64,000 nt of DNA, taken from Christiangramia flava JLT2011 (GTDB taxonomy: Bacteria > Bacteroidota > Bacteroidia > Flavobacteriales > Flavobacteriaceae). This document shows, piece after piece, positions 1 through 64,000 of the stretch. The position numbers and the translations under genes are program-made. The DNA lies in NCBI RefSeq assembly GCF_001951155.1, contig NZ_CP016359.1, positions 1,884,001-1,948,000 of the forward strand, in the 5' to 3' direction. Position 1 is the stretch's first letter, and every line of letters begins with the position of its first letter. The notes under the pieces are model-generated. The model did no database searches. It was not told where the DNA came from and saw nothing but the letters and a program-made list of their open reading frames with translations.

Positions 1-296
1 AGAAAGAAAATAATTTAAAACTGCTGGCAGCGGAAGAACAAAGCTTGCTGGGAGAACTTCAAAAATTTCAGCAGGAACTGGATTATTACGAGTCAGAGGG
101 CAGAAGCCTTTTTGAAGAATTGCTGAAAACGGCCAGGCGCTCCTACAAAGGAGGAGAGATCGATTTCTTTGAATATATCCAGAGCCTCGGCAATGCTTAC
201 GAGATCCAGCTGAATTACCTCGAGAACCTCAACGCTTACAACCAGGCCGTGATCGAGTACCATTACCTAACAATTCCTTCAGAAAATGAGAAATAA
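1..296 (+). CDS. C-terminal end of a heavy-metal efflux protein (CusA/CzcA-TolC fusion or TolC-like), 5' partial
   Basis: The reading frame is open from base 3 and stops at 294-296, so only about the last 97 residues are visible. They are helical and Glu/Gln rich, with a stretch of the type EIDFFEYIQSLGNAYEIQLN that resembles the last coiled-coil repeat of TolC-type outer-membrane factors. In Bacteroidota this domain is often fused to the C-terminus of CusA/CzcA heavy-metal RND pumps, so the gene is either such a fusion or a free outer-membrane factor. Its stop overlaps the start of the adaptor gene by 11 bp, which supports one efflux operon. The choice between fusion and free protein cannot be made without the upstream sequence. 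Confidence 0.7.
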   Translation, partial: KENNLKLLAAEEQSLLGELQKFQQELDYYESEGRSLFEELLKTARRSYKGGEIDFFEYIQSLGNAYEIQLNYLENLNAYNQAVIEYHYLTIPSENEK

Positions 297-1428
297 GTTA
301 TTCCAAATACTACCGTTTCTTGCCTTAAGTTTATGGTTTACCGGCTGCGGAAACGATTCAGAAAAAAATATCGAAGACGACCAGAAATCTTCTTCTGAAA
401 TTCGGGTAAGCGCGCAACAGTTTCAACAGAACTCCATGGAGCTGGGAACGATCGAAAATCGGGAATTTCCGCAGTTTGTCAGAGCTACCGGCGTGATCGA
501 TGTGCCACCTGAAAACAAAGCCATGATCACGACATTTGCCGAGGGTTACGTGAAGAACACGTATTTGCTGGAAGGAGACCAGGTCAAGAAAGGTCAGTTA
601 CTGGTGAGCCTGGAAAATCCTAAATATGTGGAAATGCAGCAGGATTACCTGGAAACCAGGGAGCAGATGGACTATTTGGAATCTGAATACCAGCGACAGG
701 AAACGCTCTATAATGAGCAAATTACTTCTGAAAAAAATTATTTAAGAGCAAAAAGCGAATATAATCGCAATAAGGCGCGTTATAACGCACTCCGGCAACA
801 ATTGCAGATGCTTCATATCAATCCCGAAAATGTGGAAAAAGGGCAGTTCGTTTCAACGATCAATATTTACTCGCCCATCAGCGGGCAGGTTAGTGACGTG
901 ATGATCAGTAAAGGGACGCATGTTTCAGAAGCGCAAAGCCTGATGCAGATCATTGATACCGATCACATCCACGTGGAGCTAAGCGTTTTTGAGAAAGATC
1001 TTGGCAGCCTGGAAAAGGGACAGCCTATACTGGTTACGCTTCCCGAAAATTCCCGTGATACCCTCACGGCTGAAGTACATCTTATCGGCGCGAGTATCGA
1101 TCCCGAAAAACGCACTGTAAGGGTTCACGGGCATTTTGAAGAGGACCTGGAAAAGCAGCTGGCGGTGGGCATGTATGTAGACGCGAGTATCATTACCAGC
1201 TCCAGGGAATTGCCCTCGCTGCCATCTGAAAGCATTACAGATCTGGACGGGCAGCAGTATGTGTTGCAACTGGATTCGGTTAGTTCGCAGGGAGATTATT
1301 ACCTTTCTCGTGAGAAAGTGAAAACTGGCCAAAATTTTAATAACTTTCAGGAGATTGAAAATGCGGAAAAATTCAAATCTGGAACGAAATTTCTAGTAAC
1401 AGGAGCCTATCAGTTACTGGAACAATAA
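286..1428 (+). CDS. Efflux RND periplasmic adaptor (CusB/CzcB type) lipoprotein
   Basis: This 380-residue protein is the membrane-fusion subunit linking an inner-membrane RND pump to an outer-membrane channel. A short basic N-terminus and hydrophobic segment end in a lipobox with Cys21 (WFTGC). The lipoyl/barrel-sandwich half (YLLEGDQVKKGQLLVSLENP) lies near residue 90 and is followed by a helical hairpin at about 110-175, then the second lipoyl half and a beta-barrel domain. The length and order are usual for the CusB/CzcB group. It overlaps the preceding efflux gene by 11 bp and is followed 11 bp later by an exported thioredoxin gene. The metal handled (Cu/Ag or Co/Zn/Cd) cannot be read from the sequence; no Met-rich N-terminus like that of E. 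coli CusB is obvious. Confidence 0.88.
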   Translation: MRNKLFQILPFLALSLWFTGCGNDSEKNIEDDQKSSSEIRVSAQQFQQNSMELGTIENREFPQFVRATGVIDVPPENKAMITTFAEGYVKNTYLLEGDQVKKGQLLVSLENPKYVEMQQDYLETREQMDYLESEYQRQETLYNEQITSEKNYLRAKSEYNRNKARYNALRQQLQMLHINPENVEKGQFVSTINIYSPISGQVSDVMISKGTHVSEAQSLMQIIDTDHIHVELSVFEKDLGSLEKGQPILVTLPENSRDTLTAEVHLIGASIDPEKRTVRVHGHFEEDLEKQLAVGMYVDASIITSSRELPSLPSESITDLDGQQYVLQLDSVSSQGDYYLSREKVKTGQNFNNFQEIENAEKFKSGTKFLVTGAYQLLEQ

Positions 1429-1439
1429 AAATTCACATT

Positions 1440-1877
1440 ATGAAAAAACTCATTTTTATAGGGCTATTGCTTCTGGGAAGTTTTACTTATGCCCAGGAAT
1501 GGAAAACCGATTTTGATACGGCTAAAAAAGAAGCAGCCAAAGAACACAAACCCATAATCCTGGTTTTCCAGGGGTCTGACTGGTGTGCGCCCTGCATCAA
1601 ACTCGACAAGCAGGTTTGGAGCACAGAAGAATTTCAGCAGTACGCGAAAGACCATTATGTGATGCTACAGGCTGATTTCCCGAAGAAAAAAGAGCACCAG
1701 CTGCCGGAAGCACAAATTGCAAAGAATGAAAAACTGGCCGAAAAATATAATCCTTACGGCTATTTTCCGTTTGTAGTGATACTAGATGAAAACGGGAAAG
1801 TTTTGGGAAACATGGGTTACGAAAAAAAATCTCCTAAACAGTACATCGCCGCGTTGAACGCCAACATAAAACAATAG
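1440..1877 (+). CDS. Exported thioredoxin-family protein
   Basis: A 145-residue protein with a signal peptide (about residues 1-18, ending TYAQ) and one thioredoxin fold. The redox motif is WCAPC, with cysteines at about 49 and 52, so it should act as a periplasmic thiol-disulfide or thiol-reducing enzyme. The match is to the Thioredoxin_7 type (FQGSDWCAPCIKLD), which is commonly seen beside apbE and DUF4266/DUF3570 genes in Bacteroidota. The next gene starts 1 bp after its stop, so the two are almost certainly co-transcribed. It probably keeps cysteines of a neighbour reduced, the Cys-rich DUF4266 tail being the obvious candidate; that is inference. Confidence 0.85.
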   Translation: MKKLIFIGLLLLGSFTYAQEWKTDFDTAKKEAAKEHKPIILVFQGSDWCAPCIKLDKQVWSTEEFQQYAKDHYVMLQADFPKKKEHQLPEAQIAKNEKLAEKYNPYGYFPFVVILDENGKVLGNMGYEKKSPKQYIAALNANIKQ

Positions 1878-1878
1878 T

Positions 1879-2859
1879 TTGAAAAAGTGCTTTTCCTTGC
1901 TGGTTCTTCTTATTGGCTTGCAATTGCAGGCCCAGGAAATCCATAAACGCACGCTGAAACTCATGGGCAGTCGGTTTGAAATTACCGTCACTGCTGAAAA
2001 TCCAGAAAAAGCAAATCAGTATATAGACACAGCTGTAAGCGAAATTCAGCGCATTGAGCGGCTCATTTCCAGCTGGGATCCTGCCAGCCAGACTTCGGAG
2101 ATCAACAGGAACGCGGGAATAAAGCCGGTGGTAGTAGATCCTGAACTCTATAACCTCATCAGCAGGGCATTAAAAATTTCTGAAATAACCGATGGCGCTT
2201 TCGATATCTCCTACGCCTCGATGGATAAGATCTGGAAATTTGACGGCAGCATGAGGAGCATGCCTTCCGAAGAAGCTATCCGAAATTCGGTTTCCAAAGT
2301 GGGGTATCAAAATATCATTCTACACCCGGATGATCATTCTGTTTTTCTGAAGAAGGAAGGAATGAAAATTGGTTTTGGGGCGATCGGGAAAGGTTACGCG
2401 GCAGACAGGGCGAAGGATCTCCTACGCTCTCAAGGAGTAACCGCCGGGATCATCAATGCTTCCGGAGATATGAATACCTGGGGAACACAGCCCAATGGAG
2501 ATACCTGGAAAGTAGCGATTACCAACCCGTTGAACAAAGAACATGCTTTTGCCTTGCTTCCGCTGGAAGACAGGGCGGTGGTGACGAGCGGAGATTATGA
2601 GAAATTTGTTAAATTTAACGGGGTGCGCTACAGTCATATTATCAACCCGAAGACCGGTTACCCGGCTACGGGAATCATCAGCGCGACCGTTTTTGCCCCA
2701 AAAGCTGAACTGGCCGACGCGCTGGCAACTTCTGTCTTTGTGATGGGAATCGAAACCGGCATAGACCGGATCAACCAGCTACCAGGTATTGACTGTATTA
2801 TTGTAGATACGAATGGCAAAGTACACACCTCGAAAAATATAAAACTGGACTCCTTATGA
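1879..2859 (+). CDS. apbE: FAD:protein FMN transferase ApbE
   Basis: This 326-residue enzyme belongs to the ApbE family, which moves FMN from FAD onto a Ser/Thr of an exported target protein, using Mg2+. Family motifs visible are FGAIGKGYAADRA (near 162-174), NASGDMNTWG (near 193), HIINPKTGYPATG (near 254) and the late ELADALATSVFVMG metal/FAD segment. It has a signal peptide (residues 1 to about 18, LQAQ), so it acts in the periplasm. The start is TTG; no later ATG would keep the signal peptide. It begins 1 bp after the thioredoxin stop, and its own stop overlaps the next start as ATGA. No NqrC, RnfG or FMN_bind protein lies nearby, so its target must be a neighbour or encoded elsewhere. Confidence 0.93.
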   Translation: MKKCFSLLVLLIGLQLQAQEIHKRTLKLMGSRFEITVTAENPEKANQYIDTAVSEIQRIERLISSWDPASQTSEINRNAGIKPVVVDPELYNLISRALKISEITDGAFDISYASMDKIWKFDGSMRSMPSEEAIRNSVSKVGYQNIILHPDDHSVFLKKEGMKIGFGAIGKGYAADRAKDLLRSQGVTAGIINASGDMNTWGTQPNGDTWKVAITNPLNKEHAFALLPLEDRAVVTSGDYEKFVKFNGVRYSHIINPKTGYPATGIISATVFAPKAELADALATSVFVMGIETGIDRINQLPGIDCIIVDTNGKVHTSKNIKLDSL

Positions 2860-3068
2860 AATGGAAATTCTTGATGTTGCTGGGTTTGCTCATGGCAATG
2901 AACTCCTGCACCGCGGTAAAGGAATATCAAAAAGTATATATCAACGATCCCAATATGCTGCTTGGCACGCGGAAAGCCGATCGTTTTGAGACGAATTTCC
3001 AGGCATACCGGGAAGCAGCTGCCGGAGCGAACGGAGGTAAAACCGGCGGCGGTTGCGGCTGTAACTAG
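2856..3068 (+). CDS. DUF4266 small lipoprotein with Gly/Cys tail
   Basis: A 70-residue protein with a lipobox at Cys18 (MNSC), so the mature part is only about 53 residues and is membrane anchored. It carries the DUF4266 signature: a short stretch around YINDPNM, then a tail rich in Gly ending GGKTGGGCGCN. The two closing cysteines could bind metal or be substrates of the neighbouring thioredoxin; neither is demonstrated. It overlaps apbE by 4 bp and is followed 6 bp later by the DUF3570 gene, an arrangement I know from many Bacteroidota and some Proteobacteria. Family function is unknown. Confidence 0.85.
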   Translation: MKWKFLMLLGLLMAMNSCTAVKEYQKVYINDPNMLLGTRKADRFETNFQAYREAAAGANGGKTGGGCGCN

Positions 3069-3074
3069 AAAAAG

Positions 3075-4364
3075 ATGATGAGAAATTATACCATTTTGCT
3101 CGTTTTTTTTCTGGGAAGCCTGCAGATCTTCGCGCAGGATTCCACCAGTACTTTTAAGAAAAGAGTGCTGGAAGGTACCGAGATCGATTTCCTTGGAAGC
3201 TATTATTCGCAGGACGGAAACAATGCCGCGGTTACTGGCGGACTTGGAACCGAAAAACTCACCGATGCTGCTCCGACCGTAGTGGTTTCGATCCCGATCA
3301 ATGACGATGACGTGCTGACCATCGATGCGGGAATTTCGGCTTATACTTCGGCTTCTTCCAGCAATATAGACCCTTTTGATACTAATTATGCCGATCCTTT
3401 TACCGCCTCTTCCGGGGCTTCCTCCAGCGACACCTGGGCAAATGTGACGGGCAGCTACAGCCATAGCAACGATGACCGCAACCGTATCGTAAGCGGAAAA
3501 GTTTCTTTTTCCAACGAATACGATTATACCTCAATTGGCTTTGGCGGAAGCTATACCTGGCTGTTCAATGAAAAAAATACCGAGTTCACGCTCCACGGAA
3601 ATGTGTACCTCGATACCTGGAAGATCATTTATCCTTACGAGTTGCGGCCCTACGCTCAAAACCGAACCTTCACTTACCAGAATGCGGCCTCTTTGGGCTA
3701 TGCCCCGGCTTTTCGAGAGTTGACCGAAAAAGGCCGAAATTCTTATTCTTTAGGCCTGAATTTTTCACAGATCCTGACGGAAAGACTGCAAGGTTCTTTA
3801 CTGGTGGATCTCGTGCTGCAGCAGGGATTGCTTTCCACGCCATTTCAGCGGGTGTATTTCCAGGATTTTCAGGATTTCTTTATTGATGATTTTCAGCTGG
3901 CTGATGATATTGAGCACCTTCCTGATTCCCGCCTGAAGACCGCGGTGGGCGGCAGGTTGAATTATTACCTGAACCAGACCTTTGTCCTGCGTTCCTATTA
4001 CCGCTTTTACCGCGATGATTGGGGAATCGTATCTCATACCGCCAGCCTGGAGGTACCGGTAAAATTGAACGATAAATTCACGGTTTATCCATCTTACCGA
4101 TATTATCAGCAAAGCGCGGCCGATTATTTTGCGCCGTATAACACCCATTTATCTTCGGAAGAATATTATACTTCAGATTTTGATTTATCTGATTTTCAGG
4201 CGAACCAGTACGGAATTGGAATCAATTATACTGATATTTTCACCTCTCTTAAAATTGGAAGTATGGGGCTGAAGACCATCGACCTAAAATATGATTATTA
4301 CCAGCGTGATTCCGGGCTGCATGCCAATATCATTACCTTCGGACTTGGATTTACCGAAAACTGA
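3075..4364 (+). CDS. DUF3570 domain-containing exported protein
   Basis: A 429-residue protein with a signal peptide (cleavage after about residue 20, QIFAQD) and a body dominated by alternating hydrophobic/polar strands with many aromatic residues (YRYYQQS, YSFGLNF-like), as expected of an outer-membrane beta-barrel. It matches the DUF3570 family, which travels with apbE and DUF4266. A Ser-rich loop near residues 111-118 reads ASSGASSS; the SGAS core resembles the (S/T)GA(S/T) sites flavinylated by ApbE in other systems, so this protein could carry covalent FMN. That is a hypothesis. It ends the operon; the next gene is convergent 42 bp away. Confidence 0.82.
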   Translation: MMRNYTILLVFFLGSLQIFAQDSTSTFKKRVLEGTEIDFLGSYYSQDGNNAAVTGGLGTEKLTDAAPTVVVSIPINDDDVLTIDAGISAYTSASSSNIDPFDTNYADPFTASSGASSSDTWANVTGSYSHSNDDRNRIVSGKVSFSNEYDYTSIGFGGSYTWLFNEKNTEFTLHGNVYLDTWKIIYPYELRPYAQNRTFTYQNAASLGYAPAFRELTEKGRNSYSLGLNFSQILTERLQGSLLVDLVLQQGLLSTPFQRVYFQDFQDFFIDDFQLADDIEHLPDSRLKTAVGGRLNYYLNQTFVLRSYYRFYRDDWGIVSHTASLEVPVKLNDKFTVYPSYRYYQQSAADYFAPYNTHLSSEEYYTSDFDLSDFQANQYGIGINYTDIFTSLKIGSMGLKTIDLKYDYYQRDSGLHANIITFGLGFTEN

Positions 4365-4406
4365 TAGCTTTCCCTGCCTGTTTTCTGAAAATGGGCTACT
4401 CCGCAA

Positions 4407-7400
4407 TTAACCAGCAGAATGGCTGGGTAGTGTGTGCCGCTTGTGCGACCGGAAATAGTTCTTCAGGTCTTCTAAAGCCAGGAATAAACAGGGAACGATG
4501 ACCAGGATGATTGAAGTGGCGAAGATAATCCCAAAACCTAGCGAGATCGCCATGGGAATTAGATAGAAAGCCTGGCTGGATGTTTCCATGATGATAGGTG
4601 TTAGTCCGCCGAAAGTTGTCAAAGTCGTCAACAAGATTGGCCTGAAACGCCTTAGACCAGCTTCTTTAATTGCCTCAAATGCCGATTTGCCTTCTTTTTC
4701 CTTATTGGCAAAGTCGATCATAATCAGCGAGTCATTGACCACAACTCCCGTTAAAGCAATAACACCCATTAAACTAACCAGTGAAAGATCATAACCAAGG
4801 ATAATATGGCCGATAACTGCACCCACAATTCCGAAGGGAATAGCAGACATGACGATGAGTGGCTGCGTATAACTTCCAAAAGCTACTGCGAGCAATGCGT
4901 AAATGATCAAAAGCGCCATGATAAAGCCGCCCCAGAGACTGCTGGTAGATTCGCGCATATCTGCCTGGCTGCCTTCAAATGTCCATGTAAGTCCCGGATA
5001 ATCGTTTCTTAGCTGTGGTAAAATTTCATTTTCTACACGTTCAATCACCTGGCTAACGGTATTTGCAGGTTCTACGTCCATACCCACATTCACGACCCTT
5101 CTTCCGTCACGACGGTTGATGCTGGTAAATGCTTCTTCCTGGTTCACGCTTACCACATCGAGAAGTGGTACTTCAATACTATCATTGGTGCGAACGATAA
5201 ATTCTTCCAGGTTGTTTAGATCTTTACGCTCTTCATATGGTAGTTTTACCCTGATCTCTACTTCATTATTTCCTCTCAACTGTCGCATGGCGAGCGCTCC
5301 AAAAAACGCATCCCGTACCTGGCGACCCACTTGGTTGGAGGTCAATCCCAGATTTCGACCTTCAGGTAACAGTTTAAAGTCATATTGAAGTTTTCCTTTA
5401 TTGTAATTATCGTTTACATCACGAGTATTTTCAAAAGTCTTCATGCTTTCCATGAACTTTCTGCTTGATTTTTCCAGAACGTTGATATCTTCATGGCTAA
5501 GGTCCACACTGATATCCTGCTGGTAACCACCTGGACCTCGTTCAGCTTCAAAAGTAATCTGGTCCACCCCGCGAATTTCTCCAATATTATCTCTCCAGAG
5601 TGCGATCATCTCCCGGCCGGTCATAGTTCGCTCATCGGGTGGCAACATCACGATCTCCACATCGATAAAATTCTGACCGCGCACATTTGTTTTGATCCCT
5701 TCCGCAGCTTCATAAAGATTGTGTTCTTCAAACATTTTCTGGGTGGCCCGTGTTACTTCTTCTGCGACTTCAGCAGCCTGGTCTGGCGTGGTTCCAACCG
5801 GAAGCCTGATACCGGCTTCAATTTCATCGGCAGCAACTTCGGGCATCATGATCATTCCCATGTGATCGCTATAAGCATAACCACCAACCATCAGCAAAAG
5901 TGCTAATGCAGCACTGAGCGTGATATATCTGAATTTCAGACATTTTTCTAAAAATGGCCGGTAATAGTTGTCGATAACCCGGTTAAAACCATTAGAAAAA
6001 CGATCCTGCCATTTTTCCAATTTCAGAATAAGACCTTTTTTCTTTTTCTTTTTAATGTGCGCCAGGTGAGCTGGTAGAATGAATAAGGCTTCCATTAAAG
6101 AAACCACCAGGATCACCATCACTACAACGGGTAGCGGCCACCAGAACTTTCCTGTTTCTCCGGGCATGAAGAGCAGCGGAATAAATGCGATGATCGTGGT
6201 CATAATACTGAATACGACCGGTTTGGAAATGTCTTTAGTTCCTTTAATTGCTGCCTTTAGAGGGTTCATTCCTTGCTGCCGGTATTCATAAACATTTTCT
6301 CCCACCACAATGGCGTCATCTACCACTATTCCCAGAACAACGAGGAAACCAAACATGGAGATCATATTGATACTGACTCCAATAATTGGTAAAACGATCA
6401 TTCCTCCAATGAAGGAAACCGTCATTCCAACCATCACCCAGAAGGCCAGGCGATATTCGAGGAACAGGGCAAGAATGATCAAAACGATGAAAATTGCCAT
6501 GATCCCATTTTCAGTTAAAAGTGAAAGACGTTCCCGGTAATCTTCAGCACGATTGGAATCGATCCTGGACTGAACTCCGAGCGGTAACTGAAATTCTTCC
6601 AGGATTTCCTTTACCTTTTCTTCAATTTCCATGGGTGACTGATCACCAACTCTAAAGATCTCCAGGCCGATAGAAGGAGTGCTATTAAACTGACCGTGAA
6701 AACCAGTTTCCTCAAATCCGTCGGTGATGGTAGCAATATCCTGAAGTTTTACCTGCGCACCGCTAGGTGAATTGATTATGGTAATTTCACCATATTCCTT
6801 TGCCCATTGTTTGCGTTCCTGCATGCGTAACAGGATTTCTCCGGAATTGGTCTCTACAGACCCTGCAGGAACATCCTCACTTGATTGTGCGATAATGTTG
6901 GCTACACCGCCCAATGTTAAATTGTACTGTCTTAAATTATGACGCGGAATTTCAATTCTCGTCTCATATTCCGGAATATTGCCCAGTTCCACCTGCGTAA
7001 TTTCCGGGTTACTCAAAAGTCTCGTTCGCAGCCTTTCTGCCAGTTTTCGAAGCGTCCAGATATCAACTTCACCATACAAACTTACCTCCATCACATCACG
7101 AACCCGGTCCTGCAGGCTCACTTCCGGTTGGTCGATATCATCGGGAAACGTACGAATCCTGTTCACTGCCTGGTCAATGTCCTGGAAGGCTTTCATACGG
7201 TTGGTACCCGCCACCAGCTCAATGGTTACATTACCAGATCCTTCCCGCGCTGTGGAAACGATCTCCTTGATTCCCTGGATGCCGCGAACGGCTTCCTCGA
7301 TGGGCATAAGAATTCCCTGTTCCACCTCTTCAGGTGCAGAACCGGGATAGCCCACATTTATTTCTACAAAATCAAGCTGAAATTGCGGGAAAACTTCTTT

Positions 7401-7562
7401 CTGAATGTGAAACATCGTCCAGATACCTCCGCCAATCAGAATAAACATGAGCAGGTTTGCGGCAATGGAATTCTTTGCCATGTATGCGATCCAGCCTTTA
7501 TCGGTATTCTGATCTTTTTCTCCCATCTTATTCTTCGGAATTACTGGTTGCTGTACTGTCAT
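4407..7562 (-). CDS. RND multidrug efflux permease (AcrB/MexB, HAE1 type)
   Basis: The 1051-residue inner-membrane pump has the usual two-fold repeat: an N-terminal membrane helix (residues about 28-48), a porter/docking domain, five helices, then the same again. Proton-relay acidic residues are visible in [14 protein letters not shown] of the fourth helix, and the partner helix near the C-terminus carries [15 protein letters not shown]. Length matches the HAE1 family. The first ATG overlaps the adaptor gene by 35 bp; a second ATG at 7526 (MGEKDQ) begins immediately after the adaptor stop and is an equally good start. It is last in a tolC-adaptor-pump operon read leftwards. Substrates are probably drugs, detergents or similar hydrophobic compounds, by family only. 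Confidence 0.93.
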
Positions 7563-8721
7563 TTTCTTTTCGAAGGGCAGCTCCTTCTGTTACCGTGCTG
7601 ATATTACTGGTAACTACTTCTTCACCATTATTCACTCCTTCAGTGATATAGGCATACTGGGCATCATTCAGCAGAATTTTCACCTCTCTGATCTCCAGTT
7701 TCCCGTCCTTCATCACCCATACCGTATTATTGCTTCTGATGAAATCCCTGTTCAATCTTACCACATCTTCGATTTCCTTTGCCTGGATATTTGCTTCTAC
7801 GAATGAACCAATGATCATTTTCGGTTTATCAGTAGAATCTTTTTCGGTCGCGAGCGGATCAGGCACTTTCACGAGCAAACGGGCAAGCCTGGTCTGATCA
7901 TCTAACGCACCAATTTGCTGATCAAGAAAACCTTCCCTGAAAGCATCTTCTCCCCAGGCTGTTTCATTCATGATCTTTACCATAGAACCGATACCATTAC
8001 TATCTTGTTTAAAATCGAGCCAGCGGAGTTTATTTACAGGAACGGTAATATTGACCCAGTAGAAATCGGTTCCGGTGAGTCGCCCGAGGTTGTCACCGGG
8101 GGATACCTGCGAGCCGACAGTGGCATTTTGGTTTACTATATGAGCATCGAAAGGAGCGGTGATAGTACTACGTCCTAGATTTGTACGCGCCTGGTTAACG
8201 GCTGCCTGTGCTGATTGGATTCTGGCCTTTATTGCATTGAGCTGAGGTTGTCTCAGAACAAGGTCTTTTTGTTCTTCGGAAAGTGTGTCGCCACCAATTA
8301 ATTGTAATTCCTGTCGTGCGATTTTTTGCCTTCCCATTTCCATTTCCAGGTCGGTTTGGGCCTGTAATAATTCGCTTTTTCGTAGCTCCAGGTTATTCTG
8401 ATAATCGGTTGGATCTATTTGTAGCAGTACTTCTCCTTTTTTTACAAAACCGCCTGGAACGAACTTTTCAGATCTTCTGGTGATCTGTCCATTCACTAAC
8501 GGACTAAGAATTACATCATTCAGTGGTCTTACAGTTCCGGTGGCGACGATATTCGGAGTGAAATTGCCCTTTTTTGCAGGTACAGTGCTCACCAGCATCG
8601 CCGATTCTTTTGTGGCACCTTCACTTTGCGCGGTGGGTTCCGTAGAAAATATGAGAACGATGACCAGTATGGCGGCCGCCAGGATTCCCATGCTTATCAG
8701 TATAATTCTTTTATTGATCAT
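7528..8721 (-). CDS. Efflux RND periplasmic adaptor (AcrA/MexA type)
   Basis: A 397-residue adaptor that joins the RND pump to its outer-membrane channel. The N-terminus is a single hydrophobic anchor (about residues 5-27) rather than a clear lipobox. The first lipoyl half includes [19 protein letters not shown] near residue 94; a long coiled-coil hairpin (about 105-165) and the second lipoyl half ([20 protein letters not shown]) follow, then beta-barrel and membrane-proximal domains. The gene lies 9 bp downstream of the outer-membrane factor gene and overlaps the pump gene, so the three form one operon. Confidence 0.92.
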
Positions 8722-8730
8722 ATTCTTAAC

Positions 8731-10170
8731 TTATTCTACAGGTGGCGATCTTCCGGTATCAAATCCGCCCGCAAGCGCACGATACAGATCGATCCTGATT
8801 TGAACTTTTTCTCTTTTTCGCTGAAGCATATTCCGCTGTAGCTGCTGTTGCTGGTCCAGTGAAAGCAGGACATCCAGGTATTCGCTCAGACCGTTTATGA
8901 ATTCTATTTGTAACTGTTTATTTGTTTTTTGTGCGAGCTCCAGTCGTTCTGCCAGTATTTCTATACGTTGTTTTTGCTTTTGTTCCCTTATCAATGCATC
9001 TTCCACCTCCTGAAAAGCGGTAAGCACCGACTGTCCGTATTGGTATAACTGCTGATTCTTAACCGCTTCAGTGCGGTCAACTTCCGCTCTTAGACGACCC
9101 CAGTATATAAGCGGAGCTACGAGATTTCCAGCGAGAGTATAAGCCCATTCGTTGAATAGATTTTGAAAATTATTGGAACGAACCTGTGCGGTAAGATTCA
9201 AGCTAAGCCTGGGAAATTTATTTCGAACTGCCTCCGCCATATCACGATCAGCTGCCATTAAAAGGGCATATTGTCGCTGTACATCCGGCCGGTTCCTCAC
9301 GAGTTCCAACGGCAGGCCAGTTTCGGGTAACTGCGAAATCTGCGGAAGACTATCTAAGGCTGTTTCAGAAAAATTCTGAGGAGGTTTTCCCACCAATATC
9401 GCCAGCTGATTCTGGAGTGTCGCTACGTCTGTCTCGTAAATAATGCGAAGGTCCTGTGTAGATTTCAGTAATTGTTCCTGTCTAAGAATATCTACGGCCC
9501 TGATCGTCCCGGCACCAAAACGAGCACGAATCAGTTTCATGATATCTTCATTGGTCTTGATCTGTTCTTCAACCAATTGCAATTGCTCGGTTGCGGTCAC
9601 CAATTCATACCAGGTAGAAGCGATTTCCGCAGAAAGGCTTATGGCCGCTGCTTTGTAATCAAAATACGAAGCCTGCATCCTGAAATCTTCTGCCTGTACG
9701 GAAGCTCTGATGCGTCCCCACAAGTCCAGTTCATAAGCTGCGGAAACTCCCAATTGTACATTTTCACCACCTGCAAAATCGGGTTCCGGTCTGCTCATAG
9801 CGGCACGGGACTGCGCTTCTATATCTGGCAGTAAAAATGTGGATTGCCTTTTCCTGATGGCTTTAGCTTCCTGAAACTGTTCCCAGGTGGTGGCCAGGTT
9901 CAGGTTGTTGGTAAGAGCCGAGTCGATTAGCGTATTGAGCTTAGGATCATTAAATTCCTTCCACCATTCTTCGGAAACGACCTCGCTGCCGGAATAGGAA
10001 AAATTTTCAGGTTGCTCCACGGGTGGTTTATAATTTTTAAGTTTTGGGGAGCAGGCATTTAATAACAGAAGATAAAGAAAGCACCAAATCAAAATTTTGA
10101 ATAGTCTCGGGTTTTGCAGGCTGTCGCAAGCATAAAGGGAACCTTGAAATGGCTGGGAAATCTTCGGCAT
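8731..10170 (-). CDS. Outer-membrane efflux factor, NodT/OprM family lipoprotein
   Basis: A TolC-family channel subunit of about 479 residues when started at the ATG at 10170. An upstream in-frame TTG at 10221 would add 17 residues but is less likely. The N-terminus has a hydrophobic segment ending LLLLNACS, a lipobox, although the signal is unusually long (about 40 residues). The body shows the two outer-membrane-efflux repeats with long amphipathic helices and the FNDPKLNTLIDSALTNNLNL start typical of the NodT subgroup. It opens the tripartite pump operon; the hybrid kinase gene lies upstream on the same strand (10300-13524) and could be co-transcribed. Confidence 0.9.
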   Translation of the reverse strand: MPKISQPFQGSLYACDSLQNPRLFKILIWCFLYLLLLNACSPKLKNYKPPVEQPENFSYSGSEVVSEEWWKEFNDPKLNTLIDSALTNNLNLATTWEQFQEAKAIRKRQSTFLLPDIEAQSRAAMSRPEPDFAGGENVQLGVSAAYELDLWGRIRASVQAEDFRMQASYFDYKAAAISLSAEIASTWYELVTATEQLQLVEEQIKTNEDIMKLIRARFGAGTIRAVDILRQEQLLKSTQDLRIIYETDVATLQNQLAILVGKPPQNFSETALDSLPQISQLPETGLPLELVRNRPDVQRQYALLMAADRDMAEAVRNKFPRLSLNLTAQVRSNNFQNLFNEWAYTLAGNLVAPLIYWGRLRAEVDRTEAVKNQQLYQYGQSVLTAFQEVEDALIREQKQKQRIEILAERLELAQKTNKQLQIEFINGLSEYLDVLLSLDQQQQLQRNMLQRKREKVQIRIDLYRALAGGFDTGRSPPVE

Positions 10171-10243
10171 ATACGGTTGAAATTCAGCAATTAAAGAGCT
10201 GTTTTTCCTAAAATAAGCCAAATTGAAGAAATAACGGTGCTCC

Positions 10244-10254
10244 GTAAGACTTCC
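10244..10254. promoter_or_regulatory. 11-bp element GTAAGACTTCC, inverted copy at 13637
   Basis: GTAAGACTTCC lies between the pump operon and the kinase gene. Its exact reverse complement GGAAGTCTTAC is at 13637-13647 upstream of the kinase. The core AAGNCTT is nearly palindromic. Shared 11-mers are expected by chance in a window this size, so this is a weak regulatory-site candidate kept only because the copies flank one gene. Confidence 0.2.
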
Positions 10255-10299
10255 TTAACAAATGTCGATTTAATTAAAATACAGGAGGTTACATAAAAA

Positions 10300-13200
10300 C
10301 TAGGAAACCAGGTAATGGTCTAATACGGTCTTTAATTTTTCCAGGACGATGGGTTTGGAAAGGTAATCGTCCATGCCATTGGCCAGGCAGGTTTCGCGTT
10401 CCCCTTTCAAGGCCCGTGCGGTAAATGCAATGATAGGAATATGAACTTTCAGCGTTTCTTCGATCTTCCGTATTTCCCTGGTCGCTTCCAAACCGTTCAT
10501 TTCCGGCATCTGGATATCCATAAAAATAAGGTCTGGTTTTTCAGATTGATAGGCCTCCACGGCTTCGAGACCATTTTCAACCATGAACAAACGCGCGTTG
10601 GGGACGACTTTTCCTAAAATCTCCCTGGCGAGCAACTGGTTCACAGGATTGTCTTCTGCCACCAGCACGGTAATATTTTCTTCGGAAGCGATCGTGCTTT
10701 TGTTTTCGGAAACTGCTTCGGAAAAATGCTCGTTTTCTGTCTTTGGAGCCACCTCCTTACCGAGTTTATCGATAATGTTTTTAAGGCGATCTGAATTGAT
10801 CGGCTTGGTCGCCGTGTAATTGATCTCGTAGTCCCGTGTGGCCTGTACGATGACTGCATCTTCAGAAGTGCTGTGGAGCAGCATGATCGGGAATTCTTCC
10901 GAAGTTAAATTCAGCGTCTTTCGGAAATATTTGATTACATCGGTCCCAGACATATAGGGCATGTTGTAATCTACAATCGCCAGGTCAAACTGTTGGTTTT
11001 TCAGAAGGTTGATGGCTTCGATCCCGTTGGCCGCCAGGACGGTCTCAATATCCATCGTGGCGAGCATGCCTTCCAGGATTTGCCTGTTCCGCTGGTTGTC
11101 GTCTACCACCAGTGCTTTGCGAATGTGGTGATCCAGGTTCCCCTTTTGTGAGGGTTTACGGTCTGAAGCATCAAACTCGACCTCGAAATAAAATTCGCTG
11201 CCTTTGTGCAGCTCACTTTTCACCTGTAGTCTGGAATCCATCAAAGCCAGCAATTTGTTGCTAATGGTAAGACCAAGGCCCGTTCCGCCATATTTTCGAG
11301 TTGTCGAGGTGTCTTCCTGGTCAAAAGCACCAAAGATCTTGTGCATTTTATTTGCCGCGATACCAATTCCCGTATCCCGAACCTTGAAAAGAAAACAGGC
11401 TTTACTTTCCTGATTTCCTGGGCATTTTTGGCTTTCGATCTTCAATTCCACTTCCCCTTTTTTCGTGAATTTCACGGCGTTTGCCAATAAATTGGTGAGA
11501 ATTTGCCGTAGTCGCACGGGATCGGCGTAGATGTAGCGTTTTACATTCGGATCGATGTTCAGCAGGACTTCAAGTTTCTTTTGATCGGCCTGGTGCCTAA
11601 CAATATCAATGGTTTGTTCGCAAAGCTCGTAGATGTCGATCTCTTCCCAGTGCAATTCGATCTTTCCGGCCTCGATCTTCGAGAAATCAAGGATATCGTT
11701 GATCACATCCAACAACAGGTTTGCCGATATATTGACGTTTCGAAGGTATTCGTCCTGACTTTCGGTTAGCGGGGTTTTCATCAGCAGATCGGTAAAACCG
11801 ATGATCCCGTTTAGCGGCGTACGGATCTCATGGCTCATATTGGCCAGGAATTCCGACTTTGATTTACTGGCTTGTTCAGCTTTGCGCCGGGCTTCTACCA
11901 GTGAGCTCTCCAGGGCTTTCTGTTCGGTTACATCCCAGTTCGTGCCCAGCATTCTCACAGGCTTGTTATTTTCATCGCGATATACGGTGCCTTTTGCCAT
12001 GATATAGTGCAGGGAACCGTCTGGCCAGATCACGCGGAAATTGGTATCATAATGGGCATTTCCCGCAATGGCAGCCTGTAGCAGCGTTTCGATTTCATCC
12101 ACGTCGTCCTCGTGAACCCTGCTTTTCCAGAGCTCGTAATTAGACTGTTCTGTGCTGGAACTACTTCCGTAGAGGCGGTACATGGTTTCATCCCAGTGAA
12201 GCTGGTTGTTTACCAGGTCAAAATCCCAAATCCCCACGATCGATGCTTCGAGGGCAGTTTGCAGTTTGTTCTCGGCATTCACCCTTCGGCTGATATCGCG
12301 GAAAGCGGCAATGGTAATAAAGCCGTTGGCAGTTCGGGTGGAATTCAACGTCATTTCCACCGGAAATTCCTCGCCGTTCTTCTTAACCGCGAAAACTTCA
12401 ATGACCGTAGAACCATGCTGTTTCTTTTTATTTCGTTTTTCGGAATCGATCTGCTCAAGGTAGGTCTGCAAATGTTCCCGGTGTTTAGCGTGGAATCGCT
12501 GCGGAATGAGCGATGTCATGGTTTTACCTTCCAGTTCTTCCGAAGTATATCCGAAAACACTGGTCATTAGCTGGTTGGCGACTTCGATGGCTCCTTTTTT
12601 ATTCACCACGATCAGGGGATCTGGAGTGGCGTTGAGGTAGAGTTGTATTGCCTGTAATTCCTGCTGCGCGGCACGTTTCTCCCGATCAATCCGGTTGATG
12701 GTCGTGGCAACGAACATCAGCATCAAAACGCTAACAAATATCAGTAATACCGCGACGAGGGAGATCGAAAAATCAGCAGCGAAATAGCCTTTTCTGAAAG
12801 CCCATAAAGTAAGGTAGGAAACCAGTACAATGGCGAGCAGCAACTGGAAGAACAGCTTCCGGATCATGAAACTGCCCAGTCTCTTGCTGGTAAAAAGTTC
12901 GGTGATCCCGTATTTTGGGATGATCAGAGAGATGGCCATTCCGGAGATCAAAAAACCGATCGCAGTATGGATCGCCATGGAAGAAATAAAGGTGATCTTA
13001 TTGAAGGTTGGGACCTGGTAGATAAAGGCGATGATCGCGAAAAACGCCGTTAGTACCACAAGCAGCGTGAAATAGGAGGCGAGTTTCCTGGCTTTTTTGT
13101 TGCCCGATCGAATAAGCATCAGCGAAATGCTGAGTAAGATGAAACTGAGCGAGGTAGCCATAGACATGCGGCCGGGAGTAGGATTCCCGCGGTCAATCCC

Positions 13201-13524
13201 TCTCTGGTCTAAAGTAATGAGCTGATCGATCCCAAAATTCAAACTTCCAATATCCTGCAACAGCGTGGTAAGGGTAAGTGCTAAAAGGAGAAAATTGAGA
13301 ACCTGGGAAATCTTAAAACAGCGTTTTTCCTGGGTACAGAAAATCACACATGCGAGCAAAAAGAAAGAGAATGCCGTATTGAATTTCATCGTGGGCAGAT
13401 CTGGTAAAACCTGCGTCAATACTTCAATACCCAGCAGCCATCCAAGCATTGCTAGGAAAGATACGCACCAGATCATGACAGCGGCGTAGCGGATAAATTT
13501 CTGATAAAAGATGGGTTTGACCAT
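10300..13524 (-). CDS. Hybrid sensor histidine kinase with two PAS and two receiver domains
   Basis: A 1074-residue membrane kinase. Residues about 10-275 hold roughly seven to eight hydrophobic segments. PAS domains follow at about 290-415 (PLIVVNKKGAIEVANQLM; FRDISRR) and 425-538 (NWDVTEQ). The dimerisation/phosphoacceptor box has His565 (NMSHEIRTPLNGIIGF) and the ATPase domain runs about 670-785 with N682 (NLLANAVKF) and DTGIGI/GGTGLGL boxes. Two receivers follow, with phospho-acceptor Asp852 (VDYNMP) and Asp1003 (MDIQMP). There is no DNA-binding or Hpt domain, so the output partner is encoded elsewhere. Its position upstream of a drug pump suggests, but does not prove, control of it. A -7 box lies about 70 bp upstream. 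Confidence 0.93.
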   Translation of the reverse strand: MVKPIFYQKFIRYAAVMIWCVSFLAMLGWLLGIEVLTQVLPDLPTMKFNTAFSFFLLACVIFCTQEKRCFKISQVLNFLLLALTLTTLLQDIGSLNFGIDQLITLDQRGIDRGNPTPGRMSMATSLSFILLSISLMLIRSGNKKARKLASYFTLLVVLTAFFAIIAFIYQVPTFNKITFISSMAIHTAIGFLISGMAISLIIPKYGITELFTSKRLGSFMIRKLFFQLLLAIVLVSYLTLWAFRKGYFAADFSISLVAVLLIFVSVLMLMFVATTINRIDREKRAAQQELQAIQLYLNATPDPLIVVNKKGAIEVANQLMTSVFGYTSEELEGKTMTSLIPQRFHAKHREHLQTYLEQIDSEKRNKKKQHGSTVIEVFAVKKNGEEFPVEMTLNSTRTANGFITIAAFRDISRRVNAENKLQTALEASIVGIWDFDLVNNQLHWDETMYRLYGSSSSTEQSNYELWKSRVHEDDVDEIETLLQAAIAGNAHYDTNFRVIWPDGSLHYIMAKGTVYRDENNKPVRMLGTNWDVTEQKALESSLVEARRKAEQASKSKSEFLANMSHEIRTPLNGIIGFTDLLMKTPLTESQDEYLRNVNISANLLLDVINDILDFSKIEAGKIELHWEEIDIYELCEQTIDIVRHQADQKKLEVLLNIDPNVKRYIYADPVRLRQILTNLLANAVKFTKKGEVELKIESQKCPGNQESKACFLFKVRDTGIGIAANKMHKIFGAFDQEDTSTTRKYGGTGLGLTISNKLLALMDSRLQVKSELHKGSEFYFEVEFDASDRKPSQKGNLDHHIRKALVVDDNQRNRQILEGMLATMDIETVLAANGIEAINLLKNQQFDLAIVDYNMPYMSGTDVIKYFRKTLNLTSEEFPIMLLHSTSEDAVIVQATRDYEINYTATKPINSDRLKNIIDKLGKEVAPKTENEHFSEAVSENKSTIASEENITVLVAEDNPVNQLLAREILGKVVPNARLFMVENGLEAVEAYQSEKPDLIFMDIQMPEMNGLEATREIRKIEETLKVHIPIIAFTARALKGERETCLANGMDDYLSKPIVLEKLKTVLDHYLVS

Positions 13525-13594
13525 AGATTAACGGAGTGTATCCTTTAAGCCTTCGTGTAAAATTTTCTCAATACTTTGATTTTAGCCAGGTTTT

Positions 13595-13602
13595 CAAATT
13601 TA
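13595..13602 (-). promoter_or_regulatory. -7 box of the hybrid kinase promoter
   Basis: Minus-strand TAAATTTG matches TAnnTTTG exactly. It would start transcription near 13590, leaving a leader of about 65 nt before the kinase ATG at 13524. No convincing -33 TTTG is seen. Confidence 0.45.
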
Positions 13603-13820
13603 CTGAAAAGTCCCCGAGTGCCTAGTGTATTGTACGGGAAGTCTTACAGTTAATTTTTGGAAAATTTACAAATAAATTTCAGAATAGCTTTAAAAATGTT
13701 GTGGTGCAGGTGTTTAAGCCTGGATCTTCAGAAGATTTCGAGTGGATTGTTAAACCGAAATTTTTAACATTTTACGGAAAATTCAATTAGATGTCACGCC
13801 TGAAATTCCGCTAAAAAGAA

Positions 13821-13846
13821 AGCCCGAAAACGTACATTTTCGGGCT
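13821..13846 (-). terminator. Terminator of the YeeE/YedE operon
   Basis: A perfect 10-bp stem, AGCCCGAAAA (13821-13830) with TTTTCGGGCT (13837-13846), and a 6-nt loop. Read on the minus strand it is followed by TTTCTTTTT. A second small hairpin, AGCGG-CAAA-CCGCT, lies at 13858-13871, nearer the gene. Confidence 0.75.
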
Positions 13847-13883
13847 GTAATATCCTAAGCGGCAAACCGCTAATTTAGTAAGT

Positions 13884-14297
13884 TTAGTGAGGCAATTTTT
13901 TTCTGAGCAATCCGTATAAGAATGTTCCGAAAACAGCTCCGAGAATCACAACCAGAATGGTCACGTAACCAGAACCGGCCAGTACATACATTGGGCCAGG
14001 ACAGGCACCGGCCAGCGCCCAGCCAAGACCAAAAATGATCCCTCCAATAAGGTAGCGGGCAACGCTTTTGTCTTTAGGAGCAAGGCTCATATCACTACCA
14101 TCCAAAGCCTTGATCTTCTTGGCTTTGATGACCTGTACCCCAATAATCCCGATCACAAGTGCTGAACCAATGATACCGTACATGTGAAAACTACCGAACT
14201 GGAACATTTCGTAGATTCGGAACCAGGAGGCAGCTTCCGATTTATACATGATAATTCCGAAGAAAATACCAATGATCAAATAGGTGAAATATCTCAT
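13884..14297 (-). CDS. YeeE/YedE-family sulfur transporter, second half (DUF6691 type)
   Basis: A 137-residue protein with about four membrane helices. It corresponds to the C-terminal half of YeeE/YedE thiosulfate transporters, which in E. coli are single chains. The key Cys motif is present (LGWALAGACPGPMYVLAGSG, about residues 90-110). It lies 3 bp downstream of the gene for the other half, so the two halves probably assemble as a heterodimer. Upstream control is through the GTAAC box at 14905. The substrate (thiosulfate, sulfite or another sulfur species) and the direction of transport are inferred from family and from the sulfide-oxidation neighbours. Confidence 0.85.
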   Translation of the reverse strand: MRYFTYLIIGIFFGIIMYKSEAASWFRIYEMFQFGSFHMYGIIGSALVIGIIGVQVIKAKKIKALDGSDMSLAPKDKSVARYLIGGIIFGLGWALAGACPGPMYVLAGSGYVTILVVILGAVFGTFLYGLLRKKLPH

Positions 14298-14300
14298 ATC

Positions 14301-14858
14301 TTAAAATATTAATGGGTACAAAAAATGGATCATGAAAAGACCCCCTATAAAAAAGCCAATTACTGCGATCAGGGAAGGCAACTGCAGGTTGCTCAGTCCT
14401 GAAATGGCATGTCCAGACGTACAACCTCCGGCATACCTTGCGCCAAAGCCTACCAACAGGCCACCAATGAAAAGAATGGCAATGTTAAAAGGATTGGTGA
14501 GGACTTCTGTCGCGAATAATTCTGGCGGAAGGTAACTTTTCCCGGCACTTGTAATACCATAATCGTTCGCCAGCTGGCTTGCGATTTCCGGGTTGATCTC
14601 CACTACGTTGTTGCTCATAAAATGCGCGGCTACAAATCCGCCGATTATGGCTCCCAAAACCACTGTAAGATTCCATCTTTCCGCTTTCCAGTCGAATTTA
14701 AAGAAATCGGCTTTGTTTCCGGCGCCAATGGCTGCACAGGCAGTTCTCAGGTTGGAAGACATCCCGAATTGTTTTCCAACGAACAGGAGCAGGAACATGA
14801 CTAAGGCAATAAGCGGCCCGGAAATATACCACGGCCATGGATCTGTTATCAAATTCAT
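14301..14858 (-). CDS. YeeE/YedE-family sulfur transporter, first half
   Basis: A 185-residue membrane protein with about five hydrophobic segments and the family motif ARYAGGCTSGHAISGLSNLQ near residue 140, whose Cys is the sulfur-handling residue in characterised YeeE proteins. A further Cys sits in LRTACAAIGAG near residue 40. It pairs with the gene 3 bp downstream to make the equivalent of one full-length transporter. It heads the operon: a GTAAC-N4-GTTAC palindrome (14905-14918) and a -7 box (14875-14882) lie directly upstream, leaving a leader of about 12 nt. Confidence 0.87.
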   Translation of the reverse strand: MNLITDPWPWYISGPLIALVMFLLLFVGKQFGMSSNLRTACAAIGAGNKADFFKFDWKAERWNLTVVLGAIIGGFVAAHFMSNNVVEINPEIASQLANDYGITSAGKSYLPPELFATEVLTNPFNIAILFIGGLLVGFGARYAGGCTSGHAISGLSNLQLPSLIAVIGFFIGGLFMIHFLYPLIF

Positions 14859-14874
14859 ATCAATTATTTTGGCA

Positions 14875-14882
14875 CAAATATG
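14875..14882 (-). promoter_or_regulatory. -7 box of the YeeE/YedE operon
   Basis: Minus-strand CATATTTG, one mismatch from TAnnTTTG. Its centre is exactly 33 bp from the centre of the palindrome at 14905-14918, the spacing shared by all five sites of the region. Confidence 0.6.
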
Positions 14883-14904
14883 CTGATTTTTTAAGCTTCA
14901 TACG

Positions 14905-14918
14905 GTAACAAAAGTTAC
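14905..14918. promoter_or_regulatory. Operator site A, GTAAC-N4-GTTAC (YeeE/YedE promoter)
   Basis: A perfect inverted repeat GTAAC-AAAA-GTTAC centred about 53 bp upstream of the first YeeE/YedE start. Relative to the presumed transcription start it is near -41, where Crp/Fnr-type activators bind at class II promoters. Confidence 0.7.
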
Positions 14919-14948
14919 ATCGCAGGCTGGCGAGCTTTGGTAGTGGTG

Positions 14949-15560
14949 CTATTTTCCTGTTTTCACCCCTACAAACCTGATCACGCAGCCCTCACCCTGA
15001 TGGTGTTTTCCTTCGGAAAGTTCAACCAGTTCTTCCCGGAGTAAATTGAACTGAAGACCGGGAAATTCTGATTTTACTTCCGGGATGGAATACAGCATGG
15101 CTTCTTTTTTGGGTCCTCCGGAAGTTCTGCCGAGCTGGGATTTGGCAAAAGCTTCGAAAATTACCGTGCCGCCGGGCTTCAGAAATTTCAGCAGGTGCTG
15201 ATTGGCATTTTTCCGAATTTCAGCCGGAAAATGCGCATAACTGAAAGCGATGACATCAAATTTTTCAGCCGACTCAAATTCCGCCGCATTCTGAACCTGA
15301 AAGTCTACCGAGACCTCGTTTTTAGAAGCCAGTTGCGTGGCCTTTTTCATTCCCTCTTCGGAAATATCGAAAGCAGTGACCTTCCACCCGTTTTTAGCGG
15401 CGTAAACAGCATTTCTGCCTTCCCCGTCTGCCGGTAATAAGATACTGCCGGGTTGCAGTTTTTCCAGTTGCTCTTGTAGAAAAAGGTTGGGAGTAATCCC
15501 GTAAATATATTCCGAGGCGGCGTAGCGCTCATTCCAGAACTCTTGTGCATCAGTGGTCAT
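14949..15560 (-). CDS. Class I SAM-dependent methyltransferase (TehB/thiol-methyltransferase-like)
   Basis: A 203-residue single-domain methyltransferase. SAM-binding features are LLPADGEGRNAVYAAKNG (motif I region, about residues 41-58) and FDISEEGM (the acidic end of strand 2). The N-terminus, EFWNERYAASEYIYG, is typical of small bacterial tellurite or thiol methyltransferases. In a sulfide-oxidation locus a thiol or sulfide acceptor would fit, but no substrate can be read from the sequence. It has its own -7 box (15601-15608) and no GTAAC palindrome, and the SQR terminator separates it from the upstream gene, so it may not belong to the same regulon. Confidence 0.8.
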   Translation of the reverse strand: MTTDAQEFWNERYAASEYIYGITPNLFLQEQLEKLQPGSILLPADGEGRNAVYAAKNGWKVTAFDISEEGMKKATQLASKNEVSVDFQVQNAAEFESAEKFDVIAFSYAHFPAEIRKNANQHLLKFLKPGGTVIFEAFAKSQLGRTSGGPKKEAMLYSIPEVKSEFPGLQFNLLREELVELSEGKHHQGEGCVIRFVGVKTGK

Positions 15561-15600
15561 AAATAGAAAATTGTATGTTGGTTTTCCAGTGATCTGTCTC

Positions 15601-15608
15601 CAAAAATA
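15601..15608 (-). promoter_or_regulatory. -7 box of the methyltransferase gene
   Basis: Minus-strand TATTTTTG matches TAnnTTTG exactly and would give a leader of about 36 nt before the ATG at 15560. It lies downstream of the SQR terminator. Confidence 0.45.
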
Positions 15609-15638
15609 AACCCGACTAACATAAATTTTTAGAAAAAA

Positions 15639-15666
15639 GAAGGTTGCAGTACAAACCGCAACCTTC
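15639..15666 (-). terminator. Terminator of the SQR gene
   Basis: Stem GAAGGTTGC (15639-15647) with GCAACCTTC (15658-15666), loop of 10 nt, followed on the minus strand by a T-rich tract (TTTTTTCT). It lies 21 bp beyond the SQR stop. Confidence 0.75.
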
Positions 15667-15686
15667 CAGTTAAGTAGAGTTAGTAG

Positions 15687-16994
15687 TTATACTTCTTTGC
15701 CTTTTAGCATTTTGTTCCAGTAAAGGTATGGAAGACCATATTTTTTAAGGATCCACAGTCTCCAGTGTTCTTTGGAACTGTCTTTTATCAGGAGCTGTTT
15801 TAGTTTTGGATCGGGTTTGAAATTCTGGTCGTAATCAAATTCGGCCAGTACCATTTTGCCATAATCGGTTACCAGCGGGCAGGAAGAATATCCGTTGTAA
15901 GACAGGCTCCCAATGCGATCCTGTTGCATCAACAGGTCTATATTGTCTACCACGATGGGCACCTGTTTCCTGATTGCGGCCCCGGTTTTGGCAGTGGGCA
16001 GTCCCGCTACATCCCCAAGACTGAAAATATTGGGATATTTGCGATGTTGCAGGCTGTGCTTGTCTACATCTACCCAGCCGGCCTCGTTCACCAGTGAGGA
16101 TTCGCGCACGAAAGCAGGAGCAACACTTGGCGGCGCGGTGTGCATCATATCGTAATGGATCCCGTACCGGCCGTTTTTCACGCTTACTTTAACATCTTTA
16201 TAATTATAGACGAAATTTTTGTCGATTTTCACCGTATCGGTTTCTTCGGAACGAAGGATGCAGCCGCCTGCTTCCGGTTGTTTGACCAGTTCGTACCAGG
16301 CGATCTGGTTCTTGGCGTCCACTTCAACCAGTTTATGGAAAAACCTCAGGTTGATATCTTTCCTGTCAATAATGTTCATTAAGGTTTTGGCGATCTCTTT
16401 CACTCCGAAAATGATCGTTCCCGGAGTGGCAAAGACGATATTGGTTTTCGAGCGAACACCACTTTTTCTGAAATAACTTTCCGCCAGGTACATGATCTTC
16501 TGCGGCGCGCCACCACATTTAATGGGTGTTGCAGGCTGCGTAAAAAGCGCGGTCCCGCCTTTGAAATTTTTCAGGACTTTCCAGGTGTGTTCAGGATCGG
16601 TATAATTGCTGCAAACCACGCCTTTGTCCATAGCTTCTCCCAGGCCGGGAATCAGACTGTAATCGTATGTGAGTCCTGGCGCCACTACGAGGTAATCATA
16701 AGAAATATCGCCGCTGCTGGCGGTATGTACGAGGTTGTTTTCTGGGTCGAAGCCGGTTGCTTTATCTTTGATCCATTCTGCCCCTTTCGGGATGACCTTG
16801 GACATTGGTTTCGCCGTCTTCTTATAATCAAAAGTTCCGGCGCCTACGAGTGTCCATGCCGGCTGGTAATAATGGGTGTCTGCCGGTTCGATAATGGCGA
16901 CACTATTTGTCTTTTTTTGCCTGAGTAGTTGTGCTGCGGTCATGATGCCGGCTGTGCCGCCCCCTATGATGAGCACTTGAAATTTAGTTGCCAT
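15687..16994 (-). CDS. sqr: Sulfide:quinone oxidoreductase, type II (SQOR-like)
   Basis: A 435-residue FAD enzyme that oxidises sulfide, reduces quinone and hands the sulfane sulfur to an acceptor thiol. The FAD-binding GGGTAG lies at residues 11-16 (LIIGGGTAGIMTA). Both redox cysteines of the type II (mitochondrial SQOR-like) group are present: Cys160 in IKCGGAPQKIMYL and Cys372 in SSCPLVTDYGKMVLAEFDY. It is the central gene of the locus: the CstB-like enzyme further along would process the persulfide it makes. The promoter carries palindrome site B (17043-17056) and a -7 box 33 bp away; a terminator follows the stop. Confidence 0.9.
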   Translation of the reverse strand: MATKFQVLIIGGGTAGIMTAAQLLRQKKTNSVAIIEPADTHYYQPAWTLVGAGTFDYKKTAKPMSKVIPKGAEWIKDKATGFDPENNLVHTASSGDISYDYLVVAPGLTYDYSLIPGLGEAMDKGVVCSNYTDPEHTWKVLKNFKGGTALFTQPATPIKCGGAPQKIMYLAESYFRKSGVRSKTNIVFATPGTIIFGVKEIAKTLMNIIDRKDINLRFFHKLVEVDAKNQIAWYELVKQPEAGGCILRSEETDTVKIDKNFVYNYKDVKVSVKNGRYGIHYDMMHTAPPSVAPAFVRESSLVNEAGWVDVDKHSLQHRKYPNIFSLGDVAGLPTAKTGAAIRKQVPIVVDNIDLLMQQDRIGSLSYNGYSSCPLVTDYGKMVLAEFDYDQNFKPDPKLKQLLIKDSSKEHWRLWILKKYGLPYLYWNKMLKGKEV

Positions 16995-17012
16995 GGTTGT
17001 GAATTTAGATAT

Positions 17013-17020
17013 TAAAGATA
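17013..17020 (-). promoter_or_regulatory. -7 box of the SQR gene
   Basis: Minus-strand TATCTTTA, matching TAnnTTT. Its centre is 33 bp from the centre of site B. The leader to the ATG at 16994 would be about 15 nt. Confidence 0.55.
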
Positions 17021-17042
17021 AGCCTCAGGGCTTAAATTTCCG

Positions 17043-17056
17043 GTAACATTGGTTAC
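17043..17056. promoter_or_regulatory. Operator site B, GTAAC-N4-GTTAC (SQR promoter)
   Basis: A perfect inverted repeat GTAAC-ATTG-GTTAC centred 55 bp upstream of the SQR start, in the gap between SQR and the end of the racemase gene. Confidence 0.7.
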
Positions 17057-17091
17057 ACTACAGCGGTTATAACTCTCTGTATTAAGCGCGA

Positions 17092-17778
17092 TTATATTTT
17101 TCCGGTGATAAAATCAGCAGCCATTTTCGCATGTAAATCGGTAGTGGAAAGTAGCGGAATATCATAAGCCACATTTTGGAAAAGAATAGGCAGTTCGGTG
17201 CATCCTAAAATAATACCATCGGCGCCACGAGCTTTCAGGAGGTCCATCTGGTTCAGGAAGAATTTTCTGCTTTCCTCCGTGAATTGGCCCTGTGTTAATT
17301 CGCAGGAAACATAATCGTGAGCAGTAGACAGGCAGTGAGCTTCCGGGATCAGGGTATTGATGCCAAAATCTTCTTTTAGGATCTTCGGAATAAAACCTTT
17401 GGTCATCGTGGGTTTATTTCCCAGCAGTCCCAAAGTTTTTAGACCAAGACTTTTGGCTTCGGCTCCAGTCGCAGAGGCGATATGCAGAATGGGGATATTG
17501 ATCTTCGGTTGCACGTAATCATAGACCAGATGCGGTGTGTTCGCGCAGATTACAATAGCTTGAGCGCCTGCTTTTTCCAGCATCTGGCTTGTTTGCAGGT
17601 AAGCTGCGTTGATCTTTTCAAAATCCTGGGAACGCATTAGTTCGATATTTTCGCTGTATACCAGCATAGGCGGATTTTTTGCCGTTCCGATCTCTTTTTG
17701 CACCAGTTCATTGATCAGTTTATAATAAACTATGGTCGAATGATAGGAGGTGCCGCCAATTAACCCGATTTTTTTCAT
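17092..17778 (-). CDS. Aspartate/glutamate racemase family protein
   Basis: A 228-residue cofactor-independent racemase-fold protein. Both catalytic cysteines are present: Cys78 in IVICANTPH and Cys193 in IILGCTELPIL. The N-terminus KKIGLIGGTSYHSTIVYYK is typical of YgeA/RacX-like members, whose substrates are often broad. It lies 30 bp downstream of the rhodanese gene on the same strand and is probably co-transcribed with it from the site C promoter. Why a racemase sits in a sulfide regulon is unclear; D-amino-acid supply and an unknown sulfur amino acid substrate are both possible. Confidence 0.85.
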   Translation of the reverse strand: MKKIGLIGGTSYHSTIVYYKLINELVQKEIGTAKNPPMLVYSENIELMRSQDFEKINAAYLQTSQMLEKAGAQAIVICANTPHLVYDYVQPKINIPILHIASATGAEAKSLGLKTLGLLGNKPTMTKGFIPKILKEDFGINTLIPEAHCLSTAHDYVSCELTQGQFTEESRKFFLNQMDLLKARGADGIILGCTELPILFQNVAYDIPLLSTTDLHAKMAADFITGKI

Positions 17779-17808
17779 TAAAAAGATATTTAAGGTCCAA
17801 AGCTGTTG

Positions 17809-18144
17809 CTAATAATTACCAATACCGCCCTGCAGGTCATAGATCTCTGTAAAACCTTCCTGCTTCAGTAATCTTGCGGCTTTCTGGCTGCGGTTTCCGG
17901 AACGGCAATACAGGTAAAGCGGCTTGTTTTTGTCGAGTTTCTTAACGCCGTTCAGCAGCTGTTGTGGCTGAAAAAAATCCAGGTTTACCGCGTTTTTGAT
18001 CGCGCCCTGGCTAAATTCAGCTTTCGTACGAACATCTATCAACTGCACTTTTTTGTTTTGTACCGCATCTCTGAACGCTTCCGGGGAAAGAACCCTGATC
18101 GTATCATCCTGTACTCCTGTTCCAAATAACCTGTTCAAGAACAT
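17809..18144 (-). CDS. Single-domain rhodanese (sulfurtransferase)
   Basis: A 111-residue rhodanese domain with the active-site loop YCRSGNRS (catalytic Cys80) and the usual LIDVRTKAEFSQGAI strand near residue 35. There is no clear signal peptide, so it is likely cytoplasmic. It would take sulfane sulfur from the persulfide pool made by SQR and pass it to another thiol or to sulfite. It heads a two-gene unit with the racemase. Its promoter has palindrome site C and a -7 box with the same 33-bp spacing as its neighbours. Confidence 0.88.
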   Translation of the reverse strand: MFLNRLFGTGVQDDTIRVLSPEAFRDAVQNKKVQLIDVRTKAEFSQGAIKNAVNLDFFQPQQLLNGVKKLDKNKPLYLYCRSGNRSQKAARLLKQEGFTEIYDLQGGIGNY

Positions 18145-18178
18145 ATTTTTTAAATTTTAGTTACTACTTAGTTACCGG

Positions 18179-18186
18179 TAAAAGTA
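18179..18186 (-). promoter_or_regulatory. -7 box of the rhodanese-racemase unit
   Basis: Minus-strand TACTTTTA, matching TAnnTTT, centred 33 bp from site C. The leader to the rhodanese start would be about 30 nt and contains the palindrome TTACCGGTAA (18172-18181, overlapping the box). Confidence 0.55.
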
Positions 18187-18208
18187 CTCTGTAAGACTGA
18201 TCCTGGCA

Positions 18209-18222
18209 GTAACCTGTGTTAC
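18209..18222. promoter_or_regulatory. Operator site C, GTAAC-N4-GTTAC (rhodanese promoter)
   Basis: A perfect inverted repeat GTAAC-CTGT-GTTAC centred 71 bp upstream of the rhodanese start. The longer distance to the start codon comes from a longer leader; the distance to the -7 box is unchanged. Confidence 0.7.
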
Positions 18223-18231
18223 GTTTGAGCA

Positions 18232-18346
18232 TGAAAAAAGCGGCAGAGCTGCCGCTTTTATTCTAACCATTTAAATAAAACTACATCAATAATCACAACG
18301 ACAGTTGCTAAGTAAAAATCTATTTTTTCGCAGGTCTTTTAATTAT
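18232..18346 (-). ncRNA. Predicted small transcript (about 115 nt), sRNA or micro-protein mRNA
   Basis: No annotated-size gene lies here, yet the minus strand has a complete transcription unit: operator site D (18381-18394), a -7 box (18351-18358) at the shared 33-bp spacing, and a strong intrinsic terminator (18236-18259). The product would be about 115 nt. A stop-free frame of 25 codons runs from 18338 to a TAA at 18260-18258 and encodes a hydrophobic stretch, LATVVVIIDVVLFKWLE, ending right at the terminator stem. There is no ATG; the only standard start is a GTG at 18296 giving 12 residues. It could be a regulatory RNA or encode a tiny membrane peptide. Its existence is inferred from signals only. 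Confidence 0.5.
18236..18259 (-). terminator. Intrinsic terminator of the predicted small transcript
   Basis: AAAAGCGGCAG (18236-18246) pairs with CTGCCGCTTTT (18249-18259). On the minus strand the stem ends in a run of six T. No protein gene on this strand ends nearby, so it needs a small transcript to explain it. Confidence 0.8.
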
Positions 18347-18350
18347 GACG

Positions 18351-18358
18351 TAAATTTA
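18351..18358. promoter_or_regulatory. -7 box TAAATTTA, palindromic, possibly bidirectional
   Basis: TAAATTTA reads the same on both strands and fits TAnnTTT both ways. On the minus strand it is 33 bp from site D and would drive the small transcript. On the plus strand it would start a message near 18364 for the methyltransferase at 18411, with site D lying in the transcribed leader. Confidence 0.5.
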
Positions 18359-18380
18359 AGCAGCAAAAATCACTGCTACA

Positions 18381-18394
18381 GCAACTCGTGTTAC
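18381..18394. promoter_or_regulatory. Operator site D, GCAAC-N4-GTTAC
   Basis: One mismatch from the palindrome (GCAAC-TCGT-GTTAC). It is only 17 bp before the methyltransferase start, too close to activate that gene, but is at the activating distance for the minus-strand promoter. It could repress the methyltransferase while activating the small transcript. Confidence 0.6.
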
Positions 18395-18410
18395 ACAAAA
18401 CCCCCGTCTT

Positions 18411-19001
18411 ATGAAATTTCAGGATTCTTTGGATCTCTTCGGAAATGTGGATATCTATGTCATTGACCAGATACTGAAGGGACGTTATCAGCAAACCGAG
18501 ACCATTCTCGACGCCGGGTGTGGGGAGGGCCGAAACCTGAAATGGTTCTACCGGAATAATTTTACGATCTACGGAATGGATCTGGACCCGGAAAGACTGA
18601 AAATGGCCAAAGTTCAGTATCCCGATTTTTCTGATAATTTCACGGAAGGAAGGCTGGACGAGCTGCCCTACGAAAACGAGTTTTTTCAACACGTGCTTTG
18701 CTGCGCCGTGCTGCATTTCGCTGAAGACCAGCAGCACTTCAGAAATATGTTCGCGGAGCTGGTGAGGGTTTTAAAACCCGGTGGGAGTTTGCTTATTCGG
18801 GTGGCTTCCAATATTGGTCTCGACGGGAAAAGTCCTGAAGTTCAGGATCCGAAGAACAAGAAAAGCGCGGGCTATTTCATCACACGTAATAATATTTCCG
18901 AAATATTGACCAGCTTTGAACTGGAGTTGATCGAGCCTGTTAAAACCACCAACGTGCAGGATGTCCGGGCCATGACCACCCTGGTTTTCAGAAAAAAATA
19001 A
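18411..19001 (+). CDS. Class I SAM-dependent methyltransferase
   Basis: A 196-residue methyltransferase of the Methyltransf_11/UbiE-like type. SAM-binding motif I is ILDAGCGEGRNLKWF (about residues 32-46), the acidic end of strand 2 is GMDLDPERLKMA, and the VLRVLKPGGSLLIRV-like post-motif (LVRVLKPGGSLLIRV) is near residue 118. No substrate is evident. It is the only plus-strand gene in the sulfur region and starts 17 bp after operator site D, so binding there would block rather than activate it. A bidirectional terminator follows its stop. Confidence 0.82.
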   Translation: MKFQDSLDLFGNVDIYVIDQILKGRYQQTETILDAGCGEGRNLKWFYRNNFTIYGMDLDPERLKMAKVQYPDFSDNFTEGRLDELPYENEFFQHVLCCAVLHFAEDQQHFRNMFAELVRVLKPGGSLLIRVASNIGLDGKSPEVQDPKNKKSAGYFITRNNISEILTSFELELIEPVKTTNVQDVRAMTTLVFRKK

Positions 19002-19028
19002 AGGGCAACCTTTCAGTCGCCCTTTTTA
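19000..19028. terminator. Bidirectional terminator between methyltransferase and CstB-like gene
   Basis: AAAGGGC (19000-19006) pairs with GCCCTTT (19019-19025), with T-rich flanks on both strands. It sits between convergent genes. Confidence 0.65.
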
Positions 19029-19046
19029 AATTTGAATGATTGTTTA

Positions 19047-20456
19047 TTATAATGTCGAAGGACATACGTAATCTGAAGTTTTCACCCCGGCTTCTTTAAT
19101 AGCCTTGAAACCTCCCTGTACATCCACCAGGTTGTGAATTCCACGGCTTTTCAGGATGGAGGCCGCGATCATGCTTCGATAACCGCCGGCACAATGCACA
19201 TAGAAATCGGTGTTTTCAGGATATTCTGCTAAATGATCGTTGATCTCTGAAAGAGAGGTATGATTCGCATCGATCACATGTTCTGAAAGGTATTCGCCAG
19301 GTTTCCGAACATCAAAAACAGGAACATCTTCCGCATCTTTGATCGCTTTGAATTCGGTTGCCGGAATAGATTTAACGGTATCGATCTCTTTACCGGAATT
19401 TCTCCAGTTTTCGAATCCGCCTTCGAGATATCCCAGCGTATTGTCAAAACCAACTCGCGAGAGACGAGTGATCGCTTCCTCGATTCGGTCTTGATCGCCT
19501 ATCAAAAGGATTGGCTGCTGCACATCCCTGATGAGGTCTCCAACCCATGGGGCAAAACTTCCGTCCAGCCCGATAAAAATAGATCCGGGCACATGGCCTT
19601 TTGCAAATTCATGCTGGTGACGAATGTCCAGCATCACGGCGCCAGTTTCATTAGCGGCAGCTTCAAAAGCATCTGGAGACAGGGCAACCTGGCCTTTTTC
19701 CATCACTTCTTCAATATTCTTATATCCTTCCTTGTTCATTTTCACGTTCATCGGGAAATAGGCTGGTGGCGGTAAAAGACCATCGGTTACTTCCTTGATG
19801 AATTCTTCTTTGGTCATATCGGCACGCAAGGCGTAATTCATTTCTTTCTGATGGCCCAGCGTGTCTACGGTTTCTTTCATCATGTTCTTTCCGCAGGCAG
19901 AACCGGCACCGTGCGCGGGATACACCATCAAATCATCAGAAAGCGGCATGATCTTTTCGCGAAGACTATCGAACAAGATTCCGGCAAGGTCTTCCTGGGT
20001 CATACTGGCTGCTTTTTGTGCCAGGTCTGGCCGGCCCACATCACCAAGAAACAGGGTGTCACCGGTAAAGATCGCGTGATCATTTCCGTTTTCATCCTTC
20101 AGAAGATAGGTGGTGCTTTCCATGGTGTGACCCGGGGTATGCAAGACTTTGAAGGTGATATTTCCTAATTGAAATTCCTGGTTGTCTTTAGCAATAATGG
20201 CGTCGAAATCTGGATTGGCGTTAGGGCCGTAAATGATAGGCGCACCGGTCTTTTCAGAAAGTGTGACGTGCCCGGAAACGAAATCGGCGTGAAAATGGGT
20301 TTCGAAAATGTATTTGATCCTGGCTCCGGCTTCTTCAGCTTTTTCAATGTACGGCTGAACTTCACGAAGCGGGTCGATAATGGCTACTTCTCCGTTGCTT
20401 TCAATATAATAAGCACCCTGGGCGAGGCAACCGGTATAAATTTGTTCAATTTTCAT
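19047..20456 (-). CDS. CstB-like persulfide dioxygenase-sulfurtransferase
   Basis: A 469-residue three-domain enzyme. Residues 1 to about 245 are a metallo-beta-lactamase fold of the ETHE1 persulfide dioxygenase type, with THFHADFVSGH (His54, His56, Asp58) and HTPGHTMEST near 109. Two rhodanese domains follow, at about 262-355 and 365-465. The second has an active-site loop with Cys422 (HCAGGYRSM). In the first, the corresponding loop reads LLIGDQDRIEEA with no Cys, so it is a pseudo-rhodanese. The same architecture is known from S. aureus CstB. It would turn low-molecular-weight persulfide into sulfite and thiosulfate. It lies downstream of tauE on the same strand (gap 97 bp) and shares its promoter. 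Confidence 0.88.
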   Translation of the reverse strand: MKIEQIYTGCLAQGAYYIESNGEVAIIDPLREVQPYIEKAEEAGARIKYIFETHFHADFVSGHVTLSEKTGAPIIYGPNANPDFDAIIAKDNQEFQLGNITFKVLHTPGHTMESTTYLLKDENGNDHAIFTGDTLFLGDVGRPDLAQKAASMTQEDLAGILFDSLREKIMPLSDDLMVYPAHGAGSACGKNMMKETVDTLGHQKEMNYALRADMTKEEFIKEVTDGLLPPPAYFPMNVKMNKEGYKNIEEVMEKGQVALSPDAFEAAANETGAVMLDIRHQHEFAKGHVPGSIFIGLDGSFAPWVGDLIRDVQQPILLIGDQDRIEEAITRLSRVGFDNTLGYLEGGFENWRNSGKEIDTVKSIPATEFKAIKDAEDVPVFDVRKPGEYLSEHVIDANHTSLSEINDHLAEYPENTDFYVHCAGGYRSMIAASILKSRGIHNLVDVQGGFKAIKEAGVKTSDYVCPSTL

Positions 20457-20553
20457 ATTCGTATTTTTTTGAGGGAGAACTTCTTCAGCAATTTCAGCTG
20501 AATCATTCTACAGTTTTTAAAGTTAAAAAGATTATAGCGTTTTTTGGTAAGGT

Positions 20554-21357
20554 TTATTTCCACACCAGTTCTTTTGTTAAAATATATACGGCCATGACCA
20601 GCACGAACCAGCCAAAGGCTTTTTTCAGTTTTTTTCCGTCGATAAATTTATTGAGCCACACTCCTATAAAGATCCCGATGACGGAAAGCGCGGTGAAAGA
20701 GATCAGGAAAACCCAGTCTATGTCCATATTCTGAACATCCCCGATGAAGCCGATCAGCGACTTAATGGCGATGATGAATAAGGAAGTGGCCACAGCTTTT
20801 TTCATGGGTAATTTCGCCAGGAGTACCAGTGCCGGTATGATCAGGAAACCGCCGCCGGCACCTACGATCCCGGTAATGGTTCCCACCACGAGGCCTTCGA
20901 TCACGATAATCGGGTAGTTATAAGAGACTTCCTGCTCTTCGTCATTTTCTTTGCGCTTGTTTCTGATCATGGAGATAGACGCCAGCACCATGATGATAGC
21001 AAAGAACAGCATGATGGCCAGGTTCTTTGTGATCATAATTCCTGCGACCTGGAAAAGGTTTTCCGGGAGTGCGGGTATCAGGAAAGCACGGGTAAGGTAC
21101 ACCGCGATAAATGCGGGAATGGCGAAGATGATCGCTGTGCGAAAGTCTACCATCCCTTTGAACATATTTCTGATGGCGCCTACCAGCGAGGTTGTTCCCA
21201 CCACGAAAAGCGAATAGGCGGTGGCCAGCACAGGGTTTAGTGACAGAGCGTATACCAGGATCGGAACGGTGAGGATGGAACCACCTCCACCAATAAGACC
21301 TAAAGAAAGACCGATGAGGATCGCTCCTAAATAACCAAAGATTTCTACTAATTCCAT
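20554..21357 (-). CDS. TauE/SafE-family sulfite exporter
   Basis: A membrane protein of 267 residues from the ATG at 21357; a TTG at 21378 would add seven residues but would lie at the transcription start. It has about eight hydrophobic segments in two related halves, with GLSLGLIGGGGSILTVPILVYAL near the N-terminus and TGIVGAGGGFLIIPALVLL in the second half, which is the TauE/SafE signature. In cst-type operons such a protein exports sulfite made by persulfide dioxygenase, and the CstB-like gene follows directly. The promoter has the best -7 box of the regulon (21376-21383) and operator site E. Substrate is inferred from context. Confidence 0.88.
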   Translation of the reverse strand: MELVEIFGYLGAILIGLSLGLIGGGGSILTVPILVYALSLNPVLATAYSLFVVGTTSLVGAIRNMFKGMVDFRTAIIFAIPAFIAVYLTRAFLIPALPENLFQVAGIMITKNLAIMLFFAIIMVLASISMIRNKRKENDEEQEVSYNYPIIVIEGLVVGTITGIVGAGGGFLIIPALVLLAKLPMKKAVATSLFIIAIKSLIGFIGDVQNMDIDWVFLISFTALSVIGIFIGVWLNKFIDGKKLKKAFGWFVLVMAVYILTKELVWK

Positions 21358-21375
21358 TTTTAAATTTTGATGGAA

Positions 21376-21383
21376 CAAAAGTA
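21376..21383 (-). promoter_or_regulatory. -7 box of the tauE-cstB-like operon
   Basis: Minus-strand TACTTTTG is an exact TAnnTTTG match, centred 33 bp from site E. Transcription would start near 21371, leaving a leader of about 14 nt. Confidence 0.65.
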
Positions 21384-21405
21384 AATGGCAGAATCAACAG
21401 TTTTG

Positions 21406-21419
21406 GTAACCCTTGTTAC
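21406..21419. promoter_or_regulatory. Operator site E, GTAAC-N4-GTTAC (tauE promoter)
   Basis: A perfect inverted repeat GTAAC-CCTT-GTTAC centred 55 bp upstream of the tauE start and about 41 bp upstream of the presumed transcription start. Confidence 0.7.
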
Positions 21420-21490
21420 ACGGGCATTTAGCGCGGTTTTATTTTTTGGAAAGAAATGTTGAAACGGAAATCGGGATGTAAAAACAAAAA

Positions 21491-21510
21491 AGCCGACTGA
21501 AAAGTCGGCT
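21491..21510 (-). terminator. Terminator of the tRNA-Leu gene
   Basis: AGCCGACT (21491-21498), GAAA loop, AGTCGGCT (21503-21510); followed on the minus strand by TTTTTTGTTTT. It lies 10 bp from the tRNA 3' end. Confidence 0.8.
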
Positions 21511-21520
21511 TGATTTTAAG

Positions 21521-21602
21521 TACTCGAGGCGGGAATCGAACCCGCACTTCCGAAGAAACTGGATTTTGAATCCAGCGCGTCTACCAATTCCGCCACTCGA
21601 GC
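21521..21602 (-). tRNA. tRNA-Leu (CAA)
   Basis: On the minus strand an 82-nt cloverleaf with acceptor stem GCTCGAG/CTCGAGT (G1-U wobble), discriminator A, anticodon stem CTGGA/TCCAG around loop TTCAAAA (anticodon CAA), an extended variable arm typical of a class II tRNA, and T arm GCGGGTTCGATTCCCGC. CCA is not encoded. Confidence 0.93.
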
Positions 21603-21614
21603 ATAATTGGACGG

Positions 21615-21643
21615 CAAAAATAGGAAATTTTGCAAGAATCAAA
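21615..21643 (-). promoter_or_regulatory. tRNA-Leu promoter
   Basis: Minus strand: TTTG at 21643-21640, a 17-bp spacer and TATTTTTG at 21622-21615. Transcription would start about 8 nt before the tRNA 5' end. Confidence 0.55.
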
Positions 21644-21725
21644 ATGATTTTTGTGAAAATTAATATTCATGGTGTAAGTAATTGATAGTCAATTTTTAAT
21701 ATTTTAGTGATCTAACTTGCTACAC

Positions 21726-23408
21726 ATGAAAATTTCAATCCTTCGGGTTCTTCTGTGCCTGAGCCTTCTCGTTTCCTGTTCCAAAGATGAACCGTCTGAT
21801 CCTGAAAATATTCCGGAGACAGAAAGCTTTGAACTGGAAGAAAAGATTGTTGGAACATGGAATGTGGATAATTCGGAAACCCTTGCCAGTGAAGGCTTCG
21901 AGAAACAATCTGCCGACGCCTGTTATTTTTACAGCTTTATTTTTCATGCCGATGGAACATTTATAATCAACTATCGAGGTGGAACCTTAACAGGAAATTA
22001 TACAGTTAAGAGTGAAAAACAAATTGATCTGGGAAATGCTGGTGAATTGGGGAACATAAGGTTCACAAACGAATCGCTTTCTTTCTCGGCTCAACTAACT
22101 GATATTTGTTCTAAGAACATTCAGTCCAGCCCGGGCAATGTTCATGAAGTTGGTGAGTGTTATTCATTTCTAAATTGTAATGACGCGACAGTTTGGCAAG
22201 CTGAAATTGATGGTACAAAAATATTTATCGAATTTAAGGATTACGACAATGGTACCTGGTTCAGGCGATACGAGAATTGGAATGCTTACAGGTGCTATTC
22301 GGTGGAAAATAACCAGATCCATGAGGGTGAATTGGTATTGACCGACAACTCGCCAAATCGTTTAAGTTTTATTCATTCAAAAACTTCCGGAAATGTGATA
22401 TATACCTATGGAATAATTGATGGAGAACTAAAGGAGTTTATCAATGGTGAATCCACCGAATCCAGAGCGTACCAACCGGTAGAAAGAAGTGAACTGGAAT
22501 CTTTATTGACAACGGAATGCGGAGAAAAAACCTACGTGCCAGATGATGAATTTGAAGGGTATCTGATAAGTTTAGGTTACGACAATGTTTTAGACAATTA
22601 TGTTCTTACGGAGAAAATAAAAATTATAGCCGATCTAAGTTTAGCTTTTGATGAAAATATGGATGTTTCACTGGAGGGTATAGAAGATTTCACAGCCTTA
22701 CAAAAGCTAGACATTTGGTATGGGAAAATTGCAGAAATCAATCTTTCGAATAATAAGAATTTGGAGCGGCTTTTTATGAGTTCTCCGGTTTTAGAATCGT
22801 TAGATCTTAGTTCTAATTCAAAGCTCCAATCTTTTTATTACGAAAGAGGAAAAGCCAAAACAATTTTGCTTCCTCAATCGGGAAGTCTGCGCGGGTTTGA
22901 AATTACTTATACCGAGTCGATTGAAACCATGGATATTTCCAATCAGCCAAATCTGGAATATGTCATTATAGAAAGTGAAAATTTTAGGGAATTGATAAGC
23001 GATACTGATTCAAATCTAAAAGATCTACAATTAAATAGTTTTGTATTAGAGGAACTAAACTATTCTTTATTTCCGAATCTGGAGCGTCTGAGTATAGGCT
23101 ATACTAAAATAAATGATTACAATTGGAGCGCTTTAAAAGAACTTCGAGAGCTTTTCTTGTATAATACCGAGAATGTTTCAACTCTTAATCTGTCCGACAA
23201 TCAAAAATTAGAGAATATTTCATTTTCGACATTCTCTCTCAACTCTCTCGATATCTCGGCTAATTTAAATCTGAATGGCATGTTTTTAACAAGAATGGAT
23301 AATTTATCTTGTGTGAAGGTCGATCAGGTTCATTTAGATCGAATGCAGCAGCAGCCGTTAATGTGGAATAGTGATGATCATATTAGCTTTTCACTAAACT
23401 GTGATTAA
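21726..23408 (+). CDS. Leucine-rich-repeat lipoprotein with N-terminal lipocalin-like domain
   Basis: About 560 residues from the ATG at 21726; a TTG three codons earlier is less likely. A signal peptide ends in a lipobox (SLLVSCSKDE). The stretch EEKIVGTWNVDNSE and the following strands resemble lipocalin-like domains of Bacteroidota lipoproteins; a second similar block may follow to about residue 265. From the YVPDDEFEGYLISLGYDN motif (about 270) the rest is a run of irregular leucine-rich repeats (INLSNNKNLERL, LDLSSNSKLQSF, LNLSDNQKLENI). The gene is visibly AT-rich (about one third GC in a counted 60-base stretch) against near 50% in housekeeping genes nearby. Surface location is likely, function unknown. 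Confidence 0.8.
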   Translation: MKISILRVLLCLSLLVSCSKDEPSDPENIPETESFELEEKIVGTWNVDNSETLASEGFEKQSADACYFYSFIFHADGTFIINYRGGTLTGNYTVKSEKQIDLGNAGELGNIRFTNESLSFSAQLTDICSKNIQSSPGNVHEVGECYSFLNCNDATVWQAEIDGTKIFIEFKDYDNGTWFRRYENWNAYRCYSVENNQIHEGELVLTDNSPNRLSFIHSKTSGNVIYTYGIIDGELKEFINGESTESRAYQPVERSELESLLTTECGEKTYVPDDEFEGYLISLGYDNVLDNYVLTEKIKIIADLSLAFDENMDVSLEGIEDFTALQKLDIWYGKIAEINLSNNKNLERLFMSSPVLESLDLSSNSKLQSFYYERGKAKTILLPQSGSLRGFEITYTESIETMDISNQPNLEYVIIESENFRELISDTDSNLKDLQLNSFVLEELNYSLFPNLERLSIGYTKINDYNWSALKELRELFLYNTENVSTLNLSDNQKLENISFSTFSLNSLDISANLNLNGMFLTRMDNLSCVKVDQVHLDRMQQQPLMWNSDDHISFSLNCD

Positions 23409-23534
23409 CGGAAGTATTATTTTTTTGAGATTTTCATGAATTATAATTGAAAACTGAAATCTTCTGGGAAATCATTGGTGGAAATCCGTAAATTCCGCTG
23501 CAGTTTTTTAGTTCATTCCAAAATCTCATTTTTT

Positions 23535-24281
23535 ATGATCTCCAGATCCATTTTCCTGATTGCCTTTCTCTTTGTAAACCTGGTTTCTTTTGCTCAGGCC
23601 GAAGTTTACGAACTCCGTACCTATTATTTAAAATTCGGAACTTCTGAAAAGACGCTTCACGAATATTTCGAACAGGCCCTGATTCCGGCTTTGAACCGTA
23701 ACGGAGTGGAAGTGGTAGGCGTTTTTGAAGAGGCCGATCCAACCTTGCCGAAAAAATTGTATGTACTCATTCCTTATAAGAACATGCGGGAATTTGAACA
23801 AATATCGGGCTTGTTGCAGGAAGACGAATCCTTACAGCAGGCGGCTGCGTCTTTTTGGGCGATTTCTCCCGATAAATTTCCGTACCAGCGGTATGAAACC
23901 AGTTTGATGCTCGCCGAAAGCGGATTTCCAAATCTTCAGAAACCAGCCGAAGGATCTAATTTTTTCGAGTTGCGTACCTACCAGGGTTATAATGAGGACG
24001 CACTGCGACGAAAACTGAAAATGTTCAACGAAGAGGAGTTCAATATTTTTAAAAACATCAATTTTCCAATCGTGTTCTTCGGGAAGAATATTGCGGGTGA
24101 CCAGATGCCTTCGCTAACCTACCTGCTGGTCACTAAAGACCGCAAGGAGAACGGCGAAGCCTGGCAGCGATTTGGAACTGACAGCGACTGGAAGCGAATT
24201 TCAGGAATGAAAGAATATGAAAATACGGTGTCTAATATCATCCAAACCTATTTGCGGCCTCTGTCTTTTTCCCAGCTTTAA
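23535..24281 (+). CDS. NIPSNAP family exported protein
   Basis: About 248 residues from the ATG at 23535, which gives a clean signal peptide ending SFAQA; a GTG/TTG-type start further upstream would bury it. Two NIPSNAP ferredoxin-like domains are seen, the first starting VYELRTYYLKFGTSEK and the second FFELRTYQGYNEDALRRK. The molecular role of bacterial NIPSNAP proteins is not established. Its 3' end overlaps that of the convergent GNAT gene by 4 bp. Confidence 0.82.
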   Translation: MISRSIFLIAFLFVNLVSFAQAEVYELRTYYLKFGTSEKTLHEYFEQALIPALNRNGVEVVGVFEEADPTLPKKLYVLIPYKNMREFEQISGLLQEDESLQQAAASFWAISPDKFPYQRYETSLMLAESGFPNLQKPAEGSNFFELRTYQGYNEDALRRKLKMFNEEEFNIFKNINFPIVFFGKNIAGDQMPSLTYLLVTKDRKENGEAWQRFGTDSDWKRISGMKEYENTVSNIIQTYLRPLSFSQL

Positions 24282-24784
24282 TCGCTGCAAACTTTTTCAA
24301 ACCGCACTTTCCTGATGCCGTACTCGGTATCGTATTCGAGTACTTTGGAAAAGCCCATTTGGAGGTAAAGCTGTGTTGCCGGCTCATTGGCGAGTCCGGT
24401 TTCCACAGTAAAAAGTGGGGTTTGGTACTGCTCAAAGGCATGAGCTACCAGTTTTCTGCCAATCCCTTTTCGGAAATATTTCGGCTGGACCACCAGGCTC
24501 TGGATGTGAACCGAGGCTGTTTTTTTATCAATCTCCATGACAGCGGCCAGTTCGTCTTTCATATAATATCCGAAGAACTGATTGTCGCTGTTGGTAAATG
24601 CTTCCAGCGGTCTTTTCAGCGGAGGAAAATCAGTGGCTTGCAGCAGTTCGGCCTCTACCGCATAGGAAATTTGAAATACGGCGCGAATATCTTCGGAAGT
24701 GGTTCGGTTTTGATGCGTCAGTTTTTTGATCATTTTTCTGAAATTTCGACTGTTTTTCAACAGAATCGGCTCGAATTTAGCCAT
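24278..24784 (-). CDS. GNAT family N-acetyltransferase
   Basis: A 168-residue acetyltransferase. The acetyl-CoA pyrophosphate loop is VQPKYFRKGIGRKLVAHA (about residues 97-114), followed by the late motif NEPATQLYLQMGFSKV. Substrate unknown. The ATG at 24784 gives a long N-terminus; a second ATG at 24733 (MIKKLTHQN) would be closer to usual GNAT length. It is divergent from prs. Confidence 0.82.
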   Translation of the reverse strand: MAKFEPILLKNSRNFRKMIKKLTHQNRTTSEDIRAVFQISYAVEAELLQATDFPPLKRPLEAFTNSDNQFFGYYMKDELAAVMEIDKKTASVHIQSLVVQPKYFRKGIGRKLVAHAFEQYQTPLFTVETGLANEPATQLYLQMGFSKVLEYDTEYGIRKVRFEKVCSD

Positions 24785-24850
24785 TTTCAGAAAAATAAAA
24801 GGATTCTTGCAGGTCTTCCTGATTTAGCTTCTGCGGGACGGAATAATTCT

Positions 24851-24858
24851 TAAATTTG
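24851..24858 (+). promoter_or_regulatory. -7 box of prs
   Basis: TAAATTTG, an exact TAnnTTTG match, 31 bp before the prs start, giving a leader of about 27 nt. Confidence 0.5.
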
Positions 24859-24889
24859 CAGCACTGAAAACACAACTAAACAACACAAC

Positions 24890-25825
24890 ATGGCTGCTAC
24901 TGAAGCTAAAATTTTTACCTGTACTCAAAGCCGCGAACTCGCGGAAAAGATCGCCGAACATTACGGAAGCAAATTAGGGAATGTGATCACTTCCACTTAT
25001 AGTGATGGTGAATTCCAGCCTTCCTTTGAAGAATCGGTTCGTGGTTCCCGGGTTTTTATCATTGGTTCCACGCATCCGGGCAGTGATCACCTTATGGAAA
25101 TGCTTCTGATGCTGGATGCCGCAAAAAGGGCTTCCGCGAGACATATTACCGCGGTGATGCCCTATTTTGGCTGGGCACGACAGGATCGTAAAGACAAACC
25201 GCGTGTGCCAATTGCGGCCAAAATGATCGCCAGTATCCTGGAAACTGCGGGTGCCACCCGTATTATTACGATGGACCTCCACGCCGACCAGATCCAGGGG
25301 TTTTTTGAAAAACCGGTAGACCACCTGTTTGCCAGCACCGTTTTTCTTCCGTATTTGAGAAGTCTGAATTTGGACAATCTTACGGTGGCTTCTCCCGATA
25401 TGGGCGGTTCCAAAAGGGCATATGCCTATTCCAAAGCGCTGGAGAGCGATGTGGTGATTTGTTACAAGCAGCGCGCCAAGGCCAATGTGATTTCTCATAT
25501 GGAACTCATTGGTGATGTGACCGGTAAGAATGTGGTGCTCGTGGATGACATGGTCGATACGGCAGGGACGCTGACCAAAGCGGCTGATTTGATGATGGAA
25601 AGAGGAGCGAAGTCGGTAAGAGCGATCTGTACACACCCGGTTCTTTCAGGTGAGGCCTACGATCGTATCGAAAAATCAAAATTACTGGAACTCATCGTGA
25701 CAGATTCCATTCCGTTGCGACAGGAAAGCAGAAAGATCAAAGTGGTAAGCTGTGCCGAACTTTTTGCAGATGTGATGAAGCGCGTGCATGATAACCGTTC
25801 CATCAGTTCGAAGTTCCTGATGTAA
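24890..25825 (+). CDS. prs: Ribose-phosphate pyrophosphokinase
   Basis: A 311-residue cytoplasmic enzyme that makes PRPP from ribose-5-phosphate and ATP for nucleotide, His and Trp synthesis. Motifs: PYFGWARQDRK (ATP/flexible loop, about 96-106), MDLHADQIQGFF (divalent metal, about 127-138) and the PRPP loop VLVDDMVDTAGTLTKAA (about 217-233). Length and motifs fit a class I enzyme. Its stop abuts the stop of the convergent ppx/gppA gene with no spacer. Confidence 0.95.
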   Translation: MAATEAKIFTCTQSRELAEKIAEHYGSKLGNVITSTYSDGEFQPSFEESVRGSRVFIIGSTHPGSDHLMEMLLMLDAAKRASARHITAVMPYFGWARQDRKDKPRVPIAAKMIASILETAGATRIITMDLHADQIQGFFEKPVDHLFASTVFLPYLRSLNLDNLTVASPDMGGSKRAYAYSKALESDVVICYKQRAKANVISHMELIGDVTGKNVVLVDDMVDTAGTLTKAADLMMERGAKSVRAICTHPVLSGEAYDRIEKSKLLELIVTDSIPLRQESRKIKVVSCAELFADVMKRVHDNRSISSKFLM

Positions 25826-27442
25826 TCATACAGAATTTTTAGCGGTGAGAGGCTGTTCCGGTTCCATTTCGTCGGGTTTTTCCAGCGAAAAGATCTCCAG
25901 CTTCTTACCGGTAACTTTTTCCAGTAAGCCTGCTTTTCGGGTAGCGCCCCAGATTTCCAGTTCGGGATCGGCCATGGTTTTGATCAAAAACCGGATCTGC
26001 TTCTGCTCGTTTTCGATCTCCAGTTTTTGTACATTTTGGTAATGGCTGCGGTCCAGGCCATCAGCAATTCTCAATATTGCCGATAGTTTTCGGATCTTTT
26101 TCCTAACAGATTTCCGAAGTTTTTTATAGAATTTGTGCCTCTTTTTACTTGGCGTGGAACGGCGGTGATAGCGTGCAACGTGTGCCATGATATTGATCTC
26201 ATCTTCCGTAAAGCCCCGCAAATCTGAGTTCCTGATGAGGTATAAGGCATGTTTGTGGTGTTTCCGGTAGGAAACATAATAGCCAATATCGTGCAGCAGG
26301 CAGGCATATTCCAGCAATTCGCGGTCTTTTTCTTCCAGTTCCAGCTCCTTTTTGAAAACGTCGAATATCTGCAGCGCCATTTTTGCCACGTGGGCAGAAT
26401 GTTCCTCCATCCAGTTGCATTTTCTAAGCAATTCATAGATGCTGCGTTTCCTGGGATGCGGAAAATCCTGCACCATGGCGAGTTTTGGCTGTTCTTTTTG
26501 AATGAATTCCAGGATCATCCCGTCTCTCAATGCGGCTTCGGAAATTTTGATATGTTCAATAGGTAACTTTTCCAACAGCAACTTCACCAGTACCATCCCG
26601 GGGTTGATAATGTCGATCCGTTTTTCGTCCAGTTGTTTGATATTGGAGCGCTGCTTGCGATCCATCTGGATGAAATCTTTATAGAGTTCCTGGAACGCTG
26701 AAGTTTCGAAAACCAGTTCGTTGAGAGTAATATCAGCTGGTAGGGACTGCCTGCTGGCCACCATCGCCCCGATGTTCTCCATGGTTCCAGAAGAGCCGAT
26801 AATGGTTTTAACCTCGTGCTTTTCGGCCGTTTTAAATACTTTTTTGAGCTTTTTGCGGAAATGTTTTTCAAGTTTTTTGATCTCCTTTCCAGAGATCGGG
26901 TCGTTTTCCACAAACCTGGCAGACATCCGGGCGACGCCCAGTTTAAGGCTGTTATGGTACAGCATTTCTTTATGATTGCCAATAATGAATTCCACGCTTC
27001 CGCCGCCAATATCCACCATGAGCACCATTTCGTCATTGAGGGAAATACTGTGGCGCACGGCATAGCCAATGAGTTGTGCCTCGCGCTTTCCAGGGATCGC
27101 TCGCGCTTTGATCTGGGTTTCCGCGTAAATTCGCTGAATGAATTCCCCGCCGTTCTTGGCTTCTCGAATTGCACTGGTGGCAAAAGCGAGAATGCTTTCC
27201 ACTTCCTGGCTGTCACAAAGAAATTTGATGCGCTTGAGTGCATCGAGACCCCGTGTCATGGCCTCTTCGCTGAGGTGGTCACTCATGCCCTTCTCAGCAA
27301 GAATGACCATTTCTTTCAGTTTATCCACCGTTCGAAAACTGCCGTCGGGATAGATGTCTACGATCACGGCATGAAAGGAATTGGTACCCAGGTCTATCGC
27401 GGCGATTCGTTTAAAGGGAGTTTCGATTTCAGTAGTGGTCAT
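25826..27442 (-). CDS. Ppx/GppA phosphatase with C-terminal HD domain
   Basis: A 538-residue protein. Residues about 10-310 are the actin-like exopolyphosphatase/guanosine pentaphosphatase fold (AAIDLGTNSFHAVIVD at 14-29; VDIGGGSVEFIIGN near 143; IGSSGTMENIGAM near 213). The C-terminal half has an HD domain with CLLHDIGYYVSYRKHHKHA near residue 383. This two-part layout is that of E. coli Ppx, which cleaves polyphosphate; guanosine pentaphosphate hydrolysis is also possible. The last 30 residues (EPDEMEPEQPLTAKNSV-like) look like a free tail. Confidence 0.88.
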   Translation of the reverse strand: MTTTEIETPFKRIAAIDLGTNSFHAVIVDIYPDGSFRTVDKLKEMVILAEKGMSDHLSEEAMTRGLDALKRIKFLCDSQEVESILAFATSAIREAKNGGEFIQRIYAETQIKARAIPGKREAQLIGYAVRHSISLNDEMVLMVDIGGGSVEFIIGNHKEMLYHNSLKLGVARMSARFVENDPISGKEIKKLEKHFRKKLKKVFKTAEKHEVKTIIGSSGTMENIGAMVASRQSLPADITLNELVFETSAFQELYKDFIQMDRKQRSNIKQLDEKRIDIINPGMVLVKLLLEKLPIEHIKISEAALRDGMILEFIQKEQPKLAMVQDFPHPRKRSIYELLRKCNWMEEHSAHVAKMALQIFDVFKKELELEEKDRELLEYACLLHDIGYYVSYRKHHKHALYLIRNSDLRGFTEDEINIMAHVARYHRRSTPSKKRHKFYKKLRKSVRKKIRKLSAILRIADGLDRSHYQNVQKLEIENEQKQIRFLIKTMADPELEIWGATRKAGLLEKVTGKKLEIFSLEKPDEMEPEQPLTAKNSV

Positions 27443-27594
27443 GAGCGAATTTTCGGTGTTTTGGCAAATTTCAAGTTACTTAAAAATGGGATGACAAAGT
27501 TTTAAGTATTTGTGAAAAAAGCCCGTCATACGGAAATGCTTCGGAAATACTGAATAATTTCTGTTTCAGTGTTTTATAGCTGAAGAAAAAAACT

Positions 27595-27602
27595 TACTTT
27601 TG
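27595..27602 (+). promoter_or_regulatory. -7 box of rplY
   Basis: TACTTTTG, an exact TAnnTTTG match. The message would begin near 27607 and carry a leader of about 75 nt with an internal hairpin (27622-27662). Confidence 0.5.
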
Positions 27603-27621
27603 CAGCCTGAAAAATTTTTCC

Positions 27622-27662
27622 GCAGGTGAAGGCTTTCTGAAAAAACGACTGACGACACCTGT
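27622..27662 (+). promoter_or_regulatory. Hairpin in the rplY leader
   Basis: CAGGTG (27623-27628) pairs with CACCTG (27656-27661), extended by one G-U pair. It ends about 20 nt before the rplY start and could be a control element of ribosomal protein L25; no known leader family is recognised. Confidence 0.3.
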
Positions 27663-27682
27663 CTTAACAAAAAAGTTTTATA

Positions 27683-28342
27683 ATGAAATCAATTACGATC
27701 AACGGATCTAAAAGAGAAAGCGTAGGCAAGAAGGCAACGAAGGCTCTACGTAATGCTGGACAGGTTCCTTGCGTATTGTACGGGGTAGAAGGGGATCCAC
27801 TACACTTTGCAGCTGAGGAAATCGCATTCCAGAACCTTGTGTATACTCCAGATGTACACACGGTAAAAATTAAATTGAAAAGTGGTGAGTCTTATGCCGC
27901 AATCCTTCAGGATATCCAGTTCCACCCGGTGACTGACGCGATCATGCACATGGATTTCTACCAGATTTTTGATGACAAGCCAATCACTATGGAAATTCCA
28001 ATTCACACAGAAGGTGTTGCAAGAGGAGTTAAAAATGGTGGTGTATTGAGATATAACCTTCGTCGTTTGAAAGTTAGAGGTTTGCCAGGTGATCTTCCAG
28101 ATTACATCATTGCAAACGTAACTAAACTGAAGATCGGTCAGAAACTGTATGTGACTGCCGTAACCAGCGATGATTACAAGATTCAGCATCCAGATAACAC
28201 TGTAATCTGTCAGGTAAGAACTTCACGTAACATCGTGGAAGATCTTGAAGACGATGAGGATGAAGACGAAGTAGCAGCTGATGAGGTTCCAGCAACTGAA
28301 ACTGATGATGTTGCAGCTGTAAAAGAAGGAGAAGACAACTAG
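27683..28342 (+). CDS. rplY: 50S ribosomal protein L25/general stress protein Ctc
   Basis: A 219-residue 5S-rRNA-binding ribosomal protein of the long Ctc type. The N-terminal L25 beta-barrel ([27 protein letters not shown]) is followed by a C-terminal TL5-like domain with [17 protein letters not shown] near 130. An acidic tail of about 40 residues ([15 protein letters not shown]) is common in Bacteroidota L25. Codon use is more constrained than in neighbours, as for a highly expressed gene. A terminator follows, though pth downstream has its own -7 box. Confidence 0.95.
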
Positions 28343-28363
28343 TCGTCTTACTTTCATAATTTT

Positions 28364-28412
28364 AAAAGCATTCCAGGTTGGTTTTTTCCAATTTTCGGAA
28401 TGCTTTTTTTTT
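28364..28412 (+). terminator. Terminator of rplY
   Basis: AAAAGCATTCC (28364-28374) pairs with GGAATGCTTTT (28397-28407) around a 22-nt loop, ending in a run of nine or ten T. Confidence 0.8.
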
Positions 28413-28461
28413 GAATAAACTTGCAACCCGGTTTTACTTCTTGAAAGTGTCTTATTAATTT

Positions 28462-28469
28462 TATCTTTA
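28462..28469 (+). promoter_or_regulatory. -7 box of the pth-ribF operon
   Basis: TATCTTTA, matching TAnnTTT, 16 bp before the pth start. Confidence 0.35.
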
Positions 28470-28484
28470 CCAAAACAAAGTTGG

Positions 28485-29111
28485 ATGCTTTCATTCTTCG
28501 GCAGAATATTGCGGAAAAAGAAACCCGGGGAGAAAATTGATCCCATGAAGAAGTTTTTGATCGTTGGCCTGGGAAATCCGGGCGAGAAATACGAGAATAC
28601 CCGTCATAATATCGGTTTTAAGATCCTGGAGGAACTCGCCGGTGAAAAAGAGGTGCATTTTGAAACCCAGAAGCTGGGCGATGTCGCTAGTTTTCGCTTT
28701 AAAGGCCGAACCTTCATTTTACTCAAACCCAATACCTATATGAATTTAAGCGGAAAGGCAGTAAATTACTGGATGCAGAAGGAGAAGATCGCACTGGAGA
28801 ATTTACTCGTGGTGACCGATGATCTCAATTTGCCGTTCGGAACCCTTCGGCTCAAAACCAAAGGCAGTGACGGCGGGCATAACGGGCTCAAAGATATCCA
28901 GGCGCAACTGAACACCACGAAATACAACCGCTTCCGGTTTGGGATCAGCGACCAGTTCTCAAAAGGGCAGCAGGTAGATTACGTATTGGGAGAATGGAAC
29001 GAGCAGGAACGAAAGGAGTTGCCGGAACGCCTGAAAATATCAGCAGAACTCATCCAGTCATTTGGAACGGCCGGGGTATCCAACACCATGAATTCATTTA
29101 ACGGAAAATAG
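28485..29111 (+). CDS. pth: Peptidyl-tRNA hydrolase
   Basis: A 208-residue enzyme that releases peptides from prematurely dropped peptidyl-tRNA. The core starts at Met21 (KKFLIVGLGNPGEKYENTRHNIG), with the catalytic His at 41. The metal-free active-site region DDLNLPFGTLRLKTKGSDGGHNGLKDI is near residue 109. The extra 20 N-terminal residues (a basic stretch) are seen in other flavobacterial Pth proteins, so the upstream ATG is kept; an internal ATG at 28545 is possible. It is followed 5 bp later by ribF. Confidence 0.94.
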   Translation: MLSFFGRILRKKKPGEKIDPMKKFLIVGLGNPGEKYENTRHNIGFKILEELAGEKEVHFETQKLGDVASFRFKGRTFILLKPNTYMNLSGKAVNYWMQKEKIALENLLVVTDDLNLPFGTLRLKTKGSDGGHNGLKDIQAQLNTTKYNRFRFGISDQFSKGQQVDYVLGEWNEQERKELPERLKISAELIQSFGTAGVSNTMNSFNGK

Positions 29112-29116
29112 CAGAT

Positions 29117-30052
29117 TTGGAAAGACATAGAGGCGCGAATTCGTTTACCAGTGAAAACCAGACGGTGGTGACCATCGGTACTTTTGATGGCGTTCACGCC
29201 GGGCATCGCAAGATCATTGAGCGACTGGTGAATTCGGCAAAAGCCAATTCCCTGGAATCGGTAGTGCTTACTTTTTTTCCGCATCCACGAATGGTGCTGC
29301 AGAAGGAAAGCGGTATCGAACTCATCAATACCATCGAGGAACGCGTGCAGTTGCTGGAGGATACCGGCATCGATCACCTGGTCATTCATCCTTTCACCAT
29401 TCAGTTTTCCAGGTTGACAGCCCAGGAATTCGTTCGCGACATCCTGGTTCATAAACTCCGTGCAAAAAAGATCATTATTGGTTACGATCATCGCTTCGGA
29501 AGAAACCGTACGGCTAATATCGAAGACCTGAAGCGATTCGGGGAAGAATATGGTTTTGAGGTCGAGGAGATCAGTAAACAGGAAGTGGAGGAAGTAGCGG
29601 TAAGCTCCACCAAGATCAGGAATGCACTGGCTGAAGGTGAGGTAGAAAAGGCCAATACCTATCTTACCCATCCATTTATGCTCAGCGGAACTATCGTTCG
29701 CGGAAGGGGAATTGGCAAAGACCTGGGTTTTCCTACGGCCAATTTGCAGCTGGAAGAGGATTATAAACTGATCCCGAAAAATGGCGTGTATGTCGTATCT
29801 GCGAGAATTAACGGAATTTTGAAGTACGGAATGATGAACATTGGTACTAATCCAACCGTTGGCGGTAAGGAAAAGACCATTGAAACGAATTTTTTTGAGG
29901 TCAACCAGGACCTGTATGATCAAAAACTGCAAATCCGGCTACTGAAGCGTATTCGGGATGAAAAGAAGTTTGCTTCCGTGGAAGAATTGAAAAAAGCCAT
30001 GCAGCAGGACCGTGCATTTTCTGAAAATTATATAGCTGAAATCAATGCTTGA
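29117..30052 (+). CDS. ribF: Bifunctional riboflavin kinase/FMN adenylyltransferase
   Basis: A 311-residue enzyme that converts riboflavin to FMN and FAD. The N-terminal adenylyltransferase half has TIGTFDGVHAGHRKIIERL (nucleotidyltransferase HxGH variant) near residue 19 and YDHRFGRNR near 123; the C-terminal flavokinase half has GRGIGKDLGFPTANL near 196. The start is TTG, 5 bp after pth. The FAD it makes is the substrate used by the ApbE encoded elsewhere in the window. Its end overlaps the next gene by 8 bp. Confidence 0.95.
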   Translation: MERHRGANSFTSENQTVVTIGTFDGVHAGHRKIIERLVNSAKANSLESVVLTFFPHPRMVLQKESGIELINTIEERVQLLEDTGIDHLVIHPFTIQFSRLTAQEFVRDILVHKLRAKKIIIGYDHRFGRNRTANIEDLKRFGEEYGFEVEEISKQEVEEVAVSSTKIRNALAEGEVEKANTYLTHPFMLSGTIVRGRGIGKDLGFPTANLQLEEDYKLIPKNGVYVVSARINGILKYGMMNIGTNPTVGGKEKTIETNFFEVNQDLYDQKLQIRLLKRIRDEKKFASVEELKKAMQQDRAFSENYIAEINA

Positions 30053-31364
30053 TCGCTGGCTTTTTAAACGGGTAGACAACGCGGCCCTGGTGGTCTTTCG
30101 CGTGCTATTCGGCTTATTGATCTCGATCGAAGCCTTTGGCGCCATATTTTCCGGCTGGGTAAGACGCACCATGATCGAGCCCAATTTCACCTTTAATTTT
30201 ATAGGCTTTGAATTTTTGCAACCCCTTCCTGGAAACGGAATGCTTTGGTATTACGGAGTCATGGGGCTGTTTGGTATTTTTGTGATGCTTGGTTTTCGGT
30301 ACCGGGTAAGCATGATTTGTTACGGCATCATGTGGGCATCGGTCTACCTGATGCAGAAATCCAGTTATAACAACCATTATTACCTGCTCATGTTGCTGTG
30401 TTTCATCATGAGCCTGTTGCCAGCACATCGCTGGTTTTCGATCGATGCCTGGCGACATCCCGAAATTCGGAAGATTTCCATGCCGCGCTGGGTCTGGCTG
30501 TTTATCGTCGTGCAATTGTGGATCGTCTATTCATATGCTTCGATCGCAAAATTATATCCTGACTGGCTGGATGGTTCGTTCCCGGCCATGCTCATGCGCT
30601 CCAAAGCCGATTACTGGCTGGTAGGTGATTTTCTCCAGAAATGGTGGATCAAATATGCCATCGCGTACTTCGGACTCTTTTTTGACTTTTTGATCATTCC
30701 GTTATTGCTGTGGAGACGAACCAGGGTTCCGGCATTTCTGGCGGCGATCTTCTTTCACCTTTTCAACAGTTTTATTTTTCATATCGGGATCTTTCCGTAT
30801 CTGTCGCTGGCCTTCTGTATCTTTTTCTTTCCGGTGGAAAAAGTCAATAAAGTCTTCCTTCGGGGAAAAAAACCGTTTTATGATGGAGATGAAGTGATCG
30901 TTCCATCTCATAGGAATTTCCTTCTCGCTTTCTTCGGAATTTGGTTTACGGTGCAGCTCTGTTTACCGCTGAGGCACTGGTTTTTTCAGGATGATGTACT
31001 CTGGACCGAGGAAGGGCATCGTTTAAGCTGGCGCATGATGCTGCGTGGCAAAAGCGGCCGGGTGACCTTTAAGGTGGTGGAAAAGGGAACTCAGGATACG
31101 ATTATTGTGGATAAAGACGAATATTTGTCGCGAAAGCAGTTACGTGCCATACCTTCCAAGCCGGATATGATCTGGCAGTTCGCACAGCGATTGAAAGAAG
31201 AATATGCTGAAAAAGGTATGGATGTTTCGGTTTTTGCGGAAGGAAAAGTCAGTGTAAACGGCGGGGACTATCACCCGCTTATTGATCCCAAAGTAGACCT
31301 GGCCGCCGAGGAATGGAAACAGTTCTCGCACCACGACTGGATCTTACCTTCCGAAGGAAAATAG
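30045..31364 (+). CDS. HTTM protein, vitamin K-dependent gamma-carboxylase-like
   Basis: A 439-residue membrane protein. Residues about 10-310 hold the horizontally transferred transmembrane (HTTM) domain with roughly eight hydrophobic segments; the last 130 residues are soluble. The segment ASIAKLYPDWLDG contains Lys169, which aligns by eye with the catalytic Lys of human GGCX (a KLDADW context). The late VNGGDYHPLIDPKVDL motif also fits the family. Family members carboxylate glutamate or have unknown roles in bacteria. It overlaps ribF by 8 bp, so it is translated from the same message. The substrate is not known. Confidence 0.82.
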   Translation: MLDRWLFKRVDNAALVVFRVLFGLLISIEAFGAIFSGWVRRTMIEPNFTFNFIGFEFLQPLPGNGMLWYYGVMGLFGIFVMLGFRYRVSMICYGIMWASVYLMQKSSYNNHYYLLMLLCFIMSLLPAHRWFSIDAWRHPEIRKISMPRWVWLFIVVQLWIVYSYASIAKLYPDWLDGSFPAMLMRSKADYWLVGDFLQKWWIKYAIAYFGLFFDFLIIPLLLWRRTRVPAFLAAIFFHLFNSFIFHIGIFPYLSLAFCIFFFPVEKVNKVFLRGKKPFYDGDEVIVPSHRNFLLAFFGIWFTVQLCLPLRHWFFQDDVLWTEEGHRLSWRMMLRGKSGRVTFKVVEKGTQDTIIVDKDEYLSRKQLRAIPSKPDMIWQFAQRLKEEYAEKGMDVSVFAEGKVSVNGGDYHPLIDPKVDLAAEEWKQFSHHDWILPSEGK

Positions 31365-31425
31365 CAGCTTCAGTTTTTTTATAACGGTTGAATCTATAAC
31401 TTAGAGCGAATTCTAAGATCTAAAA

Positions 31426-32655
31426 ATGAGATTTCAACTGTTAATAGTTTTCTTTTTATGCTGTTTTTCCGCCGTTGCACAAGAAGATATCATAATTGGG
31501 AAAACCAGCCATCTTTATTCTGAAATTCTCCAGGAAGACCGCATCCTGGAAATTCATCTTCCGAAGAATTACGACAAAGATCCTGATAAAACCTACCCTG
31601 TTCTCTACCTTCTGGATAGCTATTTCAATTTTTCGCATGCCGTGGGGACGGTAGATTACCTGTACCTCAACAGGCTTATTCCGGAAATGATCATCGTGGG
31701 CGTAAGGAATACCAATAGAAATCGTGATCTTAGCCCGGAATCACCAGATCTGAGTCAGGAAGAGCAGGACCGGCTTGGGCTTACGGGCCAGGCCGATGAT
31801 TTTATGGCCTTCCTGGAGCAGGAGCTGATTCCGTATATTCGCTCCGTCTATCGAGCCGCGCCTTACGAGGTGCTAACGGGACATTCCTTGGGCGGACTTT
31901 TCAGCACGTATACCTTTTTTAAAAATCCGAAACTTTTCGATGCCTATATTACCATCAGCCCTAGTTTGTGGTACCACAACGATCTTATTTCCAAAGAATT
32001 TGAAGAGGTTTTTGAAGATCCTTCGGATCTGAGCGCCAGCTTTTACCTTACCATAGCCAGCGAAAATAAAGGCACGATGCGGGGCGATACTTATAAGCTC
32101 AGCGGAAGGTTCATGAATTACATCAACAAACACGAAAAGGCTGATCTGCGTTTCCATTTTGAACCTATGCCAGAGGAAACGCATCAATCTACGGGTCTTC
32201 CGGCGCTGTTCAACGGGTTGCGATTTGTCTTTGCGCCAACGCAGTATGAAATTCCGCGTACAAGGGAAGAGATCATTGGGAATGGAGGCCCGGAACAGGT
32301 AATACAGGATGTGCAGAAATATTTTGAGAAGCTTACTGAAAAATATGGTTTTCAGGTGGATGACCAGGAAACGCTGATCGATCTTGGGTTTGCACTGATG
32401 CGTCTTGACGATTTTAAGGAAGATGCCATCAAAGCTTTTGGAGCGAATGTGGCAGCACATCCTGAATCTTTTGACGCTTATTCTACCTTGGGAATGGCCT
32501 ATGAACAGGTTCAACAGCTTCAGAAGGCTAAAGAAAATTATGAGATGGCACTGAAACTGGTGAAAAGAACGGAAAACCCGGAATGGGAATTTTACCAGGC
32601 CGATCTCGACCGGGTGAACCGCAAAATTGCCAACAAGGACGAAGCCAGCGAATAG
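31426..32655 (+). CDS. Exported alpha/beta-hydrolase (esterase D/Fes-like) with C-terminal TPR
   Basis: A 409-residue protein with a signal peptide ending VAQ (residue about 19). The esterase domain (about 25-275) has the nucleophile elbow TGHSLGGLFS with Ser154 and resembles the putative esterase family that includes siderophore esterases (IroE/Fes). The C-terminal 90 residues contain one or two TPR units (FDAYSTLGMAYEQVQQLQKAKENYEMAL). Periplasmic hydrolysis of an ester is likely; no siderophore genes are nearby, so the substrate is open. Confidence 0.82.
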   Translation: MRFQLLIVFFLCCFSAVAQEDIIIGKTSHLYSEILQEDRILEIHLPKNYDKDPDKTYPVLYLLDSYFNFSHAVGTVDYLYLNRLIPEMIIVGVRNTNRNRDLSPESPDLSQEEQDRLGLTGQADDFMAFLEQELIPYIRSVYRAAPYEVLTGHSLGGLFSTYTFFKNPKLFDAYITISPSLWYHNDLISKEFEEVFEDPSDLSASFYLTIASENKGTMRGDTYKLSGRFMNYINKHEKADLRFHFEPMPEETHQSTGLPALFNGLRFVFAPTQYEIPRTREEIIGNGGPEQVIQDVQKYFEKLTEKYGFQVDDQETLIDLGFALMRLDDFKEDAIKAFGANVAAHPESFDAYSTLGMAYEQVQQLQKAKENYEMALKLVKRTENPEWEFYQADLDRVNRKIANKDEASE

Positions 32656-32690
32656 CCGAATTTCAGGTCGATTATCTTCCCGGCTTTTGT

Positions 32691-32698
32691 TACATTTG
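32691..32698 (+). promoter_or_regulatory. -7 box of serS
   Basis: TACATTTG, an exact TAnnTTTG match, 31 bp before the serS start. Confidence 0.5.
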
Positions 32699-32729
32699 TG
32701 CCCTCATAAATCATTGTAAAAAGTAGACC

Positions 32730-34001
32730 ATGTTACAGGTTTCTAATATTGCGGAAAATAAGGATGCGTACATCCAGGCATTGAAGAAGAGAAAATTTGA
32801 TGCAAAAGAGGTTTTTGATAAAGTGTTGAGTCTCGATGAAAAAAGAAAATCGACGCAGGCAAAACTGGATGAAACCCTCTCATCTTCCAATAAACTTTCC
32901 AAAGAGATTGGGCTGCTTTTTAAAAATGGGGAACATCAGAAAGCTAATTTGCTGAAGGAAAAGACCGGAAAACTAAAGGAAGATTCCAAAATACTTTCCG
33001 AAGAGCTGAACGCTGCCGTGGAAGAACTTCAGAAATTGTTATATACCATCCCGAACATCCCGCACGATTCGGTACCCGAAGGAACGAGCGATGCCGATAA
33101 TGAGGAGGTTTTTCGTGAAGGAGAAGTTCCGGAACTTGCTGAAGGCTCTCTGCCACACTGGGAACTGGCAAAAAAATACGATATCATAGATTTTGAACTG
33201 GGCAACAAGATTACCGGCGCCGGTTTTCCGGTTTATAAAGGCAAGGGAGCAAGACTGCAACGAGCCTTGATCACCTGGTTTTTAGATAAGGCTACAGAAG
33301 CCGGTTATACCGAATTTCAGGTTCCATTGATGGTCAACGAAGCTTCCGGTTTTGGGACCGGCCAGTTGCCAGATAAGGAAGGGCAGATGTATCACGTTAC
33401 CAACGACGACCTGTATCTCATCCCTACTGCGGAAGTGCCGATCACGAACATGTTTCGCGATAACCTGATGCTGGAAAAAGATTTTCCGGTAAAATGCACC
33501 GGTTATACGCCTTGCTTCCGAAGAGAGGCCGGTTCGTATGGTGCACACGTTCGTGGACTCAACCGTTTGCACCAGTTCGATAAAGTGGAGATCGTTCGCC
33601 TGGAAAGAGCGGAGAAATCATACGAAGCTTTGGATGAAATGCTGGAGCACGTAAAGAACCTGTTGCGCGAACTGAAATTACCGTACAGGATCCTGAGACT
33701 TTGTGGGGGAGATCTTACATTCACCTCGGCGTTGACCTATGATTTTGAAGTGTTCTCGACCGCGCAGGATCGCTGGCTGGAGATCAGTTCGGTTTCGAAT
33801 TTTGAAACTTACCAGGCCAACAGGTTGAAATTGAGATATAAAGATACTGAAGGAAACAAGCAGCTGGCACACACCCTGAACGGAAGTGCCCTGGCATTGC
33901 CGCGCGTGCTCGCCGGAATCCTGGAAAATTACCAGACCGGGAACGGTATTAAAGTTCCGGAAGTTCTGGTGCCTTATTGCGGCTTCGATACCATCGATTA
34001 A
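32730..34001 (+). CDS. serS: Seryl-tRNA synthetase
   Basis: A 423-residue class II synthetase charging tRNA-Ser. The N-terminal coiled-coil arm that binds the tRNA runs about 25-110. Motif 2 is CFRREAGSYGAHVRGLNRLHQFDKVE (about 260-285) and motif 3 NGSALALPRVLAGILENYQ (about 380-398). Length is usual. It has its own promoter and ends just before a hairpin that overlaps the start of the TPR gene. Confidence 0.97.
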   Translation: MLQVSNIAENKDAYIQALKKRKFDAKEVFDKVLSLDEKRKSTQAKLDETLSSSNKLSKEIGLLFKNGEHQKANLLKEKTGKLKEDSKILSEELNAAVEELQKLLYTIPNIPHDSVPEGTSDADNEEVFREGEVPELAEGSLPHWELAKKYDIIDFELGNKITGAGFPVYKGKGARLQRALITWFLDKATEAGYTEFQVPLMVNEASGFGTGQLPDKEGQMYHVTNDDLYLIPTAEVPITNMFRDNLMLEKDFPVKCTGYTPCFRREAGSYGAHVRGLNRLHQFDKVEIVRLERAEKSYEALDEMLEHVKNLLRELKLPYRILRLCGGDLTFTSALTYDFEVFSTAQDRWLEISSVSNFETYQANRLKLRYKDTEGNKQLAHTLNGSALALPRVLAGILENYQTGNGIKVPEVLVPYCGFDTID

Positions 34002-34019
34002 TTCTACCGAAAAACCATA

Positions 34020-34059
34020 AAAACAGCGCAAATTTTTATATTTACATATGCGCTGTTTT
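34020..34059 (+). terminator. Hairpin serving as serS terminator and spanning the next start codon
   Basis: AAAACAGCGCA (34020-34030) pairs perfectly with TGCGCTGTTTT (34049-34059) around an 18-nt AU-only-like loop. The ATG of the TPR gene is at 34048-34050, inside the structure. A -7-like TATATTTA (34037-34044) lies in the loop and would start a message almost at the ATG. Confidence 0.6.
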
Positions 34060-35832
34060 CTATTTCTAGCAATTTGCCTGGGCTTCAGCTTTTCAGTTTT
34101 CTCACAATCTGATCAGCTCGCACGTAATTTTTTTGACCAGGGAGAATACGAGAAAGCACTTCAGATTTACCAGGAGCTCTATGAAAAGAACCCTGCCAAT
34201 ATGACTTTTTTCGAGGGCATGGTAGGTGCTCTCCAGCAGTTGGAGGAATTTGATCAAGCCGAAAAACTGTTATTCCAGCGCTTGAACAATTCCGCTAACA
34301 ATCCGTCTATTTTAATAGAACTGGGCCACAATTTCGAACTGCAGAACAATGCCGAAAGAGCTAAACAGTTTTATGAAGAAGCGTTGAAAAGCCTGGCAGG
34401 AAGGCCTAATTATGCCTATTCGATCGCCCGTTCGTTTGAGCGGTATAACCTTTTGGATTATGCAGCTTCCGCTTACGAGCAGGCCATGGAAATGAATACT
34501 GATAAAAACTACAATTTGCAGCTTGCAAGGATCTACGGCGAGCAGGGGAAGATCGAGAAGATGTTCAGCAATTACCTGGATCTTATCGAGGATGACATGA
34601 AATTCTACAGCATTGCCAATCGCGAGTTCAACCGGTATATTTCAGAAGATGCGAGCAGTGAGGGGAATACCATTTTCAGGAAACTGCTATTGAAACGCTC
34701 GCAGGAGAATCCCTCGTTGCTGTATAACGAAATGCTGAGTTGGCTGTTTATTCAGCAGAAAGACTTCGGAAAAGCCTTCGCCCAGGAGCGTGCCATCTAT
34801 AAACGCGGTGAAAAGAACCTGCAGGGAATCCTGAATCTCGCGGTGATGGCAAAGAACGCCGAGGACTATGAGGCTGCTGAAGAGATCATTGCCTATGCCA
34901 TCGAAGAATCACCGTCGCCTACCTTCAATTTAAGGGGCAGACATTTTCAATTGGGCTTAAAGGAAAAGACAGTTTCTGGTAAAGAACTGGAAAAACTGGA
35001 GCAGGAATATCGCAGTTTGCTGGAAGAGTATGGTTACACGTCTGAAACACTGGATATACAGGTGGATCTTGCCAATTTCATGGCCTTCCGTCTCGATAAA
35101 AAACAGGAAGCCGTAGCGCTGCTGAAAAACCTTTCCAAATCGAATCTGAACGAGTTTGAGCAGGCCAAAGTGAAAATGGCTACGGCCGATATTCTGGTGA
35201 TGCAGGAAAAATTCAATGAGGCACTCATCTTCTATTCACAGGTGCAGCATTTGGTAAAAAACAATGAACTCTCCCAGGAAGCACGATTTAAAGTGGCCAA
35301 AACCAGCTATTTCAAAGGTGATTTTGAATGGGCGCAAACCCAGCTGAAGGTTCTCAAGTCTTCTACTTCGCAGCTAATCGCCAATGATGCTTTAGAGCTA
35401 AGCTTGTTGATCTCTGATAATTCCATCGAAGATTCCACACAGGCGGCGCTGAAGCAGTATGCCCGGGCAGACCTGCTGGCCTTCCAGGAAAAACCTACGC
35501 AGGCAATCACCGTTCTGGATTCGGTCTTAACCGGTCATAAAGGTGAAAAAATTGAAGATGAAGCGCTGTACAAACAGGCTAAACTCTTTGAAAAAGAACA
35601 GGATTTTGAAAAAGCTGCAGGTAATTATCACAAGATCATCGAACTTCACGGAAAAGATATCCTGGCAGACAATGCGAATTACTTCCTGGCGGAACTGTAC
35701 GCCAACCAGCTCAACCAACCTGAAAAGGCAAAGGAGTTTTACGAGCAAATTATCTTTAACTTTGCAGACAGTATTTATTTTGTTGATGCCCGGAAGAAAT
35801 TTCGAATACTCCGTGGCGATAATCTAGAGTAA
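34048..35832 (+). CDS. Exported tetratricopeptide-repeat protein
   Basis: A 594-residue protein with a signal peptide (FSFSVFSQS, cleavage near 19) followed by many TPR units across the whole length (for example DQGEYEKALQIYQELYEKNP at about 32 and KAAGNYHKIIELHG near 535). It has no catalytic domain and probably scaffolds a periplasmic or outer-membrane complex. The start codon is inside a hairpin that also ends serS, and the gene may be expressed from a leaderless message. The downstream DUF4286 and rsmA genes follow closely. Confidence 0.8.
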   Translation: MRCFLFLAICLGFSFSVFSQSDQLARNFFDQGEYEKALQIYQELYEKNPANMTFFEGMVGALQQLEEFDQAEKLLFQRLNNSANNPSILIELGHNFELQNNAERAKQFYEEALKSLAGRPNYAYSIARSFERYNLLDYAASAYEQAMEMNTDKNYNLQLARIYGEQGKIEKMFSNYLDLIEDDMKFYSIANREFNRYISEDASSEGNTIFRKLLLKRSQENPSLLYNEMLSWLFIQQKDFGKAFAQERAIYKRGEKNLQGILNLAVMAKNAEDYEAAEEIIAYAIEESPSPTFNLRGRHFQLGLKEKTVSGKELEKLEQEYRSLLEEYGYTSETLDIQVDLANFMAFRLDKKQEAVALLKNLSKSNLNEFEQAKVKMATADILVMQEKFNEALIFYSQVQHLVKNNELSQEARFKVAKTSYFKGDFEWAQTQLKVLKSSTSQLIANDALELSLLISDNSIEDSTQAALKQYARADLLAFQEKPTQAITVLDSVLTGHKGEKIEDEALYKQAKLFEKEQDFEKAAGNYHKIIELHGKDILADNANYFLAELYANQLNQPEKAKEFYEQIIFNFADSIYFVDARKKFRILRGDNLE

Positions 35833-35843
35833 AAAACCAGGAT

Positions 35844-36152
35844 ATGATTATTTATAACGTGACCTGTAATGTTCACGAAACGATTCACGATGAGTGGGTG
35901 AAATGGATGAGATCGGAACACATTCCCGCCATGCTTGATACCGGCAAATTTCACAAGGCTTTGATGACAAAAGTTTTGGTCAAGGAACCTATGGGTGGCA
36001 TTACCTATTCCATTCAGTATACAGCTCAAAACAAGCAGTTGCTGGAACGTTATTACCGGGAGAACGCCAGCGAGCTCAGAGAACAATCAGCCAGGTTTGG
36101 TGATAAAGTGGTGAGTTTTCGTACCGAACTGGAAGTGATAAGCGAGCAGTAA
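35844..36152 (+). CDS. DUF4286 family protein
   Basis: A 102-residue cytoplasmic protein with the DUF4286 pattern ([21 protein letters not shown] at the start, [11 protein letters not shown] in the middle). It looks like a ferredoxin-like/dimeric alpha-beta barrel fold. Function unknown. In Bacteroidota it commonly precedes rsmA, as here: its stop overlaps the rsmA start by one base (TAATG). Confidence 0.85.
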
Positions 36153-36967
36153 TGGGTAAAAATTTCAAAGCATCTTCGGCAGGCGATGTACGCGCCAAGA
36201 AACATTTGGGACAGCATTTCCTGAAAGATGAAAATATTGCCGCAAAGATCGCAGATACCCTGAACCTTCAGCAGTATTCCAAAGTACTGGAAATTGGCCC
36301 CGGAATGGGAGTTTTAACGAAGTATTTACTGGAAAAACCGGTAGAAGTCCACGTGATCGAGATCGATTCTGAAAGTGTGGAATATTTGGAGAACAACTAC
36401 CTGCATCTGCGTGGCCGCATTCATGAGAAGGATTTCCTGAGGTATGATCTTACGGAAGTTTTTGGAGAGGAAGCTTTTGCGATAACCGGGAATTTCCCGT
36501 ACAACATCTCTTCGCAGATCGTATTCAAAATGCTGGAAATGCGGGAACAAATTCCGGAATTTTCTGGGATGTTTCAGAAGGAGGTCGCCAAGAGAATCTG
36601 TGAAAAAGAGGGTTCCAAAACCTACGGAATTTTGAGCGTTCTGGTGCAGGCATTCTATGAGGCGGAATATCTTTTCACGGTCCCGCCTTCCGTCTTCAAT
36701 CCGCCGCCGAAAGTAGACAGCGGGGTGCTTCGGCTTACCCGTAAAGAGAATTTTCACCTGGAGTGCGATGAAAAGCTTTTCTTCCGAATTGTTAAAACTT
36801 CTTTCAACCAACGCCGCAAAACACTGCGGAATAGTTTAAAAAGTCTTAATCTTCCTGATAATTTGAGGGAAGATGCTATATTTGGCTCACGGCCGGAACA
36901 ACTCGGGTTCCAGCAGTTTATTGAACTGACCAAAATGATTGAGCCGTATGCAGTTTCAGATAAGTGA
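36152..36967 (+). CDS. rsmA: 16S rRNA dimethyladenosine transferase
   Basis: A 271-residue KsgA/RsmA enzyme that dimethylates two adjacent adenosines near the 3' end of 16S rRNA. Motifs: [15 protein letters not shown] (substrate helix, about 15-29), [15 protein letters not shown] (SAM motif I, about 47-61) and [13 protein letters not shown] (motif IV, NxPY, about 113-125). Its end overlaps mgtE by about 20 bp. Confidence 0.96.
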
Positions 36968-38300
36968 CGAATTAATTGAAAAGATTAGGTTTCTCATCGA
37001 AGAAAAGAACGATGAGGAATTGCTGCTGCACCTGGAAGACGTGCACCATGCTGATATTGCTGAAATCCTGACCGAGCTCAACCTCGATGAGGCCACTTAC
37101 CTCGTCAAACTCATCAACAGCGAAAAGACAGCCGAAGCGCTGATGGAACTGGAAGAAGGCGTGCGGGAACGCATCCTGGAAAACCTGTCGCCGAAAGAGA
37201 TCGCCGATGAGCTTAACGAAATGGATACCGATGATGCGGCTGATATCATTTCGGAACTTTCCCCGGAACTGCAACAGGACGTAATTGCCGAGATCGAGGA
37301 TGAAGAGCATGCTGATCATATCGTGGAGCTGCTTCGTTACGATGAAGATTCTGCTGGTGGTTTGATGGCAAAGGAGCTGGTCAAGGTCAACGAAAACTGG
37401 AGCGTTACGGGCTGTATGGCTGAAATGCGCAAACAGGCTGAAAATGTAACACGAGTGCATTCCATTTACGTGGTAGACGACAAGAATAAACTGAAAGGCC
37501 GCCTGTCTCTAAAAGACCTTCTTACTGCCTCCAGCAACGCCAACATCAGTGATGTGTACATTCCGCAGGTAGATTATGTGAATGTACATACGGAAGGGGA
37601 AGAAGTCGCCAGGATCATGCAGAAATATGACCTGGAAGCCATTCCCGTAGTAGATGAAATGGGACGGCTGGTAGGGCGTGTGACCATTGACGATATTGTG
37701 GATTTCATCAGGGAAGAAGCCGAAAAAGATTACCAGATGGCTGCGGGTATTTCCGAAGATGTGGAGGCCGATGATAACATTTTTAAACAAACCAGGGCAA
37801 GACTTCCCTGGCTGCTTATCGGTATGTTTGGAGGGCTTGGCGCGGCCAGTATTATCTCCGGTTTCCAGACCATTTTAACCGATTATAAGGAATTGCTCAT
37901 TTTCGTACCGCTGATCCAGGCGACCGCCGGGAATGTAGGCGTACAATCCAGCGCAATCATTGTGCAGGGACTGGCAAATGATACGCTCAAGGGAAATATT
38001 GTTTCCAGACTTGCAAAAGAATTTGGCCTGGCGCTCATCAACGGGATTTCCATCGCACTCATTGTATTCGTGATCAGCACCTATTTTTTTCATACCTCCT
38101 TCAACGAATCAGTGAGTATAGGCGTGGCGCTGATCTCTGTGATCGTGATCGCAGCCTTAATTGGTACTTTTATCCCGATTATTCTGAATAAGAACAATGT
38201 AGATCCTGCGGTGGCTACCGGCCCATTTATCACTACCAGTAACGACGTTTTCGGGATTCTTACGTACTTCCTGATCGCGAAGGCGATCCTTGGTTTTTAA
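36948..38300 (+). CDS. mgtE: Magnesium transporter MgtE
   Basis: About 450 residues from the ATG at 36948; a TTG at 36939 is an alternative. The N domain (about 1-125, Glu-rich helical repeats such as [23 protein letters not shown]) is followed by a CBS pair (about 130-255), a connecting helix and five membrane helices (about 285-450) with the pore segment [22 protein letters not shown]. The acidic N and CBS domains sense Mg2+ in characterised MgtE. It overlaps rsmA by 20 bp and ends the operon that begins with the TPR gene. Confidence 0.93.
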
Positions 38301-38332
38301 CCTCAATTTTACAGTCAGTAAAAATCATTCTG

Positions 38333-38340
38333 TAACTTTG
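38333..38340 (+). promoter_or_regulatory. -7 box of the D-2-hydroxyacid dehydrogenase gene
   Basis: TAACTTTG, an exact TAnnTTTG match. The leader of about 65 nt contains a small hairpin, ACCGAA (38361-38366) with TTCGGT (38373-38378). Confidence 0.45.
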
Positions 38341-38408
38341 TAGCTCTGATTTTTTCAGAAACCGAAGGGAATTTCGGTAGAAATAAATTGCTAACAAAAA
38401 CAGAACAA

Positions 38409-39389
38409 ATGATCATTCTTCATGCTGATACCAATCATCCGGAGCTTATGCGAAAACTGGAAGAAGCTGGGCATCATAATATTGAAGGTTGCGAACAATC
38501 CAGAGAGACAACATTAGAAAATCAACACCTGTATGACGGCATCGTCATTCGCAGTCGCTATAAGATCGACCGCGAATTTTTAGAAGCGGCTCCGAATTTA
38601 AAATTTATCGCGCGGGTGGGTGCCGGCCTCGAAAGCATCGATGTGGATTTTGCGCAAGAGCAGGGAATCAAGCTGTTTTCGGCACCTGAAGGGAATGCCA
38701 ATGCCGTTGGGGAACATTCGCTGGGAATGTTGCTTTCTCTTTTTAATAAATTGAATAAAGCTGATAAAGAAGTGCGTGAAGGCCTGTGGCAGCGCGAGGA
38801 AAACCGGGGTATCGAACTCGATGGCAAAACCGTTGGGCTCATAGGCTACGGAAATATGGGAAAAGCCTTTGCCAGAAAACTGCGGGGCTTTGATGTGGAT
38901 GTGATTTTCTTTGATATCAAAGAAGGAATTGCTGATGAAAATGCCAGGCAGGTAGGTTACGAGGAATTCCTGGAAAAGGCCGATGTGGTAAGCCTGCACG
39001 TTCCATGGACCGAAGAAACCAACCAGATGGTTAATTCAGCATTTATTGATAAATTTAAAAAGCCTTTCTGGTTCATCAATACCTCCAGGGGAAAGAACGT
39101 TGTCACGGCAGACCTGGTAAGCGCCCTGAAAAATGGCAAAGTGCTGGGTGCAGGCCTGGATGTACTGGAATATGAAAAAGCTTCTTTTGAAAGCCTTTTT
39201 TCAAACCGAAAGAACGTGGCCATGAGCGCGGCAGACCCCATCCCGGAAGCGATGCGCGAGCTGATGTTCATGCCCAATACGATCCTGAGTCCGCATATCG
39301 CCGGCTGGACGGTAGAATCGCATAAAAAGCTGGCAGAGGTGATCGCCGGCAAGATCATTAAGGAATTCGGCGAAGGAGATAAACCATAA
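38409..39389 (+). CDS. D-2-hydroxyacid dehydrogenase (phosphoglycerate dehydrogenase-like)
   Basis: About 326 residues from the ATG at 38409; an upstream TTG would add seven. The Rossmann motif is GLIGYGNMGKAFARKL near residue 143. Catalytic residues are seen as Arg in NTSRGKNVV, and His in LSPHIAGWTVES near the C-terminus. It lacks the C-terminal ACT domain of long SerA proteins. It may act in serine synthesis or on another 2-hydroxy acid. The gene for a VOC protein starts 3 bp downstream. Confidence 0.85.
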   Translation: MIILHADTNHPELMRKLEEAGHHNIEGCEQSRETTLENQHLYDGIVIRSRYKIDREFLEAAPNLKFIARVGAGLESIDVDFAQEQGIKLFSAPEGNANAVGEHSLGMLLSLFNKLNKADKEVREGLWQREENRGIELDGKTVGLIGYGNMGKAFARKLRGFDVDVIFFDIKEGIADENARQVGYEEFLEKADVVSLHVPWTEETNQMVNSAFIDKFKKPFWFINTSRGKNVVTADLVSALKNGKVLGAGLDVLEYEKASFESLFSNRKNVAMSAADPIPEAMRELMFMPNTILSPHIAGWTVESHKKLAEVIAGKIIKEFGEGDKP

Positions 39390-39392
39390 TGT

Positions 39393-39779
39393 ATGAAAAA
39401 ACGTGTTACCGGTCTGGGCGGTTTCTTTTTCAAATCGAAAGACCCTGATGCTACCAAAAACTGGTACAAAGATCATTTAGGATTGAACACCGATCAGTAT
39501 GGATGCACGTTCTGGTGGAAAGACCAGGATGGGGCCGACTGTTCCACGCAGTGGAGCCCAATGAGCGATAAAACCGAATACTTCAAGCCTTCAGAAAAAC
39601 AATTCATGATGAACTTCCGTGTGGAAAACCTGGAAGAACTGCTGAAAGTTTTAAAAGAGGAAGGAGTGCAGGTAGTTGGTGAAATGGAAACTTATGAATA
39701 CGGTAAATTTGGCTGGATCCTGGATCCGGAAGGCAATAAGATCGAATTATGGGAGCCTATAGATAAGGCCTTTCAATAA
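39393..39779 (+). CDS. VOC (glyoxalase/bleomycin-resistance) family protein
   Basis: A 128-residue single VOC-fold protein (FFFKSKDPDATKNWYKDHLGL at the start; WILDPEGNKIELWEP at the end, with the metal-ligand Glu of the family). Two VOC motifs mean it should dimerise to form its site. Substrate unknown; the gene lies 3 bp after the dehydrogenase gene and ends at a strong bidirectional terminator. Confidence 0.85.
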   Translation: MKKRVTGLGGFFFKSKDPDATKNWYKDHLGLNTDQYGCTFWWKDQDGADCSTQWSPMSDKTEYFKPSEKQFMMNFRVENLEELLKVLKEEGVQVVGEMETYEYGKFGWILDPEGNKIELWEPIDKAFQ

Positions 39780-39782
39780 CTG

Positions 39783-39812
39783 AAAAAGCCACCTGGAAAG
39801 GTGGCTTTTTTT
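39783..39812. terminator. Bidirectional terminator
   Basis: AAAAAGCCACCT (39783-39794), GGAA, AGGTGGCTTTTT (39799-39810) with T runs on both strands, between convergent genes. Confidence 0.85.
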
Positions 39813-39813
39813 A

Positions 39814-40461
39814 TTAGAGTCTGGAAAGCTCGATCATTGCAGTTTTGATCGATTCTTCTCCTTCCAGCGCCTCGAAAGACATATTTTTAACCAGTGGATC
39901 GGCCAGGCTCATAACCATGATGAACGCCACATCGTCGCGGGAGATTTCCCCCCTTTCGTTCAATTTTTCAGCCAGTTTAACTTTGGCCAGTCCCATATCA
40001 TTGCTCAGTCGTCCCGGTTGTACGATCGTATAAGTAATGCCGCTTTCACGAAGGTGGTCGTCTGCCTTTTTCTTGGCCGTGAGATAATGCTCCAGCTCCT
40101 TGTTTTTGGATGGATCATCGGTGCCCATGGCGCTGAGCATCACAAATTTTTTCACTTTTGCTTTCTTGGCTTCATCAATCAGTTTGATCGCGCCTTCTTC
40201 ATCGACAGCCGTCGTCTTTTCCGGGCCGGTTTTACTGCCGGAACCGGCTGCAAAGATCACCTTGTCGATTCCTTTCAACGCGTGGCTCAAATCCCCTTCC
40301 AGGTCGGCCACCACCGTTTCTACCTCCATGTCTTCAAAGATCTGTTGCTGATCTTCCTTCCGGATCATAGCCACAGGTTTGAAATTTTCGGTATTTTTCA
40401 ATATTTCGATTATCCTGGTTCCGGTGTGCCCGGTTGCTCCAGCGATGAGAATTCTTTCCAT
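39814..40461 (-). CDS. NAD(P)-binding SDR-like protein (YwnB/NmrA type)
   Basis: About 215 residues from the ATG at 40461; the earlier start at 40479 is TTG. The N-terminal dinucleotide motif is ILIAGATGHTGTRIIEIL. The chain is short for an extended SDR and lacks a clear YxxxK catalytic pair, which fits the atypical a5 group (YwnB/BVR-B/NmrA-like). A sequence YTIVQPGRLSND lies near residue 155. Substrate unknown. Confidence 0.82.
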   Translation of the reverse strand: MERILIAGATGHTGTRIIEILKNTENFKPVAMIRKEDQQQIFEDMEVETVVADLEGDLSHALKGIDKVIFAAGSGSKTGPEKTTAVDEEGAIKLIDEAKKAKVKKFVMLSAMGTDDPSKNKELEHYLTAKKKADDHLRESGITYTIVQPGRLSNDMGLAKVKLAEKLNERGEISRDDVAFIMVMSLADPLVKNMSFEALEGEESIKTAMIELSRL

Positions 40462-40586
40462 AAGGGTCTTTTTTTGCAAGATACTAACGATAGTGAAGAA
40501 ACCCGAATCGGAGTTGCTGATATAACAGTATCTTAACAGGCGTAGAGCCCAAAAACACTGGATGACAGCTCAATGTAGCAAGAAAA

Positions 40587-41567
40587 TTAGCTGCGGAATC
40601 TATCTGCTGAAATTTGCAATAATACATTGCCATTTTTCTGCCCACTGGCGACATATTGAAAAGCCTGTTCAGCATCATCACTAGGAAAACTTCGGTCCAG
40701 AAGCGGAGAAAATTGTTCCTTTTTAAGCAGTTCGGCCATGATTCGAAGACTGCCGTTGATATCTTTTGGGAATGGAAATCGTACTTTTTGTCCCTGTGCG
40801 AAAATACTTCGGAAGCTGAGCCAGAGATTTTCCATTCCTGGACCGGTTTCCGAAGACATATAAATCCCATTTTTCTTCAGTAAATTTTTACAGGTCTTAA
40901 ACCTGCTCTTCCCCACCGCATCAAACACAAAATCAAATTTTTCTGAAATTTGGCTAAAATCAGCTGGCTTATAATCGATGACTTCTGAAGCCCCGAGATT
41001 TTTCAGATTTTCAACCTGCGAGGCCGGCCCGGTCGTGACGGTTTCCACCTGGTAATTTTTCAAAAACTGAAGCAGGGCAGAACCTATGGCGCCACTTCCG
41101 CCGTTGACCAGCGCGGTTTGTCCCGGTTTGAGCCTAACCTTATTGAGAAAATTCAGGGCATAATGGCTGCCTTCCAGGGAAGCAGCAGCTATAGAAAAAT
41201 CAACGTTTTCCGGAATTTGAAGAATGGGGTCTGTTGCTTTGCAAACCAGGTATTCTGCCATCGAAGCAAAGCCGGTGTCTTTAAAACCAAAAATGCGGTC
41301 CCCACTGGTAAAATTCCTGACTGCTTTTCCCGTTTCCACAATTTCGCCGGAAAAATCGGTGCCCAGTATCAATTTAGTGGGTTTGACAATGCCGGTTACC
41401 AGGCGGTTTATTTTGGGTTCGCCTGTAAGATGGGCGCAATCGGTCCTGTTCACGGTCGTATATTCAACCCGTACCAGGATATCATCGTTTTGGATGGTTG
41501 GAGCGGGCAGCTTTGAGATACTTATAAGATCTGGGCCACCGTAGCGGGATCTGGTTACTGCTTTCAT
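40587..41567 (-). CDS. Zinc-free quinone oxidoreductase-like MDR protein
   Basis: A 326-residue medium-chain dehydrogenase/reductase. The catalytic domain starts KAVTRSRYGGPDLISI and has TDFSGEIVETGKAV near 70; the cofactor domain has ALVNGGSGAIGSALLQFLK (about 150-168). Zinc ligands of alcohol dehydrogenases are not evident, so it is probably an NADPH-dependent quinone/enone reductase. It stands alone between a possible SDR and the acyltransferase gene. Confidence 0.83.
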   Translation of the reverse strand: MKAVTRSRYGGPDLISISKLPAPTIQNDDILVRVEYTTVNRTDCAHLTGEPKINRLVTGIVKPTKLILGTDFSGEIVETGKAVRNFTSGDRIFGFKDTGFASMAEYLVCKATDPILQIPENVDFSIAAASLEGSHYALNFLNKVRLKPGQTALVNGGSGAIGSALLQFLKNYQVETVTTGPASQVENLKNLGASEVIDYKPADFSQISEKFDFVFDAVGKSRFKTCKNLLKKNGIYMSSETGPGMENLWLSFRSIFAQGQKVRFPFPKDINGSLRIMAELLKKEQFSPLLDRSFPSDDAEQAFQYVASGQKNGNVLLQISADRFRS

Positions 41568-41630
41568 GACTAAATAGGAAAAGCCTCTTCTTCCTCACCA
41601 ATTCCTCTGTGGCTTATTGATTATTTTGAG

Positions 41631-43430
41631 TTAGGAGTGGCTGTTGCGCTCTTCCAACTCTTTCTGAAACTCTTCCATTACCGGTTTGACGGTACTTTCC
41701 GGAAGGTCAGCGATCCTGATGTACATCAAACCGTCAACCGCGTCGTTAAACAGTGGATCCACGTTGAAGGCAACCACCTTCGCATTCTGTTTAATGTACT
41801 TTTTGATCAGCACCGGCAGCCGGAGATTTTCGGTTTCCAGCTCATCTATTATTTTGTCAAATTTGTTCAGGTCGGCCTCACTTTCGTCAAAAACCAGGTC
41901 TTTATCAGCATCTTTCAGTTTTACCTTGAATTCTTTTTTCGGATGAACATATTGGGCCACGTACGGATCGTAGTAGTTCGATTTCATGAATTCGATCATC
42001 AACGATTTCGAAAAATTGCTGAACTTATTACTGATGCTCACCCCGCCAATAAGGTATTTATGTTCCGGAAAACGCAGCGTGCAATGAACAATCCCTTTCC
42101 ATAGTAGAAAGAGCGGCATAGGTTTCTGCTGGTATTCCTTGATGATGAAGGCACGCCCCATCTCGATAGACTGGCTCATCATTTTATGCAGTTCGGGTTC
42201 AAACCGGAAAAGGTCCTGCAGGTAAAAACCATCGATTCCATGCTCGGCATAGATCTCGTGGCCCATTCCCATACGATAGGCGCCGGCGATCTTGTTGGCC
42301 TCGTTGTCCCATAAGAACAAATGGTGGTAATAATCGTCAAACTGGTCCAGGTCGGTACTGTTATTGGTGCCTTCTCCCACTTCACGAAAAGTGATCTCCC
42401 GTAAACGGCCAATTTCATTCAGAATATTCGGGATGATCTCCCTTTTTGCCAGGAAAACCTCGTAATTCTTGGAAACGAGCAGTCTTTTATCCAGTTTTCG
42501 GCAGTTTTCTACTTCTTCGGCCATCAGTTCCTTTTCGGTTTCTGAAGCGATATCTTTCGGTGAACGCGGAATTTTAAAATTCTTCGGAAGCTTGGAAAGC
42601 AACTTTTTCTTTTCAAAAACATTCGCCAGCATGTAAGTTTTCCGTCTTAAAAAGGCCGTATAGGTTTCCAGGTTTCTGTGCTCTTGCTGGTCTTCGACTG
42701 AAATTGGGTGACCAATGCGAACCTTGATCTTCCGGCGATGTTGCGACAGCATTTCACTGGGCAGTTTGGCGGTTCGCAACACATCGCTCATGGAGGCGAG
42801 TCGGTAAAAAAACAGGCTGTTCTTCGCGTGAAAATAAATGGGTACAACGGGAACTTTAGCTTTCTGAATCAGTTTCATGGCCGAGGGTTCCCAGGGCTTG
42901 TCCACGATTCTGCGGTCATCTTTATCAGTAGAAACTTCTCCTGCCGGGAAAATTCCGAGTGCATTGCCTTCGCGAAGGTGTGCGATCGCGTTTTTCATCC
43001 CGCCAATGCTGGACTGAGCTTCTTTATGATTCTCAAAGGGGTTGACCGGCAGAATATAAGGTCGTAACGGGTCCAGGCGATGAAGCAAGAAATTTGCGAT
43101 GACCTTATAATCTGGTCGCTGCTCGATGACGGTTTTCATCAGGATCATGCCGTCGATCCCTCCAAGCGGGTGGTTGGAAATGGTGATGAAGGGGCCCGAT
43201 TTTGGGATTCGTTTCAGGTCTTTTTCAGGAATTTCAAAATGAATATCGAATTCCTTTAGGATCGAGTCGATGAACTCCACACCCTGCAGGTGCTTTCGTT
43301 TATCGTATTCCTTATTGATGCGTGAAAGTTTGGTGGTTTTCAGGATCATCCAGCCAAGACCGGTTCCCAGGAAGCCCAGGTGATCCAGATTCATGACTTT
43401 GGCGACCTCTTTCGCGGTGACGATACCCAT
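41631..43430 (-). CDS. Fused acyltransferase, OlsF-like (ornithine/glycine lipid synthesis)
   Basis: A 599-residue two-domain protein. The N-terminal half (about 60-280) is a lysophospholipid-acyltransferase fold with ISNHPLGGIDGMIL (His/Asp motif, about residues 81-94) and FPAGEVSTDKDD near 159. The C-terminal half (about 310-560) is the hemolysin-like GNAT fold of OlsB/GlsB, with LQDLFRFEPELHKMMSQSIEMGR-like sequence and LLWKGI near 440. Fusion of the N-acyl and O-acyl transferases in one chain is known as OlsF in Serratia and Flavobacterium johnsoniae. It would make phosphorus-free aminoacyl lipids such as ornithine or glycine lipid. Which amino acid it uses is not readable here. Confidence 0.82.
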   Translation of the reverse strand: MGIVTAKEVAKVMNLDHLGFLGTGLGWMILKTTKLSRINKEYDKRKHLQGVEFIDSILKEFDIHFEIPEKDLKRIPKSGPFITISNHPLGGIDGMILMKTVIEQRPDYKVIANFLLHRLDPLRPYILPVNPFENHKEAQSSIGGMKNAIAHLREGNALGIFPAGEVSTDKDDRRIVDKPWEPSAMKLIQKAKVPVVPIYFHAKNSLFFYRLASMSDVLRTAKLPSEMLSQHRRKIKVRIGHPISVEDQQEHRNLETYTAFLRRKTYMLANVFEKKKLLSKLPKNFKIPRSPKDIASETEKELMAEEVENCRKLDKRLLVSKNYEVFLAKREIIPNILNEIGRLREITFREVGEGTNNSTDLDQFDDYYHHLFLWDNEANKIAGAYRMGMGHEIYAEHGIDGFYLQDLFRFEPELHKMMSQSIEMGRAFIIKEYQQKPMPLFLLWKGIVHCTLRFPEHKYLIGGVSISNKFSNFSKSLMIEFMKSNYYDPYVAQYVHPKKEFKVKLKDADKDLVFDESEADLNKFDKIIDELETENLRLPVLIKKYIKQNAKVVAFNVDPLFNDAVDGLMYIRIADLPESTVKPVMEEFQKELEERNSHS

Positions 43431-43473
43431 GGCAACAGATTGGTTTAGTTACTCAAAAATAGGAAAACTAAAT

Positions 43474-44727
43474 TTAGTTTTCGGTGACCATCTGGACGGT
43501 ATTTTGTGTGAGCTGTTTCAGAAGAACCACTTTGTCTTTTTCCAGTTCTGTAATGGCCTGTTCACTGAAATGCCTGATAGTATAGAGGGAAACACCGGTT
43601 TTATAGTTCACTTTGAACCTGGCCTTCAGATGCTGAACGAGTTTCTCCAGTTGGTTGAATTTGTTATCCACACATACGCGGAAGCTGATCGCTGAGTTCT
43701 GAATGAGATCCACTTTCATTTGATACTGGTGGAAAAGCCGAAAAATTTCAGAAATATTTTCTTCTACCATAAAAGAGAAGTCCAGGGAAGACAGGGAGAT
43801 CAAAACCTGGTTTTTCTTCACGATAAAACACGGAATGGCCGGATCGATCCCGTCGCCCTTACTCACTGCGGTGCCCATGGGAATGGGGTCCATGAAAGAC
43901 CGAACAAAAAGCGGGATTTCCTTACGCTGCAAGGGTTGTAAGGTTTTGGGGTGGATCACGGACGCACCGTAGAAAGCCAGTTCAATGGCTTCTTCGTAAG
44001 ATATTTTGTTCAACAGCTGAGCCTTCTCGAAATAACGCGGATCGGCATTGAGCACTCCCGGAACATCTTTCCAGATCGTGACACTTTCCGCATTCAGGCA
44101 ATAGGCAAAAATCGCAGCGGAATAGTCAGACCCTTCCCGGCCCAGGGTAGTGGTAAAATTATTGGAATCTGAACCGATGAAACCCTGTGTGATATTCAAT
44201 TTGCCGGGGTCGAGCAGATCGAGGATCTTTTCCTGCGTGCGCGTCCAGTTCACCTGCGCATCGCGATACGTACTGTCAGTCTTGATAAAATCGCGAGCAT
44301 CCAGCCAGTTATTGGTGATATTTCGGGTGTTGAGGTAATCGCTAACAATGGTCGTGGAAATAAGTTCTCCAAAACTCACGATCTGGTCATAAACGAAATC
44401 GTATTTATTAGATTTATTATGCTGAAGAAAGTTTTCCAGTTCGGTAAAAAGCTGATCCACCTTGAAATAAACCGGTTCCTGGTCGTGGTGAAAAAGACCG
44501 TCCAGGATGTTTCGATGGAATAATTTTACTTCGGAAAGACTTTCCGGAGATTGGAGTCCGTTAAGGTAATCGTTTACCACCACTTCCAGTGCGTTGGTGG
44601 TTTTTCCCATTGCTGAAACAACGATGAGCTTGTTTTTGTCTTTATTATTCTCTAAAACTCGTACGAGGTTTTTGACTCCTTCCGCATCTTTTACAGAAGC
44701 TCCCCCGAATTTATAGACTTCAATCAC
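43474..44727 (-). CDS. lysC: Aspartate kinase
   Basis: A 417-residue monofunctional aspartokinase for Lys/Thr/Met synthesis. The N-terminal KFGGASVKDAEGVKNL (nucleotide binding) and the TLGREGSDYSAAIFA segment (about 191-205) are plain. The C-terminal 110 residues are ACT-like and would mediate feedback by an end product. The start is GTG and overlaps the preceding GNAT gene stop as GTGA, so the two are translationally coupled. No homoserine dehydrogenase domain is fused. Confidence 0.93.
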   Translation of the reverse strand: MIEVYKFGGASVKDAEGVKNLVRVLENNKDKNKLIVVSAMGKTTNALEVVVNDYLNGLQSPESLSEVKLFHRNILDGLFHHDQEPVYFKVDQLFTELENFLQHNKSNKYDFVYDQIVSFGELISTTIVSDYLNTRNITNNWLDARDFIKTDSTYRDAQVNWTRTQEKILDLLDPGKLNITQGFIGSDSNNFTTTLGREGSDYSAAIFAYCLNAESVTIWKDVPGVLNADPRYFEKAQLLNKISYEEAIELAFYGASVIHPKTLQPLQRKEIPLFVRSFMDPIPMGTAVSKGDGIDPAIPCFIVKKNQVLISLSSLDFSFMVEENISEIFRLFHQYQMKVDLIQNSAISFRVCVDNKFNQLEKLVQHLKARFKVNYKTGVSLYTIRHFSEQAITELEKDKVVLLKQLTQNTVQMVTEN

Positions 44728-45200
44728 TTTTTCTTTGCATTTTCTTCGATGCCGCTTTCTTCCATGTGAACGGTCCTCCAGCTTTCCTTGATCTGGGCAC
44801 CGGTATTCTCATAGAACTCGATGGCATTGGTATTCCCTTCAGAAACTACCCATTCAATACGTTTTACACCGTGCTGGTGGCCAAATTTCACGACTTCCTG
44901 GTATAGCGCTCCACCTAAACCGGTTCCACGCATATTTTCTCTTACGATGAGATCTTCCAGATGAACGGTTCTTCCTTTCCAGGTGGAAAAGCGGAAATAA
45001 ACCAGCGCCATTCCTTCAATTCTTCCGCTGACCTCGGCCACAAAACATTTGAAATTACCCTGGTCAAAACCTTCTTTTTCGAGATCCTCCACGGTCACTT
45101 CCACATCTTCCAGGTGGCCTTCATGCGCTGCAAGTTCTTTGATGAGTTCCAGCACGATCTTCATGTCTGAGCGCTTAGCTTCGCGTATCGTATAGTCCAT
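44724..45200 (-). CDS. GNAT family N-acetyltransferase, copy 1
   Basis: A 158-residue enzyme of the diamine (spermidine) acetyltransferase-like group. The acetyl-CoA loop reads VRENMRGTGLGGALYQEVVKFG (about 86-107) and the later GNTNAIEFYENTGAQ is typical of polyamine/amino acid GNATs. It is a close paralogue of the next gene upstream. It overlaps lysC by 4 bp, so it may modify a related metabolite, but this is inference. Confidence 0.87.
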   Translation of the reverse strand: MDYTIREAKRSDMKIVLELIKELAAHEGHLEDVEVTVEDLEKEGFDQGNFKCFVAEVSGRIEGMALVYFRFSTWKGRTVHLEDLIVRENMRGTGLGGALYQEVVKFGHQHGVKRIEWVVSEGNTNAIEFYENTGAQIKESWRTVHMEESGIEENAKKK

Positions 45201-45257
45201 AATTTCGGTGTTTTAACAAAAATACGCTTTGCTTTTCAGAAGAATGATAATAAACTC

Positions 45258-45746
45258 TTAAAGCCTGCCTTTATTTTTAAGGTAGGCATGCATAGCCGGT
45301 TCGTGCATCTGCACGGTATCCCAGTCTTCCAGGACATCGGCCCCTGAATTTCGGTAAAAATTGGCTGCCGGTTTGTTCCAGTTCAGTACGACCCATTCAG
45401 TACGTTTCACGCCCTGATCGGTGGCAAATTGGATCACTTCAGTATACAGTGCCGAACCAATTCCTTTTCCGCGGTAGGCCTCGCGAACGATCAGGTCTTC
45501 CAGGTGAACCGTCTTTCCCTTCCAGGTGGAGTAGCGAAAATAGATAAGAGCCATTCCCTGGATATCGCCATCGGCCTCGGCCACAAAACAGTGAAAAGCG
45601 GGATGCTCCCCAAACCCGTCACGGATCAGGTCCTGCTCGTCAATGATCACGGCATCGGGTTCTTTCTCAAAAATGGCCAGTTCATTGATTAATTCCAGCA
45701 CCGAGGCCATATCCTGTGGTTGTGCCGGTCTCACATTTATATCCAT
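45258..45746 (-). CDS. GNAT family N-acetyltransferase, copy 2
   Basis: About 162 residues from the ATG at 45746; a TTG five codons upstream is less likely. It shares the block FRYSTWKGKTVHLEDLIVRE with the adjacent copy 1 and much of the rest, so the pair is a tandem duplication. The acetyl-CoA loop is AYRGKGIGSALYTEVIQFA. Compared with copy 1, the N-terminal half and the last 30 residues differ most, which is where substrate contacts usually lie. Confidence 0.87.
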   Translation of the reverse strand: MDINVRPAQPQDMASVLELINELAIFEKEPDAVIIDEQDLIRDGFGEHPAFHCFVAEADGDIQGMALIYFRYSTWKGKTVHLEDLIVREAYRGKGIGSALYTEVIQFATDQGVKRTEWVVLNWNKPAANFYRNSGADVLEDWDTVQMHEPAMHAYLKNKGRL

Positions 45747-45832
45747 ATCAATTAATTTCAAGATTATTTACGAAAACGTTGTAGTTGGGTCTAATTTAGC
45801 TATTTTAGCCACCCTAACAACAAACTTATACC

Positions 45833-46879
45833 ATGCCTAAACCAAATCAAACCCTTGGTGAATTTATTATTGAAAATCAGGCCGATTTTCCTGGTTCTTC
45901 CGGGGAACTTTCCCGGTTGATCAATTCCATCAGGCTGGCTGCCAAGGTGGTGAACCATGAAGTGAATAAAGCCGGTTTAGTAGACATTATCGGTGCTTAC
46001 GGGGAACGAAATGTTCAGGGTGAAGAGCAGCAGAAGCTCGATGTAATGGCCAATAAAAAATTCATCCAGACCCTGACCAACCGGGAGATCGTTTGTGGGA
46101 TCGCTTCAGAAGAAGAGGATGATTTCATCAGGATCGAAGGGCATAATGGTGATGACAAGAATAAGTATGTTTTGCTGATGGACCCACTGGACGGGAGCTC
46201 CAATATCGATGTGAATGTTTCAGTGGGAACTATTTTTTCGATCTACCAGCGTGTCACGCCCATTGGCACACCGGTTCAAATGGAAGATTTCTTACAACCC
46301 GGGAATAAACAGGTTGCCGCGGGTTATATTATCTACGGAACTTCCACCATGCTGGTCTACACCACCGGCCATGGGGTTAACGGTTTTACCCTTAACCCGG
46401 CACTCGGCAGCTGGTACCTTTCGCATCCCAACATGAAATACCCTGAAAATGGCCGAATTTACTCGATCAATGAAGGGAATTATGTGCATTTTCCGCAGGG
46501 TGTAAAAGATTATATCAAATACTGCCAGGAAGAAAAAGATGACCGCCCGTATACGTCTAGATATATCGGTTCGATGGTTTCAGATATCCACCGGAACATG
46601 ATTAAGGGTGGGATCTTCATGTACCCCCAATTCTCGAAAGCTCCAAGTGGCAAGCTGAGACTGCTCTACGAATGCAATCCTATCGCGTTTATCACCGAGC
46701 AGGCCGGCGGCAAAGCCAGCGACGGGTTTCAGCGCATTCTGGATATTGTACCGAATGAATTGCACCAGCGATCACCTTTCTTCTGCGGAAGCAAAAAAAT
46801 GGTGGAAAAAGCAGAGAATTTTATGCGGAAATCTGCTGAAAGAACCGACTATCAGTCGTTTTCTTTTTCCAGTAAATAA
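45833..46879 (+). CDS. fbp: Class 1 fructose-1,6-bisphosphatase
   Basis: A 348-residue gluconeogenic phosphatase. The metal site reads [22 protein letters not shown] (about residues 121-142) with an upstream EEEDDF acidic cluster, as in the Mg-dependent class 1 family. The substrate-binding [19 protein letters not shown] segment is near 265. Its last 28 bp overlap the convergent terB gene. Confidence 0.95.
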
Positions 46880-47283
46880 CGGTAATCTTCAAAACTTAAC
46901 TGCCCGCTGAAGATCTGAACGGAACGTTTAATGATACCTTCAGAAGCCTGGCTCGAAAAGCCTAACCCGATCGCGTAACGCTTGATCAGCTCGCTTTCTT
47001 CGTCGTCGATTTCGTGATCAGCAAAAATTATTTTGAAAAGATCGTGCAAACGCTCCAGTCTTTTTTCCACGCTGTTGTATCCCACCAATGGAAAAGCTTT
47101 GGGGTTCTGCATCACCTTGTCATATTCTTCTTCGCTGATATCCAGTTTTCTGGCAAATCTTTTCAGTAGTTTTTCTTCGTGCTCATTGATCTCGCCATCA
47201 ATGGCAGCAAGGTTTACGATAGACGCAAAATGACTTAAATTTCTTAAATGCTCACCCGAGCCAAATAGATCTGAAAAGGACAT
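46852..47283 (-). CDS. TerB-family protein
   Basis: A 143-residue helical protein of the TerB/tellurite-resistance type. Two acidic metal-binding loops of the family are visible: [19 protein letters not shown] near residue 26 and [17 protein letters not shown] near 90. No other ter genes are nearby, so the label reflects fold, not a tested resistance role. It converges on and overlaps fbp by 28 bp. Confidence 0.82.
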
Positions 47284-47439
47284 TCTATAAAAGTTTTAAG
47301 TTACAAATATAGGGATTCGCGAATGTTTTTCAGTTTAAAGGCTTCGGAAAAAATAATGCTGTTCAATCGTTATTCTTTTCTTAATCTGCTTCCCGCTGAG
47401 GTTGATAATAGGTAAATTCAGAATTCTTCAGAAAATACT

Positions 47440-48462
47440 ATGAAAACACCCTTACTCGCTTTCAACGATAAAGGAATTTACTGCGCCGCGGCAGATGTAT
47501 ACCTGGATCCCTGGCGCCCGGTCGAAAAGGCCATTATCTCCCATGGGCACGCCGATCATGCACGGTGGGGTCATAAAAAATATATTACCCATGTGACCAA
47601 TGTGCCCATTATCAAACACCGCATTGGCGATATTGAGGTCTCCGGAAAAGAATGGAATGAAACCTTCACTATCAATAATGTGAAATTTTCATTTCATCCG
47701 GCTGGTCATATCATTGGTTCATCCCAGATCCGAGTGGAGCATAAAGGCGAAGTCTGGGTTTTTACTGGTGACTATAAAACCGAAGATGATGGCGTTGCGG
47801 TACCTTATGAACCGGTGAAATGCGACACCTTTATTACGGAATGTACTTTTGGCCTTCCCGCCTTTAAATGGACGCCACAGGAGCAGGTGATGAAGGACAT
47901 CAATAACTGGTGGATGGAAAATCAGGCTGATGGCCGAACGTCTATTCTTTTTGGATATACTCTCGGAAAGGCGCAACGTTTACTAAAGCATTTAGACACT
48001 TCCATCGGTAAAATTTTTACACATGGTGCGGTGGAGAATATGACCGAAGTGCTCCGCCCCATGATGGATTTCCCGGAAACCACGCGAATCACCCGCGATG
48101 TGAAAAAAGAGGAAATTAAGGGGCATATGGTCATTGCGCCTCCCAGCGCTCACGGTTCCCCTTGGATCCGGAAAATGGTGCCCTACGTGACAGCTTCGGC
48201 CAGTGGCTGGATGACTTTTCGGGGTGCCCGCAGAAGGCGTGCGATCGATCGCGGTTTTGTGCTCAGCGATCATTGTGACTGGCAGGGATTGCTAACCTCG
48301 ATCAAAGAAACCGGTTGTGAGAAAATCATCTGTACCCATGGTTATACCGATATTTTTTCTCGTTACCTCCGGGAACAGGGATATGACGCCCGAACCGAAG
48401 AAACGCAGTATGAAGGAGAAACCGGGCAACTGGAATCCAATAATGAAAAAGACAGCGAATGA
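47440..48462 (+). CDS. Ligase-associated DNA exonuclease (MBL/beta-CASP)
   Basis: A 340-residue metallo-beta-lactamase-fold nuclease. The metal motif is ISHGHADHARWGHKK (about residues 33-47), with HPAGHIIGSSQI near 87, FTGDYKTEDDG near 107 and DHCDWQGL near 274. It belongs to the group encoded with an ATP-dependent DNA ligase and Lhr-type helicase in Bacteroidota and Proteobacteria, thought to act in repair of DNA damage. Its stop overlaps the ligase start (ATGA), so it is translationally coupled to it. Confidence 0.9.
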   Translation: MKTPLLAFNDKGIYCAAADVYLDPWRPVEKAIISHGHADHARWGHKKYITHVTNVPIIKHRIGDIEVSGKEWNETFTINNVKFSFHPAGHIIGSSQIRVEHKGEVWVFTGDYKTEDDGVAVPYEPVKCDTFITECTFGLPAFKWTPQEQVMKDINNWWMENQADGRTSILFGYTLGKAQRLLKHLDTSIGKIFTHGAVENMTEVLRPMMDFPETTRITRDVKKEEIKGHMVIAPPSAHGSPWIRKMVPYVTASASGWMTFRGARRRRAIDRGFVLSDHCDWQGLLTSIKETGCEKIICTHGYTDIFSRYLREQGYDARTEETQYEGETGQLESNNEKDSE

Positions 48463-50051
48463 AACTTTTTGCCGATCTCATCAAAAAACTCGACACCACG
48501 AATAAAACCACTTTGAAAGTAGAGGCGCTGACCGATTATTTCCTGAACGCCCCTTCAAAAGACAAGGTCTGGACGATCGCGATTTTAAGTCACCGCCGTC
48601 CGCCACGACCTGTGAATACCACTCTTATGAGAAATTGGGCTTCAGAACTGGCAAATATTCCGTTGTGGCTCTTTGAGGAATCCTATCATATTGTGGGTGA
48701 TTTAGCGGAAACCATTGCGCTGGTCATTCCACCTTCCGAAGCGTCTACTGAAAAAAGCCTGAACCAGTTTCTTCAGGAGATCATCGAACTGAAGCCGCGT
48801 TCCGAAGAAGAGAAGAAAGAATACCTTTTTGAGAACTGGCTCAACCTGAACTATTACGAGCGCTTTGTATTTACGAAACTGATCACCGGGAGTTTCCGGA
48901 TTGGGGTAAGCCAGAAACTTATGACGCGCGCACTTTCTAGAGCGACCGAGATTGATGAGGACATCCTGGCTTATAAACTGATGGGGAATTGGGACCCTGC
49001 AAGGATTTCTTTCAATAAGCTGATTCTGGAAGAAAACGAAGAAGATTTTTTATCCAAACCTTACCCGTTCTATCTCGCCTACGCGATCGAAGAAGAGCCG
49101 CAGGAGCTTGGGGATGTGAGCGAGTGGAGCGCAGAACACAAGTGGGACGGCATCCGGTCACAGGTGATCATACGAAACAATGAACTTTTTGTGTGGAGCA
49201 GAGGGGAAGAACTGGTAACCGATAAATACCCGGAATTTGAGGCTTTTGTTAATACCATTCCGAATGGAACGGTGATAGATGGTGAGATTTTACCATTTCC
49301 GGAAGGACAGATAGGGACTTTCAAAGATTTGCAAACAAGAATTGGAAGGAAAAGCATCACGAAAAAGCTGCTGGAGAAAACCCCGGTCATTTTGAAAGCC
49401 TACGATATTCTGGAATGGGATGGTGAAGATATCAGGAATAAAAGTTTTCGGTACAGGCGCGAAATTCTCGAAAAGTTATTTGCCGAGGTTTCTTCCGAAG
49501 GGATACCGTTGTATTTATCTGAAAATATTCGTTTTGAAAGTTGGGAAGAGGCCGCAAAGGAACGGGAAAAGGCTCGCGAAGTCATGTCAGAAGGCCTGAT
49601 GCTGAAGCGGTTTGATTCTCCCTATTTAGTTGGCCGGAAAAAAGGAGACTGGTGGAAATGGAAAGTAGATCCCCTCACCATCGATGCGGTTCTTACGTAT
49701 GCCATGCGTGGCCACGGCCGGCGCAGCAATTTGTTTACAGATTATACTTTCGGGCTTTGGGATGAAGAAAAAGAAGAACTGGTCACTTTTGCCAAAGCTT
49801 ACTCGGGCCTCACTGATAAGGAATTCCGTAAACTGGATGCCTGGATCAAGAAGAACACCCTGGAGCGATTTGGACCGGTTCGCAGCGTGACCCCACAGCA
49901 TGTTTTTGAAATTGCTTTTGAAGGAATCGCGGAATCCAGCCGTCATAAAAGTGGTGTGGCAACGCGGTTTCCGCGGATCTTAAGATGGCGAACCGATAAA
50001 AAGATCGAGGAGGCGAATACCTTAGACGACCTGAAGGCGATGATTCCCTGA
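48459..50051 (+). CDS. ATP-dependent DNA ligase (LigB-like, repair-associated)
   Basis: A 530-residue ATP-dependent ligase. The nucleotidyl Lys is Lys228 in the KxDG motif EHKWDGIRSQ. Later motifs include VIDGEILPF (III, about 267) and GLMLKRFDSPY (IV/V region, about 382) and WWKWKVDPLTIDAVL (V, about 404). The N-terminal 200 residues are the alpha-helical DNA-binding domain, and the OB fold runs to the C-terminus. It is additional to the NAD-dependent LigA that bacteria use for replication. It lies between the exonuclease gene (4-bp overlap) and a small exported protein gene. Confidence 0.93.
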   Translation: MKLFADLIKKLDTTNKTTLKVEALTDYFLNAPSKDKVWTIAILSHRRPPRPVNTTLMRNWASELANIPLWLFEESYHIVGDLAETIALVIPPSEASTEKSLNQFLQEIIELKPRSEEEKKEYLFENWLNLNYYERFVFTKLITGSFRIGVSQKLMTRALSRATEIDEDILAYKLMGNWDPARISFNKLILEENEEDFLSKPYPFYLAYAIEEEPQELGDVSEWSAEHKWDGIRSQVIIRNNELFVWSRGEELVTDKYPEFEAFVNTIPNGTVIDGEILPFPEGQIGTFKDLQTRIGRKSITKKLLEKTPVILKAYDILEWDGEDIRNKSFRYRREILEKLFAEVSSEGIPLYLSENIRFESWEEAAKEREKAREVMSEGLMLKRFDSPYLVGRKKGDWWKWKVDPLTIDAVLTYAMRGHGRRSNLFTDYTFGLWDEEKEELVTFAKAYSGLTDKEFRKLDAWIKKNTLERFGPVRSVTPQHVFEIAFEGIAESSRHKSGVATRFPRILRWRTDKKIEEANTLDDLKAMIP

Positions 50052-50165
50052 CAGGTCCTAATTTTGGCTAAATTTTAATACTGAAAATGGGCAATTTGGA
50101 ACTGAACTTGTGCAAATTCCTGCGTTCATTTTTAACTGTTTCGTTGAATTAAAATTGGAAATAAG

Positions 50166-50684
50166 ATGAAAGCGAAAATGTTGGTATTGGCGATGTTGCT
50201 CTTCAGTTTGAGCAGTTGCCAGGCACAGGAAAAAGATCCTGATCCAAGCGCGATGAAAACCGGGAAGGATGAAGTGAAACCCAAAGGTAGCTGGAAAGTT
50301 AACCGTGATTATGACGAAAATGGGAACCTGATCAGCTATGATTCCACTTACACGTATTCCTATAGTTCGGTAGATGGTGATACGATTTCGGCCGCAGATA
50401 TGGACGAGCTCATGAGCCATTTTCAGCAATTTTTAGGTCAAAACGGCATGAACGACCAATCGGCCTTTATGCAATCCTTTTTCAATGATAGCATTCCGGG
50501 AAATAGCCATTTTTTCCATGGTGATTTATTTGCCGATCATTTCAATTCTGAAAGTTTTCAACGGCAAATACGGGAAATGGATTCCCTGCACCGGCAATTT
50601 TTGAAACAGCAGTATCCGCAGTTTTTCGAAAAGCGGGAAGAGAAAAATTCCGCAGCTAAGCAATCGAAAAATGGAACGATCTAA
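50166..50684 (+). CDS. Hypothetical exported protein inside the ligase-helicase locus
   Basis: A 172-residue protein not recognised as a known family. The N-terminus has a hydrophobic signal and a Cys in LFSLSSCQAQE that fits a lipobox. The mature part is hydrophilic, with Asp/Ser-rich stretches and two Phe-rich segments (FFNDSIPGNSHFFHGDLFADHF). Unlike its repair neighbours it is exported, so it is probably not part of that system. It is separated from the helicase by a terminator at 50702-50740, so the helicase needs another promoter or readthrough. Confidence 0.65.
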   Translation: MKAKMLVLAMLLFSLSSCQAQEKDPDPSAMKTGKDEVKPKGSWKVNRDYDENGNLISYDSTYTYSYSSVDGDTISAADMDELMSHFQQFLGQNGMNDQSAFMQSFFNDSIPGNSHFFHGDLFADHFNSESFQRQIREMDSLHRQFLKQQYPQFFEKREEKNSAAKQSKNGTI

Positions 50685-50701
50685 CGAGATTTAAAAGTGA
50701 G

Positions 50702-50740
50702 AAGAACCTTCAGGATCGGCATTCTGAAGGTTCTTTTTTT
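50702..50740 (+). terminator. Terminator after the exported protein gene
   Basis: AAGAACCTTCAG (50702-50713) pairs with CTGAAGGTTCTT (50724-50735), 10-nt loop, then a T run. It lies only 12 bp before the helicase start. Confidence 0.75.
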
Positions 50741-50751
50741 ACAGTTTAAAA

Positions 50752-53220
50752 ATGAACAGGAAGGAACTTATACACATTGCGGAAGACTGGTTCGAAAACC
50801 AGGGATGGAAACCTTTCAAATTTCAGAAGGATGCCTGGACAGCCTATCTTCAGAAGAAGAATGGGCTGCTGAATGCTCCTACCGGAAGTGGGAAAACCTA
50901 TGCGCTGTGGGTGCCAATCGTTCTGGACTATATTCGTAAAAATCCTGATTATAAAAGTAGGCATCAAAAAGGATTGAAAGCGATCTGGATCACGCCGCTT
51001 CGGGCGCTTTCAGTTGAAATTGAACAGGCTACTAGTAGGTTTGCCGAAGAACTGGGAACCAACTTTAGTGTTGGAATTCGTACCGGAGATACTCCGCAAA
51101 AGGAACGTGCGGCCCAGAAAAAAGCCATACCAGATTTGCTGATTACGACTCCTGAAAGTTTGCATTTGCTGTTGTCTTCCAAGAATTACGCGAAAACTTT
51201 TAAAGATCTGCAGGCGGTGGTGGTAGATGAGTGGCACGAATTATTAGGTTCCAAGCGCGGTGTGCAGGTGGAACTGGCACTTTCCCGGCTGAAGCAGGTT
51301 GCGAAAGACCTGAGGATTTGGGGAATTTCAGCTACCATTGGCAACTTGCAACAGGCGCGGGAAGTCTTATTGGGTCCAGCTTCTCCGGAACTGGAAAATT
51401 CGGTGATGATCCGTGCTAACCTGAATAAGAAGATCGATGTTCGATCAATTATTCCCAAGAAAATGGAAAAATTCCCGTGGCGCGGACACCTCGGGATTCA
51501 TCTGCTGGATGAGGTTATCCCCATTATCAAGGAATCTAAAACCACCCTGCTGTTTACCAATACTCGGTCGCAGTGTGAGATCTGGTTTCAGAAGATCCTG
51601 GCGAAATATCCCGAATTTGCAGGAGAAATCGCCATGCACCACGGCAGCATCAACAAAGAAACGCGTTTGTGGGTGGAACAGGCGATCAGGAATGAAAGTC
51701 TGAAAGCGGTGGTATGCACCTCGAGTTTGGACCTGGGCGTTGATTTTGCTCCTGTGGAAACCATTGTTCAAATTGGCGGTCCCAAAGGCGTCGCGCGCTT
51801 CCTGCAACGTGCCGGGCGTAGTGGTCACCAGCCAGGGAAAGTCAGTTTGATCTATTTTATGCCTACTCATGCTATAGAATTGATCGAGGCTTCCGCACTT
51901 CAGAAAGCCGTGGCCAAAAAAGCGGTGGAAGATCGCGTGCCTTACCTGATGAGTTTTGATGTGCTGGTGCAGTACCTGAATACGCTGGCAGTTTCAGATG
52001 GTTTTTACCCGAAAGATATTTTTCCGGAGATTGCCTCGACCTTTTGTTTCCAGGGGATAACCGAGGATGAATGGCGCTGGATCCTCAATTTTATCACCAA
52101 AGGCAGTCAGAGTCTTCAGGCGTATGATGAATATAAAAAAGTGGAGATCGAGGAAGATGGCAAATTCAAGATCCACAACCGCGGCGTGGCCATGCGACAC
52201 CGGTTACAGATCGGGACCATCGTGAGTGACGCCATGCTTTCCGTGAAATATATTACCGGCGGCTATATTGGTACTATCGAAGAATGGTTCATTTCCAAAC
52301 TGAAGCCCGGCGACGTCTTTACTTTTGCAGGCCGCAACCTGGAACTCGTTCGCATCAAGAATATGCAGGTGCTGGTGAAGCGTTCCAAGAAAAAGACCGC
52401 AAGAATCCCGAGCTGGCAGGGTGGGCGTATGACCTTTTCGGCACAGATGTCTGAATTGCTGCGGGAGGAAATGTATGAGGCTTCCCAACTGAAGAAAACC
52501 ACCAAAACTTCTGAAGAACTGAATGCATTACGACCCATTTTCAAGCGGCAGCAGCGTGAAAGTATCATCCCGGGAAAAGATGAATTCCTGATCGAAACTT
52601 TTAAAACCCGTGAAGGTTTTCACGCGATCTTCTATCCTTTTGAGGGGCGTTTCGTGCACGAAGCGCTGGGAAGTTTGCTGGCTTACCGCATTAGTTTGCT
52701 TTCGCCCATTAGTTTTTCGCTGGCGTTCAACGATTATGGTTTTGAATTGCTGTCTGACCAGGAGATTGATATGCAACAGGTGTTGGATAACAACCTTTTC
52801 TCTCCGGAATATTTGATGGACGACCTGTATAAAAGTTTGAACGCTACGGAAATGGCACGGAGAAAATTTCGCGATATTGCGGTGATCGCCGGACTTGTTT
52901 TTACCGGTTATCCCAATAAACTGGTCAAGAGCAAACATCTTCAGTCGAATTCGCAGTTATTGTTCAGTGTTTTTCGGGATTATGAAGAAGATAATTTGCT
53001 GTATCAGCAGGCTTTTCGGGAAACTTTTGAGCACCAGCTGGAGGAAGGCCGATTGCGAATAGCTCTGGAACGAATTCAGCAACAGCAGATCGTCTGGAAA
53101 AAATGTGAAAAACCGACACCCTTCTCCTTTCCGATCATTACAGACCGACTCCGTGAAAAGCTATCTTCGGAAAAACTGGAAGACCGCATTCGGAAAATGT
53201 TGAAGCAGCTGGAAAAGTAA
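50752..53220 (+). CDS. Ligase-associated DEXH-box helicase (Lhr-type)
   Basis: An 822-residue superfamily 2 helicase. Walker A is NAPTGSGKTYALW (about residues 43-55), the DEXH box is VVVDEWHELLG, and motif VI is QRAGRSGHQPGK (about 352-363). The C-terminal half is the winged-helix/beta-barrel module of Lhr proteins. It belongs to the ligase-associated group, with exonuclease and ligase encoded 700 bp upstream. The usual fourth member, a metallophosphoesterase (PdeM), is not present in the window. The gene starts just after a terminator. Confidence 0.92.
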   Translation: MNRKELIHIAEDWFENQGWKPFKFQKDAWTAYLQKKNGLLNAPTGSGKTYALWVPIVLDYIRKNPDYKSRHQKGLKAIWITPLRALSVEIEQATSRFAEELGTNFSVGIRTGDTPQKERAAQKKAIPDLLITTPESLHLLLSSKNYAKTFKDLQAVVVDEWHELLGSKRGVQVELALSRLKQVAKDLRIWGISATIGNLQQAREVLLGPASPELENSVMIRANLNKKIDVRSIIPKKMEKFPWRGHLGIHLLDEVIPIIKESKTTLLFTNTRSQCEIWFQKILAKYPEFAGEIAMHHGSINKETRLWVEQAIRNESLKAVVCTSSLDLGVDFAPVETIVQIGGPKGVARFLQRAGRSGHQPGKVSLIYFMPTHAIELIEASALQKAVAKKAVEDRVPYLMSFDVLVQYLNTLAVSDGFYPKDIFPEIASTFCFQGITEDEWRWILNFITKGSQSLQAYDEYKKVEIEEDGKFKIHNRGVAMRHRLQIGTIVSDAMLSVKYITGGYIGTIEEWFISKLKPGDVFTFAGRNLELVRIKNMQVLVKRSKKKTARIPSWQGGRMTFSAQMSELLREEMYEASQLKKTTKTSEELNALRPIFKRQQRESIIPGKDEFLIETFKTREGFHAIFYPFEGRFVHEALGSLLAYRISLLSPISFSLAFNDYGFELLSDQEIDMQQVLDNNLFSPEYLMDDLYKSLNATEMARRKFRDIAVIAGLVFTGYPNKLVKSKHLQSNSQLLFSVFRDYEEDNLLYQQAFRETFEHQLEEGRLRIALERIQQQQIVWKKCEKPTPFSFPIITDRLREKLSSEKLEDRIRKMLKQLEK

Positions 53221-53255
53221 GTTTCACAGCAAAGGAAATACCGATTGAAAATTGC

Positions 53256-53774
53256 CTATTTTCGAACCCGTTTGTAGTGTAATTGCCGGTTCACATAAAA
53301 CCGAACCACTTCAGTTGTTACTCCAAAAGCGATATGGGCGAAGAGTTCGTTCATCTGCATTTTTACCGGCGTATCGGTTGGTTTTCTTTCCAGGCCAAGA
53401 ATTGGCAAAGATGTTTCATGGGTGGATGCCCAGGTCGTGGCGCCAAATGCAATCCCATCCATGGGTCTGAGGCCTTCCCGATCTTTTTTTCCGTAGCCAT
53501 AAGCGGCTCCCAGCGATCCGCCGAAAGGAACATTTACCAGCTGCTCGGCCAGTGCTTCATTGGAAGTGCTGATGGGAGTGCCGGTGATCTTGGTAGACAG
53601 GTCGTCAATGATTTTGATCTGGGCCGAACGATCCTGTACTTTCCGTACGGGTAAATAGTACTCGATCAAAGATTTCACAGCCGTTCCGGCTAGTCCGCCC
53701 ACGAAACCTGAAATGAGGCTGCGGCTGGTTTTGGAGAGGTACGAATCGTTTTGAAAAAAGGTGGTTACGCTCAT
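53256..53774 (-). CDS. DUF1440-like membrane-associated protein
   Basis: A 172-residue protein with Gly-rich hydrophobic stretches (SGFVGGLAGTAVKSLIEYYLP; VPFGGSLGAAYGYG). The pattern resembles DUF1440/YagU-type inner-membrane proteins, but the match is from memory and partial. It converges on the helicase gene with a 35-bp gap and stands alone. Function unknown; a role in acid tolerance is known for YagU but cannot be transferred here. Confidence 0.5.
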   Translation of the reverse strand: MSVTTFFQNDSYLSKTSRSLISGFVGGLAGTAVKSLIEYYLPVRKVQDRSAQIKIIDDLSTKITGTPISTSNEALAEQLVNVPFGGSLGAAYGYGKKDREGLRPMDGIAFGATTWASTHETSLPILGLERKPTDTPVKMQMNELFAHIAFGVTTEVVRFYVNRQLHYKRVRK

Positions 53775-53840
53775 AATTCAGTTGCATTTTCAGATTAAAA
53801 CTATCTAATCACGGTTTGATCGCCAACCATTTAACAAGTA

Positions 53841-53873
53841 TTTGGCATTGCAATGCTAAAATTGGTAATTTTG
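53841..53873 (+). promoter_or_regulatory. Promoter of the omega-amidase gene
   Basis: TTTG (53841-53844), a 21-bp spacer, and TAATTTTG (53866-53873). The expected start of transcription is within about 3-6 bases of the ATG at 53877, so the message may be leaderless. Confidence 0.5.
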
Positions 53874-53876
53874 GGT

Positions 53877-54656
53877 ATGAGCGAAAAACTGAACATAGCC
53901 TTTATACAGGCCGATCTGAAGTGGGAAGATGCCGAAGCGAACCGGCGAATGTTTTCCGAAAAAATAGAAAACATATCAAACGAGGTGGAATTGATCATTC
54001 TTCCGGAAATGTTTACGACCGGTTTCAGTATGAATGCGGAAAATCTTGCCGAGCCAACTCAGGGCCCTACACTGAAATGGATGCAGGAGCAGGCCAGGCT
54101 GAAGAATGCCGCCGTTACCGGAAGTGTGATCATCTCAGAAAACGGCCATTATTACAACCGATTATTCTTCGTGTTTCCCGAAGGCAGTTATGAGATTTAT
54201 GATAAACGCCACACCTTTACACTGGCTAAGGAGGACCTTACCTATACGGCTGGTAAAGATCGCCTGATCGTGGACTACAAAGGCTGGAAGATTTGCCCGC
54301 TTATTTGTTACGACCTGCGTTTCCCGGTTTTTGCGAGGAATACGGTAGATTATGACCTGCTCATTTATGTGGCAAACTGGCCCGAAAAACGGGTGAATGC
54401 TTGGGATGCGCTTTTAAAGGCCCGGGCTATCGAGAATATGAGTTATTGCGTGGGTGTGAATCGCACTGGTGAAGATGGGGATGGCTATGTTTATAATGGG
54501 CATTCTGCTGCCTACGATTCGTTAGGTAAAGATCTTACAGAGGTGGAGCGAGACGGGGTTTTTACCAGTGAATTAAGCCTAGACCGCTCACATTTACAGG
54601 AAACCCGCTCGAAACTAAGGTTCCTACAGGATCGCGATCGTTTTACTCTACATTGA
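53877..54656 (+). CDS. Nitrilase-family omega-amidase
   Basis: About 259 residues from the ATG at 53877; an ATG at 53853 lies upstream of the likely transcription start and is not used here. The catalytic Glu is in ILPEMFTTGF (about residue 42), the Lys in YDKRHTFTLA (about 110) and the nucleophile Cys in PLICYDLRFPVF (about 147), which make the nitrilase triad. The pattern is that of YafV/Nit2 omega-amidases, which repair 2-oxoglutaramate or similar metabolites. Its 3' end overlaps the convergent Ig-like protein gene by 14 bp. Confidence 0.88.
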   Translation: MSEKLNIAFIQADLKWEDAEANRRMFSEKIENISNEVELIILPEMFTTGFSMNAENLAEPTQGPTLKWMQEQARLKNAAVTGSVIISENGHYYNRLFFVFPEGSYEIYDKRHTFTLAKEDLTYTAGKDRLIVDYKGWKICPLICYDLRFPVFARNTVDYDLLIYVANWPEKRVNAWDALLKARAIENMSYCVGVNRTGEDGDGYVYNGHSAAYDSLGKDLTEVERDGVFTSELSLDRSHLQETRSKLRFLQDRDRFTLH

Positions 54657-56256
54657 TCGCCTTCGGATAATCAAAATTGGCTCTGACTTCCAGCGTATCC
54701 CGGTAATATTTAATGATTTCCGGCTGGCGCTTTTTCAGGAAATCACCGGTGTCCCATTTCCCATTTTCATTTTTGTCGAAAATGACCCTTACGAGATATT
54801 TTCCAGGATTCAGATATTGAAAGTTAAGCGTCTGGCTGGCTTCTGAATATTTTTCAGAAAGCACCTTTCCCTTGGTATCTGTAAGCTGAACAATAATTGG
54901 GTATTGCTTCACATTTGGAAGGGTCATGATGATCGTTCCGTAATCCCGAAGCGATTTGGTGGAAACATTCTGAATGATACTGTCATTGCTTTCGCTGAAG
55001 AGGTCGGTTACCGCACCGGGAAGCAGCGAAATCTGGTATTTTGATTCGGGCCTTTTTTCAAACTGCAGGCTGAGCTCGTTTTGTACTTGATTGAAAGCCG
55101 TTGTAAATGGTACCGCAGCTGAATCCTGATCCATTATGCTCATCTGTTCTTCTGAAAACTTGACAATGGGCGTATTGGCGCTTATTTTAAAGTCCTGTTC
55201 CAGTCCAATGCTTCCACCGGGTTCGGTGCTTACCTTCAGAGAATCACGGTCCTGTTGAGAAACTCTTGCCCAAACCGTGTCACGGGTCGTGGGGGTGACT
55301 ACTTCAAACGAAAGACTGTCACTTTCTGGGCGGATGTTGAACCAGTAGTGCAACGTGTCTTTTTCCTTCACCTTCATGATGCGCGCCTGGTAATTTTCTG
55401 GGACGGCATTGAGCAGATTGATCTGCACGCTGTCTAGTTTTGTTTTGCCTTCATAGCCAAAAAGCAGCTGATTACCTTTCAGCTGGGAAGGGCGATTCGG
55501 TTTAAAGGCCAGTTCTTCCTTAAAAACTGTAATATCATAAGTGGAATCTGTAGGAATGACGATATCCTGCTCTATAAAGCCGATCTTTTCACTCTTCGGA
55601 TTGTAGAGATAATTGGAATTTTTATCCATGATCGCCACCATCTTATACGTTCCGGCCTTCAGGTTTTCCAGGGAATAGGAGAAAATACTGTCTTTAGAAT
55701 AGGTCACATAACGCGGAGTTTTCTGGTACACGGCAGAATCGGTGTAAGAGGTATCTTTTTCGTACAGATAGATCGAGATGGGCTCTTTCGGCTCTTTTTC
55801 CAAGGCATCTCTCACGCTCCCGGAAACCGAAAGGGAATCGATGTAATCGCCGGTGCTGAAAACATATTTGAAATAATCAAAAGAATTACCTTCGTTATTG
55901 TCTACAATGCTTTTTCCGAAGTTGATGAGATAAGTGGTGTTTTCCGCCAGCGTATCAAAAATCTCGATTTTGATGTCTTTCCTGGCGGTTCCCAGCGGCA
56001 TGATATTCGGCTTGGGATCCATCGGCGGTGAAATGATGATCTGCTGGGTAGGCTTATCCAGTTTGATATACTCGTCAAAGAAGATCCTGATCTCGTCTCC
56101 CTCGAAATTGGTCGTGTAGTTTTCAGGATTCGCTTTTACAAATTTTGGCGGATCTTCATCTTTTGGTCCACCTTCGATCGTTCCTTTTTTCGCGCATTGC
56201 ACCGTGCAGAAAAGCAGGGCCAGAACCAGAACAAAACCGGGAATTTTTCTCTTCAT
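54643..56256 (-). CDS. Ig-like domain lipoprotein
   Basis: A 537-residue protein with a lipobox at Cys21 (CTVQCAKK). The start of the mature part, GPKDEDPPKFVKANPEN, is typical of Bacteroidota Ig-like/Big_5 lipoproteins, and a repeat of beta-rich units with T/S-rich spacers makes up the rest. No catalytic motif is seen, so a cell-envelope structural or binding role is likely. It overlaps the convergent omega-amidase gene by 14 bp and is upstream of nothing on its strand until comF. Confidence 0.8.
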   Translation of the reverse strand: MKRKIPGFVLVLALLFCTVQCAKKGTIEGGPKDEDPPKFVKANPENYTTNFEGDEIRIFFDEYIKLDKPTQQIIISPPMDPKPNIMPLGTARKDIKIEIFDTLAENTTYLINFGKSIVDNNEGNSFDYFKYVFSTGDYIDSLSVSGSVRDALEKEPKEPISIYLYEKDTSYTDSAVYQKTPRYVTYSKDSIFSYSLENLKAGTYKMVAIMDKNSNYLYNPKSEKIGFIEQDIVIPTDSTYDITVFKEELAFKPNRPSQLKGNQLLFGYEGKTKLDSVQINLLNAVPENYQARIMKVKEKDTLHYWFNIRPESDSLSFEVVTPTTRDTVWARVSQQDRDSLKVSTEPGGSIGLEQDFKISANTPIVKFSEEQMSIMDQDSAAVPFTTAFNQVQNELSLQFEKRPESKYQISLLPGAVTDLFSESNDSIIQNVSTKSLRDYGTIIMTLPNVKQYPIIVQLTDTKGKVLSEKYSEASQTLNFQYLNPGKYLVRVIFDKNENGKWDTGDFLKKRQPEIIKYYRDTLEVRANFDYPKAINVE

Positions 56257-56310
56257 ATCACTCCTGAATGGTTTAGCAAAGAAACGATTATTTAGTTTAC
56301 AACGAAAGTT

Positions 56311-56991
56311 CTAGTCGGTAATTGCCATGGTCGCAATGCTGATGCTCGTTTTTGGGATTTCCAGCAGTTTATGGGCGCAGGCTTCCAGTGTGGCGCCAGT
56401 GGTGACCAGGTCGTCCACGAGCAGGATGTGTTTTCCTTCGGCTTTATGGGGTTGCTGAAGACGGAGTGTTTCTTCGATCTTCCCCCATCGGGAAATGCGG
56501 TCTTTTAAGGTCTGGGTTTTCGTGGCGGTAGTTTTAATCAGGATTTCTTCGGAAAATTCAGCATTCAGTGAATGGGCGATTTCCTGCCCGAACCTGGTAA
56601 CCTGGTTATAACCGCGCTCTTTCAGTTTGGAAGGATGTAGCGGCACCGGAATGACCAGGTCCACACCTGTAAATTTTTCAGATTCTGAAAGTTCCGCACC
56701 CAGCCATCTTCCGAAGAAAACCCCAATTTCTTCCTTTCCGCGATATTTGAGCTCATGGATCAGCTGCTGGACAGCCGCTTTCTTCCGGAAATGCAACAAT
56801 GCCGTGGCATCGACTACCGGCACGCGACCGTAAAATACTTTTTTGACCGGGTTGTCGTTATCTAGATGGTAATTCGTTACCGGTAAATCATGTAGACAGG
56901 AAGTGCAAACCACCTGCTCATTTTTCAGTAAATCTGTCCCGCAGATATAGCATAATCGCGGGTATAGCAGGTTTAGGAAATCGTGAAACAT
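56311..56991 (-). CDS. comF: ComF family phosphoribosyltransferase-like protein
   Basis: A 226-residue protein. A four-Cys zinc motif lies at the N-terminus (CYICGTDLLKNEQVVCTSC), and the PRPP loop is LLVDDLVTTGATLEAC near residue 188. ComF proteins take part in DNA uptake/competence and in DNA metabolism; the type I phosphoribosyltransferase fold is intact but the substrate is not known. It stands alone and divergent from the next gene. Confidence 0.9.
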   Translation of the reverse strand: MFHDFLNLLYPRLCYICGTDLLKNEQVVCTSCLHDLPVTNYHLDNDNPVKKVFYGRVPVVDATALLHFRKKAAVQQLIHELKYRGKEEIGVFFGRWLGAELSESEKFTGVDLVIPVPLHPSKLKERGYNQVTRFGQEIAHSLNAEFSEEILIKTTATKTQTLKDRISRWGKIEETLRLQQPHKAEGKHILLVDDLVTTGATLEACAHKLLEIPKTSISIATMAITD

Positions 56992-57026
56992 TTGTTAACG
57001 GCTTGTAGCTTACCTGTTTAAACGAC

Positions 57027-57034
57027 TAAATTTA
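57027..57034 (+). promoter_or_regulatory. -7 box of the coiled-coil protein gene
   Basis: TAAATTTA, matching TAnnTTT, 20 bp before the ATG at 57054. Confidence 0.35.
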
Positions 57035-57053
57035 CAAACTAAATCAAAATGTG

Positions 57054-57935
57054 ATGACAGAAAAAAAGAACAACACCGCATTAAAAATCTTAACCGGTAT
57101 TCTGGCTGTTGCGCTTATTGCTCTCAGTATTTATACCATCAAGTTTTATAATGAGGAGAAAGAGAATAAGGCGATTCTTCAAAAGGAAAAAGGAGCCATT
57201 GAAGACGAGCTGAATGATCTGATAGTGAAATATGATGAGGCGATCAAGGAAAATGAGATCATGGATCAGGACCTGGTCAATGCCCGTGATCGAATTTCCA
57301 AATTGCTGGACTCGGTAAAAGACAACGAGGCCAACCTGGTGCTTATTTCCAGGTATCGTCGCGAAATTGGCAATCTGAAAGCTGAAAAGGAACGTCTTTT
57401 CAGAGTGGTAGACAGCCTGAGTTCACAAAACCAGCGTTTGACTACTTCCCTGGATAGTACCAGCGTGGCGTTGCAGGAGCGAACCAGGATTTCAGATTCT
57501 CTTCAAACCACGAACCAGAGCCTGAGCACCAAAGTGGATAAAGCTGCAAGACTGAAAGTGACCAATCTCAAGGGAGAAGGTGTGATCGTTAGAAATAGCG
57601 GCAAGATCGTTCCGAATGATAATAACCGAAGAGTAGACCAGGTACGAACCTGTTTTACCATTACCAATAACGACCTGGCCGAAGCCGGCGAAAAGAATAT
57701 GTACGTCCAGGTTTATAACCCGGAAAATGAACTGGTAGGCGAACAGATCGTGGTGCAGCATGACGGCGGCCCAATGGTCTACAGTGCTACTTCAAAAGTT
57801 TATTATGAAAACGAAGAGCTGGATGTTTGCATCCTTGCCAAAGCTTCAGAAGATAAACTGATAGAAGGAACTTACAAGGTTTACGTGTATAATGATAATA
57901 TTTTACTGGGAACTGCCAGTTTTACGCTGGATTAA
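57054..57935 (+). CDS. Membrane-anchored coiled-coil protein of unknown function
   Basis: About 293 residues from the ATG at 57054; a GTG directly before it is an alternative. A single membrane helix (about 10-30, LKILTGILAVALIALSIYT) leads into a periplasmic coiled coil of about 130 residues (heptads such as KGAIEDELNDLIVKYDEA), then a globular C-terminal part of about 110 residues ending TYKVYVYNDNILLGTASF. Not recognised beyond common flavobacterial hypothetical proteins. A terminator follows. Confidence 0.7.
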   Translation: MTEKKNNTALKILTGILAVALIALSIYTIKFYNEEKENKAILQKEKGAIEDELNDLIVKYDEAIKENEIMDQDLVNARDRISKLLDSVKDNEANLVLISRYRREIGNLKAEKERLFRVVDSLSSQNQRLTTSLDSTSVALQERTRISDSLQTTNQSLSTKVDKAARLKVTNLKGEGVIVRNSGKIVPNDNNRRVDQVRTCFTITNNDLAEAGEKNMYVQVYNPENELVGEQIVVQHDGGPMVYSATSKVYYENEELDVCILAKASEDKLIEGTYKVYVYNDNILLGTASFTLD

Positions 57936-57957
57936 CAATAATAACAAGGAAATAACC

Positions 57958-57990
57958 ACCGCCCTGGAGATAATTCAGGGCGGTTTTTTT
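57958..57990 (+). terminator. Terminator before glyS
   Basis: ACCGCCCTG (57958-57966) pairs with CAGGGCGGT (57976-57984), then a T run to 57990. It overlaps the -7-like TATTTTTG (57990-57997) in front of glyS. Confidence 0.8.
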
Positions 57991-58001
57991 ATTTTTGCGG
58001 C

Positions 58002-59546
58002 ATGGCAAAACAAGAAGATCTTTTTAAGAACGTAATATCTCATGCTAAAGAGTATGGGTACATTTTCGCATCCAGTGAAATCTATGATGGTCTCAGTGCC
58101 GTTTATGATTACGGACAAAATGGTGCTGAATTAAAGAAAAACATCAAGGAATACTGGTGGAGAAGTATGACGCAACTGCATCAGAACATCGTTGGAATCG
58201 ATGCAGCGATCCTGATGCATCCAACAACCTGGAAAGCTTCCGGTCACGTAGATGCATTCAACGATCCTCTGATCGATAACAAAGATTCCAAAAAACGGTA
58301 CCGTGCTGATGTTTTGGTGGAAGATTATGCTGAAAAATTACTTCAGAAGGCGGAAAAAGAGATCGAAAAAGCCAGAAAGCGTTTTGATGATTTTGACGAA
58401 GAAATGTTCAAAAACACCAATCCGCGGGTACAGAGATATTTAGGAGATCGTAAAGAGATCCTGGAGCGTTTGGCCAGATCACTTACCAATGAAGACCTGG
58501 CAGATGTTAAAGCTTTGATCGAAGAGCTGGAGATCGCCGATCCTGAAACCGGCTCTAAGAACTGGACAGAAGTGCGACAGTTCAACCTGATGTTCGGTAC
58601 GAAACTGGGAGCTTCAGCTGATTCTGCTACACAACTTTACCTAAGACCGGAAACGGCTCAGGGGATTTTCGTGAATTTCCTGAACGTTCAGAAAACCGGA
58701 AGGATGAAGATTCCATTCGGAATTGCACAAATAGGGAAAGCTTTCAGAAATGAGATCGTAGCCAGGCAGTTCATCTTCAGAATGCGGGAATTTGAACAGA
58801 TGGAAATGCAGTTTTTTGTACGTCCAGGAGAAGAACTGGAGTGGTACGAAAAATGGAAGGAAACCCGACTGAACTGGCATAAATCCTTGGGTCTTGGAGA
58901 AGAGAATTATCGTTTCCACGACCATGAAAAACTGGCGCATTACGCCAATGCCGCAGCCGATATTGAATTCAATTTCCCATTCGGATTTAAAGAACTGGAA
59001 GGAATTCATTCCAGAACCGATTTTGACCTGAAAGCGCACGAAGAATTTTCAGGTAAAAAATTACGTTTTTACGATCCGGAACTGAAGGAAAATTATGTGC
59101 CTTACGTGATCGAAACTTCCATTGGACTGGACAGGATGTTCCTGGCGGTGCTATCATCGTCTTTAAAAGAAGAAGATCTGGGAGATGGCAATACCAGGAC
59201 AGTGTTGAAATTACCGGCAGTTTTGGCACCTACAAAAGCCGCTATATTACCTTTGATAAAAAGAGATGGTTTACCGGAACTAGCTCAGCAGATCGTGGAC
59301 GATCTAAAATGGGATTTTCGTGTGCAGTATGACGAAAAAGATGCGATTGGTAGACGATACAGAAGGCAGGATGCAGCCGGAACTCCGCTTTGCATTACAG
59401 TAGACCACGAATCGCTCGAAGATAAAGCGGTAACGGTTCGATTTAGAGATAGCATGGAGCAGAAGCGCGTACCAATTTCAGAAGTTAAAGCGCTGATCGC
59501 CAAGGAAACCGACTTCAGGACCTGGATGGAAGGTTTCGAAAAATAA
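58002..59546 (+). CDS. glyS: Glycyl-tRNA synthetase (single-chain, dimeric type)
   Basis: A 514-residue class II synthetase of the homodimeric (eukaryote/Bacillus-like) type. LRPETAQGIFVNFLN (about residues 212-226) is the Gly-binding family signature, motif 2 is FRNEIVARQFIFRMREFEQMEMQFF, and motif 3 lies near IETSIGLDRMFLAVL. The C-terminal anticodon-binding domain (about 415-514) is present. A -7-like TATTTTTG ends 4 bp before the ATG, so the message may have almost no leader. Confidence 0.96.
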   Translation: MAKQEDLFKNVISHAKEYGYIFASSEIYDGLSAVYDYGQNGAELKKNIKEYWWRSMTQLHQNIVGIDAAILMHPTTWKASGHVDAFNDPLIDNKDSKKRYRADVLVEDYAEKLLQKAEKEIEKARKRFDDFDEEMFKNTNPRVQRYLGDRKEILERLARSLTNEDLADVKALIEELEIADPETGSKNWTEVRQFNLMFGTKLGASADSATQLYLRPETAQGIFVNFLNVQKTGRMKIPFGIAQIGKAFRNEIVARQFIFRMREFEQMEMQFFVRPGEELEWYEKWKETRLNWHKSLGLGEENYRFHDHEKLAHYANAAADIEFNFPFGFKELEGIHSRTDFDLKAHEEFSGKKLRFYDPELKENYVPYVIETSIGLDRMFLAVLSSSLKEEDLGDGNTRTVLKLPAVLAPTKAAILPLIKRDGLPELAQQIVDDLKWDFRVQYDEKDAIGRRYRRQDAAGTPLCITVDHESLEDKAVTVRFRDSMEQKRVPISEVKALIAKETDFRTWMEGFEK

Positions 59547-59570
59547 TCGAAATTTTAAGACAAGAGAACC

Positions 59571-59604
59571 AAAAGGCAATTGATTTATTAATTGCCTTTT
59601 TTAT
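59571..59604 (+). terminator. Terminator after glyS
   Basis: AAAAGGCAATT (59571-59581) pairs with AATTGCCTTTT (59590-59600), loop 8 nt, followed by a T run. Confidence 0.78.
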
Positions 59605-59658
59605 TTCAGTTATTCCTATATTGTCTATTTTTAAGAAATTTTTGAAGAAGATACTATA

Positions 59659-62622
59659 ATGAAGAATAGATTACTCCTGCTTTTTACCTTTTCACTGTTT
59701 CTTAATTTCAGCATTTTCGCACAGAAACAACAGGCGGGACCCGTATACGTAGATTCAGCTAAAGCCGTGCCTTCGCAGGCACTTTCCAAAGGGAAACTGG
59801 TGCCGCCGGAATCGGAATTCAAATTATATAATCCTCGTAACCGTGGGATCAATAAAGTGGTTCCCGGGAAAGGACTTCCGAAGACGGAAGATCCTGCACT
59901 GCAAAAGAAAATGGGGGAGATCAAGGCCAAAGCACCTTTATTCACATTTGATGGTGCTATAACCCGTTCCACTCCCAGTGATCCCACTGGCGTTGCCGGG
60001 CCAAACCATTACCTGAGCGCGTGGAATTCGGCTTTCAGGATCTGGGATAAAAGCGGAAATCCACTTACTGATGCAGCTTCACTGGCAAGTATCGGCGGAG
60101 AGTTTCAGAATGAGGTTTTGGGAGACCCAATCGTGGTGTATGATGAAGCGGCAGACAGGTTCATTCTAAGTCAGTTTAGTGATACTCCTGAAAGTTTCCT
60201 GGTAGCGGTTTCACAAGGGCCAGACCCGGTTAACGATGGCTGGTATACGTATAGATTCGAGACTAATGGCGTTTTGCCAGATTACCCGAAGATCAGTGTG
60301 TGGAGTGACGGTTATTATATCACAACTAATAAAAACACCAATACGGCAGATGAAAGCCAGGTGATTTACGTGCTGGAGCGCGATAAAATGTTGCTCGGCC
60401 AAACCGCTAAAGTGGCTTCTTTTCCGTTGCCGGGTGTTGAAACTAATGGGTTTTACAGTCCGGCTGGCTTTCACACCGTTGGGAAGCAATTGCCTCCACG
60501 CGGGAATGCACCGATCGTTTTCATGCAGGATGATGCCTGGGCGGGTGTAAGCGAGGATCATTTAAAGCTCTGGCTGGTGAATGTAGACTGGAACAATGTG
60601 GCCAGTTCCACGATCGCTGAAAGCCAGGAACTGAACGAGGCGGCTGGTGTATCACCGTTTATTGCAACTTTTGACGGAGGCTCTTTTTCCAATCTCTCGC
60701 AGCCGGAAAACGCCCCAGACATTGATGCCTTGCAGGCAACGATGATGTATATGACACAATATCGCCGATTTTCAGATCACAATTCTGTGGTGATGAATTT
60801 CGTGGTAGATATAGATCCTTCTCCGGCAGAGCATGCCGGGATTCGCTGGTATGAATTGAGACAGCCTAGTGGCGGCGGAGCCTGGACAGTGTACCAGGAG
60901 GGAACTTATGCGCCAGATAATCATGATCGTTTCAGCGGAAGTATTGGTATTGATACCCGCGGGAATATTGGTCTGGGATTTACCGTTTTGGATGATAATC
61001 CTGAAAGCCCGGTGTATCCATCGATTCGCTATACCGGAAGGTTTGCTAATGATCAGCGGGGTTTGATGACTATTGAAGAACAATCTATCGTAGAGGGGGA
61101 CAGCCCAGATCCAAATACGAGGTACGGGGATTACGCCCATTTAAGCGTAGATCCGGCTGATGGAATTACTTTCTGGCACAATGCCGAAATGTTCCGGGGC
61201 GTGGATCGGGTAAATAAAATTGGAGTTTTCAGGATCGCAGCCAGCACCGGGAATGATATTGGGCCAATTGCCCTGGTGAGTCCGCAGGATGCAACGCTTA
61301 CAGATTCGGAACAGATCACGGTGCGTATCAGGAACTTTGGGACCAATGCGCAATCCAATTTCCAGGTTTCTTACAGTATTGATGGTGGTCCTGCAGTGAC
61401 CGAAACATTTACCGGAACCCTGGCAGCTACGAGTTCCCAGGAATTTACTTTCAGTGAACCTGCTGATCTTTCAGAAATTGGAACTACCTATACCATCACC
61501 ATCACTACCAGCCTGAGCAACGACTCGGCTATCGGTAATGACAGTATTGAAGAAGAAGTTCGGAACCTTCCGCCAAGAGATGTAGGAGTGACTTCCATAG
61601 ATTCTCCGGCGACCGGGCAAAATCTTTCTGCTTCAGAAGAGGTGACAGTAACTATCGAAAACTTTGGAGGGGAACCGCAGCAGGATATTCCTGTGAGCTA
61701 CCAGGTAGGGAATAATTCCAGCGTCAATGAAGTGTATAACGAGGTACTTCCTGTGGGTGGTGCTGCGGTATATACGTTCAATGAAACGGCAAATCTCTCA
61801 CCGTTTGGCCGCTATAAAATTACGGCAAGAACGAACCTGACAGACGATTTTGATCCTACGAATGATTCTGAAACCAAATCGGTGGCCAACCTGAACTGTA
61901 TTCCAGAAGGTTCAGATTGTTCTTTTGGCGATGGAATTTCTTATTTTGAACTGGGCGATATCCTGAATGAACGAATCCCTTGTGGAGACGGATATAACGA
62001 TTTTATCAGTGCGTCAACCGATCTGGACCGTTCCGATGGGAATTTTACGGTAACCGTGCAGTCCTATTTTGGTGAAGAGGATTTTGAAAAATTCTCGATG
62101 TGGATAGACCTGAACGACAATGGTGTTTTTGATGATGAGGAGCGTGTGATCACTTCTGAAGTCATTGCCGCACCAAACACTTCTTATTCTTTTGACTTTA
62201 CTATTCCGAATGATGCGCCGCTTGGTCAGCATCTGCTCAGAATCAGAGCAGGGGACACGCGCTACGAAGGAGATCTGAATGACCCGTGTTCTGTTATGGA
62301 CTATGGAACCACGCATGACTATTCAGTAAACGTGACCGATTCTACCCTGGATATTGAAGATTTCATCCTGAATGAAGCCAGTCTCGTGGTGTTAACCGAA
62401 GGGGACAGCCAGTACCGCGTGGTGATGGAAACCAGTTTTGACCAGCCACTTCGTATTACCGTTCACAATATTCTCGGCCAAAAAATGCTGGAGAACAAAT
62501 TGGAGAACAATGGCGATGGCTATGTGTATGACCTGGATATGTCGTATGCGGCACGGGGCGTTTACCTGGTTCGCGTTGGAACCCGAAAAGTGGGGAAGGT
62601 CAAGCGATTCATTGTGAAGTAA
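59659..62622 (+). CDS. Large exported protein with CARDB and GEVED domains and type IX sorting tail
   Basis: A 987-residue surface or secreted protein. A signal peptide (residues 1 to about 21, FSIFAQK) is followed by a long N-terminal domain of about 500 residues of propeller-like character (ITRSTPSDPTGVAGPNHYLSAW). Two CARDB-type repeats (about 540-640 and 645-745; RDVGVTSIDSPATGQNL opens the second) and a GEVED-type domain (about 770-905; FSMWIDLNDNGVFDDEERVITSEV) follow. The last 70 residues are a Por_secre_tail-type sorting signal ending GVYLVRVGTRKVGKVKRFIVK. So it leaves the cell through the type IX system. No catalytic domain is recognised. Confidence 0.88.
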   Translation: MKNRLLLLFTFSLFLNFSIFAQKQQAGPVYVDSAKAVPSQALSKGKLVPPESEFKLYNPRNRGINKVVPGKGLPKTEDPALQKKMGEIKAKAPLFTFDGAITRSTPSDPTGVAGPNHYLSAWNSAFRIWDKSGNPLTDAASLASIGGEFQNEVLGDPIVVYDEAADRFILSQFSDTPESFLVAVSQGPDPVNDGWYTYRFETNGVLPDYPKISVWSDGYYITTNKNTNTADESQVIYVLERDKMLLGQTAKVASFPLPGVETNGFYSPAGFHTVGKQLPPRGNAPIVFMQDDAWAGVSEDHLKLWLVNVDWNNVASSTIAESQELNEAAGVSPFIATFDGGSFSNLSQPENAPDIDALQATMMYMTQYRRFSDHNSVVMNFVVDIDPSPAEHAGIRWYELRQPSGGGAWTVYQEGTYAPDNHDRFSGSIGIDTRGNIGLGFTVLDDNPESPVYPSIRYTGRFANDQRGLMTIEEQSIVEGDSPDPNTRYGDYAHLSVDPADGITFWHNAEMFRGVDRVNKIGVFRIAASTGNDIGPIALVSPQDATLTDSEQITVRIRNFGTNAQSNFQVSYSIDGGPAVTETFTGTLAATSSQEFTFSEPADLSEIGTTYTITITTSLSNDSAIGNDSIEEEVRNLPPRDVGVTSIDSPATGQNLSASEEVTVTIENFGGEPQQDIPVSYQVGNNSSVNEVYNEVLPVGGAAVYTFNETANLSPFGRYKITARTNLTDDFDPTNDSETKSVANLNCIPEGSDCSFGDGISYFELGDILNERIPCGDGYNDFISASTDLDRSDGNFTVTVQSYFGEEDFEKFSMWIDLNDNGVFDDEERVITSEVIAAPNTSYSFDFTIPNDAPLGQHLLRIRAGDTRYEGDLNDPCSVMDYGTTHDYSVNVTDSTLDIEDFILNEASLVVLTEGDSQYRVVMETSFDQPLRITVHNILGQKMLENKLENNGDGYVYDLDMSYAARGVYLVRVGTRKVGKVKRFIVK

Positions 62623-62660
62623 TAGCACGAACTGTTCCTTGGAATTTGAATAGATAGCCT

Positions 62661-62668
62661 TATTTTTG
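62661..62668 (+). promoter_or_regulatory. -7 box of xth
   Basis: TATTTTTG, an exact TAnnTTTG match, 17 bp before the xth start. Confidence 0.5.
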
Positions 62669-62684
62669 GGTAAAATTCAATTTC

Positions 62685-63446
62685 ATGACGATCGTTTCCT
62701 ATAACGTGAATGGCATACGCGCCGCCATTCGAAAAGGTTTTTTAGAATGGGTGCAGCAATGCGATCCCGATGTGGTTTGCCTTCAGGAGATCAAGGCGCA
62801 ACCAGACCAGCTGAATCTCGAAGATTTTGAAGAGGCTGGCTACCCTTACCATTATTGGCATCCTGCCGAGAAAAAGGGCTATAGCGGCGTGGCGATTCTC
62901 AGCAAGCACAAACCTGAAAATGTGGTTTATGGAACCGGTATAGATTATATGGATTTTGAAGGAAGAACGATACGTGCCGATTTTGAGGATTTTTCGGTCA
63001 TGAGTTTGTATTTGCCTTCCGGGACCAATATAAACAGGCTGGAACACAAATTTCGCTTTATGGATGATTTTCAGGAATATATCGATGACCTGAAAGAATC
63101 GGTGCCAAACCTGATCATTTGCGGCGATTACAATATTTGTCACCAGGCGATCGACATCCACGATCCGGTACGACTGAAAACCGTTTCAGGATTTCTTCCG
63201 GAAGAACGCGCCTGGATAGAAGGTTTTATGAAGAGCGGTTTCATCGATTCTTTCCGCCATTTCAATGAAGAAGGCGATCACTATTCCTGGTGGAGTTACC
63301 GTGCCAATGCCCGAAATAACAATAAAGGCTGGAGGATCGATTATAATTTGGTAGCGGAACCTTTGCGCGACCGCCTCAAAAGAGCGGTTATTTTGCCAGA
63401 AGCATACCATAGTGACCATTGTCCCGTTCTAGTAGAAATCGACTAA
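62685..63446 (+). CDS. xth: Exodeoxyribonuclease III
   Basis: A 253-residue AP endonuclease/3'-exonuclease of the EEP family for base-excision repair. Motifs: VSYNVNGIRAAIRKGF (Asn site, about 3-18), VVCLQEIKAQ (catalytic Glu, about 30-39), GDYNICHQAIDI near 146 and YHSDHCPVLVEI (catalytic Asp-His, near 245). Length is normal. The stop is 10 bp before the next gene. Confidence 0.95.
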   Translation: MTIVSYNVNGIRAAIRKGFLEWVQQCDPDVVCLQEIKAQPDQLNLEDFEEAGYPYHYWHPAEKKGYSGVAILSKHKPENVVYGTGIDYMDFEGRTIRADFEDFSVMSLYLPSGTNINRLEHKFRFMDDFQEYIDDLKESVPNLIICGDYNICHQAIDIHDPVRLKTVSGFLPEERAWIEGFMKSGFIDSFRHFNEEGDHYSWWSYRANARNNNKGWRIDYNLVAEPLRDRLKRAVILPEAYHSDHCPVLVEID

Positions 63447-63456
63447 AGAAAACATC

Positions 63457-64000
63457 ATGAAAATAAGAATTATAGCCATCCTGAGTTTGAGCATTTTGCT
63501 GAATTCCTGTGTTTCGGCTAAGAAGTATAAAGAACTTGAAAGCCGAAATGCCAGTTTGCAACGAGAGAACCGCGCGATGAACGACGACCTGAACGATTTC
63601 AGTGAAAATAATAAGAGGCTAACGACCGACCTGGATAAACTGCGCGAGGAGCATGAAAGTCTCACTGCCGAACGAAACGATCTCTTTCAGAAACTGGAAG
63701 CCCTGAAGAAAAATTATGCGAGCCTTGAAAGCTCGTATGACGCTTTGGAAGCCAATTCTTCCGCAGCCATCGCGGAAAATTCTCGGCAGAATCGGGAATT
63801 GCTGGCCCAGTTGGATGAGAAAGAAGCCGCTTTGCTGCAGGAGCAGAACAGGCTGGAAAAACTAGAAAAAGATTTACGGTCAAGAAGTCAGCGAGTTGAT
63901 GAACTGGAACGTGTGATTGCTGAAAAAGACGCGAAAATGAACGCGCTCAAAGATGCCGTTTCCAATGCGCTGACCAATTTTGAAGGGAAAGGGCTAACCG
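63457..64000 (+). CDS. OmpA-type lipoprotein with coiled coil, 3' partial
   Basis: An ATG at 63457 opens a frame that runs off the window (181 codons seen). Residues 1 to about 17 are a signal with lipobox LLNSC (Cys18). A long coiled coil follows (YKELESRNASLQRENRAMNDD onward to about 160). The last visible residues, DAVSNALTNFEGKGLT, are the usual entry to the OmpA/MotB peptidoglycan-binding domain, expected just beyond the window. It would tether the outer membrane to peptidoglycan. Confidence 0.85.
   Translation, partial: MKIRIIAILSLSILLNSCVSAKKYKELESRNASLQRENRAMNDDLNDFSENNKRLTTDLDKLREEHESLTAERNDLFQKLEALKKNYASLESSYDALEANSSAAIAENSRQNRELLAQLDEKEAALLQEQNRLEKLEKDLRSRSQRVDELERVIAEKDAKMNALKDAVSNALTNFEGKGLT

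Follow-up and report, generated by a model that had tools for sequence, protein, structure and literature searches.

Five inverted repeats of the form GTAAC-N4-GTTAC, one of them imperfect, lie beside sulfur genes in a stretch of 64,000 nucleotides of the Christiangramia flava JLT2011 genome, referred to herein as the window. Are they operators of one regulon, and if so, which protein reads them and what does it sense? Site, spacing, targets, conservation, co-occurrence with a regulator and the conservation of the cysteines of that regulator were established by computation. The regulon and its regulator are well supported; the probable answer is that two paralogous Crp/Fnr activators with a cysteine cassette turn on a sulfide/sulfane-sulfur regulon in class II fashion.

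Sites, boxes and genes of the window

Recomputation returned the four exact palindromes and the single one-mismatch palindrome of the original prediction at the same coordinates (Table 1). All five have a Bacteroidota −7 box on the minus strand at 33.0 bp, centre to centre. The box consensus TAnnTTT(G/A) given for them needs a correction, as the YeeE box CATATTTG misfits at its first base; the spacing holds for all five. The centre of this YeeE box is 20.5 nt from the start codon.

Table 1. Features of the window (positions from its first letter) and the two regulator genes (contig coordinates)
Feature	Position	Strand	Remark
YeeE/YedE-type half b (DUF6691)	13884..14297	-	PF04143 + PF20398
YeeE/YedE-type sulfur transporter half a	14301..14858	-	PF04143
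−7 box CATATTTG, YeeE pair	14875..14882	-	one mismatch to TANNTTTG
Site, YeeE/YedE promoter	14905..14918	-	exact match; box at 33
Sulfide:quinone oxidoreductase (SQR)	15687..16994	-	nearest PDB sequence mitochondrial SQOR, E 3.6e-108
−7 box TATCTTTA, SQR promoter	17013..17020	-	33 bp to site
Site, SQR promoter	17043..17056	-	exact match; box at 33
Asp/Glu racemase family protein	17092..17778	-	PF01177, TIGR00035
Single-domain rhodanese	17809..18144	-	PF00581
−7 box TACTTTTA, rhodanese-racemase promoter	18179..18186	-	33 bp to site
Site, rhodanese-racemase promoter	18209..18222	-	exact match; box at 33
Predicted transcript of ~113 nt, ending in hairpin and U-run	18234..18346	-	fold z only −1.76
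−7 box TAAATTTA, predicted small transcript	18351..18358	-	33 bp to site
Site ahead of predicted small transcript	18381..18394	-	one mismatch (GCAAC); weakest of five
Metallo-beta-lactamase with two rhodanese stretches, CstB/persulfide-dioxygenase-like	19047..20456	-	3tp9 E 5.7e-72, 3r2u E 7.9e-61
TauE/SafE exporter	20554..21357	-	PF01925
−7 box TACTTTTG, TauE promoter	21376..21383	-	perfect box
Site, TauE promoter	21406..21419	-	exact match; box at 33
REG_A, Crp/Fnr family	C1:3750771-3751403
REG_B, Crp/Fnr family	C1:3171894-3172526

With up to one mismatch allowed, the palindrome matches six times in the window versus 0.72 times expected, and none of 100 shuffles gave six; the sixth match, at position 1807, has no box at 33 bp. 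The chance of five out of five sharing one common distance, with 46 distances allowed, is about 1.6e-8 at the window-wide box rate and about 3.6e-7 at the box rate seen at other distances beside the real sites, the latter being the fairer background because the flanks of the sites are AT-rich. The genes at the sites comprise the target set of a sulfide/persulfide regulon: SQR, a PDO/CstB-like protein, TauE and YeeE/YedE. For TauE, the ATG at 21357 agrees with the promoter, and a TTG codon (21378-21376) falls within the box.

The small transcript of the original prediction fared less well. Its one-mismatch site and a box at 33 bp are present, but the RNA itself is only predicted and is unconserved, a search of 23 congeners at E 1e-3 finding no DNA match to its region. 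No ORF of at least 80 aa starts ahead of its terminator. Given its weak fold, the missing congener match and the mismatch in its site, it was not retained as an established RNA. Another predicted transcript, of 79 nt (L024:806-884), folds strongly (z −5.19); its hairpin directly follows a nitroreductase gene, whose terminator it may simply be, and the region of this transcript is absent from the 23 congeners. In an Rfam search with E up to 1, only tRNA exceeded the gathering score.

Spacing and targets in the genome and in relatives

The exact palindrome occurs 17 times in the whole genome versus 12 times for a reversed control pattern, and in some relatives it is far rarer than the control (for example, 5 versus 20 in G001 and 4 versus 30 in G018). 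Being near or below the control, the count was discarded as evidence. Placement, in contrast, is non-random, and the earlier argument that constant spacing outweighs the bare motif holds. At 33 bp, 14 of the 17 exact sites show a box with no more than one mismatch, and two show a weaker one. Copies outside promoters, which would speak against a regulon if numerous, are not many, one of the 17 being intragenic and without a box. With the distance fixed at 33 bp, the 13 exact sites outside the window serve as a test independent of it: a box within one mismatch is present at ten of them (binomial 1.6e-14 at the stricter box rate).

That sulfur genes are the targets is borne out as well: 12 of these 13 sites belong to one of two additional sulfur clusters or precede a SoxA/TsdA-like gene. 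For all exact sites, the figure is 16 of 17, with three sulfur clusters, two of the 16 having no downstream gene; three promoter sites of the genome have no coding gene downstream. The sites outside the window are found mainly at TauE, YeeE/YedE, MBL-rhodanese, SoxB-like, SoxA/TsdA-like, DoxX-DsrE and cydAB genes. One divergent site is common to a SoxA/TsdA-type cytochrome and a SoxB-like protein; the SoxA- and SoxB-like homologs score under the NCBIfam SoxA and SoxB cut-offs. The scope of the original prediction was drawn too narrowly, as thiosulfate-type SoxB/SoxA/TsdA-like genes and the cytochrome bd operon have to be added.

Conservation was followed in 79 loci around relatives of the regulator; L029, whose regulator is identical to REG_A, was excluded from all these counts. 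The C. oceanisediminis locus, the nearest named one, encodes an identical regulator. The 79 loci contain 109 exact sites. In the same loci, permuting its letters in 59 other ways gives a mean of 1.24 and a maximum of 9, and half-site gaps of 0 to 10 other than 4 give 0 to 5 copies. None of the 109 sites falls within a gene matched to the 39-protein reference set. The box (at most one mismatch) is found at 33 bp in 105 of 218 orientations, at 32 in 15 and at each of the other distances between 15 and 69 in no more than 12; 105 of the 109 sites have it at 32 or 33 bp. When the box is fixed at 33 and all 256 half-sites h-N6-h' are compared, GTAA has 111 box-bearing copies and the next half-site 21 (74 loci). 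With one locus taken from each of 22 lineages, the spacing holds for 26 of 32 sites; the lineages were hand-picked with some loci left out, Saprospiraceae among them. Within the sequence examined, 31 of the 79 loci have no exact site. Targets in the relatives are MBL-rhodanese, TauE, YeeE and SQR. In Maribacter, DUF983 and one divergent HemN-like gene are found at sites. By the spacing statistics of window, genome and relatives, chance is ruled out as the source of the site-box arrangement.

Within Flavobacteriaceae, the regulator is present in 126 of 149 genera sampled, and the composite of site and box occurs in 117 of the 126 genomes with a regulator (missing from nine) versus 4 of the 23 without. 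Three of the 23 (G141, G147 and G148) were assigned to the regulator-free group by elimination. The reversed control pattern occurs in 3 of the 23 and in 38 of 149 overall (hand count). Across the phylum, the composite occurs in 47 of 74 genomes with a regulator (27 lack it) versus 11 of 124 without, and the control in 20 and 17, respectively (hand count). Genomes without a regulator are often small; therefore, genome size confounds this co-occurrence. Outside the family, 28 of 55 regulator genomes have the composite; in ten of the 28, regulator and site are no more than 10 kb apart.

Two Crp/Fnr regulators and their cysteines

A Crp/Fnr-type regulator had been expected outside the window near a further site. 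The two further sulfur clusters each encode one such protein adjoining a site, so that the single regulator of the original prediction gives way to two paralogs, REG_A and REG_B. Family membership is given by PF00027 (37.4 bits, cut-off 27.5) and PF13545 (39 bits, cut-off 27), and the fold matches CRPs and 3dv8. REG_A sits behind a site-bearing YeeE pair, which makes self-amplification probable: via this site, REG_A would raise its own expression.

In FNR, N-terminal and central cysteines hold a 4Fe-4S cluster, and in CRP, the phosphate-binding cassette includes E72 and R82. Neither arrangement is found here. Across 81 regulators, the only columns with at least three cysteines are 77, 83, 84 and 90 (numbered from the Met start of REG_A), and an FNR-type N-terminal cysteine cluster is absent. 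In a profile alignment to CRP 4bh9, the cAMP cassette is not recovered, the E72 position being Met-like and R82 being replaced by Lys, and the regulator cysteines align with CRP I70, F76 and E77. Cys77 is present in all 80 regulators that span the cysteine segment (the regulator of L107, truncated where its contig stops, falls short of it), always together with a second cysteine, namely C83/84, C90 or C79, inside the former phosphate-binding loop. The predicted regulator model has its lowest confidence (62-65) in this loop.

In the recognition helix SRVVISR, R180 is kept and E181 is lost; position 181 is Val in both regulators and Glu in 5 of the 81 compared. None of the five Glu181 loci has an exact GTAAC site, and their candidates are too few to define another motif; in one of them (L100), a perfect box accompanies a one-mismatch site. 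A further Crp/Fnr gene at 3564724 (L017), about 176 kb from the nearest exact site, also encodes a helix without Glu181; the helix therefore gives no ground to exclude L017 as a binder.

The five window sites would thus be operators of a genome-wide sulfide/sulfane-sulfur regulon. REG_A and REG_B would bind GTAAC-N4-GTTAC centred near −40/−41, beside the −33 region, and once bound would activate transcription from the TAnnTTTG −7 box. The location near −41 is deduced from the box position, and the fixed site-to-box spacing is that of class II Crp/Fnr promoters. Regulator binding, activation as opposed to repression, transcription starts, operons and sulfide or sulfane sulfur as the signal are what we infer from these features. 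The sensor would most likely be the cysteine cassette (Cys77 with Cys83/84) in place of the cAMP phosphate-binding cassette, its reaction with SQR-derived persulfide or polysulfide switching DNA binding. The regulator could hence be a cAMP-receptor relative with its ligand pocket rebuilt around cysteines as a sulfur sensor. More tentatively, at slightly below even expectation, the Bacteroidota cysteine-cassette Crp/Fnr subfamily may sense sulfane sulfur. Its cAMP phosphate cassette would have become a dithiol switch (Cys77 with Cys83/84, Cys90 or Cys79 by lineage), and it would be a direct activator of SQR, persulfide dioxygenase, exporters and thiosulfate enzymes, and also of a few small RNAs that end in terminators.

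Alternative readings and known systems

Polymerase could also be blocked by a site that ends next to the −33 region, and among the known cysteine-based sulfide sensors, CstR, BigR and SqrR are repressors. Repressor operators lifted on cysteine modification are nevertheless quite unlikely here: such operators tolerate variable positions, whereas a spacing fixed to one bp across lineages is generally expected for class II polymerase contact. Sensing of oxygen or general thiol redox, with sulfur oxidation as part of a low-oxygen programme, would accommodate cydAB and the Maribacter DUF983 and HemN-like genes. The regulators lack the FNR-type cluster, however, and CydAB of A. baumannii is itself raised by sulfide according to the available part of PMC7315123, leaving this reading unlikely. 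Cys77 as a heme ligand of a gas or redox sensor recalls CooA, which uses Cys75, and PgRsp, which binds heme and is modelled on 3DV8, the best sequence match of the regulator (PMC6955866, in part). Replacement of PgRsp Cys76 left the heme spectrum unchanged (same excerpt). In the present regulators, the second cysteine is never missing but occupies three different positions, a pattern more in keeping with a dithiol than with a heme pocket, and heme ligation seems hardly probable.

The operator motif GTAACnnnnGTTAC is exactly the HcpR2 consensus in the part of PMC1274295 (Rodionov et al. 2005) considered, which links the motif to loss of E181, and both systems are Crp/Fnr proteins with residue 181 changed from Glu. 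An HcpR2-like activator answering NO or nitrosative stress, with sulfur genes as its local targets, is still rather improbable. Residue 181 is Pro in HcpR2 (Ser or Gln in some species), as opposed to Val in REG_A and REG_B. The HcpR2 targets are hcp genes, whereas hcp (PF03063) was not found in this genome by a search positive in 5 of 14 control genomes, and nearly all exact sites (16 of 17) fall within the sulfur clusters or ahead of a SoxA/TsdA-like gene.

The analysis yields a candidate regulator, an operator, a promoter geometry and about 20 testable sites. Should the sensing step hold, Crp/Fnr would join the families with proposed sensors of reactive sulfur, and the subfamily would offer naturally varied cysteine arrangements and residue-181 changes on which to study sensing and DNA recognition. 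Among the open-access matches listed, none describes a Crp/Fnr sulfide regulon, or any sulfide regulator, of Bacteroidota, which is not proof of absence.

In the cst operon of Staphylococcus aureus, CstB, SQR and TauE are under one sulfur-responsive control, the regulator CstR being a CsoR-type repressor; BigR belongs to the ArsR family. The CstB-like MBL-rhodanese, SQR and TauE would likewise be co-controlled here, with Crp/Fnr regulators in place of CstR. The SoxA/TsdA-type and SoxB-like pairing recalls that of the TsdA-SoxB pathway of Erythrobacter flavus, for which the available parts of PMC7608252 and PMC9426585 mention no such regulation. PgRsp of P. gingivalis is likewise a Bacteroidota Crp/Fnr protein, with redox phenotypes and with Cys76 close to the position of Cys77; it differs in binding heme, and no sulfur regulon is described in the excerpt of PMC6955866. 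3DV8, a Crp/Fnr protein of Eubacterium rectale, is the best PDB match to the regulator profile (E 8.1e-25) and has cysteines aligning with Cys77 and Cys83, but it has Arg-Glu in the recognition helix. The FisR and BigR regulons of A. baumannii comprise the same functions, namely PDO, SQR, TauE and yeeE-yedE-pdo2, with CydAB raised by sulfide; neither regulator is Crp/Fnr, FisR being an activator of the sigma-54 type and BigR a repressor that senses persulfide. In the part of PMC7315123 from which this comparison is drawn, where the cst operon is also named, the sulfide-induced sets match the MBL-rhodanese, TauE, YeeE and SQR targets of the present regulon.

Composite promoters in the window and the genome

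The window contains four exact GTAAC-N4-GTTAC palindromes (the site) and one copy with a single mismatch, each centred exactly 33 bp from the centre of a -7-like box, as the original prediction had it. Boxes are present at all five sites, with that of YeeE deviating from the proposed consensus at its first base. Six palindromes with at most one mismatch are observed versus 0.72 expected; the sixth (1807) has no box at 33 bp.

In the genome of 4,007,868 bases, the palindrome occurs 17 times in exact form and its reversed control 12 times. Hence, the number by itself is unremarkable, and the striking part is the placement relative to the box. The geometry claimed for the window recurs genome-wide, as in 14 of the 17 copies a box deviating by no more than one base stands exactly 33 bp away. 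Another two copies, upstream of a DUF302 gene (3740746) and an MBL-rhodanese gene (3755134), have a two-mismatch box at this distance, and the copy at 1103136 is intragenic and lacks a box. When the distance is preset to the value seen in the window, 10 of 13 exact sites elsewhere carry a box with one mismatch or none, for a binomial probability of 1.6e-14 at the box rate measured at the remaining distances next to real sites and of 3e-17 at the window-wide rate. Perfect boxes accompany the one-mismatch sites before a TauE gene (3756995) and a DUF983 gene (1303456).

Coordinates of promoters, transcripts, and regulators (L, locus cut from a genome; C1, C. flava genome contig)
Feature	Location	Strand	Remarks
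Exact sites	window 14905, 17043, 18209, 21406
One-mismatch site	window 18381		no downstream gene; predicted transcript, 113 nt to terminator
Boxes of these five sites	33 bp from site	minus	CATATTTG, TATCTTTA, TACTTTTA, TAAATTTA, TACTTTTG
tRNA	window 21521-21602	minus	just past TauE promoter
Predicted RNA	L024:806-884 = C1:3180806-3180884		perfect site (L024:918) and box, no downstream gene; 79 nt to terminator
Predicted antisense transcript	L024:10782-10825		perfect site (L024:10782) and box, no downstream gene; antisense to PF03458 membrane protein gene
Cytochrome bd genes	site L023:9409		box ~345 nt 5' of cydA start codon
Second SoxA/TsdA-type cytochrome	767536		isolated
REG_A	L026:5772-6404	-	in a further sulfur cluster; site 14 bp past stop codon
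REG_B	L023:7895-8527	+	in the other further sulfur cluster; site 4 bp past stop codon
Another Crp/Fnr protein	L142:6692-7405 (C1:3564691-3565404)		without Glu181

The targets in the window are the YeeE/YedE pair, SQR (matching mitochondrial SQOR in a search of PDB sequences), rhodanese-racemase, and TauE with an MBL-rhodanese protein that matches 3tp9 and 3r2u. Elsewhere they comprise cytochrome bd, with an unusually long leader before cydA; TauE, both adjoining REG_B and in a further copy; MBL-rhodanese, once behind a fatty-acid hydroxylase and once with an MFS transporter; DoxX and DsrE together with a small protein; DUF302; two SoxA/TsdA-type cytochromes, one with OprD; a SoxB-like gene paired with DsrE; TlpA-, DsbD-, and SoxB-like genes behind a small protein; and the YeeE pair with REG_A. 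Targets pass the Pfam cut-offs wherever Pfam was run, and the SoxA-like and SoxB-like ones lie below those of the NCBIfam SoxA and SoxB models. Co-transcription is predicted from gene order and strand.

Three promoters in the genome lack a downstream gene. The predicted 79-nt RNA has a strong fold (z -5.19) and runs up to a GC-rich hairpin located past a nitroreductase gene. A terminator-like hairpin precedes the first ORF of at least 80 aa in 4 of 141 promoter-site pairs. The small transcripts are predictions from sequence, and neither terminated region has a match among 23 congeners.

Conservation among relatives

A scan with one genome per species yielded 80 loci around REG_A relatives, of which L029 was left out for its identical regulator. 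The remaining 79 (1.43 Mb) contain 109 exact palindromes in 48 loci, versus a mean of 1.24 and a maximum of 9 for 59 alternative orderings of these letters, and 0-5 copies for each other gap length from 0 to 10. Of 218 orientations, 105 show a box with no more than one mismatch at 33 bp, 15 show one at 32 bp, and at most 12 do so at any other distance from 15 to 69 bp; 105 of the 109 sites have one at 32 or 33 bp. Not one of the 109 falls inside a gene with a match in the 39-protein reference set. Many of these loci are closely related; in a set with one hand-picked locus for each of 22 lineages, the 33-bp box is preserved at 26 of 32 sites. When all 256 half-sites were ranked with only the box fixed at 33 bp, GTAA came first (111 versus 21 for the second). 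TG follows the site directly in 34 of 104 cases, a location that would match a -33 element.

Counted per oriented promoter, the downstream genes are MBL-rhodanese (25), TauE-type (15), YeeE (12), fatty-acid hydroxylase (12), SQR (8), SoxA-type (4), regulator (4), and unmatched (27, including DUF983, sulfate permease, and YgaP-like proteins), with no ORF within 400 bp in 7. A DUF983 gene shows the same promoter geometry at L140:3457-3500 and in Maribacter (L037, L038, L041, L042), where it lies directly upstream of the regulator gene.

Across genomes, the composite pattern (site, 22 bp, and TANNTTTG, one mismatch allowed) co-occurs with the regulator; genomes lacking the regulator are often small, which confounds these counts. 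In the family (149 genomes), it is found in 117 of 126 genomes with a regulator versus 4 of 23 without (reversed control, hand count, 38 of 149 overall and 3 of 23 without); in the phylum (198 genomes), in 47 of 74 versus 11 of 124 (reversed control, hand count, 20 of 74 and 17 of 124). Of the 55 genomes beyond the family that encode the regulator, 28 contain the composite, and 10 of these 28 have a copy no more than 10 kb from the regulator gene, which helps against the confounding. In each of seven genomes of genus g128 (G127, G195, G336, G340, G320, G308, G237), a GTAACATTAGTCAC site with box lies on the contig of a more divergent regulator, 4 to 25 kb away.

Likely regulators and their cysteines

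PF13545 has seven matches in the C. flava genome, five above the cut-off. The Crp/Fnr-type regulator expected outside the window probably corresponds to two of them, the paralogs REG_A and REG_B (66% identical), which lie beside further sites. The YeeE pair 5' of REG_A carries a site, which suggests positive feedback. The regulon is real and conserved, and REG_A and REG_B, identified by computation, are likely its regulators. In L142, one gene separates another Crp/Fnr gene from serine acetyltransferase-like and PALP-family (cysteine synthase-like) genes.

The motif is already known: Rodionov and co-workers (PMC1274295) tie the HcpR2 motif, GTAACnnnnGTTAC, to a Glu181 to Pro change. The recognition helix of the C. 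flava regulators (S-R-V-V-I-S-R) retains Arg180 and, in contrast to HcpR2, has Val in place of Glu181. An exact site occurs in none of the five loci whose regulator retains Glu181 versus 48 of the remaining 74; this appears to agree with the recognition code, the five being few, mostly Saprospiraceae, and one having a near-site. In the Saprospiraceae loci L099 (7859) and L102 (907), whose regulators retain Glu181, GTGAT-N4-ATCAC lies close to weak boxes, possibly a shifted motif.

Cys77 is invariant in an alignment of 47 regulator sequences, and all 80 regulators spanning the segment (of 81) combine it with a second cysteine: Cys83 and/or Cys84 in 52, Cys90 in 26, and Cys79 in 2. Cys90-type regulators (L066, L069, L071, L074-L076, and others), in which Cys90 replaces the Cys83/84 pair, are mostly from Lutibacter; a YeeE gene is present in all 26 of their loci, as examined in the locus DNA. 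By profile alignment, the cysteines map to the phosphate-binding cassette of CRP, with Cys77 at Ile70, Cys83 and Cys84 at Phe76 and Glu77, and position 90 at Ser83, and CRP Glu72 is lost. 3DV8 likewise has cysteines equivalent to 77 and 83. Structure prediction gives a CRP fold with a mean pLDDT of 85, falling to 62-65 in the cysteine loop.

Signal and comparison with known systems

Since the spacing is constant to the base pair, repression is less probable than activation. Sensing of NO in the style of HcpR2 is lowered in probability by the lack of hcp in the C. flava genome. The signal may be oxygen or redox, given the cytochrome bd, DUF983, and HemN-like genes among the site-associated ones, and heme binding by the regulator is possible by analogy with PgRsp.

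Sulfide detoxification and use, plus thiosulfate chemistry, would make sense of the regulon, since the same functions (PDO, SQR, TauE, YeeE/YedE-PDO2, and CydAB) are raised by sulfide in Acinetobacter baumannii (PMC7315123). The interesting part is the sulfur-sensing step, for which Cys77 and its partner are a candidate: a conserved cysteine with a partner at three different positions would fit a dithiol reacting with persulfide, and the pair can be likened to C34/C100 of BigR, described in PMC7315123 as reacting with persulfide.
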